The translations under genes were made by a program, and so were the position numbers. A stretch of DNA of 64,000 bases from Desmodesmus armatus (lineage: Eukaryota; Chlorophyta; Chlorophyceae; Sphaeropleales; Scenedesmaceae). The DNA lies in the NCBI GenBank assembly GCA_007449985.2, contig VIIQ02000007.1:124001-188000 (forward strand), in the 5' to 3' direction. This document shows positions 1 through 64,000 of the stretch, in pieces. Positions within the stretch are counted from its first letter, which is position 1; each line of letters opens with the position of its first letter. The notes under the pieces were generated by a model. The model saw nothing but the letters and a program-made list of their open reading frames with translations. It ran no database searches and was not told the DNA's origin.

Positions 1-54
1 TGTTCTGCTCACCCCCTCTGCCCTCCCCACCCCCGTTCCCTGCCCCACCCACAG

Positions 55-3000
55 GCGTGCCCCCTTGACCCCTGAGGTCCAGTCATGGGCTGAGGAGGTT
101 GTCTTGGACGAGCAGGGACACGTGCGCATGGTCAGGCAGGTGAGGTCATGGCCTCTTGGCCAAGAGTTGTGCAACCACCAACTCTGAAAGGCGTCGGAGT
201 GTGCACCGACCACGAGACCGAATTGCTGGCCATGCTGCATGCAAGTGCACCCTGCACTCCTTGTCTTGCATGATGGCATGCTGGCCGCAGTTTGCATTGC
301 CACCCCTGCCCCATACGCCCCCCCCCCCCCCCCCCGGGCGCGCGCGTCCCCCCCCCCCTTCCCGGGTGGTGGTGACAAAGGAGGGCTTGAGGTCCGAAGA
401 TGGGGCGGGTGCGCAGGGACTGCCCTCATCTCCCGCACCACCACGCAATGATCGCAACTTGCGATCGGCAATGACTTTCCAGCAATGCACATGTGGCTGA
501 GCTCAGGCTGCATGATGCCTTCCTTTCTGCAGGTGCTTGGTGAGCGCAGTGTGCCATGCCCCACCCTGGACCTGTCAGGTGGCTTCCGTGCCTACTTTGA
601 TGCCGCCACCGGCATCAGGAGCACCCCACCCTTTGACCCCTTCAAGAATGATGTCAACTTCCTGCTGGCAACATGGAGCCTTGAAGAGATTGGTGCTACA
701 GGAGACAAGGTGAGATCCCAAGAGCTTCTCGTAAACCCGGTTTTGGTGGCGGCCGCCATCACTTGAAGATGATGCAACACTACTACTTGTAGGGTGTCTT
801 GGGTCACATTGGCCTGAGGTGGTGTAAAGCGGCAGCACTCTAGGGGTTTGCGACACATTCACTGTGCACCCACAGCATGTGATAGCGTCACACAATGTCA
901 TACGGACCGTCAGCCTGAGGCATGTTTATGACAACAGAATGCGGTTATCGTGTTGGCAACACGGCTCAGATTGATTATGATTGCATCTTCCATGCTCCCT
1001 GCAGGGCTGCATCCTGCTGGCATCCAACCCCGGTGTGTCCAACTGCATTGCCGGCCTTGCTGGAGCCGCCAGCTACCAGTCTGGTGTGGACCGCCACTTC
1101 CTCTGGCAGCGCAGGAATGAGACTGTGCCTGAGTACAACATGACCGTACACCAGGTGAGGGGGGAGCCGGGGGATGGTGGTGGTTTGTGTGTGTGTGGGG
1201 GGGGGGGGGGGGGCGGGGGGGAGGGTGATTCCGAATTGCGCAGCTGTGAAGAAAGATGGAATTGCACATTGGTACACAGGCGATCAGGTCATAGGCCTGG
1301 TGACAGGTTACACCCAAAGTGTGGGGAATGAGGCTGTTGTGTTTTTGGACGTGCCTTGGCTGCCGGAGGGACACAGAAAGCCGCTGTGGGCTGTAGCTTG
1401 GGTGTACGCTAGGTTTGGGTGTACGCCAGGCTCCAGCTCACAGCTGTGTCCCATGCCCCTCCAGACAGCGTCATCCAAGGCTGGTTGCTGGTGCAGGCGA
1501 TGGTGAGCCCTTGTGCCCCCCTGTCTGGCAAGGTGGTTGACAGCTCCCCCTCCCCCTCAGAGCTATTGTGGTGTTTTAGGTAGAGTGTGGAGACAGGTGG
1601 TATCACACTAGTTCAACACTCAATTTGGAAGTTTTTTCTATGAAGTTCAACTTCAAATAGTGGACTACGGTAGTCCACGATGGAAATTGGTGAACTAACA
1701 CTTGCAACAGGCTTTGCCTTTGGGGCAGCCATTGGCATGTCACTGTCAGCGTCATAGAGGCTATGTGTCACAGCAGATTCTGTGGTACTCATAGTCTGGG
1801 ACAACAGACTCTGTGTGTCACTGAGTCTGTCTGTCACCACAGGCTCTGTGTGGTGCAGTTTGTTGCGAGCCAGGAAGTGGCTGCACCCTTTCAAAGGCAC
1901 CAATGAGGCATTGGTGCTGTGCAGGTTCACATTTGGTGTGGGTGACAGTGTTGCTTGTTACGATGTGCTCCCTGGTTGGCAACCACAGGCACCTTGCATT
2001 TTGCCAAGCAAACCAAACGTGGGGGAGATTTTGTTGGTGCTGTGAGCCAGCACACCATGGGTTTTGCAATGCCGGGTGCTGTGTCAGCACAGGGATTAAT
2101 GATTATTGCTAGCATACTATGGACATGCAAATCACATGCCCGCAGTGTGGTTTGTTGTTTAGGCTTCATGTGTATGCTGCACACTAATCAATCCTGTGGC
2201 TGTATCGTGCTTTCATGTCTGTCCGTTGTGGTACTCTGGTGGTGGTGATGATGAGAGCCTTGTAGCCCAACTCCTGCCATCAAGCCTTGTGGGACGCACA
2301 CGGCATACCCAGGGGCGGCTTTGCGCTGGCAACGGCAGCATTCGGTTGTGCCTGGTGCTTGCCGGGTCGTACTGTCCCTGAGCCATGGATGCACAAGCAA
2401 GCATCCTGGAAATTTCTAGTTTCTAGTTTAAACTAGGACGCCTGGTTTCCAGTTGAATGCTGTGTTACAGGAGAGGGCTGAATGTTCAGTGCCAATCCTG
2501 CAACGTTGAAGCTGGCAAGGGGTGACCTGTTGTTGTGTGAGCTATGCGTACTGTCACATGTTGGCAGTGTGTTGTTCCATGGGCTCTGAATCACCACCAG
2601 TGTCCTCTTACTAGCGCCTTGTTCAGGGTTGTATGCCGCCTATGATCATGTGATCAGCAACGGTCTGCGGTTGCAAGTGGTGTTATGTGCCATGTGTACA
2701 GCTTATACTCAGTGAGTTGTGTAGCCACATCATACCTGGATTCGGCCCTTTCAATGTCAGTATGGATTATGTCTCATTCGCTTTGCATTCCAAGGGTGTG
2801 GTGTTTGAACTTCAAACATGCAACAGTGTTGTACCCTGATCAGGGATCATGACGACACTTCCCTGACTGCATGTTTGTGTGGGAATACTTGCGCAAGGAT
2901 TCTACATGCATGTTGGTTGGATGTAAGAAGGGCACAGTACCTCAGGTTGGGTGACAATGCATATGTTTGCTGACCTTATCGTGTGTGGCAACTCAGGAGC

Positions 3001-6000
3001 TGCGCTCCGAGCAACTAAGTTCACGAAGTGGTGGTGATGATGAAAACCTCATGGCCAATGCTTGCCAGCAACATCTGTTGGTCGCACACGGCATTGACAC
3101 GTTCATACCGGTCAATGCTGCCCTGCACTTGGTCCTTACGGTCGGCCGGCTGTCTGTAGAACTCTCACCCTTAGTTTGACCGGACAGTCGGTACCGGCCT
3201 GTGCCAGTCAGGCGGTGTGTCCAGTGCTGCCCCATGGGCCGTAAGCTGGCAGGCAGTTTTGAGATATTGTCCTTCTCTGCTTGCATGCTTGCATGCTGTT
3301 GAGCAATGCCATTGCACACGGCTTCGCTACGCAGGGCTTTGAGCCACCACTTTGTGAGGGTGTAAACGTGTTGTAACACGGCTGTGTGCAGTTGACGCTG
3401 TGAGGTGTGGTGGGATGTAGGGTGATGTGCACATGAGTGTAGCTGTATAAGTCCTCGGTTGGCATGGCGATGGCAGGTCTTGCCGTGCACGCTCAGTGTG
3501 CTGCATGTTGTGGCTGTGTGTAACAGTGGTGGTGATGATGAACACTTTTGTGCCCAACTTGCCAGCAAGCTTTGTGGGTCGCACATGGCAGAAAGGCTCC
3601 CCTGAGGAGCTGTGCTTTGTGCCTGCCAGGTCATCCTGCCCTGCCTGTGGTCTTGCGGCCGGGTCCAGTTCTGTTCTTGTAGTGGTTCGGGAAGCTACCG
3701 CTACCTGCAGGGAAAGCGTGGAGTGACCAGGGCTGCCCCATGATGTGAGCTGGCAAGCCGTTGATGCTGTACTGCTTTGCAAGTGGTTTTAAACGGTGTG
3801 AGGGCTCTGCCTTTGCGTTGTTCTCCTGGGTTCTGAGCCGCCACTGTGTCGCTGCTGCCACAGCCAATTGAACCTGTGTGATGTGTGTGTGATGTTATAT
3901 GCGTAGTTCTCTTGCGCTGCATCTTTGTGTGCGTGATGTGTGACATCTGCTGTCGTAGAAGCAGGCTTTGAGAGGTGAATACCTGCAGTACTTGAGGTTC
4001 ATACCTGGCAGAGTTTGTGAGCGTGCTGTGGTGTGGTCTGCAGAGTGCTAGCAATGCATTGATGGGTAGTGATGCTGCCTTCGGGCTCCTATGGATAGCA
4101 GTAGCAGCTGTGTGGTCCTTGTGTGAATGCACACACCTGCCAAGGAAGGTGTATTGCGGCCGATGCATGGTGGGGCACGTAGCCCTCTTTGAGTGGCTTC
4201 ACTCAGAGTGTTGATCTGCAGGAGTTGTTACTGAAATGCAGCTGCTCCCCCTCCTCTTTGGGTCCAACAGATTTTCTTGAATGCAGGTGCTGCCTCTTCC
4301 AAGGGATTTCATCCTGCCGCAGGAAGGCTTCTGTTTGTCGTATTGTTTGCTATGGTTTGTCCTGTAGGGCTGTGTGCCTAGTGCTGTTTGATGGGGGGCT
4401 GCATACTATGCTAGTAGCTGCATATCTGCTTCGCTGCATGCTGGAACAGGTTGCCACCTGACCAGTGGTGCATGTGCAATCACTTCTGGGGCCCTGAGCT
4501 CTGCCAGAGGTTCGGAACCTGCATTGTCAACAAGAGGGGAAGAGGCCTAGTAGTGACAGCCGGTGTTTGCCTTGCAAGGAGGCAAAACGTAGTTGGAATG
4601 TAACTTGCTGTGTTAGTTGTGTGTGTGGTAATGTGCAGTCACTCGGTCTGGGCCGGCTGATGTTGATGATGGAATGTAGGCACATGGTTTTTTTTGTTTT
4701 GTCTGCGCTAATTTTGATGTTACGTGCTACGTACATACAGTGTGTTGGTACTGGTGGTAATGATGACAAGCTCATGCCCAACTCCTATCCTTCAACTCAT
4801 GTGGGTGCACACGGCATGCCGGAGACATCATCGCAACTCATAATGGGAGCGACGACTCATGCATGCCGGAGCACACTCTCTGACTCCAGATTGTGTGACC
4901 AGTGCGGCTCATGGGGGTTGGAGGACAGGCAGTCATGTGCTATGGGGCTCTGAACTATCACTGTGTGTGTTTTCTCAGCAGCACAAATTGTGCTGCACCA
5001 GCAGTCTTGATTGAAGTGGCCCTCCGCACCTGGCGAGGTAGTATAGGCGTCGTCTTGGCAGTGTGGGGTGCTTGTTGTGTCTCAAAGTTGTGCTGACGTT
5101 TGCAAGTGAGTCAATCGGATTGACTGGGCCAGTGCTATTTTGGGTATTGGGCATTGGGCTCGGTTTGCGTATGTGTGTTTGTGTGTGCGTGTGATTGTGC
5201 ATGTGGTGGTGATGATGAGAAGCTGGTTCCCACCTCCTGTCAGCCAGTCCATGTGGGTGCACACGGCATGCTGGCCTCTGCCTCATCTAGGCAATTTCTG
5301 CCATGTGTGTCGGGGCACACTGTCCCTACCGCTGCTCAACGGGAGAGTGTACCTGGTTGTACCACTTGTATAGGATTGGTGAGATACCAACCGGGGCATT
5401 TTTGCCGGTGCAGTGGGAGCCCAGGTGTGCAGGGCAGTTACACACTCCACGGGGTCGAACTGTTTGTGCCAGCTTGCACTGAGCATGCTCATGCAAGCTG
5501 GCAATACCTGCTATCGGGTTGGGGACGGTGTGTCTGGTGTGGCTCATGTGGGATGGGGACAGGTGATTTTGTGTGGAGCTCTGAACCACCACTCTGTTTG
5601 TGTGGCCTTGAAGTGTCTGGTGCGGCCACGACCTGCTCACCGGCTTGCTGCTAATGCAATGCCTGTGGCAAATGTTGAGCTCCCTTATCACAATTGCCCC
5701 TCTGATTCCTCTATGAACAGGGTTTTGCCAGGCATCGGGGGGCTTTGTTGTGGTTTGTCATGGTCCTGAGCTACAAGTTTCTGCCACCATACATTTTCTT
5801 GTGTGACACAATGGCTGATACAACTTGCGCGTAGTTGGAAGACAGCAACTGCTGTTGCCCCACAACTAGGTTTATTCCATGTGGTTGTGAGAGAGTGACA
5901 GTGGCAAAGTTACCCTCATGCTCAACTTCCCTGCCTGTTCCTGCCCCCGCCCCCCGCTTTCTCCCCCTGCAGATGGTGGAAGCCATCAGCAACATCAGGG

Positions 6001-9000
6001 ACACGTGGGATGGCCCAGCAGTGAGTGGCAAGGGTCTGCTGTACCAGTTGAGAAGCAGTCAAAAACTCAGTGAGAGGCGCACCAGTCGCGTTGACGCTGT
6101 GTTTGGGCTACTGCTGTTCATCAGGCGTGAGAGAGAAAGTATTGACACACTCGAAACATTTGATCCAAGGCAGTCTACAAGCATCATGCTCAGCTGATGA
6201 TCAGCCAATGTATGTGGCCACTGCAGCTTCCTATTGCACAATGATTATGTGTTGCACATGCCCCTTGCTGCAGCAATGGTTGCTGTAATGCTGCTGTTAT
6301 GTGCTGACTGTACTTGATGGGTCTGCAGGAGGTTGACCAGGCCCTGTACCAGGGCAACCCCAACTTCATTGCAGTGCCCTCAGGTAAGAGGCGCTATCGA
6401 GCTGTGGGTGGCTGCTGGTGCTTTTGACACGATTGTAGGATGAGCAGTAGGCTCCTTGCGGGTTGCATGCTGACTAAAACCAACGCGGGCTGAATCGCAC
6501 TTGCAGTGGCACAGTATGAGGGTAGCTGCCTACAGGCCAGTTAACTGGCCGCCAGTTGGCACGTTGGCAACGTTGGCCTATTTATTTAGCGAGGCAGCCA
6601 ATCAACTGAGCTAGTGCACAGCCAGATGACTGATCATACTGCGGTGCTACTAGCGGCAATGAGCACTGCTCATATGGCCTGTAGCGCATTGACCTTGGCC
6701 ATCAATGACTGGTGAGAGTTACCAGTGCAGCTGGTATGACTGCATTGAATGCTTCTGACAATTTCAGCCGTGAGTATGTTGTGCACTGTGGAGCCCGGCT
6801 GTGTTGCCCCTGACACTTGCTGTATCTGTTTTTTTGCCACGTGTGTGTTCCTGTGTTTGGCCTCTGTGTTTGGCCACTGCAGGCAACATCAACCTGGTGC
6901 CTACTGATCTGAGGGGTCTCACCTTCAGCCGTACACCCCAGCAGGTGAGCACTGCTGATGGCATTAGTGTGGGTAACAGATACTGTGTTGGTCCTGATCG
7001 TCCCTCTGTTGAAGTGTGAACTTCACAATGTTTTCACCATGCCATGTAACAGCCAGAGTGACACTGCAGGTGAAGGCTTCTCACTGTGCCAAGGCAGTAG
7101 AAAGGCTCTGGCAGCGTGTTTCTGCCAGAAAGTGCTGAGCGTGTGTGGCACCAGCAATCAAGCACCACCAGGCTAATAATTTTTGGATCCGGCACTGCTT
7201 GCACCGTGCAAACCTGTTGGAACCTGCAACAGGCTGTACGCGCTGTGTATTACCCAGCAGAGTGGCGCCGACTGTGTTGATGTTTGTCCTGTGTGCTGTG
7301 CTGTGCTCGTGCAGGTGCTGCGCATTGTGACCCTTGGCTCTGAGACAGGCAAGGGTGTGTAGTGATCTTTTTGATGTAAGCGTTACAATCGTTCATCTGC
7401 ATTCAACACACCACACTGCACAACACCACACATCACATGTTACAGTGAGTACTGTAGTCACAGGAACCGAGTATCCTTGCTGTATCGACCTCATCGACAT
7501 CCACTGTAGACCGACACACTGACACATGCTTCATGCAGGCTGTCCAATTGACACACTTTCTTTCTCACTCTCATCACGACACCCTGATACTGTGTAGTGT
7601 CCACTTCACCACAACAGGCTGATCACTGCATTCTCACTGCAGTCTCACCCATCTCTACACACGTCAGTCTCCAACTGCTGGACTAACGCTCAGCCTGCTC
7701 GACAACTGCGTGGCTACGCCTCCTACCCCCCCAGAGCAGGAAGAGCGGAAGGACAGTACCCGCCTCAAATCCTCCTGACTGCACCACTGCAGAAAAAATT
7801 GAAGGAAGCAATATCCCAACACACACAACCCCACCAGCCACACACACCTTGCACCCACCCTGCCAACACACCCGCACAAGCATCTGCAAGGCCACAGGGG
7901 CGCCTGTAACACAGTACACCACACAAAGTGAACAATGCAGACAAAAGACCAGCCAACTCTGCGGAAAGCACCAACCACGGAAGGGAAACAAAAGAAGGAT
8001 CACCACAGAAGAGAGCACCCGTGTGCCCAAGAGGCAAAACAGAGCAGAACAGACCTCCACAACTGAAAGGGGAGCCAGCTCAACCCTCAGTCAAGTGGAG
8101 AACATGGGAATGATACATCCATGTGAACAAGGCAGACAGACAGGCATCAGGGGAGCCACTCAACCCTGGAACAAGTAGACAAGAGGAGGGGGATGCAGCG
8201 CATGGTGCACTCCCGTTCCAGAGACATCAGGGGAACCACGTTCAACCCTGGAACAAGCAGACAAGAGGAGGGGAATGTAGCGCATGGTGCACTCCCGATC
8301 CAGACACAAGCAAGTAAACACTGCAGGACAAGAAGATCACGCCAAACTGAAACAAGGCGTAGCCAGGGCACCAAGGTCCACACAGTATCAAGGGATCGGC
8401 ACAGCCGACAAGGGACCCTGGCCTGAACGTACGCACAGCACACAAACAAAGACGAAAAGTGAACATAATACGCACGAAGAGGTTCTACTGAACCTGCCGC
8501 TAACATAAGTAGGGCACCCACGTCCAGCCAGCACCTCCTACGGCACAAGCCATCACCATCACCTTTTACAACAAGGACGGAAAGACGGCACGCAATGGGC
8601 CAAGCAGGCACACCACGTGTCCACCAAAAGAACAAACCACGAGCAATGCATGCAGAATGGAAAGCATCAAGCAACAAGGAAAGCACGCCAACCTGCCAAG
8701 GAGAATGTAAGTGTGGGCGATTGTGACGGCACCCAAGACCAACCAGAAAAGCGCACACACGCACCACAACAGAAAACTGAAAGCACACAAACAAGCTAGA
8801 CCTACACCACCTCAAAGCACTTACCAACCAAACCAGACAAGTGTGCCGCTAGAGCACACACCAGCTGCGCGCTGCTGCCAGAAAAAAAAAACGCACTACG
8901 GGGGACCGGGGCCTCCAACTGACCTAGACCAGGGCACCTGGTCTAAGCCACCAGCAGTGCGCTCAGGGAGCTGCACTGGCTGAGCTGCTGCTGCTGCTGC

Positions 9001-12000
9001 TGAGAAGGGAAGACCGACTCGGCTGCGAACCTGCGGAGCTGCAGATGCGTAGCCACCAAACACAAATGCGCCAGAAAAACCACCTGATGCAAGGGCCAAA
9101 CAAGAAACAGACGGGGAGGGGACAAGTGCGAAGTCCCCAGAACCACCCACAGGAGCAACCACAAAGGGCATCACACTGCTGCGTGTGTCGTCAAGTGCAT
9201 CATCCTGCCAGCCACCGTTGCCGCTGGGGGCAAGGCTGACCGGGCTGTTGCTGCCAGAAGGGAAAGCTGTGACAGGGCTGCTGTTGCCACTGCTGCTGGA
9301 GAAGGCAGCAGCAGAGACGGGGCTGCTGCAGCCGCTGCTGGCACTAGGGGCAGCAAGAGGCGGGTACCCAGGGGGTGTGCCAGCCTCCTGACTGTCAAAC
9401 TGCTGCGGGGCATCTAGCTGCTGTTGCTGGGCAGCCCACTGCCGCCACAGCTGCAGCTCAGCAGCCATGCTGTCATGCTGCTGCTGCACCTGCCGCAGCT
9501 CGGCTTGGCTGCTGCAAGCTTTGCCGTACCAGTGCTGCACCTCTGCAGTCAACTGGTCGTGCATGGAAGCTGCCTCATGCAACTGGTGTTGAGACAACTG
9601 CAGGTCCTGCTGTAGCTGACGGACCTGTTGCTGCAAGGGCTGGACAGACTGCTGGGTAGCCTCTAGCTGGTCCTGTAAGCGACACTGCTGCTGTTGAGAC
9701 TGCTGTTGGGTCTGCTCCAGCTGCGACTGTACCTGGATGACCTGGGTTTGCAGCTGAATAACCTGGAACTGGAGCTGGATACACTGGTCCTGCTGCTCTT
9801 GAAGCTGCAAGCGCTCCCGCTGGTTGTACTGTAACTGCTGCTGTTGGGCCTGCTGCTCCGCGCATTGAAGCTGCTGCTGGGAACACTGTAGCTGCTGCTC
9901 CAGCTGTTCAGACCGACTGTTGGAGTGCTCAAGCTGCTGCTGCAGCTTGGTGACCTCCTGCTGGAGTTGCTGCTCCTGTCCAAGTGACTGCTGCTGAAGC
10001 CGGTCCTGCAACAGCTTGGACAGCTCATACCACTGGTGGGCCTCTGCGGACAGCTGATCCTGCTGTGACTCTGCCTGCTGCAGTAGCTGCTCCAGCTGCC
10101 GGGCCCGCTGCTCAGAAAGCTCCAGCTGCCGCTGCAGCTGACTGGCCTGTTCCTGTGCTGCAGCACGCTCTGCCTCAGCATGCTGCAACTGCTGTGACTG
10201 GCTGCCTTGCGTGAGAAACTGCTCATCCACCTCCACGAAACGACCGAATCCGTAAGGCAGAATTCGGACCATGCTGCAGGAGGGTCTGGGAGTGACTAGC
10301 TGAAGGGGCTAGGAGTGAGAGACCGCTAGGGTGCTGCCTCTAGGACAGCATGCCCTCCGACTCCACCATAAAGACTGAAATGCTGCGACTAGAAAGGGAG
10401 AGGGATGCTGCCCACAATCGCGACGCGAGAGGTGAGCACCACTAGCGATCTTCAGATGTAAAATCTCAAGAGACACAGAAGATAACTGGAACCCAGGAGA
10501 GACACTCAATTAACTGAGTTTGAAACCTGAAACGACAACTGAGAGCTCGGGAGACCACGTCTATCGACCGAGACTGAACACAGACAACTGGCTGACAACT
10601 GGCTCTGGCTGCTCTAACGGGCCAAAAGCTGGCGAGCCCGGGGTTACGACGGCTACATGTCTGTAAGCTAGATCCATGCACCACCAATGAATGTGGCGGG
10701 TGCACGGCCTAAATGGCTGGGCTGGCAACTGGCAGAGTAACTGCATCACACATGTCACACCTGTAATGCAAGCTGCTCTGACAGGTGTACACAAAAGCAC
10801 GCATGCACCAATAAGAACGCTACAGGTGGTTTCTTCCCTGAGGGCCTCAACGGCAACATCACCAGCCCTGTGGGCTTCAACGTGTCTGCCAACGCATTCG
10901 GCGGCTACCCCGGCAACCAGGTACGGAATGGCGGAGGGGAGTATTCGGGGCTATCTTGTAAGCTGTTCACTTGGCCTGCTTTGTTACTTGTACTGCAATG
11001 CATGCTCGTGGCCCAGTTGTTACGCTTTGTGCTAGTGCCTTGAGCCGCACTGGTGCCAAGACAACCAGTTTGTGCCCTTGCACACAGCCAACCCCATTCT
11101 GTTTGTACCCATCTCTCCCACATACAAGCTGACTCAGCGGTTGTCAGTTGTCTGTTGCCAGTGTGCATACCCAACCGTTGGGTGACCAGCTGCCTGGTGA
11201 CCGCACCTGAGATTTGGGTTTGTCCTTGATGGACATACTATCAACTGTTGAGGCTCATGCTGTTTGTGTTGTTCTTTTGATGTGTTCAGGTTATTGTGCG
11301 CAGTCTGGCAGAGGCCAACAGGACCGAGCTGCTGGGCACCAACCTCACCAACGTGACAGCAGCACCTGTGGAGCTTCAGTCTGAGGCATCCGGCCAGCAG
11401 TACAACGTCAGCGGCGGTGAGAGCACAGGCTTATTGCTTTGCAGCAATGCTGCTGTTGCAAGGAGCACATCTTGCTGTAGGCACACGCTTGTCAAGGCTT
11501 CGCCCTATGTTGCAAAGCCAACAGCTGCATCTGGCCGAGTGTCACACTCGGCTGTGTCATCGTCTTACCCAATGTTACCACCAACATTGGCGATGACTGT
11601 TTTGACAGGACACAAGGACATCTGCCTCTCTACCTTGTGGCCACACAGCAGATAGCCAGCCTTACATTGTATTATGTTTTGATGCTGCTTATTGCAGGTG
11701 TTGGCTCCCAGGGTGCTGCACCTGACGTCACCCTCATCGGTACGGCCTCCAACGCAGCAGGCACAGGTGCCGGCAGCAACGCCCCCAATGCAACAGGCAA
11801 TGAAACTGCCACTACCGATGCCACCACCGTCCAGTCAGAGTCTGGTGCGGCAGGTACTGACACTGCCAACACTACCACCGATGCTGCCAATGCCACCAGC
11901 GCTGGCACAGATGCAGGCAACGCCACAGCTGGTGGCAATGACACCAGCATCCCAGCTGCAGTGGTCGTTGTCCCTGTGACAACTGCCCTGAACCAGACCT

Positions 12001-12341
12001 CTACCAATGATACCGCCCTCGATGCCTCCAGCCCTGCATTCACCTCCACAGGCGAGGCTAGCCCCAGCCCCAGCCCCGCCGACGCGAATGCAACCAGCCC
12101 CAGCCCCGATGCAGCCACCGCCACCAGCCCCACTCCTACCACCGTGGCTAGCCCCAGCCCCGCCCCTGACGCAGGCAGCGACACCATTGCAGCTGCTGTC
12201 ACTGACATCCCTGCCAACGCCACTTCAGAGGTGGTGGACGCAATCAGGACTGCTGCAGAGAATGCCACCAATGGTACAGTGGACATCACCGTCGGCACTG
12301 GCACTCGTAAGCTGAGGTTCTGGCGCCGCCCTGCTTCCTAA
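55..12341 (+). CDS. Secreted desiccation-related (PCC13-62-type) ferritin-like protein, 5' end missing
   Basis: Exons: 55-139, 533-709, 1005-1154, 5973-6020, 6329-6383, 6883-6944, 7315-7354, 10826-10920, 11290-11416, 11698-12341 (TAA). All junctions are GT-AG and all phases agree; the first exon enters with one carried base, so the gene starts left of the window. About 493 residues are visible. The family call rests on ordered matches to plant PCC13-62 proteins (Ferritin_2 fold): PLTPEVQ with a DEQGH helix, PPFDPFKNDVNFLLAT, FSRTPQQVLRIV, and KGGFFPEGLNGNI, the last assembled exactly across the 3.47-kb intron 7. The C-terminal 215 residues are Thr/Ala/Asn/Ser-rich with many N-x-S/T sites and SPSPSP-type runs, like algal wall or matrix glycoproteins, and end in a short basic tail. 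Plant relatives accumulate on drying; enzymatic activity is unproven. I infer an extracellular or wall-attached stress protein. Intron 3 carries repeats and intron 7 an antisense gene. Confidence 0.82.
1642..1678. repeat. Two adjacent small hairpins
   Basis: GAAGTTCAACTTC at 1642-1654 has 6-bp arms. GTGGACTAC and GTAGTCCAC at 1660-1678 form a perfect 9-bp arm pair around one base. Both sit in intron 3 with no recognised role. Confidence 0.5.
2237..2599 (+). repeat. Intron repeat family, copy A
   Basis: It opens with CTGGTGGTGATGATGA and closes with CTGAATCACCACCAG. The outer 11 bases are perfect reverse complements (CTGGTGGTGAT and ATCACCACCAG). The first 70 bases carry the shared block GCCCAACTCCTGCCAT followed by GTGGGACGCACACGGCAT. 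The best-preserved copy; the ends may be terminal inverted repeats of a small DNA element or a terminal stem enclosing box C-like GATGATGA and box D-like CTGA. Confidence 0.6.
3022..3360 (+). repeat. Intron repeat family, copy B
   Basis: Starts CACGAAGTGGTGGTGATGAT and ends GAGCCACCACTTTGTG. The ends are reverse complements over about 13 bases with one or two mismatches. It shares the GTCGCACACGGCAT block at about 3081-3094. The CTGA near the right end is altered to TTGA. Confidence 0.5.
3524..3850 (+). repeat. Intron repeat family, copy C
   Basis: Starts ACAGTGGTGGTGATGATGAA and ends CTGAGCCGCCACTGTG. It shares GCCCAACTTGCCAGCAAGC and GTGGGTCGCACATGGCA. The ends pair over about 10 bases with one G-T type mismatch. 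Confidence 0.5.
4750..4965 (+). repeat. Intron repeat family, copy D (short)
   Basis: Left end ACTGGTGGTAATGATGACAA with GCCCAACTCCTATCC and GTGGGTGCACACGGCAT; right end GCTCTGAACTATCACTGTG. It is the shortest copy, with about 190 bases between the end motifs, and pairing of its ends is weaker. Confidence 0.45.
5201..5601 (+). repeat. Intron repeat family, copy E
   Basis: Left end GTGGTGGTGATGATGAGAAG, then CCACCTCCTGTCAGCC and GTGGGTGCACACGGCAT; right end GCTCTGAACCACCACTCTG. The GTGGTGGT/ACCACCAC ends are complementary. It is adjacent to copy D with about 235 bases between them. Confidence 0.5.
8145..8304. repeat. 80-bp tandem duplication
   Basis: Two adjacent units of about 80 bp (8145-8224 and 8225-8304) share CATCAGGGGA, TCAACCCTGGAACAAG, AGACAAGAGGAGGGG and GCGCATGGTGCACTCCCG with few differences. 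They lie in intron 7 of the ferritin-like gene, in the presumed 3' flank of the nested gene. Confidence 0.75.
8566..8570 (-). terminator. TGTAA poly(A) signal, nested gene
   Basis: TTACA on + reads TGTAA on the minus strand, about 326 nt past the stop of the nested gene. TGTAA is the volvocine-type poly(A) signal; use here is inferred. Confidence 0.35.
8896..10272 (-). CDS. Gln-rich coiled-coil protein nested antisense inside an intron
   Basis: A single open frame of 458 codons starts at ATG 10272 (MVRILPYGFGRFVEVDEQF) and stops at 8896. Residues about 25-290 are a long Gln/Leu/Glu heptad region, so a coiled coil is expected. Two related sections carry AEAHQWYELSK and AEVQHWYGKA, suggesting duplication. 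The C-terminal third is Ser/Ala/Gly/Pro-rich. It lies wholly in the 3.47-kb intron 7 of the ferritin-like gene, on the opposite strand. The flanking sequence down to about 7400 is A/C-rich on +, hence T/G-rich in this gene's sense, as expected for its 3' region, and a TGTAA element follows the stop by about 326 nt. Low-complexity CAG-derived open frames can arise by chance; the ordered N-terminus and composition argue for a gene. No function is recognised. Confidence 0.55.
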   Translation of the reverse strand: MVRILPYGFGRFVEVDEQFLTQGSQSQQLQHAEAERAAAQEQASQLQRQLELSEQRARQLEQLLQQAESQQDQLSAEAHQWYELSKLLQDRLQQQSLGQEQQLQQEVTKLQQQLEHSNSRSEQLEQQLQCSQQQLQCAEQQAQQQQLQYNQRERLQLQEQQDQCIQLQFQVIQLQTQVIQVQSQLEQTQQQSQQQQCRLQDQLEATQQSVQPLQQQVRQLQQDLQLSQHQLHEAASMHDQLTAEVQHWYGKACSSQAELRQVQQQHDSMAAELQLWRQWAAQQQQLDAPQQFDSQEAGTPPGYPPLAAPSASSGCSSPVSAAAFSSSSGNSSPVTAFPSGSNSPVSLAPSGNGGWQDDALDDTRSSVMPFVVAPVGGSGDFALVPSPSVSCLALASGGFSGAFVFGGYASAAPQVRSRVGLPFSAAAAAAQPVQLPERTAGGLDQVPWSRSVGGPGPP

Positions 12342-15300
12342 GCAGCTGCTGCTAACGTGGAGTGCACCAGGCAGTGCCTGGTGGAAGGTAGTTCCGTATT
12401 GAGTTGATTGTTTGCATGTTGCTAGTGGTAGTGGATTTGTGATGTTTATCTGCAGCACATGCTGACAGGTACTGCCCTTGATGTATCATTGTGTCGTGGG
12501 CACCAGTGACACGTGCGCAGTGGGCTGCGCTAGCAATGTTGGCATGTTGCAGCTTGTGACAAGCAGCCTAACACGCATGGCACAACTTTGGAGGGTTGAT
12601 GCATTGGCTGGATGCACTTCCTGTGTCTGCACAGAGAGCCTGCCACAGAGCGTGTGTACGGTGAAGATGTTGCGCTGAATGCAGGCGCTTGTCAGCATTG
12701 CAGCAGCTGCTTCCCCAGGGATCTTGTGATGCCTGGCAGGTTACCCTGTGGTGCCTGATGCATGCCTTGAGCATTGTTGCAACTTGCATCGGCTGCCCAG
12801 CCTGGCAGCGCCCGTCGGCTGCAAGCATTAGGAGGTGTTGTGATGGAGCTATCAGGCTCTGGTCAGCAAAGTTGTCCAAACCATGATTTTGCACTGGCAG
12901 ATTTGCCAGTTGAGGTATGCATGATGCATTGATGGTGAGATGTGTGCGCATACACGCGCAATAATGGGAGTAACATGATCACTCCCTAGGCATTGCGGTT
13001 GGACTTGTTGGCAGCCTGCGTCAACAGGAGTTTTTGTTTGGGGGACTATGCAGATGCTGCATAGGTGGTACATAATGCGGGCTGCAAAGCTCATGTCATC
13101 TTGAAAGGTGGCGTCTTTTGCAGTCATGGCAGAGTTGTAGTGATCTCTGTAAGTAAGACAGTTGACAATTGCAGCCTGCATCGTGCCCCCTGTGGCACAT
13201 GTCTTCTGCCAAGCAGATATGGTCGGATACCGAGAGCAAAGCCTTTGAACCTCCACCCTTATCAATAACTCGCATGACGATTGCTGCTGCAACAGGGCTG
13301 GTCCTGTACATTCGGCAGTAGTGGGCAAAGCATTGTGTAGCTTGTGCTGCCAAGTAGTGAGATGGGTGTCTGGTTTGATCTTAGCACACCTATCCTGGTA
13401 CGGGTCCCAACCAGGCAGGCCAGTACTGTGTGCAGCACACAACTGCCTGCACACACGAGACTTCAAGGTGAAGCACTGTGTAGGATACTTGTTGCTATTC
13501 CGCTCTTGAGAGGGTTCTGTCCAATATCAGGCTGTTGCTCAAACAGCTGAGCTCAATAAATCTGTGAAGTGGGCGAAACTTTACACTATCGACAAATACT
13601 GAGTGAAAAATTGTCACACATGACTGTAGGTCTTTGGATTCTCTGTTGCCTACTTCTCGCATGCAGCTGCAGCAGTGCCGCCTGCAGACCCTGCTCTGAG
13701 GTATTGCTTCCTGCTGCTTACATCTCCTACCAGCTGACGTATGCTGCATTGGTGGCGTGTTGAGAAATGCGGTCAGGCCAAGCAAAAGATACGCAGTGCT
13801 GCTAGCAATGTAGTTTGCTTGTGCACACAACTGCTGCTTTGTGCTAGGAGTGCTGATATGTGCTGACCATGTCTGCTGCTTTGTGTGTATGTTGTTCCAG
13901 GTGCAGACACACCAACTGCTGCCTTTGTCTCAGGGATGCCCCTGCTGTACTGAAATGTCGAAGATGGCTGTATTGTGAGAAACTTGGTGATGGCGTTCAA
14001 TCTGCATGCATGCAATTGTTTTGTTGCAATAAGATCGCAGAGGGGGGGGGGGGTGTATTCCCATTGTTTTGACAGACAGCAAAGATACTGGCTGGCATGC
14101 CCGTCATGTGCCCATGGGCAGCTGCCACCTGCAGATGACCTAGTCACAAGCATCACACTTTCAAACCTCCCTCAATCTGAACCCTCAATCTGAACCAACT
14201 CGCTCTATGTCCACATGGATTTGAAGATTGGCATGTTACATTACCCATCACATCACACAACATCTTTTACGGGTAGCACTGCAAAGACACTGCTTTCCTT
14301 CTGGCTCAACCAAACTCAATGCAACACCACCACCCAGTACTGTGGCCACAGCTGTCAGCTGCAATCAGACCTAGCAGCAAAGTAGCAGCAAACCACACCC
14401 TCAACCCAAATCTGCAGCCTGCTGAAATGTGCCAACGATGCCACCCCACATGCTTATAAGCTGGGCCCTGTAGCTGACAGGGCGGGACTATCGGGAGAAG
14501 GTCTAAACAAGAGGCAGACAGCTGCTGACCCCGTGAGACGACAAGCAGCCTGCGGCACTGTATTGCCTGCTGCAATCACCAGCTGCAGGTGAGCTGAAGC
14601 CACATGCAAACACACACCTACAAACACATTCACCTACAATCTCTTACCAGCAGACACAGGACCAGTGTGCCCAGAAGATCCAGTGTGCCCAGAAGAAGCT
14701 CGGGCCCAGCATGTCTGCAACTGCAGGCCTACCTGACACGGGCTGTGCAGCTTCCCCCACGTGCTCGCACCTGACCCAAGCAGACAACCTAGGCAGGGCA
14801 GAAGCACGGCAACCGCGCACACAAGCCACAGGCGCGCAGCAGCTTGTGCAGCTGCATTTGTCTAACAGACTAACAAATCAGAACTGCAGCAGCAGCACCT
14901 CATCAGCACGTGCATACACCTACATGCACACATGTGGCGAGCCGGCAACGAGGCACCCTTCGCCCATGTGCTCACCTCCACACCCAGCTTCGCGATCAGC
15001 AGGCTGTGCAGCAGCAGCACTGCGGGCAGGCAACAAACAGATTCCAAACCCTCCCTGCCCTATGCTGCACACCATGCTGTGACAACAGGAGAAGTCAGCT
15101 GGCAGCCCCCACTTCCCTGGACATATTGACTGAGGCACCTGAGAACGCACAAATCTACCGAGTTGATATACACATACTATAGTACATAGCATGCACATGA
15201 TCAGTGTACCTGTGAAGGCATGCTGCTCATGTGCTCACCTCGCTCCACACTGTTGCGGGCACCTGGGTGGCCTGAGTGACCTGCACACAACAGCATGGTG

Positions 15301-15712
15301 TACCCCATGTCACTAACCACCGGACAGCTAGAGGTGTATCATGTAACTGCTTGCTCGCTAGCGACTAGGTCCAGCCACTGGCAAAACCTGTCGATGCGCC
15401 TACACAACTGGCGGAAGACAGGCTTGATCAGCCCACTGGTGCCCCAACACCCCCAACCTTGTGCAGCAGCACCCACCATGATAGACCTGAACCTGCGGCT
15501 TCTGGGTGCAGCGCCACAACTGGCCAAGCGTTGGGTGCCGTCGCGCACTGAAGCGAGCCCACCGACCGTGTTGTTCAGTCAACGGACCTCATCATCCCTG
15601 AGCAGCCTGTGAGCAGCACCCTGTGCAGAGACACAGCAGCCCTACCCCAGGAAAACACTGTCGCCTAGGCATGCTAAAACTGCCCTGGCTGCAGATGCAT
15701 GCATGTAACAAC
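12342..15712. other. Intergenic: 3' flanks of two convergent genes
   Basis: To about 14.15 kb the + strand is T/G-rich, fitting the 3' flank of the ferritin-like gene; a TGTAA lies at 13148-13152. From about 14.2 to 15.7 kb it is A/C-rich, fitting the 3' flank of the minus-strand Gln/Pro-rich gene; a minus-strand TGTAA reads at 14236-14240. A poly-G run sits at 14042-14053. Open frames here are short and show no family or exon structure. Confidence 0.5.
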
Positions 15713-16762
15713 TCAGCACTGCGAGCAGGAGTCGTATGCAGGAATGCATGTTGCAGGCTGCGAGTGTGCCGTGCTGCGCTGCAGCGTGGTCACCTCTTTC
15801 AGCAGCGGGTCCCACTCCACCACCTCAGCCTGCAGCAGCAACAAAACAGGGTGTGCTGCTGCTGCTGCGTTGCCTGGAGCCTCCTGCTGCACTTGCTGCT
15901 GCTCCCACCTTGACGCGTAGAACTCGTTGGTCAGCAGGGGTGCTGGCGGGCACACTGGGGAGACTGGGGCATCGTCTGTCGTGGCAGAAGTTGACGGCGT
16001 AGGAGACGCCCTTGCTGCACAGCTGCGCTGCAGCGTTGTCACCTCCTGCAGCAGCGGGTCCCACTCTGCCACTTCAGCCTCAAGGACAGCAGATGGCGCC
16101 GCTGGTGCTGCCTGCTGTTGCTGGGGCTTGTACAGGTCGTAGAGGGACTCATCGCTGGTCTGTTGGGGAGAGGCCGTGGGGCAGGCTGGGCAGCAGTTGT
16201 TGTGAATGCTGCCGGCTGCTGCTGGTGCGTCAAATGGGTTTACTGGGGGCTGCCATGCAGTTGCATGGTACTCCATGAGGTAGCTGTTGGAGTTGAAAGG
16301 GGCTGGAGGGCATACTGGGGACTGTGGGGCAGCTGCCTCTTGCTGGACCTTGACTGCCCGCCTCCTGTGCTGCTGCTGCTTGCGGAACCTTCTGCTGCTG
16401 CGGGACCTGTGCCTCTTGAACCTGGTGGGCTGCACTGTATAAGGACCAGTGGGTGCTGCACGAGCGATGAAAGGCAGCTTGTGCGTAGGCCGTCTGGACG
16501 GACGCATGGGCTGCATGGAACAGAAGGTGCGACCACCGTACAGGTCCTTCGCCAGGCCCCACTGACGCACGTGGCTGCTTATCGGCATCTGAGCTTTGTG
16601 TGCAGGCCCGGGCTGCCATGCACTGAAGGGGGCACGCGGAAGCAAATGCTGCTGCTGCTGCTTGTGGAAGAGGCCTTGGGTGCAGCGGGCGTGAGCATAG
16701 CCACGCATGCTGTTGTTGTTTGTCCAGGGAAGCCTGGCTGGCGAACTGTTGCGATAGACCAT
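15713..16762 (-). CDS. Gln/Pro-rich protein with duplicated WDPLL module
   Basis: The open frame runs from ATG 16762 (MVYRNSSPARLPW) to a stop at 15713, 349 codons; the frame is open further upstream without another ATG. An Arg/Gln-rich stretch (RFKRHRSRSSRRFRKQQQHR) is followed by two copies of one module: SPVCPPAPFNSNSYLMEYHA then EAEVAEWDPLLQEVTTLQRS, and SPVCPPAPLLTNEFYASRW then QAEVVEWDPLLKEVTTLQRS. The modules are separated by Gln/Ala/Pro linker. The repeat supports this frame over two long overlapping ones. T/G-rich sense flank on its 3' side agrees with minus-strand transcription. No known family is recognised. Upstream exons could exist in the A/C-rich stretch 17.1-18.3 kb, and the C-terminal residues after the second module may be read-through into an intron. 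Confidence 0.5.
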   Translation of the reverse strand: MVYRNSSPARLPWTNNNSMRGYAHARCTQGLFHKQQQQHLLPRAPFSAWQPGPAHKAQMPISSHVRQWGLAKDLYGGRTFCSMQPMRPSRRPTHKLPFIARAAPTGPYTVQPTRFKRHRSRSSRRFRKQQQHRRRAVKVQQEAAAPQSPVCPPAPFNSNSYLMEYHATAWQPPVNPFDAPAAAGSIHNNCCPACPTASPQQTSDESLYDLYKPQQQQAAPAAPSAVLEAEVAEWDPLLQEVTTLQRSCAARASPTPSTSATTDDAPVSPVCPPAPLLTNEFYASRWEQQQVQQEAPGNAAAAAHPVLLLLQAEVVEWDPLLKEVTTLQRSTAHSQPATCIPAYDSCSQC

Positions 16763-16807
16763 GAAGCTGCTTCTGGATGGCTGTGATGAAATAAGCTTCG
16801 ACGTCAC

Positions 16808-19287
16808 ACGTGGCAGTCACAACAAAGTGGAAATACAAAGTGGAAATACTGAACGTGGAATACTGTGACACGCTCTGTCCTGGCAGTGTTGTGGCTTTGT
16901 CATGACGCCGGGTTTTGGGTTTAGGTCATAGACACCTTCTTGCCAGCAATGGTGAGTTCACCTGCAGAGAGCAAGTGACAACCCATACCATCCAAGCAGG
17001 GGCAGTAAGGGACTACCTGCATCGCGGGGCCCTCACCATGGCCAGCGTGGGTGGTGTTGAGAGTTGCCCCCTCATGCAGGTGTGGCCGACAGGAACAGGG
17101 TATTGCGACAGATCAACATTTACTACTTGGCAGGCAGTCCTGACACTGTCGCTGTACCCTGCAACCTTTTCCTTTCCCAACTCTGGCAGCGTGAGGCGCG
17201 AGAGGCACAGTCTACCGTCCCAGAGTGGCTCATCACCTGAAATCGGTGTTGCTCTCTCGCAGCCAGCGTGTGGCCAACACAATAACTCTACACATCCCAC
17301 AAGCTTACCTTCAGGGTGCAAACGGAGCAGGGGCAACAAATGCCACCACACAGCCTGCAGGACTCATGCACATTGACATGCACAGGGACGGGCAGCGGTC
17401 CAACCTGCGCTGCCGCAGCGCATGTGGTCCCAAGTGGTTGCCGCAACTGAGTCAGACAGCGAGCAACTTTTGCAGCAAGCACAGCTGGCCATATCACCCC
17501 AGCCCAGTTGCCTTGCAAATTGCTGACAACCCTTGCCCCTGGTCCCTGCCAGCCCCTGTCAGCTCCCGATCTTGCGCAGCACTACTGTGGCTGCAGCACA
17601 CACTGACTGCTGACAACACGATACAACCAAATTGGCACATAAGCAGCAGGCTGCACTGCGCACTTCACAAGCGGCAGCGCACTTCACAAGTGGCAGCGCA
17701 CTTCACAAGCGGCAGCGCACTTCACCACTGGTGCCTCATAGGGGCAGCGCACTTCACCACAAACTGTGACTCATCGTCTGCCACTGCTGTGCTGATGGGA
17801 CCTGCACCAGTACATGTGTGTGCCAGCTAGCTGCTGCAACTTGCAGGAGGCAGCTCATGGAAACTTTGGCTGCACATCTTCCAACATAGTCTTCTACAAC
17901 CTCTGCCAGGTGGCCTGGTGACAGGGAGACGGGCCCTGCCGCTTGTCCACCCGCACACGTGCTGGTTGATTGTGTGCGGCACGACTGGTACCAACTGCAC
18001 TGCCGGCCCCCAGGGACGTGGGCCGCTGTGTGCAAGCACGGGGCACGAAGAAGCTTACCATGCTCACAAGAGCGATGCCCCAGACAACCACCTGGCCCCA
18101 ATTTTCCTCTGCACTGCCCAGCCAAGCCTTGTGCACCATGTGCATGGTGTGGCAACTGCTGTGTGTGTAAATGGAGGCTGGCTTCTGGTTGCCCCGCCCC
18201 CGCCCCCTTGGCCAGCCCCCAGACTGCCCCCCTCACAACACCTGCCCCCTCCCCAGCCCCCTGCCTGCCAAGTAGGGGTAAGAACACACAAGCTCATGTT
18301 CAGGCCAACAAGCACAGGCCATTGGTTTGGAGCAGTTGCGAACCTGTGGAATGCATGCCTTACCATGTGTGGACCCGCATGCTCGCTTCCTGTCAGGGAG
18401 CTGCAAGCTGCGGGCTTGCCATGTACTGCACTTGTTGTGGGGCTGCTGTCACAAGGCAGGCGGAAGGGGGGTCAGGCTCTTTACAAGGCTGCTTTGAGGC
18501 GTGCAATGCAGGCTGGCTTGACAGGGCAGCACAGAACCCGGCGCGAGCCTGCTAAAGTACAGTTGCCTGTGCTGGGCTGATCAGTGCAGTGGCCATAACC
18601 ATGCGCCACGGGATGGTGGCCCAAGCGGTGCACACCGACGCCCAGAGGGGGGCGTTGGTGCCCAGAGTTCTTGTTGACGGGCAACAAGGAGTTTCAACAC
18701 AGCGTGGTGCTGCTTGGTCTGCTTGCTGATGCACACCCTGTACTACACCATCTCTCTGTCCCTGTGGCCAGGCCATGCCTACTGCTTTGATGGAGTTCAA
18801 CCATTCACGAACCTTTGGTACTTGGCTTGCAAAGTTAGCTTGTGTCTCTGCTGTGGCACCAAAGCATCAAGCAGTTGATCTATATGCCCCCAACAAGGTG
18901 TTGCAAGGCAGGTGTCCACATAGGTTAGTGGCAGAACAAAACGTACTAAGATAAAGTATATGTGCATGTCATCTCTTCAGCACTGTTGCAGCCAGCCAGC
19001 CAGCCAGCTGATGATGCACGCTTGAACGATAACTGACAGGGTATAGCTGGGGTGTTTGTTTTTAGGTGCCCATCGGTCCAACTCCCGCCAAGTCGACCAT
19101 AGCTGTGCCTGCAGAAGCAGACAGCACCGAGTGACGCACCCCCGGTTCTCACAACAGCAAGCAGTCACAACAGCAGCAACAGATCAGCCGTGGTCTGTGC
19201 ACAACGCTCCCCGGGAGGCCTCGCCGCTCGCTTCAACTCGTTTTCCTTCCTTCCAGTTCCTCACAGCCTTAACAGCAGGCGCCCAGG
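16808..19287. other. Intergenic region with tandem repeat
   Basis: This holds the upstream region of the minus-strand Gln/Pro-rich gene and the promoter side of importin alpha. From about 17.13 to 18.26 kb the + strand is A/C-rich, which in this window marks minus-strand transcription. A possible minus-strand exon lies near 17.8-17.9 kb (reads HLAEVVEDYVGRCAAKVS, acceptor before it and a GT after LVQ), but I cannot connect it. From 18.3 to 19.0 kb the sequence is T/G-rich. No promoter element is recognised. Confidence 0.35.
17658..17760. repeat. 19-bp tandem repeat
   Basis: GCGCACTTCACAAGCGGCA repeats three times in a row from 17658 to 17714 with one difference, then decays into GCGCACTTCACCACTGG and a further GCGCACTTCACCAC at 17747-17760. 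Confidence 0.8.
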
Positions 19288-22200
19288 ATGAAGGCTTCCG
19301 CTGGAGTGCCCCGCAAGAAGGATTTCAAGCGAGGCACAGACATTGAGGATGCCCGCAGGAAGAGGCACGTCTGCTCATGTAGTCTATGTTGTGCTAAAAA
19401 TGTACCAGACGTGATCCTGGCAGCGGGCTAAGCTCTGGTGGCCCTGTACGCGCAGGGAGGACAACATCATCGAGCTGAGGAAGAACAAGCGCGATGAGAA
19501 CCTGCAGAAGAAGCGCATGGTGCACGGTGGTCCCTCCTATGCAATGGAGGAGAGCTCCGCGCGCACCGGCATGGCCCTGCAAAACAAGGTGGGCGGTGAA
19601 GGCCACACAGGGGCAGGAGGGGTGTGCTGAGGGGTGGTGCTGCCTTGAAAAGCGCTGTTACCCATGAGGCTTTGACGGTGCAGATTACGGGGCTTGACTG
19701 CACCCTGTGTCTGCCTGTCTGCAGCAACTGGATGAGCTGCCGATGAGGGTGCGTGGCCTGTACAGCCAGGACGCCAACCAGCAGTATGAGGCCACTCAGT
19801 GGTTCCGCAAGCTCCTCTCCATCGGTAGGTAGCGCAAGACGTTGGCCAAGAAGCCTTCTGCTGCTACCTTGGCTTGATGTATGGCAGCTTCTCCACAACT
19901 TGTGGCAAGGCAGGCGCCCAGCCAGCCCCCAGCACAGCATCCTGCGATGGCCACAGGCGGCGCTAAGGTTTGCCATTCAGCGTGCATGTATGTTGTAGCT
20001 TGAATGATGTGCTTGTGGTGATCAGGCAGTGTTGCACGATCGTGGTCAGCACAGTAGGGCCTTCATGCCATGAGGTCTGTGTTGTCCTGCAGAGCGCAAC
20101 CCACCCATCGATGAGGTCATCAAGCAGAACGTCATCCCACAGTTTGTCATCTTCCTGAGGCGCGCTGATATGCCACAGCTGCAGGTGCGTGGTGTGTGCA
20201 GCTAAGCATGTGCCGCCTAGCCAGCAGGCAGCAGGACAGCCTGTGAAACACCTGCACAGGAGGTCAGCACGTGTGCCTGCACAGCAGTGTTCAGCCAATG
20301 TGCTTGAAGGTTGATGTGTGCTGACCATGTTGTGTGCTGGCTATTGTGTACATGGTGTGCTGACCTTGTGCATGTGCTGGTGCCTGCTGTTGGTTCAGTT
20401 TGAGGCTGCTTGGGCCCTGACCAACGTGGCATCTGGCACGTCAGATCACACCAAGGTCGTGATTGACGAGGGCGCCGTGCCCATCTTCGTGCAGCTGCTG
20501 CAGTCGCCCAGCGACGACGTGCGCGAGCAGGTGCGTGTTTTACTGCATCATGCTGCAGACTGGCTGCCTGTAGCTGTGTGTGTACACAAATGTGCACGTT
20601 GAAGGCACGAGTAGAGCAGATGGCAGCGAATGCTTTACTTCCGTTGCTAACAGTGCAGGCCCTGCAGGCGTGCCAGGGCAGGCGTGTCGCTGTTGTACCT
20701 GACAAAGTGTGGCACTTGCAACGCGTAGACGGCACGACCTCATGCAGCTGTAGCTAGTGACCTCAGACCTGTCCCGCCCATTGTTTCCTGGCTGCAGGCT
20801 GTGTGGGCCCTCGGCAACATTGCCGGTGACTCGCCCCAGTGCCGCAACATGGTGCTCCAGGCTGGCGCCCTGCCGCCCCTGCTGGAGCAGCTGGGTGACC
20901 AGCAGAAGGTGTCCATGCAGCGCAATGCCACATGGACCCTGTCCAACTTCTGCCGCGGCAAGCCCCCTCCAGACTTCTCTGTGGTAGGCACCTGGACTCT
21001 GCCTGGTTCCATTTGTGGATTGCAGGCTGTGGTAGATTCTGTTGTAGATGCAGCATGCTCTTGCACGCACTAAGCCGTCTGTGCTTGCATGCAGATGCAG
21101 TTTGTGAGATTGCATGCATGAACCTCACTGAGTGCAGTGAATGCAGCCCGATGTGTTCCCCTTCCGACTGTGGGTGCTTCCTGCCGTTGATTCCTGCAGA
21201 CCCAGAAGGCCCTGCCTACTCTGGCCCGCCTGATCCACATGGACGATGAGGAGGTGCTGACGGATGCCTGCTGGGCCCTGAGCTACCTGTCTGATGGCGA
21301 CAACGACCGGATTGACAAGGTCATCGAGGCTGGGGTCTGCAGGCGCCTCACGGAGCTGCTGATGTGAGTTTCACTGCGTGCATGGCAGCATGACAGTGTG
21401 TGCGGCGCAGACATGGCCAGGTGCTTGTGCTGGGCATGCTAAGGCATGCATGCCAGCGGCAGCAGTCCACACAACCCATGTGAATTTCCAGCAAGCAGGT
21501 GTCTTCGTGTGCTGAGAGTTTTTGCATGTCTTCATTCCTGCATCTTGCAGGAGGTGAGCTTGGACTGCATGCTGCACAGCAGGGAGTGCCAGGTTATTGG
21601 ACTGCATGCTGCACAGCAGGGAGTGCCAGGTTTGGGTGTGGGGAGCTGCACTTGTGTATGGTAGTGCAGTGTTGTGTGCAGTTTTGCGTGTAATTCGTTC
21701 GGGTGTGAATACTGACTGGCATGGTGTGGTGCTTGTTGGCGTGGGGTGCAGGCACCAGTCCCCAGCTGTGCTGGTGCCAGCGCTGCGCACTGTGGGCAAC
21801 ATTGTCACTGGAAATGACATGCAGACACAGGTCAGTGTCTTGGGTGCTGTTGTGGGTGGATTGGCGTGTGGCGTGGTGTGGTTGTGACTGGCACTCAGGA
21901 GGCGTTGCACCACTGTCATGCACATCTGTCAGCACCACCATAAAGAACCAACATGACAGTCTGTTGTGCTAATCAGCAGTGTCACTACTTTTGTGTTGTT
22001 GCTGACCGTGAGTGGCTGATGGTGGTGTTGTGCTGCAGGTGGTAATCAACTGCGGCGCTCTGCAGTGCCTGCTCAGCCTGCTGACTGCCAACCACAAGAA
22101 GTCCATCAAGAAGGAGGCGTGCTGGACGATCTCCAACATCACTGCTGGCACAAAGGAGCAGATACAGTCTGTCATCGACAGCCAGCTGATCCCCCCTCTG

Positions 22201-23877
22201 GTGCACCTGCTCGGGGTAAGCAGCCGGGGCCAGCAGTGCCATGCTGCAGTTAGTATGGCTTGTTGTGCAGCCGTCATCAGCAAGTTGACAGCTGCTATGC
22301 ACAACTTGCATGCTCACCAAGTCACCACACTAGCCAACTCCGAGACCAATCACCAAGCATGATGGGGCATCCAATGGTGTTGGGGTTCTGATCAGTGAGC
22401 GGTGGCAGGCTCAGCTGACGCACTGCGCTCCTGGCCATTGTTGCAGACTGCGGAGTTTGACATCAAGAAGGAGGCAGCCTGGGCCATCAGCAACGCAACC
22501 AGCGGCGGCACAGCAGAGCAGATCAAGTAAGCGAGATGGGCATGTTAGTCAACTCAATGCATGCATGCTGTCTGACAGCAGTGACGAGCAACCGGGCCAT
22601 ATGCTGCCGCCAGGATCCAGCATTTTGAGCGTCCACACTCTTGGTGGGGTCATGGAGCACCAACAAAGGGTTTGTCAAAAAAAACACAAAGGGTTTGTAG
22701 CACTCAGTGATGGCTTGAGCAGGTCAAACTTGCTTAGAACATGTATGTGTTGGTTTTGGTGGGTACAAGCGGTGAAAGGCCAGTGTTGACTGCAGTATTT
22801 CTCGCCTTGCTTGCAGGTTCCTGGTTGACCAGGGTGCCATCAAGCCCCTGTGCGACCTGCTCAGCACGCCTGATGTGCGCATTGTGACTGTGGCCCTGGA
22901 GGGTCTTGAGAACATCCTCAAGGTAGGAGAGGCATCAAACTTTCTTGGGGCAGCTGGCCAGATCGGTGCCAGCTGAGTATGGGGTGTTGTATGCTTGTCA
23001 CTGTCGTTACCCTTGTGTCATGTGTCACACATGCTGAGCGAGTGCATGCATGATTTGCTCACTGGGCAGCCTGGCGTTCAGGCACATGGTATTCAATCAA
23101 GGTGTTGGGGATTCCAATGTGCAGGTCGGCGAGCAGATGAAGCGCATGCCTGGAGGCAGCGGCAACAACCCCTTCGCTCAGCTCATCGAGGATGCTGAGG
23201 GCCTGGACAAGATTGAGGCACTGCAGGTAGGCATCAGCCAACCAGCCAACATTTGGGGCACTGGTGTGTCTCATGTTGCTTCTGCTTCAAACAGAAGCAC
23301 CCATTGCTGAGGCATCCACATTGGCTGTACGCAACCCTGTGAAAAGAGTTTGTAGGGCAGCTACCATGATGGGCATGTGTGTAGTTCACGCAACTCTTCT
23401 TGATAAGAGCGCTTGGTGGTGTTCTGTTGCTGCAGGAGCACCAAAACGAGGACCTGTATGAGAAGGCTGTCTCCATCCTGGAGACGTACTTTGAGTGCGA
23501 GGAGGGTGATGACCAGAACCTGGCACCACAGATGGCAGGCAACCAGTATGCCTTTGGCCAGCAGGCGGCGCAGGTGCGCCGGCAGGCTTGGGAACTAATG
23601 TTGGGCATCCTTTTGCCTGGGCAGCAGCTGCACCAACAGCTTGCATGAGGGCAGCTGGCAGCACAATCAGCAATTCTGGTTCATTTTTGTAGCTTACGTG
23701 GTTGGTTATGCTTTTGACCCTGTTGCTGTGGCGTTGTTTTGGCCTAAATTACAACCAACAGTTGTTGCTCAAACTCTTTCAACGTTTTGCATGTGCCGTG
23801 TTGTCCTGCTGCAGCCTGGCGCCTTCAACTTTGGCGGTGCTGCTGGCCAGGGTGGTGCGTTCAACTTTCAGGGCTGA
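19288..23877 (+). CDS. Importin subunit alpha (karyopherin alpha)
   Basis: Cargo adaptor of nuclear import: binds nuclear localisation signals through Armadillo repeats and importin beta through its IBB domain. Exons: 19288-19364, 19456-19588, 19725-19824, 20093-20184, 20399-20530, 20798-20983, 21200-21363, 21752-21830, 22039-22215, 22447-22526, 22817-22922, 23125-23226, 23436-23573, 23815-23877 (TGA); 542 aa, the normal size, with all phases consistent. The IBB is at residues about 8-60 (basic runs, [20 protein letters not shown]). Armadillo repeats follow with the Trp/Asn ladder for NLS binding: [81 protein letters not shown]. The end is acidic then Gly/Phe-rich ([18 protein letters not shown]). 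Intron 1 needs a GC donor (AG|GCACGT) or the pair CAC|GTCTGC with acceptor GGGAG; either keeps frame. Confidence 0.95.
21560..21632. repeat. 37-bp tandem duplication in importin intron 7
   Basis: TTGGACTGCATGCTGCACAG and the following bases to GTGCCAGGTT occur twice head to tail with a 37-bp period, essentially identical, just after a small AG-rich site. This looks like a recent slippage or duplication event. Confidence 0.85.
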
Positions 23878-25167
23878 AGGCCATCTCCAGTCTACTGCTG
23901 TTCAGGAGCCTCCCAGGGGCATCAGACCTGCCACGCAGGCTGGAACGACCCTCGTACGCGCCAATGCGCCAATTAGCCGAGCTCACTGGGGCAGCCCGGC
24001 AAGCCACATATTGCTGTGAAGTGTATGCGTGCGCGGCCTGTGCCGACAGCACGTACCGCATATGCTCGCCTAGTCCACTAGGTTCCCGCATGCATTTTGG
24101 GCAGTGTGTTGCTTTGTGAGCAGCACGGGTCCCAGCGGGTTGCACATCTGCATTCCTGGGCGTCAAGGTGTGCCAGGCTCTGCCCTGGTGCCCTTGGTCT
24201 TGTTAGCCCTTGTCCCTGCACAGCCCCTGCACAGTCAGGTGTGCTGGCGCTCTGCATGTAGTGCTGTCCACCGTTGGCGTCCTTTTTGTGCTTGTGGCGT
24301 CCCTGTGTGCACGTGCTGTGTGTGAAGTCTTTGTGTTGTGTGGAGTGCTGTCGTGTGTTCTTCGTGTCCTTCGTGTCAGTTTTGTTGTTGCCGGCAAGTG
24401 TCTGGCCTGCATGTGTGTTGCGGTCAAGCACATGCCTGTTGTTGCGTCCGTGCGGTGCTTGTTGGGGTGCTGTCTGTGCTGGTTTTATCCATGCACAGGG
24501 GGCTGATGCTGGCATGCATTGCCACTGCTCCTCTACCGTCGGTGTTGCAGGCTAGCAACATGCCCGCAGGAGTCCCTCAAGCCAGCCATGTGTCCTTGTT
24601 GGAGTGTCATCTGTGAGTGTTCTGTGATGTGTCCTTATTTTGTTGTACAGTGTGTCTTGTGCGTGTTGCGTTCCTGCTTGTCATGGTGTGCATGTGCGCA
24701 CAGCACGTGTTGCTGGGATGCAACAAGCTGTTGAGTGGTGCATGTTGTGTCATGTCTACGTGTGGGCAGGACTCATGTGTCTGCTTGTGCATTCGGGCAG
24801 GCTTACAGCTGCCTGCTTGTAAGCCCACCTTCCTCAGGTTGTTGTGACACATTATGCCAAGAATGCCGTGAAGGTTGGCAGATAAGGGTGCCTGTGTCTC
24901 TTGTACTCTCGGCAGTTTAGTCACAACTGTACAGCTCAATGCATAGCTGCTGAACCCCACCAATGCGTCACGCAGCTGTACCCCGATACCCCAGCAAACT
25001 TCCCTTTGAAAGAGCTTAATGTTGTTCATCTTAGAAAGCGCATGAACAAAGGCACTGGTTTCTTTCCAGCCAACCTGTTCCGATTGTGCTGACTGTGTTT
25101 GCCAAACGAGCCCAAGACTCGTTGCCGTGTGGTCTCTATTGTACCTTATCGGCTAGTTCAATCACCA
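23878..25167 (+). other. 3' flank of importin alpha and upstream of small gene
   Basis: The sequence is strongly T/G-rich from about 24.2 to 24.8 kb, as expected for 3' sequence of a plus-strand gene. A TGTAA at 24819-24823 is the first clear poly(A) candidate. Overlapping + open frames there (Cys/Val/Leu-rich) come from TG composition and are not genes. Confidence 0.45.
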
Positions 25168-26359
25168 ATGATGGCCTCCCGCGCAGGGATGTTACCCAGG
25201 GTCACGAAGGGCCTGGTCGACTTCGGACTGAGGCAAAAGTCTTCGTCAGCAGCACTGCGGGACAAGCCAGAGGTACAAACCAGTTGCTGGAGATCAATAA
25301 GAAGCTTTGTGTACAGCAATGCGTGCTTGACCACCAGCTTGTGCGTGGATGAGGATCCACAATTGGAGTTGGTGTTTGTGCAGGTTGACTGGCTGAGGGC
25401 TTGTGTGATTTTCGCTGGCGGAATTGCCGTCTACACAGCCTCACAGGAGCTGGTTTCCTCAAGGACAGGATCGTTGTGAGTATCCCTGAGGAAACTGCAC
25501 CAAACATTGGACCGGCCCTGCGCAGGGCCAGGCATGCCTGATTGGTCTGAATGGTGGAAGGGTTTGGGCATACCAGGAGGCACACGCCCAGTGCATAGTG
25601 CAACATCACAAAACTGGATTGCACCTTCTCTAGCAGCAATGTGCAATTGACTCCTTACTTGGTGCGTGCATTGTTGCCACCTGCTCAATGTGCAGACAGG
25701 GTGTGCTGCATGGGTTGCAACTATCCTAATGCAGTGCTTTTCTGTGCTTACGCAGCCTGCTGCTGCTGTCACTCACATCACCTGCATTGTGCTGCTGTCC
25801 CACACCCACAGCTTCAATGTGGATCAGCGTGGGGACATTGACAGGCAGATGGCAGCAGCAGAGGCAGCGGCTATGAAGGAGGGCCGTATGGCCCCCGAGG
25901 GTCACTCCAGCGCCACAGCCCCTAAGCACACCTGGTGGTGGCGCCTGGCACATGTAAGTGCCAGTAGTGCTCAGCAGTCATGTTGCAGGGATGCCTGGTG
26001 CATGACGGAGAGAGCCAACAGGCTGTGCATTGCACTTATACCATTCATGCTGCCCTACAGGGGTGTCAAGGCTGCACACTGTGGCACTTGCCAGGTCTTA
26101 GCAGGGTGACATAGCTACTGACACCATGTACCATGCAATTCCAGCTGGCATATGAGCAAGTTGCTCAGCAGTGACACAGGCTGTGAGTTGGTCTCTTGTG
26201 ATAAAAGGCGCAGCTGCGGCTTCAACATATGCTCTGAGTCAGCCATAAAAGATTAGTATCAAACTCCTCTCTGTGCCTAACACACGGGTCATGCTTTGCC
26301 CTTTGTGTGTGCAGGTGAGGAAGGAGGCCCACCAGACTGCAGCCCGCCACACCTTCTAG
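25168..26359 (+). CDS. Small one-span membrane protein, probably mitochondrial
   Basis: Exons: 25168-25272, 25384-25475, 25812-25953, 26315-26359 (TAG); all GT-AG with consistent phases. Two adjacent in-frame ATGs (25168, 25171) give 126-127 aa. The N-terminus MASRAGMLPRVTKGLVDFGL is basic and lacks acids except one Asp, like a mitochondrial presequence. One hydrophobic segment at residues about 37-52 (LRACVIFAGGIAVYTA) is followed by a hydrophilic Ala/Glu/Lys region, then KHTWWWRLAH and a short basic end. Size and layout resemble accessory subunits of respiratory complexes or algal ATP synthase, but I recognise no specific family and assign no function. Evidence is the clean four-exon structure and coherent protein; no homologue is named. 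Confidence 0.6.
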
Positions 26360-29308
26360 CCTGGGCGACAGCGGCAACAGGGCCAAGCTGCCGGCCCCCA
26401 GCAGCATGGTACAGGCCTGCCTTGCAGGTCCTCTACACTGTAGATAATATTGCCAGGGGAGTGTCAGGCATGGCTGCAGCATGATGTCGTGCATCGCTGC
26501 CATGGTACTTGAGGCGCACATAGCTGCGTGCGATGCTGGCATGAGGCGCAGCCTGCAAGGCAGGACGATTTGCCCAGCACTATGTGCTGCAAGTTGCCTG
26601 GCAATGCAGTGTGTTGTACTCCCAAGGGTGTTGATCAGCAGTAATAAGTAGTGGCTTCGGACTTGCTCCCTGCCACCATATACGTGCTTGTTTTATGAGC
26701 CCAAGGTGGCGAGTCTGCTGCAGTTCAGCAGACTGCACAAGGTGAAGGTGGTATTCCAGAGAGGTAGCTGTGGGTTGCTACAGCGCTGGTGTTACATCGT
26801 GTTGGAGCTTTGTTGTGCCATCATGTTGGCATCTTGATGCCCAGCAGTGCTCGCTGAGCAGGCGGCCTGCATGTACAACCATGAAGGTGGCGTGTGTTGC
26901 CTTTGGCATGCTGTTGCCTTCAGTGCAGAGCGCAGGGTTTGAATATATTTTCTTGCATGTGTTTTGCCAACAGGCCATGCATGGCTGCAACCAGTGGTTG
27001 TGCAAGCAGGCTCAAGCGCATGCTTCCGCTAGCTTTGCTTCTCTATGCATTCCGTGTGCCAGTCCTTGCCGCAATCTGTGTATCATGACATGGTACCTGT
27101 GGTGCCTGTGTGTGTGTACATCTTGGTCATGTGTCAGTTGTTGACGCGTATTACGTAGTATGGTGCCCTCCCTTGCCGGGTATAGGCAACTGCTTGGTTC
27201 TGGAAGCAGCCTATCACCCTTGCTGGTGCTGTTGTCGGGCCACTGCATGCTTGACACATGCTGTGTGTTTTGTCCCGAGTGATTCAAGGACAGTCTTGAT
27301 CTGGAAGGCATCTAGACAAAGGTTATGTTGTGGACAGCATTTAGATATGATTTTGCGTGCCTGATTTGTGCACAACCAGAGTCTGACTGGCATGTCTATT
27401 GGCGCACTTTGTCAGTGTTCAGCGTTTCCGCTGTGGGGTTGCCATGTCACTGGCTGAGCTTGGCAAGTTTTGTGTCGCTTACAGCCGAGGGGTTGAGTGG
27501 AGCGCATGCTGTGTAAAAGTATCGGCATTGAGTGTTGGCGAGGAGTGCCGCAATGAGTGCGGTTTTGCGAAGGCCACTTGGCCAGTGGCCATGCAGAGCG
27601 GGTGAAAGGATGCAGCGTCTGCATTGGCTACATTTTGTCGCTGCAATTTTGTGAGTTGATTGGGCATGCTGGTTCTGGCTTCACCTGTGCCACTTGTGTT
27701 CACTTGTGGTGGCCCTTGTACAATAGCTCAGCACCCTGCACTGTGGCTTGTGGGGTGTGATGCTTTGCCCCCACATGCCCCCACCTGACAAAGGGGCAAG
27801 CACAGCAATGCATGCCAGAAGCTGCTGCCATGCGGTCCATGCTTTCTATGGTGCAAGGTCATTGCTATGAGCGAAGCTATGACAGGCATTGTTGGCTTGA
27901 AGTTGCAGTACTTGTTCCTCTGTGGTGTTGAGAGCACTGCTGATGGCACGACGGTGGTGCTTGGGGCTTGTTCCTGTGCTGACATACAACCACTGGATTG
28001 TTTCGGTTCAGAGTTGCTTTTGCCCAATGAGCCTTTTGTTGGCTCCCCAAACGAGCGATGTCCTGTGTAACATCCGTTCCTGAATTACTGCCAAAAGTCT
28101 CATGTGCCTCCACAAGCTGCTGCAGCCTCTTGTGCATATCCTTCAACGTAAGGCAAGAGAAGTGCACCAATGCTGCTACACTGCCGCACCAGCAGTGAAG
28201 CAGTGGCCTGTGCTGTGCTGTGTTGTGCTGAAATCTTCAAGATGAGTTGTCAGCATGGTAGCTGGCACTCAATGCAGGCTGTGCGCAATGCTGATGCACC
28301 CCACTGAAGTAGCACTGGCAGAGCACTTAGCAGAGTACTCAAACTGGTTGTCCAAACATGCTCAACATGCACGCAAGGGGCGCTCATGACTAAGCACACC
28401 AACAACAAAGCTAAGCAAGGACCAAGAAGGCGTGAGTGCAGTTGCATGTTATGCATATGGCTGCCACTTTGCGCCAAGCATGTTCTGTTCATGTGAGGGT
28501 CAGTGCCTTCACGAATCACTCAGCAGGTGCCACCAGTGGAACTTGATGTCCATACGGCTGCCACCATGACTGTGTGCCCACATGGAAGCTGTGGCATGAA
28601 AGCGCCACGATCAACACACACACGCACACACACAGGTGCCCAACTGTACTAGAGCAATGCATCACAGTTACCCTTGCTTTAGCTACCCTCGCAGATCTGC
28701 GGCAAATCACTGCCCCAATGGTGACGGCCCTTCCTGCTTCTGCTGAGACACTATTTAGATCACTCCAATGAGCTATACTAGACGTGCCCTTCATGGCACG
28801 CGTGCTCCCGCAAGCCCTTCACATGCCCCAAAACCTCAACAGACACCAGGCAAAGTATCTGCATTGTCCTTTGACCAGAAGAAAGGTAGCCATTCTCATG
28901 TGTGTCTCTCACCCGCTCAAACCCCAACCGCTTCCTCTACCTGTAACTACTGTGCTCATAAGCAGAACCCCTATGCACAACTGCAAAGAACCCAATTGAG
29001 CAGCAGCCACAATCACGCCTGACATGGCTTAGGTTTACACTGGCAGTCCATAGATGGAAACATTGAAAAGATAGGAGAAAGAAGAGTATAGTCAGACACG
29101 TGCATAGCCTTGACATAGATTGCAATGACAACAAACGACCAGCTAGAGACCAAACCCAGAATCCGACCCTCAAAACACAGGCAACACATCTGCCAGGACT
29201 GCGCATAGCCCCTGCAAACCATCATGAACATGCCACGGCAGTTGCACGCGCTGTCACAGCGCAGTTATGGTTTGCAGCATGAGTCCGCTACGTATATCGT
29301 TGCATGTA
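26360..29308. other. Intergenic between convergent genes
   Basis: Up to about 28.2 kb the + strand is T/G-rich, matching the 3' flank of the small membrane-protein gene (TGTAA candidates at 27512-27516 and near 28066). From about 28.3 kb it turns A/C-rich, matching the 3' flank of the minus-strand receptor gene. No open frame here has splice-consistent neighbours or a recognisable protein. Confidence 0.45.
29035..29039 (-). terminator. TGTAA poly(A) signal, receptor gene
   Basis: TTACA on + is TGTAA on the minus strand, about 270 nt past the stop at 29309. Confidence 0.4.
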
Positions 29309-32300
29309 TCAAGCGTGGCCATCCAAGGAACGAGCATCCATGCGCCCGTGCATCACGCGCGCTTTGGCTGCTTGCTGCTTGTTCTGAATCCACAAGGCCT
29401 TGAACTCAGAGATGCTGGGGACCTCTTGCATCACACAGCGGGCCAACATCACAAGAACCGTCACCAGATACACCACATTCACTGCGATCACCAGCCAAGG
29501 GATCACCACACTGTATCTTTGAATTGCAGGATTTGAGTAATAAGCACTCGCGTTCTGCACAGTGGAGGCCATGATACCAAGGCAGGAAGCGATGAGGACC
29601 GCCAGCGCCGCCACCTGCAGCTGCCACACCGCCCGAGCCCTCCACGGCTGCACCAGCAGCACCGCCAAAAGGTAGCTCCCCAGCACTACAATCATCAAGG
29701 CGATCTGGTGACCTTCGTGCAGCATCACGCACAGGGACACTAGCGCAATTGTGAGCCTGTGAAAGTCCAGCACGCTATCCCACACCAGGATAACGTGCAT
29801 GCGGTAGTGCACAAAGGACTGCTTACTCAACCAACGGAGCCACTGCCAGCCAGATAGACCCACAGACTCGGATTTGATCTTGAACAGCTGCATGGCGCCA
29901 TAATCCACAGCATAATCTGCATAGCGCATAGCCAAATTAGCCGTGGTCGAACCAGGGGCAGAGCCGCCAGCTGACACCACCGGTACGCCGGCCCCCTGCC
30001 TCTGGGAGGTTGCGTGGTGGGGAGAAACGTGAAGCAGCTTGCCCCTGTGCCCCTTGCAGATCAACACCCAGGCAATGCCCACAGGCCAGGCTACACACAA
30101 AACCAGCAGGAACACACCCAACATGAGGGCCCCTACACCCCAGCTTGTGTAAGGAGGGATGGCAGGGCACTGCAGGCGGACATCAAGCACCCAGCGGTCC
30201 GAGCCTGCCACCTTGACACACAGCAGCATGCTGAAAGCCACACGGGCAACCGGCATATATACGAACATTGACACTGCCAGAACCGTGGCAACAAGGTTGT
30301 CTGCCAGGACGCTCCAGAAACTGGGCGACCGCGGTACACCTGCGACATTCTGCGAGCTAGGATCATGTGGTGCTGAGGTCCAAGAGGAGGCTGTACCAGA
30401 GGCGACACTTGGCAGGCTAGTACCGGAGAGGCCAGCGACACCTTTCTCAATGAAAGAGACCTTGTCCCTGAAAAATTCCGACTTGCTCAGGCGGTCCAGC
30501 AGCTTCAGCAAGGGGTGCCGCAGGGCAAAAAGCATCAGCTGGAAGAGCAGCACTGACAGGAACAGCACCAGGGGGACGACGATGGCACTGCGGATGCAAC
30601 GGGACAACAGCCAGGCAGGAAGAGGGCCAACAAGTTGGCCTGTTGTGCCAAACAGCAGGTGGATGGAAGAATCTGACCTACTTTGGCACAGTGCTGTAAC
30701 ATCATGGACGTGCACAGCTGTTACAACAACATGGCACAACCACAGGACCCACTTGCATGCTCACTCTTTTACTTTCAAAGCGCATGCTGTCCAGGCAGGT
30801 GGAAAGCTTTGGTGTGTCAATTTGAAAGAACTGGTGTCCCGCACTCTCTTGAAGAGCATGTTCTGCTGTTCCACACGTTCAACGTTGGCAACGTTGGCAA
30901 GCTAGCTACGTCTTGTTTTACTCTCTGTCACTCTTTGCTCTCTACACTACTGCAGGATACGATAAACACACCTGCCCACCGCCCTAGCGAAGATGTTCTT
31001 GACCACTGCCTCCATGGTATTATCCTGCAGGATGCCCCAAGCCTGCAGGAAACAGTCCATGCTCGCTGAGCGCCCAAAGACCACACCGAGCGCACCATCC
31101 ACTAAGTCAGTGAAGCCTTTGGTTGTGGTGCTGGTGTCTGTTGTGTCCTGCTCCCAGGCGCTGTTGCCTGCCGCGCTGGTGCTGCTGTGTGCTGCCCATG
31201 GAAGCCATGTGACAGGCAAGTTGATGACTAGCATCACCCACTGAGTGTAGATGATCAGCACCTGCACATGTCACAAGTTACGGCACAAGGTGCATGATCA
31301 GATGACATCACTCAACGCAGGTGCGGCACTCTTGCTCAGTCAGCACAAATGGCCAGCAATGCCCACAGCTAACAGCAGACTATGCACCACTTAACAAGCT
31401 GAGCCCAGGATACGTTTGCAGCAGATACTCAACGAACAGGCTACAACACAATGACATTGACTGCTGTTTTGTACTGTAAGATGATGGCTACCATACAGAC
31501 TCAATATAGAACGCATGCATGTTGCTCAAATGATACTTGAGTGGCTGTTTCCACATGTGCAACACAGTCACATGTTATAGGAGCCCCGCATCCCATGCAT
31601 TAGTCAACGCCTGTATTGCCATGCTAGCAGCACTGCCTTCCCCTCAGCACCACCTTTGTTATGTCGATAGACCTGCTGAACTCCTTGACGGTACCACCCA
31701 GGGGGCTGTTTTCCTGCGCCATGCTGGCATCGGCATGCTGCCTGTCTGGTGCATACTCGTTCCAGGTGTCCCTGTCCATGTTGCTAGCATCCTTGTGTCC
31801 CAAGCGGTGCTCCTTAGGGCCTGCTGCTGCTGCCGCTGCTTCTCCTGCCTGCTGTGGCTGCGGGTTCGATACACGCACAAAAGACCTGACAGTGTACAAC
31901 AGCCAGCACGTCAGCACAAACCAATACACGAAGTACACAGCTGAAATGCGGCTCGGGCCAGGTAATTTTCCAGCAGTGTAGCCGGTTGCCACACTAGGTG
32001 TTACCGCGACGCCCAAGCAGCGGTTGCACTTGAAAGGGGCGGTGACGCCAAAGCCCTTGATACAGCTGCTACCACACAGGATGCCTTGGTAACCGTCCTG
32101 GTAGTTGCACAGCTGAGCGCCATAGTCTGACCAGGGAATGGGCGGTGCTTTGTTGCTGTCAGGGTGCACCCTGGCAAGTAGGGTGACATTATGCTCACAT
32201 GCAGCTGGGTTGGGGCACCTACAGGGGTAATGTAAACCAGCGGGGTGAGCAAGATTCGCATTTGTGAAGTTGCCTGTAAGCTGGCTCCGTGCTTTCGTGA

Positions 32301-35300
32301 CCATGCCCTGTGTCAACAGCTGGGCCCCGGCTGTTGAGCAGGCAGCGTGGAGATGCAGTCTGTGCCCCTATCCCCCAAAGCAGTAGGTGAACAGCTGGCA
32401 CCACGTGGGGACAGGGCATTTGTGTGCTTTGCAGCTGCCGCCCTGTAGATGTGCATTTGTCACCAGCACATGTCATCCAGGGTAGTGCATACACAGATCA
32501 TGAACAGCCATTCAAGCACAACACGACACATATCAGTCAGGCAAACTCGTTTGTGCCATTACTGAAAAAGTTGGTATGGTGCAACTGGTTGCGATGGTAA
32601 CCACTAGCTAAGTGCATGGTTTGCGACGTCGAACCGAAACACGTTATGTGACAGGTAAATAATGTTGATAAGTTGCTGTGAAATCCGCAGGGGTTGTGCT
32701 GCAGCTTTCGTTTTGTACCGCGAAGCCAACCCGGAAAGCCAGCTGCAGCAAGTTGCAATGCGGCAGCGATGTATGAGCGATTTTGTACACTAAAAATGGT
32801 TTTTTTGATGTTGAATGCTACTGCGCATGCCGTTGCTGCAAGTTTTCATTGTGTACCGCACAGCCATCCCTGAAAGGATCCTGAAAGCCAGGCTGCACCG
32901 TCAACATGCAACCGGGAGTCATTATGAAGCTGGCTGTAAAATAAAGCCAATTGTGATATTTTCAGGTGCCGGAAACGCTGGGATAGTTCAGGGACAGCAT
33001 GTCACTCTTTTGGAATAAAATGCTAATTCTTTTCCTAGTCCATGACTCGGGAAAATCAAATCTTGCAAAAAGCAGCAGCCAGCCATGTAAGCCATGCATT
33101 GAACTATGCAAGAGCCAAGGATGTGCTGGGCGCACTACGGTTTGTGACAGAGACGCCACCCAACTAGGCAACCTTGAAAGTCACTCTGACACATTGGCGA
33201 CCATCTTGCATGTAGAGACGTAACAGCGTGCCACACACCAAGCGGTCAAATATAAAGAAGGATGCAAGCAAACTCAAGCTGCTGCCGCCTGTCATGTGGC
33301 CTGTCTGAACCCACTCCAAAAATAGGCGCTAGTGGGTTCCAGCAGCACTTCAGTGGGGCACCGTCTCCTGCACTGCATCATATGATGATGCACATGTGCA
33401 CAATCGTGCTCTAGCACTGGTGCCTACCTCCTGATGTCCCCCAGGGTTGCATTCAGCTCCGGACACTCAGCACAGGTTGCGAAAGAGTTCCCCCTGACGC
33501 CATGCCATGCTGCAAGCAACAGACAGGCACATGCCCAGTCAGACGGGATGGTCTGAACATGACTCTGAGCGCTTGATCGCACGCACTAGCAAGGGTGTTG
33601 CTGGGACCTCTCCATTCAGCTCAATCAGATCACTTTCAAGTGGCATACAATACATGTTTCGCGGATTTGCATCGTCTGTCTCTGAGCAATTGGGCGCACA
33701 GCTGTGTCAGAGACAGCCACAGCAAGTGGGTATTTGCAGCTGCTGTCATGCGCAAGTTGTTTTTGGAAGCTGACACCCAGCGTGCACTCACATCCAGACA
33801 GGGGCACCAGCACTGCACCCCCAGGTGCATAGGCTGTGCTTGGTGCGGCCCAACACTGCCGCTCGCTGTGCCCTGGGCTGGCTTCCAGTGTGGAGTACTG
33901 ATAGGGCGGACACTGCTCACAGAATTCCGACGGGGACAGATACTCTCCCTTGCCACACAGACGGCGCCGCCAAATCACGCCAGGACTTGAGTAGTTGAAG
34001 TCGGACACGTTAAGCTTGACGGTGAAGTACGGCCCAACCAGCAACCGCTGATATTTGTTGCCGCCTGTAAAGGATACGTTGTTGACAACTATGCTTGTGG
34101 CAAGGTCATCAACACGCACTGTGTCGTCGTTGTCACCACCAGCCATCACGGTTGAGATGCCACCCCCAGAGCTCCATGCCTTGCAGTCCTTGATGGTGCC
34201 GCCGCTGACATAGCAGTGGGCTCGGCGCTCAAGCATAACAACACCTGTTGACACGCACAGCAGATGTCACACAGAAGCACACAGAAGCACATGCAGTGCA
34301 TGACGGCGGGGGACAGACTGGATGTCACACCGTGGCACGATCAAGGTGAGGCAATTTTGCAAGCATTAAACCCTGCCACAGCAGGTGGCAACACATGCCA
34401 TCCAGTCTGGACCCAGACTTCAGCAATGTTTACTGTCAGAGGGAGTGCTCTGTGGCAGACTTGCCCCCAAGTCCACAGAGAAGAACATGGTTGTTCAACC
34501 TGTGTCGACACACGCACGTCCCCGATGCAACCGTCGCACTGTGACAGATGCAAGCAGTGCAGTGCACTACACCACATGCTACCGTAGCACTATATCACAT
34601 GCTACCGTACTAGCTAGCTACTATAGTAGCTCGTAGCGGAGTGACTCCGCTACAAGCTTTCCAAGCTTATGGTGAGCTGCCTGGAGACCGAGCACTGCAA
34701 GTGCAGCAGTGCTGCAGCCAATTTGCCAGATGCCTCACCTCCTGTGGCCTCAGCCGTGTTACTTTCAAATGTGGTGTTGACCAGCCAAAGTGTGCTGTTG
34801 ATCGACCTGTCCCATTCCATGGTGCCCACAAACACAGCACCGCCATTCCGATGTGCACGGTTGTTGCCTAGGTAGCTGTGGGTCATGTTCACGTGTGCAA
34901 CATGCATGCGCACAGCTCCTGCACACAAACACAGCAGGTGACGATGAGCATACAGTACACATGCAGAGGAAAGTACAACCATGGTGGGGTCATGTTATTG
35001 CCGCCTGGGACTGTAAATTTCACCAGCCCATGTGACGGGTCACCAGGCCCACGGCTGTTGGGCTGAGTGACATGTGAGCACTGGAGATGCCTGACACTGC
35101 ATTGCAATGCAGTTGCCAACTGGGTGTCGGTTTTGACCAGGCACTTGCTTTGTGCTGACTTCGTACTTCCAGCCAGGGTTCACCTCACTCACCTCCATCC
35201 ATCACTGCCCTATTGTTTGAAAAATTGGTGGCAACAAAGTCTGCGTTTGAATGCTCGATGTACACAGCACCACCCACACCAAGTTTGTAGTACTCCTGCA

Positions 35301-38300
35301 TGTTATCTGGCTGCACAATGCGGGCTGTGTTCTCAAGAAAGTCACAGCCCTCAATGCTCAGGCTGGTGTCATTGTACACAGCCAGAGCTCCACCCGTCGG
35401 TGCTGCGTTGTTTGTGAGTCTGGTGCTGCTCATGGTGAGGTTGCTGAACTTCAAATACATAGCACCACCTCCCTCGTCAGCCACGTTGTACTCAAATTTG
35501 CTGTTTTTGATGACAACTTTGGCACCAGCCGCGTACAGGGCCGGCCCATGGGACCGGGCGGTGTTGCGCTGGACTTTGGCATCTGAAACCCGCAAGGTAG
35601 ATCTCCATGAGGCGTACAAGGCACCTGCATCTAGCTTGTTGTCCCCAAGGTATGTGCCATGCACACTCAGGGTGGTGTTGGCGAGGGCTACCACAGCCAT
35701 GTACGCCGCTGTGTGGATGATACTGCCACCAACAACTGTAGCGGTGAGGCCGCCACCGAATGCAAGCAACTGCAGCAGAGTGCGATGAGTACAGCAATCC
35801 AACGGCGTACAGTGAGATAGGGATACATCACAACAGACAGTGAGCTGACTTATCTGTGCATGTGCGCATGCGCGTGCGTGGTGCATTGACATGTTAGGGA
35901 GGTTGACTTGCAGCGGCTGTAGCACACCATGGCTGTGTGATGCGTCACACCAAGGGACTGCTATTGTTGGATGAGGCTGGCGCCGCAACCTGACCGGAGA
36001 ATGGGGGATGTTAGTAGGCCCTCTGGGCACCCTCATGAGCCCTTGCCTCGCTGGCTAGTGCCGAGGTTGGGGCCCTGTGTTGTACTGTACTGCAATGCAT
36101 GCCCCCAACCAGGCTCTGGGAAGCATACACATTTTGCAGGTAGCCAGCACTGCCCAATGCGAGATCCTAGGCGATGCGTGCAACCGCTCTCTAACACTGC
36201 GGCAGTTGCTGCATCACCCACCTGCTTGCACACTGCTGCTGACCGAAAAGTGCTACATGTGACGCTGTAAACGCAGAAACTTGTCAAAACACCAACGTCG
36301 ATTAACAATACTCACTGCAGGAGCGCCACCGCCGGCTTTGAGCTGGCACCCTGTGATCTGGGGGTTGGTGAGGACCACGTGACAGGTAGAGCCTCCAAAG
36401 AAGAAGAGCATGGGCCATATGGTGCCGTTGTACAGCGGTTCAGTGCGGTTGAGGGGGATCTCTATGGCACTGAATTCTGCTGAATCCCAGGGAGCTACTG
36501 GACTTGGCAGCTGACCCGCAGGTATTCCAAACGGGGGCTTGATCAGGCCTGCCATGTTAGTGGTGCCATCCTTGAACATTCCCGTGCTGTTGTAGTACAG
36601 TAGTAGGTTGCAATCTGCTGGTGCGGTGGGCTGCCTGTGGCAGGAGATGTTGACGGCCTGCAGGGCACAAGGTGACAAAAGACTTGCACTACAAGTATTA
36701 ACTAATAATACTAATTATTGCTATTACTGATATTGTCAGTAGTAGTGACTTGTACTTAGTGCTGCACATATAGATCATGGGACAGCGCGTCTATTCAAAG
36801 CTAACCAAGGCACACATGCAGCTTGCATGGAGACACAGTTGCAGCGGCACTAGGGGGGTAAGGGTTTAGGGTTTAGGGTTGCGGCGGCACCTGTGCAACC
36901 TTGTACAGCATGCTGCGGTCCTCACCTGTTGCTTGCTTGTTTGCTGCTCCATGACATTGACAAGCAAGCTGCAGCTGTGTGTTGGTGATGGAAGCGCACT
37001 AGCGGCTGGCAAACAGGCGGACAGCAGCAAAGCAGAAACATTGGGAACAAATAGGCCTGATGTGACGGTCTCTCCATGTACAACATCCATCGACAATAAC
37101 AGTGCTCAAAAGGCGGTGCATGATCTTGTTGGAGCATGCTGCACTGACTTTCACGGGGGGGGGGGGGGGGGGGGCACAGGTGTATGCGTCACGGTGCGGA
37201 GTCGGTATGCGGTGTGTTACACTACAGTAGCGCACATGAGTGGGGTGGGGTCGGGTAGAGGTACCTGCCTGCATGGTGCCAGCGGCAGCTGCCTGCTGCT
37301 GTGCTCAGCAACTGTGGGCGCCGAAGGCAAAGAATCCTAAAAAAAAGGCAAAACGGCTGCATGCTGACACAGGGGCCTTTTATGTGGTGTGCTGTGCCAT
37401 TGGGTCAGGTTGGTGCAGCACCATGGCCCATGGCCCATGGTCTGCAGTCACTTCTGTAACTCCCGGTGGGAGTTACAGAAGTCTTATGAGTTCATGTCCA
37501 GAAACTGGAGCATAGTGTAGTTTGTACAACAGTGGCTACACTGTGGCTGTAGCTAACAACTTGTTGACACGGACGACTTTGGCGAAATGGAGCCTAGGAT
37601 CATTGGTGGCCAGCGCAACGGTGGGTCCCACAGCAGCACTTGCAGGAAATCAAAACTGAGTAACCGATCAGCGGACAGCTGCAACGATCAAATGAGCCAG
37701 GTGTGTGGACAGTCAACGAATGGCAGCAGTGGTACACTTTCTCACTGTGCTGTAGCTAACTTTGAAAGAATGTGACCTAGGTGTGGCACCCAGGATGAAA
37801 AACGGCCCAAGTGAACGCTGCGTCAAATGTGCTGCTGCATGAAATTGTCAAGCTCAACCCCAAGCGTTGCCTTGCAGTCACATGCCAACAAGCACAAGCC
37901 TTGTGTTTGAGGGCCAACCTTCCTTGTGTACAGACCCTTGGCGTGACCAATGCAAGGTATCTTCACGCATGTGTGTAAGTAGATTTGGTTTTTTAATAAA
38001 CCATTTAATCAAAAAAAGTACATTTGTAAGTAACTTAAAATTAATGTAGTTAATTTAATCTAATGTAATGTATTTACATTCAACGTAGTTTTAATTTTAT
38101 ATAATTTAATTCAATTTGTTTATGTGCTACCTGGGCAGCAGACGTGACTCACCAGCACAAACATTGACCTTGCACACGTGGCCAGCAACACTCCCACACG
38201 TGGTGTTGTCGGGCTTGCCAAAGCAGAAAGGAGCTGCACAACAGCACAGGCACACCCGCACACTCAGTATTGGGCCTTCGAAAAACCCGACAACACAAGT

Positions 38301-40251
38301 CTGTAGGCATGTCTAGCAAGGCAGTGTTGACGGGAAGAGAGCGCGGCACTACCACTTGGTGCTGTATGTCAGTGCAACTTGCAAGAATGGCACTCACCTT
38401 CAGTGCAACTGCCATTTACAGTGCTCCACCTCGCTGTTGTGTCACTCTGTTGACAGATAACTCGTGGGGCACCGCTTTGGCCAGCCCATGATCCACTGTC
38501 GCACGTTGCAATGCACACAGTCCCGTTGGTGCTGTTGCTTGAACAGCTGAAGGTGGCGTTGGGTGGGTTGAGAGGGCGAGCAGAGCACACTGCAGAGTCA
38601 CACACATACACAGCAAGCAGCACATGGGCAGCAAGCAGCAGCATTGCCTTTTAAGATGCCGTCACACAGCAGACCTGGGCACTCAGTATCGACAGTTGAA
38701 AGAAGCATGCACGGCAACACATGCTGACTCTAATGCAGCAAGCCTTTGTCACAACCCATCCGGTCAGCATGGCGCCGTGGTAGTAGATTCAAGCAGCCCA
38801 CCAGGGATGCAGCTGCCGTTTAAGGCACTCCAGCTGCCATCGGCTGCACATGTCACCCTGGGAGCACCACTGCTGCCTGCTGTGAAGTTTGCATTGCAGG
38901 TTGAAGTGCATGTTGTGCCAGATGTGATGTTGCTAATGCAGCTGAAGGTAGCGTGTGGTGGGTTGGACGGCCTCTTGAAGCACACCACTGCGACGATGGA
39001 CAGTTGGAAACAACGTAACAGTGAAATGGAAACAGCGGAAAACGGCAACATTGTGGAAGAGGAAAACTGCATAGACAGCGCACTACGTTGGGGAAACCCA
39101 TGCCATGGAAGAAGCAGGCCCAAGTTGCCACTTCTGTGCTGTTTGCAACACTCTGCCACCTGCTTTGCACACATCAGAAATAATATACGGTCCTCTTCTC
39201 GCAAGGCCCTAATGATTACAGCAGCAAGCAGCCACTAGACCAGGATGGATGTCTCACTGTGTCAATTGCGTCACTCTGCCAGCCTGCATGATGTGGAGTG
39301 ACTGCTCAGCATGCCCCATAGCACAGCACGGCACAGCGTGCGACTCTTTTTCCACAACTGCCTCTACACAACATGCACGTCATGCCATCACAACCGCGCA
39401 CACCTTGTGAACAGTTGCCATTCGTGCCTCCCCAGGTGCCATTGGCCTGGCATGTCACACGGGGTGTGCCTGTGAAGCCCGAGGAGCAGGTCCCTATACA
39501 GGAGCGGCCGACACTGCTGTTCCTGGGGCAACTGAAGGTGCCATTCGCGGGGTTGACTGGGATGGTGGAGCATGTCGCTGAAGCAGCTGCACCAGCAGCA
39601 GATACCCAGCCAGTAGGTAGCAGCAGAGGTTTCATTGGTCAAAGGATCGTCACATGCACAACGAACACACCTATTGATGGCTACTTGTGCTTACTAAGTT
39701 GAAGAGATCGCCTACTAGGCAGTACCTTTAATGTGCCGGCAGTGCTGCCAATTGATGTGCTGTTGCTGTGGCATGTTGCAACAATTGCTTGCGCCGTCCC
39801 GTTCCCTCCGATCTCACAATACCAAATGCATCCCTGCCCCACTGTGTGCCTAAGCCACCACTACATGTGTATGAAGGCGCTTGATCAGCACCTTGTGGGG
39901 CCGCGACAGCCCCGCTGGATTGGCTCGCAGTGCTGACAAAGTCTTTTTGTTCTCATGACTCTTGAGAAGGGCCTTCAGCACGAGTACTAGTAGTACACCT
40001 TTACAGGCCTTGAACGTCGTCACAAAGCGCTGACCAAATCAAAGCATGGCCAGAGCACCCACCTATACACCTCCCTCTAATGGCACTCCAGCTGCCAGTG
40101 GCGCCACACGTCACCCGGGGTGCACCTCTTCTGCCTGCTTTGAAGCCATTGTTGCAGGTTGCAGTGCAGGCTGTGCCAACTGCGCTGGTGCTGGCACAGC
40201 GCAGCATGGCATTTGGGGGGTTAGTAGGTGGCCTGCTGCATGTCACTGCTG

Positions 40252-40288
<37 letters not shown>

Positions 40289-41274
40289 CACGCCGGGGTC
40301 AAGGTTGGCTGCAGCTGCTTCAGCTGCTGCAGATCCGGGCACGTCCACTTGTGCTTGGCCCTTTTGTGTGTTGTTGGCTTCAGCCGCATTCACAGCTCTA
40401 GGGTCTGTCAGCAGGTGTGGCCGAAGAGGGGTCCCGCCACTTGAGTTGGAAGCTAGCACACCTGGCCCAGCTGCTGGTGTGAGCAGTGATTCCGCTTCTG
40501 GTACAGGCACTGCAGGAGGGACCGGGACTACAGACGGCAGCAGTAGAGGCAGCACAGAGAAGAGGTAGTTAGGTGTGCAGAGGCAGTTTGTGTGGTGCCT
40601 GTGCGCTTGGCATGGCAGCAGTGGGTTTTTGCAGGAAGGTCATCACTCTCACTTGGGCAGCGTATTGGTAGAGCACACAGGCGACTCAGTCGCACTGCAC
40701 CAAATTCACTGCAGTGCCCACATGCACAGATGCCTGCACGTGTATGCATCTGTATTGAACGTACTGAGGTGTTTTTTTGAACATGCATGGCTTTCTCCAT
40801 GTGCTGACATTGCACTAGCCAGCATGCCTGCCACTGGGTCACCCAGATGCAAGCTGTGTGTTTGAGCAAACCGTACACGGTGGCACCCATTACCTATGTG
40901 AGCTGAGGTTAATCACACGTACCTTGACTGGGGTTTGTGATCACGGGGTCCACAGGAGCGACAGCAGCAGTGCTGGGCAGGGTGCTGGGATCCAAGCTTG
41001 CAACCGTGGCTACTGCAGCTGCCAAAGGCAGGTCCACTTGTGCCTTTGCAGATCGGATGCTGTCTGTTTTTGGCGCATCCACAGCCCCTGTGCCCACCAG
41101 CAGCTGTGGTCCAACTTGGGCCAGGTCACTGGAGTTGACAGCCGGCTCTGCTGGTGTGGTCAACATGCGCCGTGCAGATGCCACAGGCAGTGAAAAGCTG
41201 ACAAATGATGCTAGGATCAGCAGCAGCACGGCGATTCCAGGCCTTTGCTTGCAAACTGCAGCTTGATGCAGCAT
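29309..41274 (-). CDS. Sushi / beta-helix / Cys-rich polytopic surface protein
   Basis: Exons (minus, 5' to 3'): 41274-40923, 40509-40063, 39586-39404, 38987-38802, 38589-38398, 37005-36926, 36657-36316, 35769-35193, 34918-34739, 34244-33792, 33509-33428, 32359-31654, 31261-30972, 30677-29309; all phases close, 1812 aa. Residues 1-35 are a signal peptide (IAVLLLILASFVSFSLPVAS). An Ala/Pro linker follows, then four 6-Cys sushi modules (about 208-265, 270-326, 329-388, 391-452), each shaped C..P.NPPNA...C...G..C...C, then C, G.W, C. Residues about 595-900 look like polymorphic-membrane-protein beta-helix repeats (GGAMYLKFSNLTMS, GGAVYIEHSNADF, GGAVFVGTM). Cys-rich modules (CEQCPPYQYS, TCAECPEL, CNYQDGYQGILCG) precede a C-terminal domain with roughly eight to ten hydrophobic spans from residue 1165 on. 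The start of exon 2 (40509 or 40527) and the last exon's acceptor (weak TAG) are the least sure. Likely a cell-surface sensor or channel-like receptor; ligand unknown. Confidence 0.78.
34632..34652. repeat. 10-bp palindrome with adjacent direct repeats
   Basis: GTAGCGGAGT and ACTCCGCTAC flank a single G. Just upstream ACATGCTACCGTA occurs twice and the self-complementary CTAGCTAG follows. In an intron of the surface-protein gene. Confidence 0.6.
36860..36880. repeat. Interstitial telomere-type repeat
   Basis: AGGGTTTAGGGTTTAGGGTT at 36861-36880 is nearly three copies of TTTAGGG, the telomere unit of plants and many green algae. It lies in the intron between exons 36926-37005 and 36316-36657 of the surface-protein gene. 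Confidence 0.8.
37155..37174. repeat. Poly-G tract
   Basis: Twenty consecutive G in the intron upstream of exon 36926-37005. Similar G or C homopolymers occur at about 318-335, 1197-1221 and 14042-14053; all are outside exons. Confidence 0.9.
37450..37482. repeat. Perfect 15-bp hairpin
   Basis: ACTTCTGTAACTCCC and GGGAGTTACAGAAGT are perfect reverse complements separated by GGT. It sits in the 1.4-kb intron between sushi 4 and the next exon of the surface-protein gene. Confidence 0.85.
37983..38125. other. AT-rich island in an intron
   Basis: About 140 bp of A+T-rich sequence (only 10 of 60 bases at 38041-38100 are G or C) in a window that is otherwise just over half G+C. It contains TAATTTAATCTAATGTAATG and short A runs. 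It may be an organelle-DNA insertion or a low-complexity tract; no coding frame. Confidence 0.75.
38398..40509 (-). other. Four sushi modules on phase 1-1 exons
   Basis: Each sushi module of the surface-protein gene ends or lies in an exon that enters after one carried base and leaves after one base of the next codon (40509-40063, 39586-39404, 38987-38802, 38589-38398; lengths 447, 183, 186, 192). The last three are single-module exons of near-equal size. Each ends with a G split by the donor after the sixth Cys (ATA G, CAA G, CCT G, GAA G). Confidence 0.75.
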
Positions 41275-42774
41275 CACTGCCTGATCACTGCTGCTGCTGC
41301 TGCTGCTGCGTGACTACTTGACCTGCACGCACAGAAGCGGGTGGGGCGATGACATTTGGTGATTACAAACGCCGAACGACCTGTTTCAGAACAGATTTGA
41401 AGAGAGGCTTGCGCAGGTGTGGCCACCCGGTGACTCATGACTAATCAGTCACTCAGAACTTCCGACTTCTGTTGAGTCACTTGCATTCCACCACGCGATG
41501 CACTTGGATTGACTTATCTTCACATGCATTTCCGACATCGACACGAGGGGGTAGCACTTACTACCTTATAAGCTACCCCTGATCGACACCGGCAGCAGCA
41601 GGCCCTGAGGGGTGGTAAACCTTCACTGCCCCTGATCAACGCCGACAGCTTTTGGCAAGGACTGCACCCATACCTTGAAATCTACCCAACAGCAGCACGC
41701 TCTGCAATGCGCTCTACCGTCAGCAGAGGCAATGCAGGACCTTCTGCTGCTACAGCCCAAGCCACTCTGCGGCCGTAGTCAACAGCACTATGACAGCCAG
41801 AAACACCAGGTCCCACACGGTTTGATGCAACCGGGGATGAGGTTTCGCTCCCATCCACAAAGCTGCGCACTGCAGGCCGGTCAGCAGCCAACAAAGGGGG
41901 GCTCCCACCTGGTGAGCTCGCAGCTGCCCCTCAATCTCCGCCCTCACCGCCCCTGCAACAGGACACTCCCAACAATGGTGCTGTACACCGGGCTCAGTAG
42001 CTCACAGGCTACACAAGGGGTGCCATCCTTCAGCCGATTTGGGAGTGTTGGGCTGGTTGGGTGTTGACCAGAGCTGACTGACTGACTCTGGCAAAGTACA
42101 TGCAGGGCTCTTTTCCCTTGTGCATTTTTGTTCCTTGCTTCCGCCCATGCAGTTTCATTGCTGATTGCCCCAATAGGCAGTTGCCACCTGCCTTGTCATC
42201 CAGTGTTCAGTTCTGAGGCGTTGTGAAGTTGCAATTGCAATTGAAGTTGCCTTGGCAGACCAACCTGGCAGGTTACATTGCACAACCACAGGCAAGCAGC
42301 ACAGTAGCGGGCTGCTTGGCTTCACTTTAGTTTGAAGAGACGATACGATCACTTGCACACCACTATGCAGTCTACATCAGAACTGGCCAGTGCATTGGGG
42401 CCAAGTGGAGAGACTCTTCTGCCAGAAGGGCCCAGTGGGCCAGGCTGTTTGGACATGTTGGCAGCCACCCACGTAGACGTGTTTGGCATGCTGATGAACT
42501 GCACTGTTTGAGCGCACTTGAGATATGTGATAAATGGGCTGCGCAGTGGCATGCATGTTGCATGCATGTTGGTCAACATTCAGTCAACCTTGTTCTCCAG
42601 CAGGGCGCCTTTCCATCCGAACAAACGACCCACCCGATATCTGAGGTATACCCGGTGCTGATCAAACTACACCAGCAATCCTCTAAATGCATGCACCCAT
42701 CTGACCGGTCAGGATAGATCACCCACAGCCCTTACAACACCGTCGTGCAAGTGACTATTCGCAGGGGTTACTGC
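41275..42774. other. Shared upstream region of two divergent genes
   Basis: This 1.5-kb stretch separates the starts of the minus-strand surface-protein gene and the plus-strand plastid membrane-protein gene. It holds a (GCT)n run near 41290-41308, a 20-bp direct repeat of the CCCCTGATC type (41576 and 41630) and a decayed retrotransposon fragment. No TATA-like element is convincing. Confidence 0.5.
41685..42045 (-). mobile_element. Decayed non-LTR retrotransposon fragment (zf-RVT end)
   Basis: Minus-strand reading gives DGTPCVACE, then, after a one-base frame change, VQHHCWECPVAGAVRAEIEG, then VWDLVFLAVIVLL. The C..C...H....C-P-V-A arrangement followed by a Trp/hydrophobic stretch matches the zinc-binding C-terminal region of L1-type reverse transcriptase polyproteins in plants and green algae. 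No reverse transcriptase core or 3' end is visible, and the frame is broken, so this is a relic. Confidence 0.45.
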
Positions 42775-45700
42775 ATGAAGTTATCTGCTGTGACGTCTTC
42801 TGCAGCCTGTGGGTGGCCAGGGGCCCCGCAGTTGCCCAGTTTGCTTGCTGCTGCCCCAAGCAGACACCTCAGTGCAGCATACCACCACAGATCATGCCTG
42901 CATAGAGCAAGCAGCCAGGACAGCGCACAACCTGCTGCAATCAGTTCCTGGAGACCAGATGGAGGGTCTTACAGTGTCCATCGCCAGGCTCTAGGGCAGC
43001 TGGTGAGGCCTCAGCCTGGTCCCTTCAGGCGCATCGTCTGCAGGAGCAGCAGCAGGGCTGGCAGCACCAATAGCAGCAGCAGTAGTAGTTCGAATTCAGA
43101 CAACAGCAGCAGCCCAAGCTCCTCGTCAGCAGGAGAGCATGGCGCAGCAGGCAGCAGCATACCGGTGCCCACCAGCCCCACCAGCGGGACTCCAGCACAT
43201 GAAGCAGGCAGTCCTGCAGCAACAGCAGCAGCCAGTGGGGATGCAGACGAGCATGAGTATGAAAATGAAGATGAAGATGAAGATGAGTATGAAGATGAGT
43301 GGGAGGAAGACAGTGAGGAAGACAGCAGCCAGGATGATGACAGCTTTGTGCCTACCACAGACATTGATGCAAAGATGGAGGTGGGCAGGCGGCGCAGGCA
43401 GCCCAAATATCCTGCATGTATGCCACTTGCTGAGCTGGCATGCGCGCAGCAGTTGTAGTAGCAGCACAGGCACCAGCCTAGTCGCAACAGCAGCTGGCGG
43501 GCTAAATTATGAAAGAAATCAACAGGTCACGCTGAGTGCAGGACAGCCTGTCCAGAGGGCCAACAGGAGACACAGAATGTGTGTGCAGCTTACACGGCAG
43601 CCAGCATGGTGACAGCATTAGATGCATGCAGTTGTTCGCTGATTAGCCCTTGCCGCCTTGGCTGTCAGCTATGACGTCAGACGCCGGCATGAACGGTCAC
43701 ACGTTGTTTGTGCTTTTGCGTCAATACTGCCGACCGTTGCTGCAGGCCATGCTGGCTGACAACACTTTCAATGGTGCCGTGCTGGAGCTGGCGGCCTCCA
43801 TGGCTGCTGTGGGCTTCCAGGGCACTGCTGCCCTAGGGTTGGGCTACCTGCTCATGCAGAGGAGCCTGCTGGACAGCTTCAGGTCAGCAATGAGTGACTT
43901 TGTAGCAATTGCTCTGTAACAAACCGGCTCCTGTCAACCTGCCTGTACTCTGGTGGTCTGTCTATGGCAGTTACAGCTCACAGCTGCATAGCCTCTGCGA
44001 AACCTTTGCTTTTTGAAGCTCCTCAACGTTTGGGCATTCTTCAGGCCATGGTTGCTTCAATGCTGACACTCCTGCCTATGTGGGCGCATCTTTTCTGATC
44101 CCTTTTCCTTTCCCCCCCTACAGGTGGAGTGTGTCTGATGTAGAGACGGGCCTGCTGTGGGCCCTGCCATGCATCACCCTCAGCATCCTCATCACTGCAC
44201 TGCCCCTGCCATCACACAAGGATATGATGAACAGCACCATGGCAGCAGCAGCAGCGGCAGCAGGAGGAGCAGCAGGAGCAGCAGGAGGCGGCAGCACCAG
44301 CGGTGCTGGGAGTGGGGGAGGCAGCAGGTCTTTTGATGCCTTCAGTGATGCTAGGCGGATGGCAACTGTTGCGTCGTTGGTGTCAGACATACCAGTCAGG
44401 TGAGCTATGCTGTGGTTCTTTTGTACTGCATGACAAGTGATGGCAACACAGTCCCATTTGCATGGTTTTCTGGTGCTGTGCATACAATTGTTCGAGACAG
44501 ATTCCCATCTGCATGGTCCCCTGGTTCTGTCCCCTAACAAGTATCGGGGACATGTTCATATCTTTGGCACTTAGCCACCGAGCCTCGGGCCAGCCTTCCT
44601 TTCTCTCACACTCAAGCCAGCACAGCAGGCCAGGGAGGGTTTGCTGCTGCTTCTCTGCTGCTGTGTGTGAATGTTCTGACTCCACCCATGTGCATTTGTG
44701 CAACCCTCACACTCTATTCCATGCCTCCCAGTCTGTTCGCATGCTGACTTACCGCCACACCCGTTCTTACGCTGTCTCACACAGAGTGGCAATAGGTGGT
44801 GATGAGGAGCCAAGCGAGCAGCGGCTGCTGACGCCCTTCTCAACAGCAGCTGCCACTCAGGCCCTGCGCTACATGCAGGAGTATGTGGCTGAGCCCTTCA
44901 GCACAAAAACCAACTCCCTCAAGACCTGGGTAAGCAGCCTACATGCATGCCTTGGGGTGGGGCCAGTCCAGCAGTGGCCTGTCTGTGACACCTGACTGCT
45001 GAATTGCAGATTGCAACATGTAAGCTTGATTGATTTTGTCGTTGATGGCCTGTTGCTGTATGGGGTTCAACCAAGTGCAACAGCCAAGTGCCTGGCAGGC
45101 TGTCACAGTGGGGATTACATCATCTAAGGAGAAGGTTCAGCATGCCAAGGCTGGCTGGCAGTTTGGGCTGTTTGGGCTGACGGTGTGCTTGTAGCTGTTT
45201 CCAGAGGCACGGCCAGCACTTCAGCACATGGACTGCCCCATGTGGTGAAGTAATCTTATCAGACGGCTGGCGCAGGCAAAGTGACTTGTGTTTGTTGTGT
45301 GGCGTTTGTGTGCATGCAGGGTGTGCGGCTGTTAGGCGGTCTGCTGCGTCGCATGAGTGTGGAGCTATTCTGGCGGGGCCTCATTGTTGCAGGACTGGCA
45401 GGCTGGCTCTACAGCACCTGGGAGACAGCAGGTGAGCCCAAAACACACGCGCCCAAACACAACGTTTGTGATGCATTTATGGTGCAGAGCGAGGATTGGT
45501 TTCATGCCATCATGTAAGACGCATCACACCACTTGGCACGTCAATGCATGTTGTAGCATGCACAGCAAAGCACAGGGCATGGGGGCATCATGCACGTCAG
45601 CCACAAACCAACACCAGCCTAGCTATCATGCGCCTCTGTCAATCGCCCCAATGGTGGTGCACCCCTTCACCCTCACATCTATCACCACCATCCCACCTCC

Positions 45701-48119
45701 TTGCTCCACCCTTACACCTGCAATGTCCCCGCCTGCCTACTTCTTCTCTATTCCCCTTGCCTTCGTCCTCCCTTCCCGCCTTTTTGCCCTTTCCCATTCT
45801 CAACCTGCCCTACCCCAGGCACAAGTCAGGACAGCCCCCTGTTCTATGCCCGCCTCTTTGGCCTGCTGACCCCACAAGCTGCCCTTGCGGCCATATCACT
45901 CATCCTGGCAGCCTCCCGCATCCCAGCTGACTTGGCACGCACACAGCCCACTGTGACCTACGCACGCCTGGCCAGCATGGAGGTGGAGGTGGTGGGCAGG
46001 CTCACAGGTGTGTGGTGGTGGTAGTTGTTTTGACCTCCACACTGTGCTGACTCACCACCCAATTCTGTTAGCATGTGGTGCATAAAATGCAGGGCGCATG
46101 CCATAAAATGCAGTGCATGACTGCGCAGTCACCTCCCACCAAGCTGTGTATGCGTATGAGCTTGACTGTAGTACATCCAACATTTGGCAGACAGCGTGGA
46201 GGTTGTAAGCCACTGAAGCTGCTGGAGTACAGGGGCACTTGGGTTGAGGGTTGACCAGGGCTTAGCGACCATGCAGCAGTAGCCACGGACGCATGGCTAG
46301 GAACAGCTATCTGGGTGAGGGCGGCAAAAGGCTGCCTATGGGGTGTTGAGCTGTAAGCATTCTGCAATGCCGTGCAGATAGCACATTACAGGAGAAACCT
46401 CAATCGTATACTGCAAGGTCCATGCCAGGTTACTGCAGAGGCCTCCTCTTCTTTGGCTGGCTGCTGCTGTGTGTTGAGCTTCATTTCCTTTGTTCTTGCA
46501 GGCGAGATGCATGGCAAGCAGGCCAGAGTGCAGCCAGTAGTGTTTGCCGAGCATGTACTGCTATGACAGTCATTGTAACAGTGTGACACTGTTGATGGTG
46601 TGGCGTGCTGTGCTGTGCTGTCCTGTGCTGTGCTGTGCTGCATGCTGCAGAGGAGGACTGGATGGTCCTCGTCATCCCTGCTGAGGTAGCTGCTGCTGCA
46701 GCTGCCACAGCCCCCAAGCAGCAGCGGCAGAAAAAACTGAAGCGGAATCATGTTACCGACAGTGGTACCTTCAACGCAGACTTGCAGGATGCTCTATCTG
46801 ATAAGGTGCAGTCATTCGGCAGGATGAAGGCAGCAAACAGGGGCAGCACGAGCAGCGGGGCAGCGGCCGGCCAGCAGCAGCAGTTGTCCAGGCAGGAGAT
46901 GGAGCAGCAGTTGGAACAGCTCCTGACGGCAGTGCAGGAGTGGAAGCGCAAGTACAGCATAACCAGCAGCAGCAGCAGCAGCAGTGCCAGCAGCAGCAGT
47001 ACCAGCGGTGATGCTGCTGTAAGCAAACCGCTAGCAGGGTTTGAGCTGACAGCTAGGGAGCAGGAGGCTGCCGAGTTAGCAGCTGAGTTCCTGGAGCTTG
47101 TCAAAGCCTCTGCTGCTGCCAAGGCCGCCGCTGCTGTGGCAACCAAGAGCAAATACGTTGCCAAGTCAGCAGGGCTGCCTAGCTCTAAGCTGGGCATGGG
47201 GCTGGAGACGCTGCTGCGATCGGTCAATGATGACCCGCAGCGGCGGCTGTTCCTGCTGCATATAGGCACTGACGACAGCAGCAGCCGCCGCCGCAGCAGC
47301 AGCAATACCAGCAGCAGTGATGAAGATAGTGATGAGGATGAGTCATCAGATGACGAGGATGACTCATCCCGCCCTGGCAGTGTACAGGCTGTGCTGCGGG
47401 GTAAGGCTCGGACCGCTGCTGAGGGTGCGCGGCAGGGTGAGTCATCCCGCCGCGCTGCTGCCAGCCGCCCTGATGACTCATCCAAAGCTGCAGCAGGGCG
47501 GGATGAGTCATCTGTGAAGCTGCAGCAGGGCTTGGACGATGCAGTGGATTCCCTGAAGGACAGCTTGCTCAGCTTGCAGCAGAAGCAGCGACGGCGGCAG
47601 CAGCGGCAGTCAGACCAGGGCGTTGGTGACAAGCAGCTGGGGACTGCTTCTGGTGCTGGTGCTGCTGATGAAGGCAGCAGCAAGGTAAAGGACGGCAGCG
47701 GCAGCGGCAGTGACAGCGATGGTGAGGGCGAAGCAGACGAAAAGCTGACCTATAAGGAGCTAGAGTCCCTCCTGATGAGGCAGATGGAGCAGCTGGCAAG
47801 CCGAGAGGGCCAAAACACAGACCTGGCCTTGTACCTCAAGGCTAGCAAGGGGTCCTATCGTGTGGCTGCCAACATCCCTACAGCGCAGGACCGAATCGCA
47901 GCAGCGCTGTTGGTGAGCTTTGCCCTGCTGGAGCAGTTGGCAGTTGCGGGGGCGTTTGTGGCGTCCAGCGGCAACTTGGCGGCATCGTTTTCTGCAGCGG
48001 CGGCGTTGCAGGTGGTGACTGTTACGCTGCAGCAGGTGGTGGGGCAGCGGGAGCGGCGGCGGGTGCGGGAGGCGATTGGTGGTGGGTGGGCACTGCAGCT
48101 GCAGATGCTGGGGCTATAG
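42775..48119 (+). CDS. Plastid-targeted multi-span membrane protein
   Basis: Exons: 42775-43380, 43746-43882, 44124-44399, 44785-44929, 45320-45431, 45819-46007, 46651-48119 (TAG); phases agree, 977 aa. The ATG at 42775 opens an N-terminus rich in Ser/Ala/Arg, like a chloroplast transit peptide. A Ser-rich then acidic segment (EDEDEDEYEDEW) ends exon 1. Hydrophobic spans lie near residues 213-237, 255-280, 400-420 and 435-462, and two more near the C-terminus (about 905-955). Between them is a 400-residue soluble region with poly-Ser and repeated Asp/Glu-Ser-Ser. The segment VELFWRGLIVAG resembles, weakly, the first motif of CAAX-protease-like plastid proteins, but only one Glu is present, so I do not assign that family. 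Function unknown; envelope or thylakoid location is inferred. Confidence 0.68.
47335..47515. repeat. Cluster of TGA(C/G)TCATC repeats inside coding sequence
   Basis: Near 47337, 47361, 47441, 47473 and 47502 the sequence TGACTCATC or TGAGTCATC recurs, encoding D/E-S-S in the plastid membrane-protein gene. The core TGA(C/G)TCA is also a bZIP-type binding site; here amino-acid repeat expansion is the simpler explanation. Confidence 0.6.
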
Positions 48120-48886
48120 AAAGTGGTGTACAAACGAGTTGCGGCTCAGGTTTTTGTTATTATGTTGGGGCAGGTTTGTTGCTGCTGTGAGGAGTCTGCT
48201 GCGTGTGGGGACTTGGATTTTATCTCGCACCATTTATCTCGTTTCTTGCCTGGCGCTCAGATGGATGGTTGTGCTTTTGGACTACAGTACCTTTGCAGGT
48301 GCGCTGCTGCAGCAGCAGCCCAGGCGCACATTCAACCCAACACCTCATCTGCATGCAGGCGTGCTGCGCCAATCTTGACTGGTTGTTCCTGGGTTGTGTT
48401 GTGTTGATGATGTGTTGTCTCCTGTCAGTGAAGCTTTTTTCCACCCTGTCTGTGTGCTGCAGCAAGCACAATCGTTGGCAGCTTGTTCTGTGAACTGTTC
48501 ATGTGTGCAGTGCGGAGGGTCCAACCACAGACAACAAAGAAAGAGTGTTTCAGGGCATCCATGTGGTTGAGGCTGCACATGGTTGGTTTGAACTACGGTT
48601 GAGGTTTGAAAACAGCGTGTCCTTCCTTCCCAAGCTGCCAGCATGTGAGGGGCCCAATACTCACACTGTGTACACTTGCTGTGGGAAGTGGGGACAGAGT
48701 GTGGACAGCTGGATCTTACACATGCACCTAACGCCCTTACACGTATTGGATGCCACAATCTGGATGTATTGCAGCTGAGAACTCCACATGCATGTTGCCA
48801 GCAGAACAAAGCAAAGAAACGCGAGGACAGAAAACACACACTTGTGCACCACACCAGCTTCAGTGCAACATTGACGCATTGACGCT
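48120..48886. other. Intergenic between convergent genes
   Basis: T/G-rich to about 48.65 kb (3' flank of the plus-strand gene). TTACA at 48716-48720 reads TGTAA on minus, 167 nt past the stop of the minus-strand gene that ends at 48887. No open frame worth calling. Confidence 0.45.
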
Positions 48887-50800
48887 TCACCCAAACGTGT
48901 TCAAGCTGCCTAGCGAATCCAGGTAGCTCTGCAGGAACTGCTGCCCCAAACTGCACAGCGGCTGTTGGGCACCAGGCCCAGCTGCACTGCCACCTGACCC
49001 AGCAGCTGCACCTGCCTGTGACACAGGACTGCTGCCGGAAAGCTGGTCCTGCTGCTGCTGTTGGTGGTTGCCAAGGCTGCCGCTGAGCATCGTTGAGCTC
49101 GTGGTTGCTGCTGCGTCTTTGTGCGCCGCAACAGCCGCTGCAGGTCCTGCGGGGGGTTGTATCCTGCATGATGCTCCGACCACCCGTCCTGACCAGCCGC
49201 CATACCAGCCGCCTAACAGACCAGGGCGCAACGATTGCAGGGCAGCTGCGCAGGATAACACACAGAGAAGGGCAGCGGCAGCACAGAACAAAGTTATCTC
49301 AGCTTCGTTTGTGGCATCTACTGCATATGGACAGGACTGTGTACGGCTACACTGCCACCAATCACATGCTTAAGGGTTGTGCAAGTATGATTGTGCCCCA
49401 AGGACTCCTGAGGGGCGACTGAATCCAGGGCAAAAAGCATTCCCTTCATCCCAATTACATAAGCACAGACGTGGGGTATGTTATCTCCATCATCATGAGG
49501 AGTGCCGCCTGCCAACAAGCTGATGCCCATGCCCACCGTGTACTTGTGCAGCTGCGGCCTCCTGCTGGGGGTTGATCACTGCCTGCACTAGTGCCAGCTG
49601 CTGTTGGTCCTGCGGCTGGCGTAGCTGCTGGTTGGGTGCAGCAGCCTGCGCATGCTGCTGCAGCGCATCATCAGGCACCTCGAAGGCTGTGGATGTGGAA
49701 CAGCGGCAACAGTACATGACATGGATGCAGTCTGTGTTGGCCTTGCTCACTAGGCTGTGCAACAGGTATGCATGTGGGTCGTCTATTCTGCATGCTCAGG
49801 TGCCGCTGAGAGGCACGGAAAGCTAGGCAAAGGGCAAGCACAGTCAGGCTGATAATGACTTTCGACAAGCTAGGAGCTAGCCCTCTCTGTTGGCAGCCAG
49901 CATGCTGTGACAGCGGTCTGTGCTGCGCAGCCAGTCAAGAAGGGCAAAGCAACAGCACCATGTGCACATGGTACACCACCGCATGCTGTGCTGCCTTGGC
50001 GCCTGCCTGACTCACCCATGACAAAGCCAGCCAGCTGCTGCTGCTCCCCTGACAACAGGCGCTGAAAAGAGCGCCCTGGTAGCCGCCCTTCCCGCAGCAT
50101 CACAGCCCTGCAGATGCAACAAGAGGTCTTGTAGGTTTGAGTACCAGGCTGTACATCAGACACACTAAGCCGGTGTGTCTGTTGTGGAAGGCGAGCGCCC
50201 TGCAGGCTGTGTTCAATGCTGCAGCCATACGCGCGTGTTATTGCACTTGGGCCAGTTGGTCAGTAGTGCATGTCAAGCTCTGCAGTCTGGCTGCTGCTGC
50301 CATATGCACTTGGATGCTGTGCCAGGTTTGCTGCTGTCAAGGTGCTGTGCCAGACAGGCCCTGCAGCAGGTGGTGCTTACCCCAACGGCTCAGCCAAGTT
50401 GAGGTAAGGGTTGGACACTGCTATGCTGATGCAGTTCTGGCGCACTAACACGCCCAACAGCTTCTGCACAGCAGGGAGGCAGCAGAGCGGGTGCAGGGTG
50501 ACGATGTCACCTGGTTTTGTGCAGAAAGCCTACACAGTTGAAGCCAACTGGGGCTTGTTGCCAAATGTGTAAAGCTGTCACGCAGGGGGGTAGGAGTCAG
50601 CCCCTGTGCAGTGCACTGCATCCCAATCGCTTGTCAAGCGTTTGATGGGCAGGGGTCAAGGGGGTGGGGGTCATCCCGAGAGCAACTCTACCCAGTGAAG
50701 GAGAGGGGTGCAGCCAGTAAATTCCTACCTTGTATGGTTCCAGAAGAGCTGGCAGCGCCATTGCAGGCATCAGGAGCTGCGACGCTAGTTGCCCAGCCAT
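48887..50800 (-). CDS. Uncharacterised protein with Gln/Ser/Ala-rich C-terminus
   Basis: Exons (minus, 5' to 3'): 50800-50729, 50463-50381, 50107-50016, 49686-49537, 49245-48887; phases agree, 251 aa from ATG 50800. Residues 1-83 look like a folded domain (PALLEPYKKLLGVLVRQN, SNPYLNLAEPLG, REGRLPGRSFQRLLSGEQQQ). Gln/Ala-rich sequence follows (NQQLRQPQDQQQLALVQA), then GLLGGWYGGWSGR and a Ser/Ala/Gly/Gln-rich stretch ending SYLDSLGSLNTFG. The start is uncertain because earlier exons could lie upstream. Poly-pyrimidine acceptors before exons 2 and 5 are strong. No family is recognised; the protein could be an adaptor or a subunit of a complex. Confidence 0.55.
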
Positions 50801-51137
50801 GCCGACTGAGACCTCCTACACAGTGTGTGGTGTGGGTGCCCCCAGGTGTACTGTGTATGACCCTGTGTGGTGTGTGTGAGTCCCAAGTGAAGTAAAATGC
50901 TGAGAAATGGGTTCTTAGGCGATCTTCTGTGAAATCCCTTCAATTTCTCGACCCTGGGTTTTGGCATGGTTTTAGGGGCCAGTACCACCACCACCATCAG
51001 TGCGTGACGGCCTCCTGCATGCGTGACGGCCCCCACACGGTGTGTTGTACAATGTGCTAGGTCTCCGAGGCACAGCCCGGGCGGTTCTCTCGTTGGATTC
51101 GTTTTGGTTTTCATGCCAGCCAGTACACACAGTTGAA
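50801..51137. other. Short divergent upstream region
   Basis: Only 337 bp separate the start codons of the minus-strand unknown gene and the plus-strand kinase-FF gene, so they probably share a bidirectional promoter. GCATGCGTGACGGCC-like sequence appears twice near 51003-51030. No clear TATA element. Confidence 0.4.
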
Positions 51138-54100
51138 ATGCATCCTACAAAGAGATTACTTACGCGTGATTCAAATCTGCGTCACTCACGCCATGTGCCG
51201 GCCTATAGGGGGGCCAGGCAACGACATACTGTTGTTGCGAGGCTCACTGCTCGTGGAAAAAGCATCCCCGCAACAAAAATCACACTCAAGAAGGTTCTAG
51301 GCGAGGGGAGCTATGGGCAGGTGTTTGAGGTGCGTCCAGAGACCCAGTGACTTTGCCTTCTCACTACTGCCCCCCAACGACAGCTGGGTGTGGGCTCACA
51401 GCACCCTGCGTTGCATGGGCGATACTGCAGGGCTTCTTGGACACCCCAGGTGGTGAGGAGCGTGTTGTGCTCAAAAGGGTCAAGGCCAGAGTGCAGGTGC
51501 GCACACAGAGGCCTTGGTTGCTTGGTTGACCCTCTGTTGACTGCCCATGGAGGTTGGCCATAGATCACGCCGGCCTGCATGCATCTGTTGCAGCATGCAA
51601 CATGTTGATAAAATCCACATGGTTGCATTGGTTAGGTACTGAAGCTTGACAACAGCAGCTGGCATGTACAGTACCATTGCACGCCTATGGGCATTGCCTC
51701 CCAGAGGAACACTTAGCGAGATCTTGTGATCGTCAAGCCCTCGGCTCAGCATGCTTGGTATGCACTGCAGTACAAACATCGACAAGTCCACTTTCCTTCT
51801 CTGGCTTATGCTCTATCTTGCTCAGTGCCGTATGGTGTTTGTGCCTTTGTGTCTGCGTGGTACTGTTGCCTGTGCAGGGTGCTGAGGAGATGGCTCAGAT
51901 GGAGCACCTCATGAACGTGTATGCCAGCAAAGCAGCAAAGGGCGGCATTGCTGAGTTCCTTGGATACTGCGAGGTGGCAGCCAGCGAGGCAAACTACAGG
52001 CTTACTGAGGGGCTCTGGCTGGTGAGCAGCCGCAACAGCAGCCGCAGTACCACTAGCAGTCTAGGGTGGTGGGGCAGCAGCAGCAGCAGTTTAGGCTGGT
52101 GGGGCAGCAGCACCGCCAGCAGCGAATGCAGCAGTGGCAGGGGTGGCAGTGACAATACAGCCTGCAATGGACAGTGCTGAGTTGGTTGCCGCGTAGTCAG
52201 CCAATAGGCTAGAATCTCTGTGAGGTCTTGGCTGAGGGCTTCCTGCTGATGAGCAGCAACCGCAGCAGCAGGAGCAGCAGAACAGTTGGCGGCGCCCAGT
52301 GCGTTGAGTAGTTGCTGCACTTTCAGTCAACAATGGGACAAACACATGCTACACATGCAGCTGGCAGGCTTCAGGCCAAGCACATACACACAGATGCAGG
52401 GTGTGCACAACAGCTGAGCACAGATGCAGGGATTGTGCGTTGCGGTGTGCCGCTTATGACCAGCAGGTCCACTGTATGCTGCAGTGAAGCAGCACTGACC
52501 TAGCAGCTGGCCAGTAGCGATCTATCAGCAGCCATTGCCCACGTTTGCACACCAGGCAATGGCAGTTGACTCCTCCAGTGTGCACACCCAAGCAGTGCAG
52601 CCACTGCCTACTCGCAGCTTGGCAGCTGGCAGGCACGTCAATATGCTCTCTGCAGAAGCTCGCAACCGGCCGGGTTATCATCCTGGCAGCAGTGCAAACA
52701 GGGTGCTCAGCAGTAGACGTGAATATGCAGCCAGTTCTTATCCGGCTGGTTACGGCGGTCTGCGTGTGAGCTTAGCTCTTAGCTCTTAGCCGACACTGAT
52801 GTTGCATGTTGCTAATGATGATTCTTGTTCTGTGGCTGCAGATGTGGCGCTACGAGGGGCAGAACACTCTGGCGTACTACCTGCGCCGCCGCGACACCCT
52901 GCGGGCACTGGCACGGGACCTGGATGTGCCCGAGGACATTGTCGTGCCTGTGGCTATGCGGCAGCTGCTGCTGGGGCTTGCAGCGCTGCACTCGGCGGGA
53001 CTGGTGCACAGGTTGGTCTCGGTCTGCAGTTGGTGTGGGTGGGGTGGGCTGGGTGTGCGCGAGCTCAGGGGTGCTGTTGTGGCCTCCTGGAAGGGACAGT
53101 GGGGGATACGGCCCTTGTCTCACAAGCGGCATGGGGACTCGAGCAGTGGGAGGAGGCCTAAGGCCTGCCAGCAGTGGTGTGCAAGGCCAATGCCTGCTGC
53201 ACCAACAGGGCGGGTCTTCTTGGCATTTTGAAGGCGCATCCAACACGCACTGTTGTTGTGGTGTGATGTGCTGAGCAGCCGCTGCCTTTTTGTTACATGC
53301 TCACCTGTAACGTCGGCGTGTCCTGCACCGGCGCCCCGTTGCGGCCTCACCCTTGTGTCAAACAGAGATGTGAAGCCGCTGAACGTGATCGCCAGCGAGC
53401 GGGATGCACGTTTGAAGCTCATTGATCTGGGAGCAGCAGCAGACCTGCGCACAGGAACCAACTACAGCCCAGAGGAATCCATCCTGGACCCCATGTACTG
53501 CCCGCCTGAGCAGGTGATAGGAGGGTGCTGTGCAGTGTGGGGGTATCATGCTCTGGTGCATGTTTGAGCATATGTGTGTTTTCATGTCTTGCATATCCTT
53601 GCATCTGTACGCATGTACCCAGTGGGTCCGGGTGGAGTGTGGTGGTGTTTTTTTTCTTTTGCTGGAGGGCTGTACCTGGCACAAGCAGGGTGCAACAGAA
53701 CCCGGTGATATCAAGCTCACACCTGCAGCGGCATGACCATCACTCTCACATGCTGGCAACACATTCACTCATGTTTGTCGCTGCTGCGCCTGCTGTGTCC
53801 TGGCAGTTTGTGCTGCCCACTGACTCGCCCCACCTGGCCAAGTCAGCGTTTGCCATGGCGCTCAGCCCAATGCTGTGGGCGCAACACAAGCCGGACCGCT
53901 TTGACAGCTGGAGTGCAGGGATCGTGCTGCTGCAGGCAAGTCAGTCGCCTGTCATTGCAAACAATTGCATTGATACTTGTATCACTTGCAGTGAACTTGC
54001 AGGGCTGCAGCTGCAGCAGGATATCTCACAGGAGCTTTCTTCTACCACAGTATCATGTAGCTGCAGCACCAGCAGCGGGAGCACAGCAGCTGCATCCGGC

Positions 54101-57100
54101 TCGCATGTGTTCTCTTGAACCTTTCTGCCTCCATGCAGCTGTGCCTGCCGTTGTGCGCAGCCGCAATCTGACGGCCCTGTTTGGTTTTTTTGTGTCGTGT
54201 TGTCTTGTTCCTTGCGCCTTGCTTCTCTCTGCAGCTGTGTCTGCCGCCGGTGCGCATGCCCCGTGGGCTGAACCTGTTCAAGACAGAGTATGAGCGGGCT
54301 GACTACGACCTGCAGAAATGGAAGAGCAGCTGCAGGTGGATCACCAAGCGGGACACAGCAGTGCTGGACGCTGACGATGGCGCAGGTGTGCGGTTTGTGG
54401 GGTGCGCAGGCACGGTTTGGTGGGATGCGCAGGCGCCGTTTGTGGGTGCAAAACAGTTTTGGGAGGGGTTGTTGGCTGTGCTGAGCAGGGCGGTTTGCAG
54501 CACTTGTGCTCGGCGCCTGGCGGCGAGGCGGGGTTTGCATGCAGCGCTGGGGCATTTTGAAGCTTGTTCTTTTTGACTGCCCAAGGCGTAGATGGCGGTG
54601 AGAATATACATGCTTTTGTGGTTAGTGTTTGCAAGGCATTGCGCTGTAGGAGGGTTGTGGGCTCTGTCGGTTTCGCTAATCAGTCAGCTGCCTGTCCATG
54701 CCTGCTGGTGCTGGCTGGGAGTTCAGCAAAAGTCTGAGAGAGTGAATATGAGGTAGACAACCCAGTAGAATGCCACTTTGGTTCATGGACGCTACCATTG
54801 TCAAAATGCGGTAGGGCAGCTGCACCCCAGCTATCAATGCATGCACATAGTAGTGGATGTGCGTCTTGTGGATGCCAATCGTTCACTGTTCGGGCGTACA
54901 TGTGCACGGTTCAGGAGAGGGCAAGTGCAAGCAGCAGTAATGGGTGAGGGCTTGACTTCCCGCTCAAGCTTGAGGCTGCATGCGCCTGCTGTGGGCAGTT
55001 GTCAGCCTGGTGAGGTCCTTGCGGAGTTGCTGCAAGCGACAGCAGCAGGCTGCAGCTGCACACAGGGGGGCTGCACGGCAGCAAAAGCATGGGCTCTGAG
55101 CTGCAGACTGTGACAGAGGCTGCTTGGTCAATCCTTGCGCTTGATGTGATTTGGAGCTCGGCACACGCTGTTGTATAGGGGGGCTGTGTGTGACTTGCTG
55201 GCAGCCGGTCGTTGTGCACCATGTGGCAGTAGGACCTCACAACTGTGTGTGTATATATATATATACAGTTGTAGCAGGAATATATGTTTAACTGCACATG
55301 CCATTGTGCATGCATGCTATTGGCCGGCTGAAAGCGTGTCACTGAATATGCAATAATGGGGGCTGGTCCTTGGGTTACAAAGCACGTGATCTTCATCCAG
55401 CATTGGTTTGATGCTTGCTGCCCCCACTCTTGTCAAGCATGTGTTCATCACGGCGCTGTCACCACCATACGCCCTCACTGCTTTGTTCACCATAGTGACT
55501 GCCCTCCCTTCTCTGTCCGCAGGTTGGGAGCTGGCGCAGTCGCTGCTGCGCCCTCGCAGCATAGAGGTTGACAGCGACGGCCGCGTCGCCTTCGTCAGCA
55601 CAACCGGCTTCCAGCGTATCGGTGCGCAGGAGGCGCTGCGTCACCGCTTCCTGCGCCCTGCCGCCCTGCACGAACGCAACCTGCGGCGCAGCCTGGCCGG
55701 CTCCTCAGAGGAGAGCAGCAGCTTGGACGACTCTATGGACGAACCCCTCAGCACCAGCGGCAGCGGCAGCAGGAACCGCGCGGGCAGCGGCGGCAGGCGT
55801 GCTTCGTCGGCGCGCGGCAGCAGCGCTAGCTCCAGCGCCAGCGGCACTGAGACGCCGAGCGGCAGTAAGGCAGGCAGTAAAGCAGGGAGCGGTTGGTGGG
55901 GCTTGGGTAGGAAGAAAGCGGAGCCAGTCGAGGAGGAGAAAGAAGAGGACGAGGAGGTGGAAGTGACTGCTGCCAGCAGTGCCCCGTCAGGTAGCGGCTG
56001 GTGGGGGTTGGGCAGGAAGAAAGCCGAGCCAGTGAGGGAGGAGGAAGAAGAGAAAGAGGAGGTTGCAGTGGCTGCTGCCAGCAGTGCCCAGGCCGGGGGT
56101 TTGTTCTCTGCGGCTGCTGGGCTGTGGCGTGGCATGCAGGACAGGCTGTTTGACCTGGAGGCTCGGCTGATCAAGACAGCGAGTGAGACGGCGAAGCAAA
56201 CCACCAAAGTGCAAAACTTGGAGCAGAAGGTAAGCTGTGCTGGATGGCACACTGAGGCAGTTGTGCCTGGAGACGGTCACGCTCTGTCAGCGTGTGTTTG
56301 CTGTTTGTTCTGGGTTGGGTATGGGTGTCGTTGGTACAGGTAGCAGCTGCTGTTTGCGTGCTGCCTTGCAGCCCTTGCTGTCTGCTGCTACCGCTGCAAT
56401 GTGAACTTGGAGCAGCCCTGTGCTGAGCCTGGACACTTGCGTAGTTGGTAGTAGTGCAGCACAAAGCTGACGCCTCTTTTCCACTGTGCCTGCATTTTTT
56501 GGCTGCATCTGCGCAGGTGATGCAGGGCAAGGCTGATGCCAAGCAGCTAGCGCAGGAGAAGCAGCGGTTGGGCCAGATGCAGCAGAAAATGGAGGTCCTA
56601 GAAGACGAAAAGACGAAGACAGCCAGCAGGGCCAACAGCCTCCTGAGCTTCCTAGGCCTGGGCGGCAGCAGCAAGGCATCCACTGCAGCAGAAACACCAG
56701 CGTCTGGCAGCAGTAGTGGTGCCGTAGGCAAGCAGGGCATCATCAGCAAGTCACGGGGGTCCTTGCCGCCGCAGCAGCAGCAAGCAGGCGCACAGCAGCA
56801 GCAGTCTGGCAGCAAGAATGTGTTGCTGCGGTCATGGGAGGCGCTGGGGCAGCAGCTCTTGCAGCTGGAGGGCCGGCTGAGCGAGCAGGAGAGCAAGACG
56901 CAGAAGCAGCGGCTGTCTGTGCAGCGCCTGCAGGAGAAGGTGAGGAAGGCCCTGCATGGCGGGGTGCTGTGGCAAGGGGTGGGCAAGGCGGTCGTGCTAC
57001 CAGCATGCGGATTGCGAGAAGTCTGGGCAGTACTGTGGTGAATTGAGGAAGGCAGGCGAGCAAGCATGTTGCTATGTCAGCACCATTCCAGTGGGCAGCT

Positions 57101-60100
57101 GGTGTACCATGTGTGCGTGTTTTTCACTCATGAGTGTGGCACGAAACCAAACTCACGAGGCAGCTGCAAAGGGTTTCATACAGGTACAGCTTGCATGCAG
57201 CCTGTTTTGATGCATGGTACCGCTGTGTTGCCCTTCCAATGCTGCGTTTGGTGCTGCAGGTGAAAACTGGCGAGGCAAATCCCTCTGAGCTGCAGCGCGA
57301 ACAGGAGAAGCTGGGCCAGATGGACTCTCAGCTGGAGGGCTTGCAGACAAATTACAGCAAAATGAAGGACCAAGCAGCCACGCTGTTGCAGCGCATCAGC
57401 AGCAGCAGTGCTGGCGCAGCCGACAGCGGGGCGAAGGCAGCGAGCGGCATCAGCGGGGCCATGTATGCCGGGCTGAAGTTCAGCGGGCTTGCCATGCGCA
57501 TAGCTGGCGATGTGCTGTCGAGCGTGACGGACGATGCTGGCAAGATGCTGCGGGTGGGTGGTGGTGCATGCTGTTGATGCAGCTGGGTGCAGGCCTTGTC
57601 CACTGAATCTACTGTGCTTGAAACAGTACCGTAGCATAGACACTGGCACACTGCGCAGCCTGCGTGCTGAGCATGGAGCATCTGGTAGCATCGGTGTCGC
57701 TGAGTCTGACAACAGCGCGCGCACATCATGGATTTTGCACCAGCAGCACGAGCACATCATGAATATTGCACAGCAGCGCAAGCACATCATGGAGACTGCA
57801 CACCAGTGCGAGCACATCATGGGTGTCCCCTCTACAATTTGTCATTTATTTGCCATGTGCAGGAGATGGAGGAGGAAGCAGCTGCCAAGCGTGCACGCAA
57901 GGCTGCTGAGTCGGCTTTCCTGCAGCTGCTCAAGGACAACACACCTCCAGATGCTGCCGGCAGCAGCCCACGTAAGGGACAACCTTGCTGCCATGAGCAT
58001 AGCTGCATGACATGCACTTGCTGACAGCAGACCAGTGTGTTGCTTTTGCTTGCATGTGCTGACAGCAAGTTTGTGCTCAATTCACAGTGAGGGTACTGGT
58101 CCCCAGCACTGGTAGCACGGCCGAGGAGATAAGTGTGTTGCCGCTGTGCACATGTGCACATGGCGTTCAGTGTGCACAGCCACACCCTACACACAGCAGC
58201 ATTAACCACAGCCAGCACACTGTGTCATGGACGGCCCAGAAAGAACTCTTCCTCAAATGCACACTTGCGCATGCTGGCCTGTCTATGAGGGCACCTGCTG
58301 TGCATAGTCATTCCTCAAGCGGGTAGCCTGCAGTTGTGCTGAGCGTGCTGAGCTACTTGGGCCGTGCGTAGTGTTTCGAGCAATCTCCGTGCATGCTGCC
58401 GTGTAACTTGGACATGTCCTGCAGGTGCTGCTAGCCCCACAGGCGGCAGTGCACGGGTGTCAGTGCCCAAGGTGGTGGTTGGTGAGGACAGCATCTTTGC
58501 GGAAGTGGAGGTGGCCCTGCAAGATGAACCAGCCTGGCAGGTATGTCTGACATGGCGGTGCGGTCGCCCAGCCATATGCTGTTGGCAGAAGCCACCTGAC
58601 GTCTGTTATGCTGCAGGGGACTTGCAGCCATGTAAAAGCATGTATGCGGTCTGTACCGTCAGTTGCCCCTGTCCAGCTTGCATTGTTGGGTGTGTGTGCT
58701 GGTTTGTTACTGTAAAGCTTGGAACCTTCCTTTGTTGGCTGAATGGGGTGCTGCTGTGGTGCTGTGCGGTGCAGGGTGTGGCATCGCCTGAGCGGCGCGT
58801 GGAGCTGTTTGCGGCGTATGTCGAGGCGCTGCGGCAGGTGGCAGCACAGCGCATGACCAAGGCTGAAGCTGCACTCAGGGAGCTTCTGGTGAAGCTGAAT
58901 GTGGGGCCAGAGAGCAACTGGGAGGAGGTGAGGGACACAGGGGCACAGGGGCAATGTGGCAGGTGCAGCGGGCTGAGGCGCAGGGAAGGTGACGAGGCTA
59001 GTGTGACACGTCTGCGCTGGGGGCATGGGGAGGTCCACAACGGGGCAAGGAACTGTGGCGTCAGCATGCATATGTGTGGTAAGCGTGCAAATGTGCGCAT
59101 TCTGTGTGTATGCCCACCCACTAGTGCTCAGTGCTGGGGATTCAGGTTACTTGGAAGCCAGTGGCCAGCCCAGACACATAGTTTCGTGCAGGCCTTCCCT
59201 GCTGGCACACGCATAAAACCAGCTTGATGTACAGTGAAAGTAGGTTCCAGGCTCAATTGGGTGCCAGCTTGCACACAATCCGAGGTCAACTCACACATCT
59301 TGGCTGCCGGTTGCAGGTTGCCCCGCTGCTAGCAACTGCGCCAGGCTGTGCCATGGTGCCGTTGGACAGGCGTGGAGAGCTCTTCGACGAGCGTGTGCAG
59401 GAGGTGAGCTAACAGTAACACAGCAGCTGACACAGTTTGGCACACTTTATCACAGCATCATGGTTCAGTCAGCCTGGCTTCTGGCGTTGCTCCCTGTCAC
59501 ACGTGGCGACTCTGCTTCACTTTGCAGCGTTTCCACACTTACAAAGGGGTTCAGGCTGGTGTGTGAGCATGGAGTGTATGGCGTGCTGCTGCGGGGCAAG
59601 TCCTGCATTCCCCTGTGTTGCTTATGGATGGTGCTTGGCCTTTGCCTTCATGTGTGTCCTTATGCAGGTGGTGCTGGAGCGTGCCTGCAAAGCAGCTGCT
59701 GAGCGTGCTGAAAATGACTTCAGGCAGCTGCTGCTGGCGCAGCAGGCTGATGGAGCCGTCACTGCACGCAGCACGTGGTCAGCTGTCAAAGCACAGGTGG
59801 GCTGGTACTGCCTGACACGGCCGGTGTACTGCATGCTGCCAGGACATTGCTGCAAGGGCTGGGCTGGTGATTTGTTTTGTTTTTTCTGGCTCAGCGAGCA
59901 GCAGCACACTCTTGCCTGGTAGTGGCACCAGTACTTCTTGTGCATGACAAACAATCGTCGTTGATGTTTGTACGTGTGGTATGTTGTCATTGCAGCTGTG
60001 GAGTGACTCCCGCTACCAGTCGCTTCCGGAAGCTCGCCGCCTGCAGCTCTTCAACGAGTTCTTGTACGAAGTGCGGCAGCAGCAGGCGGCAGTCGACGCA

Positions 60101-60760
60101 GCCGCCGCGGCAGAGGCAGCAGCGGCGGCTGCCGAAGCTGCAGCCGCCGTGGCGGCGGCCGAGGCGGCGGCAGCGGCTGCAGAAGCCGCCAGCCGGCCGC
60201 AGTCCCCCAGCCCTGATGCTGCCGCTGGCAGCAATGGCAGCAGCGCTGCCGGCAGCTTCAGCTCCTTATCGACAGAGGACCTGGATCTAGGCATGGACCA
60301 AGCCAGCATGAGTCCGGAGGACCTTGCCCAGTTGCAGCTGCTGCGGTGGGAGCAGCAGCGGCTGCGGCAGGAGTATCAGAAGATGGAGGACCAGCTGCGC
60401 AAGATGGAGCAGAAGATCCGGTCGGGGGCGTCTTCACCTGTGGCGGGTATCCCAGAGGGCATGTTGCCTGACTTGGATGCCACTGCTGTGGCTGCTGCGG
60501 CTGTGGAGGGGAATGGTGCAGGTGTGCATGCAGCTGAGGGGTCCAATGGGGTTCTGTCTCCTGTTGCCCAGCAGGAGGCAGTGGGGGTGGAGCCTGTTGT
60601 TGAGTCCTTGGCGAATGGTGAGCCGATGAATGTGGTGGTGGAGGGAGGCGCTGGGGACGTGAGTGTGGAGGTCAACAGGGACGGCGTCGTGGTGTTCAAG
60701 TTTTCGGAGAGCGGCAGCCGCAGCAGCACTCCTACAGCTGGTCGTGAGTCTGAGTCCTGA
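51138..60760 (+). CDS. STN8/STN7-like protein kinase fused to coiled coils and three FF domains
   Basis: Exons: 51138-51329, 51431-51496, 51878-52021, 52842-53011, 53366-53513, 53807-53935, 54235-54385, 55523-56229, 56517-56939, 57260-57553, 57863-57971, 58425-58540, 58775-58927, 59317-59403, 59668-59796, 59996-60760 (TGA); 1260 aa. A basic N-terminus may be a transit peptide. Kinase, about 50-375: GEGSYG loop, Lys79 in VVLKRVK, HRDVKPLN at 190-197, DLG (not DFG) at 211-213, PPEQ. The matches [26 protein letters not shown] and ADYDLQKW point to chloroplast state-transition kinases, nearest STN8/Stl1. Exon 8 carries the kinase end ([11 protein letters not shown]) and then, in the same frame, Ser-rich linker, two [14 protein letters not shown] copies and coiled coil. 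FF domains lie near 809-904, 905-963 and 964-1040 ([34 protein letters not shown]). An Ala-rich and acidic tail ends it. FF domains usually bind phospho-peptides, mainly in nuclear splicing and transcription factors. One intron uses a GC donor. Confidence 0.83.
53936..54234 (+). other. GC-AG intron with duplicated acceptor
   Basis: The donor is CAG|GCAAGTC, the GC-AG consensus; family alignment (IVLLQ followed by LCLPPVR) fixes the junction. About 97 nt before the true acceptor a near copy GCAGCTGTGCCTGCCG (54136) mimics GCAGCTGTGTCTGCCG (54231) but runs into an in-frame TGA, so it would be a dead-end exon. Confidence 0.6.
55248..55266. repeat. TG/TA microsatellite
   Basis: GTGTGTGTATATATATATAT in the 1.1-kb intron before the exon that starts at 55523. 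Confidence 0.8.
57719..57830. repeat. 30-bp tandem repeat in kinase-FF intron
   Basis: GCACATCATGGA recurs at 57721, 57752, 57782 and 57812 with spacers like TTTTGCACCAGCAG, a period of 30-31 bp, about four copies, just upstream of exon 57863. Confidence 0.85.
57863..60080 (+). other. FF-domain exons of the kinase fusion
   Basis: Six exons encode three FF-type helical domains in tandem. FF1 ([15 protein letters not shown] ... [13 protein letters not shown]) carries a longer inter-helix insert. FF2 ([14 protein letters not shown] ... NWEE ... [12 protein letters not shown]) and FF3 ([14 protein letters not shown] ... [20 protein letters not shown]) fit the family well: A-x-x-x-F-x-x-L-L, central Trp, then R-x-x-L-F. 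Every FF is split by one intron after the Trp helix (after ..AWQ, ..NWEE, ..VKAQ), suggesting duplication of a two-exon unit. Confidence 0.75.
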
Positions 60761-63700
60761 GGGGCTCTGGGGTAGCGCAGAGGGCGCTGAGTCTTCGTGA
60801 GCTATTTGTAGCGCAGAGCAGATGTGCAGCTGTAGCGTAAGCTTGAGCCCAGCACAGCGGCTGGCACACGGGGTTCTGCTGCTGGCGCAAGTGGGCGTGC
60901 AGGTGCTGTGTGTTTGAAGTTTTTTCGTGGTGCAGTCAGCTGCTGGCTGAAACGGTCCTACCTGACCTGTTGTGGCTGTTTTATGCGTTGTTTGCTCTGC
61001 TTATGCGGTCCTTCTCACAGGGCGGTCCTGCAAGGGTGTTTCTTTTGAGATAAGGTGTTTCAGGCAGTGCAGGCATGCATGTGTGCTGGTATGACGGGTG
61101 TACTTGTATGTGGGGTTTGTCAGGATGCATGTTGGCTGCCCGTGCATTCGTTGATGTGTCAGACTATGGTTGCTGAGCATATTCTTTTTACCACAGCCAT
61201 CATGATGACATGCCGCCAGTGTTGCCGCTCCCCTAGTTGCCTCACACCATTCCAAGCAGCAACATTCAAGTTAGTGCGTTCCTGTTGTGTTTGTGTGCTG
61301 TGCTGAGTTGCTGCATCCTTGCTGTGGCGGCAAAGCTGCCATGTATTGGTGTTGGCCTGCACAGACTGATGTGCTGTTATCCCGCTGCCTTTGTGCGGGC
61401 TCAAGCCAATCAGCACCAAGTTGTGCGGCGCCGAATTGGCACGTGCAGCAGCGCCTTGCGCAGCGCTTGCTTGTGCCCATCTTGCGCTGTGCATGTGCCA
61501 CACACCAGATAGTGTGTAGCAGCAGCAGCGCATGCCGCTTCACCTGACAAGCATGGGCAGTGCTGCCAGCTGGCTGTCTGTGTGATTGTGGGCAGTGTGA
61601 CTGGTCTGCAGGGTGCTGGGCTGCGGCGTTTTCCACGCTGCCGCAGCAGGGTAGTGTTGGGAATGTGGGAGGGCTGTCTGGAGGGTTCTTGGGCGGAGGA
61701 TTCAGCAGGGTTATATGTCAGCCTTGTTGGGTTTGCTGGTTATTGCGGGCCTGTCCTTGGGAATGGCCTGTATCGGCAAGATCTGGTGTTGTGAGTCGGG
61801 TTCTGTGGCTTGGGCCTGAGCTGCAGGCACGCGTTCTGTTGCCTGTGCAACCTACGCATGGGGTGGGTGCTGCCGCACCAGGGTGTATGCGGGGCTGGCC
61901 TTCCAGCCCAGCCATCCTTTATGGGCCTGTGCCCTGCAAGGGGTGCTGGTGGGTCTTGGCGATGCCTTGTTCTACGGGTGTGTGGCTGGTCGGCCCACAG
62001 CGGACCCCTCTTTCATGCAGGCAGAGCTGTTGTGTGCTCTGCTTGTGACAGCGAGGGCAGCATGGTTTAAGACACCTCACAGTGTTGGGTATATGTGTCC
62101 TGCCTCAGTGAGTGGGCCTGGTGGTGCAGTGATCGCCAAACTGCAGAGCTTAGCGTGGTGACGGGATCGCATGGCGGGGTTGATGGCTGGTCAGTGGCAG
62201 GGGATAAGCGGGCGTCAGCAGGGCAGCTGTGGGAATGGCCAATCAAATGATCAGGACAGAGGGAATGCTGTCATATATGCTGTCATATGGTGTGGATTTG
62301 GATGAGGACCGTAATGTTTGGCATCAGGTCGCAAGGCGGTAACATGGAACGCCTGTGTGCAGATAATTGTTGTGAGGCGGCGCTGCAGTCAGTCGCCTGT
62401 TGTTGGTATTGCTGCAGATTTTGCGAGGCATGCAGCTGGAAGATGTTGCTCGAGACGTGCAAGTAAACCTGTGCAAGGTTGTGTGATGATGCTGTGCAGC
62501 GTGGTATTGTTTCCTGTGAGCGCTGCTTGCAGTTTCTGTTGGGACGGACAGGAGAGCGAGAGAGGAGAAGAGTGTGCCTCGATTCTACGTGCACCTCGGA
62601 TGAAGATCAAAGCCTATGATCCAAAGATAATGCTGCGCTGGTGAGCAGTTGGCTGGGACCCTTGCAGTCTGGATCCTGCTGTGGGTGCATGCTGCCTAGG
62701 TGTGATGTGGTGAATGTGATGGTATCGTGTGTGCGCCCCTGGGTGTTGTCTTGTGTTTGTGTTTGCGTGCTGAGCAGTGCCTTGGCATGTGTTGTGTGTG
62801 GTCTGCTCTCACGCAAGGCATGCATGCTGTATGTTTGCCGCATGCTGATGGCGTATTCCTGGGCATCTGGCTGACAGGTTGATGGATGCCTCTGATGTGG
62901 CAAGCCTGCAATCAGCTCGCATGAAGGAGAATTCATTTGCTGGGACACCTTCAAGTACACCTTCATCATACAAAGTTATCTAGGAAATGACGGTACCAGA
63001 AACGTAAATCAATTCAAATCTGGGTGAGGACGATCATTGTCCTCCCCTGTACCTGCAGCCACGATGGTATCTGCTGGCCACATACAACCAGCACGAAGAA
63101 GATGCAGACACTTATTGCTGGTGCGTGTACACAATCAAATCTATGTTGGCCTCAACGATGTGGTGAGCAACACGTGTGCACAGCATGGGCTTGGCATGCC
63201 TTTGTGAAACTGCAGTCATTCATGATTTGAATGGATTCACCATTCTGGCTAGCGCACAGTCTGGCAACAGTTCAACAGCAAGCATCATCATCTGTGACGT
63301 GTCGAAGCTCGGTTAGGAAAAAAAATACAATCAGATGAGGCTGAATACCAGTAGCCTTGAAGCATGTTCACTCAGGAACCCCAAGGGTTTAAACATTGCA
63401 ATGACCTTCAGGGCAGCCCTGCATGTATTTGCAACCCTCTGCAGCAAAGCAGTACTGAATCCTCTCCTCGTTGCACAAAAACCAAGGGCATAACTCAACA
63501 TCACACAGCAGGATGACACTCACGCATGATCTGACTGCACCCGTAAGGTGAGGGGTGCGATGAGGGGCAACATGGCTGAGGCTTACTCAAACCTAGCCCA
63601 CAGAAATCATAACTGAATGGTTACTGTTGGGCAGAGTACCGTGGACATAATTGCCATGGCGTCAGGCGGCTTGATGTCTGCCATCCAGCACCTTGCCAAT

Positions 63701-64000
63701 GTTTGGCCGCAAGCTTACTTGAGCAGATGCCATTGCAGTGCTACATGTATGCTGTCAGTGGCAAATCAGCTGAGCAAACGGCCTGGTCAAGGCTAGCTGC
63801 ACATGCATGTGAAGCAGCAAAGCAGGCATCCCATGAGACCTGGGTCTGCGGGAGCCTGCTTGACAGCTTCCTGAGGGGTGGGCTTTGCTGTTGACGGCCC
63901 ACAGAAGTCTTTGCCCTGCTCTGTACTGCCACAATGCATCTCCTCATGAGACTTAGCCCTAGGACTGTTGCTGCAGGACGCCCCTGTCAGTGCAGCAACC
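60761..64000. other. Right-hand region without a supported gene
   Basis: T/G-rich to about 62.9 kb, consistent with the 3' flank of the kinase-FF gene. Overlapping + open frames at 61.56-62.16 kb (YVSLVGFAGYCGPVLGNG, VLVGLGDALFYGCVAG) have mild protein-like character but no splice-consistent join or family. From 63 kb composition is mixed. A short + frame at 63703-63894 (SAEQTAWSRLAAHACEAAK) could be an exon of a gene beyond the window. Nothing else is supported. Confidence 0.35.

What the first reader, a model, noticed from the sequence alone, without database searches (positions are those of the whole stretch)
51138..60760. Chloroplast-type state-transition kinase fused to coiled coils and three FF domains
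Spliced by hand, 16 exons give one 1260-aa frame. The kinase half carries hallmarks of STN7/STN8 ([26 protein letters not shown]), known for thylakoid protein phosphorylation. The other half carries three FF domains, known mostly from nuclear splicing and transcription factors as phospho-peptide binders. The fusion does not depend on one doubtful splice: exon 55523-56229 holds the kinase end and the linker in one uninterrupted frame. A kinase joined to phospho-peptide-binding modules could bind its own products. I do not know of such an architecture.
Basis: partly seen in the sequence, partly recalled or inferred. Interest (0 to 1): 0.88.

Follow-up and report, generated by a model that had tools for sequence, protein, structure and literature searches.

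The report
Soluble green-algal kinase carrying FF domains
A green alga's gene really does join a chloroplast-type (STN-like) protein kinase to three FF protein-binding domains, and the same joined gene is found across many green algae as a third, membrane-free branch of the state-transition kinase family for which no study was found.

Summary
The fusion is real. I rebuilt the same 16 exons (51138-60760, +; 1260 aa): STN-type kinase, coiled coils, three FF domains, C-terminal coil. Pfam confirms kinase (4.7e-19) and FF (9.4e-16); a family profile made without the window finds three FFs; a relative's FF1-FF2 model matches TCERG1/Prp40 FF structures. It is not unique: many named core chlorophytes (Chlamydomonas, Volvox, Coccomyxa, Trebouxia, Ulva, Bryopsis) carry it, once in a single assembled transcript. 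It is not STN7/Stt7 or STN8/Stl1: no transmembrane helix or lumenal cysteine pair, own kinase clade (100/99 in the pruned tree; union with STN8 rejected, p 0.0007), and its genome has separate Stt7-like and Stl1-like loci. None of 17 prasinophyte-type relatives examined has an FF, so FFs arose in, or were kept by, core chlorophytes. The N-terminus looks like an organelle transit peptide, more likely plastid than mitochondrial. Most likely mechanism: a soluble stromal kinase whose FF array and coils dock it to partners. 'Binds its own phospho-products' is untested; FF domains are not exclusively phospho-binders. A 2012 review noted extra algal STN duplicates; my open-access searches found no paper linking FF to STN kinases.

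The parts
51138..60760 (+). whole coding span, 16 exons: 51138-51329, 51431-51496, 51878-52021, 52842-53011, 53366-53513, 53807-53935, 54235-54385, 55523-56229, 56517-56939, 57260-57553, 57863-57971, 58425-58540, 58775-58927, 59317-59403, 59668-59796, 59996-60760; 1260 aa
   Evidence: splicing; alignment with relatives
51138..51242 (+). N-terminal presequence aa 1-35, 1 acidic and 9 basic residues, VVA just before the mature part; no transmembrane helix
51273..55674 (+). STN-type kinase domain aa 46-384 (P-loop 54-62, VVLKRV 76-81, HRD 190-192, DLG 211-213), over 8 exons
55675..56112 (+). low-complexity linker aa 385-530 with a twice-present [15 protein letters not shown] unit, inside exon 55523-56229
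56113..56645 (+). first coiled-coil stretch aa 531-612, alignable with FF-less prasinophyte relatives
56877..57364 (+). second coiled-coil stretch aa 690-745 (similar motif again)
57452..57553 (+). conserved helix aa 775-808 ([19 protein letters not shown]...), weakly amphipathic
57863..58840 (+). FF domain 1, aa 809-905 (with an insert)
58841..59688 (+). FF domain 2, aa 906-970
59689..60091 (+). FF domain 3, aa 971-1038, the most canonical (Pfam best stretch 976-1028)
60311..60427 (+). C-terminal coiled coil aa 1112-1150 ([26 protein letters not shown]), 31-54% identical in 13 of the 14 core-chlorophyte rows (the 14th, P0021, 11% over 18 columns)

Best explanation
The gene encodes a soluble, plastid-imported serine/threonine kinase of a third, chlorophyte branch of the STN kinase family. 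It lacks the thylakoid anchor and lumenal redox switch of STN7. Coiled coils probably hold it as an oligomer, and an array of one to three FF domains (three here) acts as an adaptor that docks it to partner or substrate proteins in the stroma. SHOWN by sequence: intact kinase motifs, FF sequence signature (and FF fold in a relative's model), conserved fusion, no membrane anchor before the kinase, separate clade, FF absent from the prasinophyte-type relatives examined. INFERRED: import into the plastid, oligomerisation, FF-mediated docking, which substrates.
Confidence: 0.62

Rival explanations
1. The same kinase-FF protein is imported into mitochondria, not plastids, and phosphorylates mitochondrial proteins.
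For: PMC3525998 section 5 (read): algal STN duplicates predicted mitochondria-targeted. The Arg-rich, acid-poor N-terminus fits either organelle.
Against: V-x-A-like motif in two adjacent registers in 14 of 36 hand-chosen rows (V-x-A as an algal stromal cleavage motif is recalled). Related bryophyte/fern kinases (P0095, P0109) keep a hydrophobic segment before the kinase, 1.36-1.40, like the thylakoid STN kinases. Presence in a chlorarachniophyte. Algal transit peptides are often scored as mitochondrial by plant predictors (recalled).
Confidence: 0.2
2. A nuclear or cytosolic kinase that uses its FF array as Prp40 or TCERG1 do, on RNA polymerase II or splicing factors.
For: FF domains of known function are adaptors in RNA metabolism and transcription (PMC2613882); closest solved FF structures are TCERG1, Prp40 and spliceosome chains.
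Against: No WW domain by Pfam, transit-like N-terminus, STN kinases of known location are thylakoid proteins (PMC3801152 passages).
Confidence: 0.12
3. Annotation artefact: two neighbouring genes, a kinase and an FF protein, joined by hand splicing.
For: P0121 (Scenedesmus sp. NREL 46B-D3) ends within the intron after the exon-8 counterpart; P0123 and P0239 are models named gene3693 and gene3694 that hold the two halves; P0128, apparently from a transcript record, stops at 263 aa.
Against: Fusion seen in many named algae and in one assembled transcript (P0021), with the coiled coil between both halves conserved. Searching the FF half alone gave 9 hits, and all 9 read as pieces of this family.
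Confidence: 0.04
4. The FF array reads phosphorylated products of the attached kinase, giving processive or feedback phosphorylation.
For: Some FF domains bind phospho-CTD (PMC2613882 Table 1); kinase and FF are one polypeptide.
Against: The same paper shows FF domains binding unphosphorylated peptides and refutes exclusive phospho-binding. FF1 and FF2 of the window are net acidic and FF3 about neutral, which does not point to phosphate binding. Pfam resolves one stretch only in P0020 and P0049, and 5 of 82 rows have one FF by the family profile.
Confidence: 0.1

Closest known systems
Chlorophyte kinase-FF homologues: CHLRE_16g688526v5 (Chlamydomonas reinhardtii, P0006), Rsub_00670 (Raphidocelis, P0001), 'STN8 ... 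at N-terminal half' (Coccomyxa sp., P0020)
   Same: same order: presequence, STN-type kinase, coiled coil, FF array, C-terminal coil; kinase 62%, 70% and 58% identical to the window
   Different: linker length and low-complexity content; Pfam FF stretches 3, 3 and 1
STN7/Stt7
   Same: STN-type kinase domain with the same motifs
   Different: STN7 has a transmembrane helix and lumenal Cys pair (PMC3525998) and no FF in the one STN7-type row tested (P0232); other clade (p 0.003 against joining)
STN8/Stl1
   Same: STN-type kinase domain
   Different: STN8 has a transmembrane segment and no FF in the two rows tested; other clade (p 0.0007); the Stl1-like gene of this genome ends right after the kinase
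Soluble STN-like kinases of prasinophytes (P0091, P0096, P0137 Ostreococcus; P0228 Cymbomonas)
   Same: kinase 44-48% identical and first coiled coil alignable in P0091, P0096, P0137; kinase starts near the N-terminus without a transmembrane helix in these three
   Different: no FF by the family profile or, for P0096 and P0228, by Pfam; P0228 is partial and lacks its N-terminus
MsStt7d (PDB 4ix3, Micromonas)
   Same: best structural and sequence match of the kinase in the PDB
   Different: its near relative P0231 has a PDZ-like N-terminus, below Pfam's cut-off, and no FF; placed on a long branch
TCERG1/CA150, Prp40, FBP11 (WW/FF family)
   Same: FF domains by sequence (3hfh 7.5e-9) and predicted fold
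   Different: WW domains, no kinase; nuclear (PMC2613882)

Membership tests
STN7/Stt7 state-transition kinase | one transmembrane helix before the kinase domain | tested here: not met
   hydropathy of 19-mers before the P-loop at most 1.12 in those of P0001-P0082 that could be scored; land-plant STN8 rows with a full N-terminus about 1.43-1.84, STN7-type P0232 1.84; the window has only 53 aa before its P-loop, 9 of the first 35 basic. The window itself was not run through the hydropathy script.
STN7/Stt7 state-transition kinase | lumenal cysteine pair before the helix | tested here: not met
   first Cys of the window protein is at aa 117, inside the kinase
STN7/Stt7 state-transition kinase | groups with STN7 kinases in a tree | tested here: not met
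   only one STN7-type row (P0232, so assigned from its Cys pair and helix); joining rejected, p 0.003, a test chosen after the tree was seen
STN8/Stl1 | groups with STN8/Stl1 kinases in a tree | tested here: not met
   p 0.0007 against joining; own Stl1-like gene at C7 groups with STN8, 99/82
STN kinase superfamily | STN-type catalytic domain | tested here: met
   35-42% identity to land-plant STN-type kinases; MsStt7d 6.5e-61
FF domain | Pfam PF01846 over its cut-off | tested here: met
   58.1 bits, cut-off 22
FF domain | FF fold | tested here: met
   on the relative P0239 (FF1-FF2), not on the window protein itself: 11 of the first 15 Foldseek rows are named FF entries, the other 4 spliceosome chains; only the first row has E under 0.001
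WW/FF family (Prp40, TCERG1) | WW domains before the FF array | tested here: not met
   no WW hit at E up to 1
chlorophyte kinase-FF family | kinase, coil, FF array and C-terminal coil in this order, in one clade | tested here: met
third STN group of PMC3525998 (predicted mitochondrial duplicates) | identity with the C. reinhardtii and O. lucimarinus sequences of that figure | not testable with these tools
   the text read gives no identifiers and figures are not held

The most novel reading that the evidence does not exclude
An FF-domain adaptor array, so far known from nucleus and cytosol, works inside the chloroplast: in core chlorophytes an STN kinase lost its thylakoid anchor, gained FF domains, and now phosphorylates stromal complexes (for example plastid gene-expression or assembly machinery) that the FF array selects. 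This would be a third photosynthetic STN signalling branch, missing from higher plants.
Probability: 0.35. Interest if true: 0.78.

Novelty: new variant of a known kind. Interest (0 to 1): 0.56.

Why it matters
Thylakoid phosphorylation is discussed as a two-kinase system (STN7/Stt7 and STN8/Stl1). Many core green algae, including the model Chlamydomonas, keep a third, soluble STN-type kinase with a domain otherwise known from nuclear splicing and transcription factors. It is directly testable by tagging and knocking out one Chlamydomonas gene. It also shows how a membrane kinase may become a scaffolded soluble one, and raises the question whether the crystal structure filed as an 'Stt7 homolog' belongs to the STN7 branch at all.

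Tried and rejected
Considered and rejected: (a) two genes joined by hand splicing, see rival 3; (b) membership in STN7 or STN8, tested by features, tree and AU test; (c) a membrane anchor elsewhere: the helix at aa 775-808 is only weakly amphipathic (moments 0.37-0.52; several other segments score higher), so I do not claim membrane binding; (d) TGTAA as a poly(A) signal between the two halves: none on the + strand between 53310 and 58402, but none after the gene end either, so uninformative. The whole-protein Foldseek search showed only kinases in its 50 rows, because the kinase dominates; the FF part was therefore modelled through a relative. Tree: the place of MsStt7d and P0230, P0231, P0233 is unsure (long branches); these four and seven others (P0024, P0028, P0087, P0093, P0116, P0131, P0135) were dropped before the tree (62 of 73 rows kept). 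Before dropping, the FF group had 97/79 support and took in the MsStt7d rows. A fourth AU test, FF with P0095/P0109 but without the prasinophyte rows, was also rejected (p 0.011). The root was not inferred, so gain of FF in core chlorophytes versus loss in prasinophytes is inference. The V-x-A test used 36 hand-chosen rows after one search had shown all 56. Absence of the gene from colourless algae could not be tested. Literature was searched only in open-access PMC main text; supplements were not searched. No paper joining FF domains with an STN kinase was found. Papers: PMC3525998 section 5 read, plus passages; PMC2613882, PMC3801152 and PMC12852261 passages only; the MsStt7d paper is not held. 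Alga class names and the link of jgi codes Botrbrau1 and Ulvmu1 to Botryococcus and Ulva are recalled.

Full report
Gene model. The ATG at 51138 lies in a frame that is stopped just upstream (stop-to-stop frame 51027-51350), and relatives with a complete N-terminus start their kinase domains at a similar distance. The window lies in a 115.8-Mb assembly of 831 contigs. The kinase of Scenedesmus sp. NREL 46B-D3 (P0121) is 84% identical over the tree columns, so the organism is probably a scenedesmacean green alga (inference).

Not unique. One search lists 120 of 168 homologues; 70 of these 120 carry precomputed PF01846. Names include Raphidocelis, Monoraphidium, Volvox, Chlamydomonas (several, with CHLRE_16g688526v5), Gonium, Edaphochlamys, Trebouxia, Myrmecia, Coccomyxa, Elliptochloris, Apatococcus, Parachlorella, Picochlorum, Micractinium, Botryococcus, Ostreobium, Bryopsis and Ulva. 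With the family profile, 80 of the first 82 rows have at least one FF (39 three, 33 two, 5 one, 2 four, 1 five; that profile was built partly from the same rows). FF is not universal: of 28 rows without precomputed FF that I scanned with the profile, 16 show one or more and 12 none, among them Haematococcus P0015 and paralogues P0122, P0124, P0125. Pfam resolves one to three FF stretches in eight of nine representatives; in the ninth (P0062) the family score is over the cut-off but no single stretch passes. An alignment with 28 relatives covers kinase, first coil, FF array and C-terminal coil in core chlorophytes (17 rows shown by domain). P0021 is a single assembled transcript with both halves. 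Against this, P0121 ends within the intron after the exon-8 counterpart, P0123/P0239 are two neighbouring models by name, and P0128 stops early.

Not STN7 or STN8. Before the P-loop the scored FF-kinases have no hydrophobic helix (19-mer hydropathy at most 1.12), while land-plant STN8 rows with a full N-terminus do. STN7 and STN8 are integral thylakoid proteins (PMC3801152, passages), and STN7 has a lumenal Cys pair (PMC3525998); the window's first Cys is at aa 117. In the pruned tree (62 of 73 rows) FF-kinases form a 100/99 clade of 34 rows, prasinophyte-type soluble kinases a 98/91 clade of 17, and STN7, STN8 and two bryophyte/fern proteins a 100/98 clade of 11. In the full tree the FF side has 45 rows and 97/79 support, and takes in MsStt7d and other long branches. 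The 34 rows include FF-less paralogues and models from core chlorophytes. Forcing FF-kinases with STN8 or with the one STN7-type row is rejected (p 0.0007 and 0.003; groups chosen after seeing the tree). The same assembly holds an STN8-like gene at C7 that ends right after the kinase and an STN7-like, frame-broken locus at the end of C327.

Evolution. None of 17 prasinophyte-type rows and none of 6 other rows (five streptophyte STN-type, one MsStt7d-type) shows an FF by the family profile. The three prasinophyte rows aligned with the window share the kinase and the first coiled coil. Some Sphaeropleales have a second, FF-less paralogue (P0122, P0124, P0125); in this assembly the seven strongest matches to P0121 (E 8e-20 or better) all lie in the window gene. 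The simplest story is a soluble kinase with coils in early chlorophytes, and FF domains inserted between the coils in core chlorophytes, lost again in some paralogues. The direction is inferred because the tree is unrooted.

Location and mechanism. Over 56 rows the region before the kinase has 2.5% acidic and 18.9% basic residues. A V-x-A-like motif sits in two adjacent registers in 14 of 36 hand-chosen rows, with at most 8 in 1000 shuffles (shuffling ignores kinship of the rows); without register it is barely above chance (28 of 56 against 18.6, best shuffle 28). A homologue without FF occurs in Gymnochlora, a chlorarachniophyte. PMC3525998 states that algal and Selaginella STN duplicates were predicted mitochondrial, probably this clade, so plastid is favoured but not proven. 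Kinase motifs are intact. FF domains bind phospho-CTD in some proteins but also plain peptides (PMC2613882, passages), so FF-mediated docking is likely and phospho-reading is open.

Novelty. I found no paper on CHLRE_16g688526 or on FF domains with STN kinases, in open-access PMC main text only. The kinase group was noticed in 2012; the section and passages I read do not mention FF. I call it a new variant of a known kind.

Noticed in passing
L027 (own assembly C327:1-5000): Stt7/STN7-like locus at a contig end, with G-runs, repeated exon-like copies and broken frames; an assembly fault or a decayed copy.
   Followed up: partly
L026 1919-4768 (own assembly C7): STN8/Stl1-like gene, seven exons read, no FF; its first exon was not defined.
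   Followed up: partly
P0095 (Calypogeia fissa), P0109 (Adiantum): Bryophyte and fern STN-type kinases outside the STN7 and STN8 rows of the tree, with a hydrophobic segment before the kinase and a second one in a long C-terminus; perhaps the Selaginella-type duplicates of PMC3525998.
   Followed up: partly
PDB 4ix3 (MsStt7d), relative P0231: The solved 'Stt7 homolog' is of a type with a PDZ-like N-terminus (below Pfam's cut-off) and does not fall with the STN7-type row (long branch, unsure), yet it was compared with an STN7 model in PMC12852261.
   Followed up: partly
P0122, P0124, P0125: Sphaeropleales (Monoraphidium, Raphidocelis) have an FF-less paralogue of this kinase.
   Followed up: no
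P0077: A kinase-FF protein is filed under a bacterial MAG; probably algal DNA binned as a bacterium.
   Followed up: no
window 35188-36054 (-): Open frame with Pfam hits over cut-off for right-handed beta helix (1.3e-7) and Chlam_PMP repeat (2.3e-5); the only one of ten long open frames scanned with a hit over its cut-off.
   Followed up: no
window 55885-55929 and 55990-56034: The linker carries the 15-aa unit [15 protein letters not shown] twice; the two DNA copies agree at 39 of 45 bases.
   Followed up: partly
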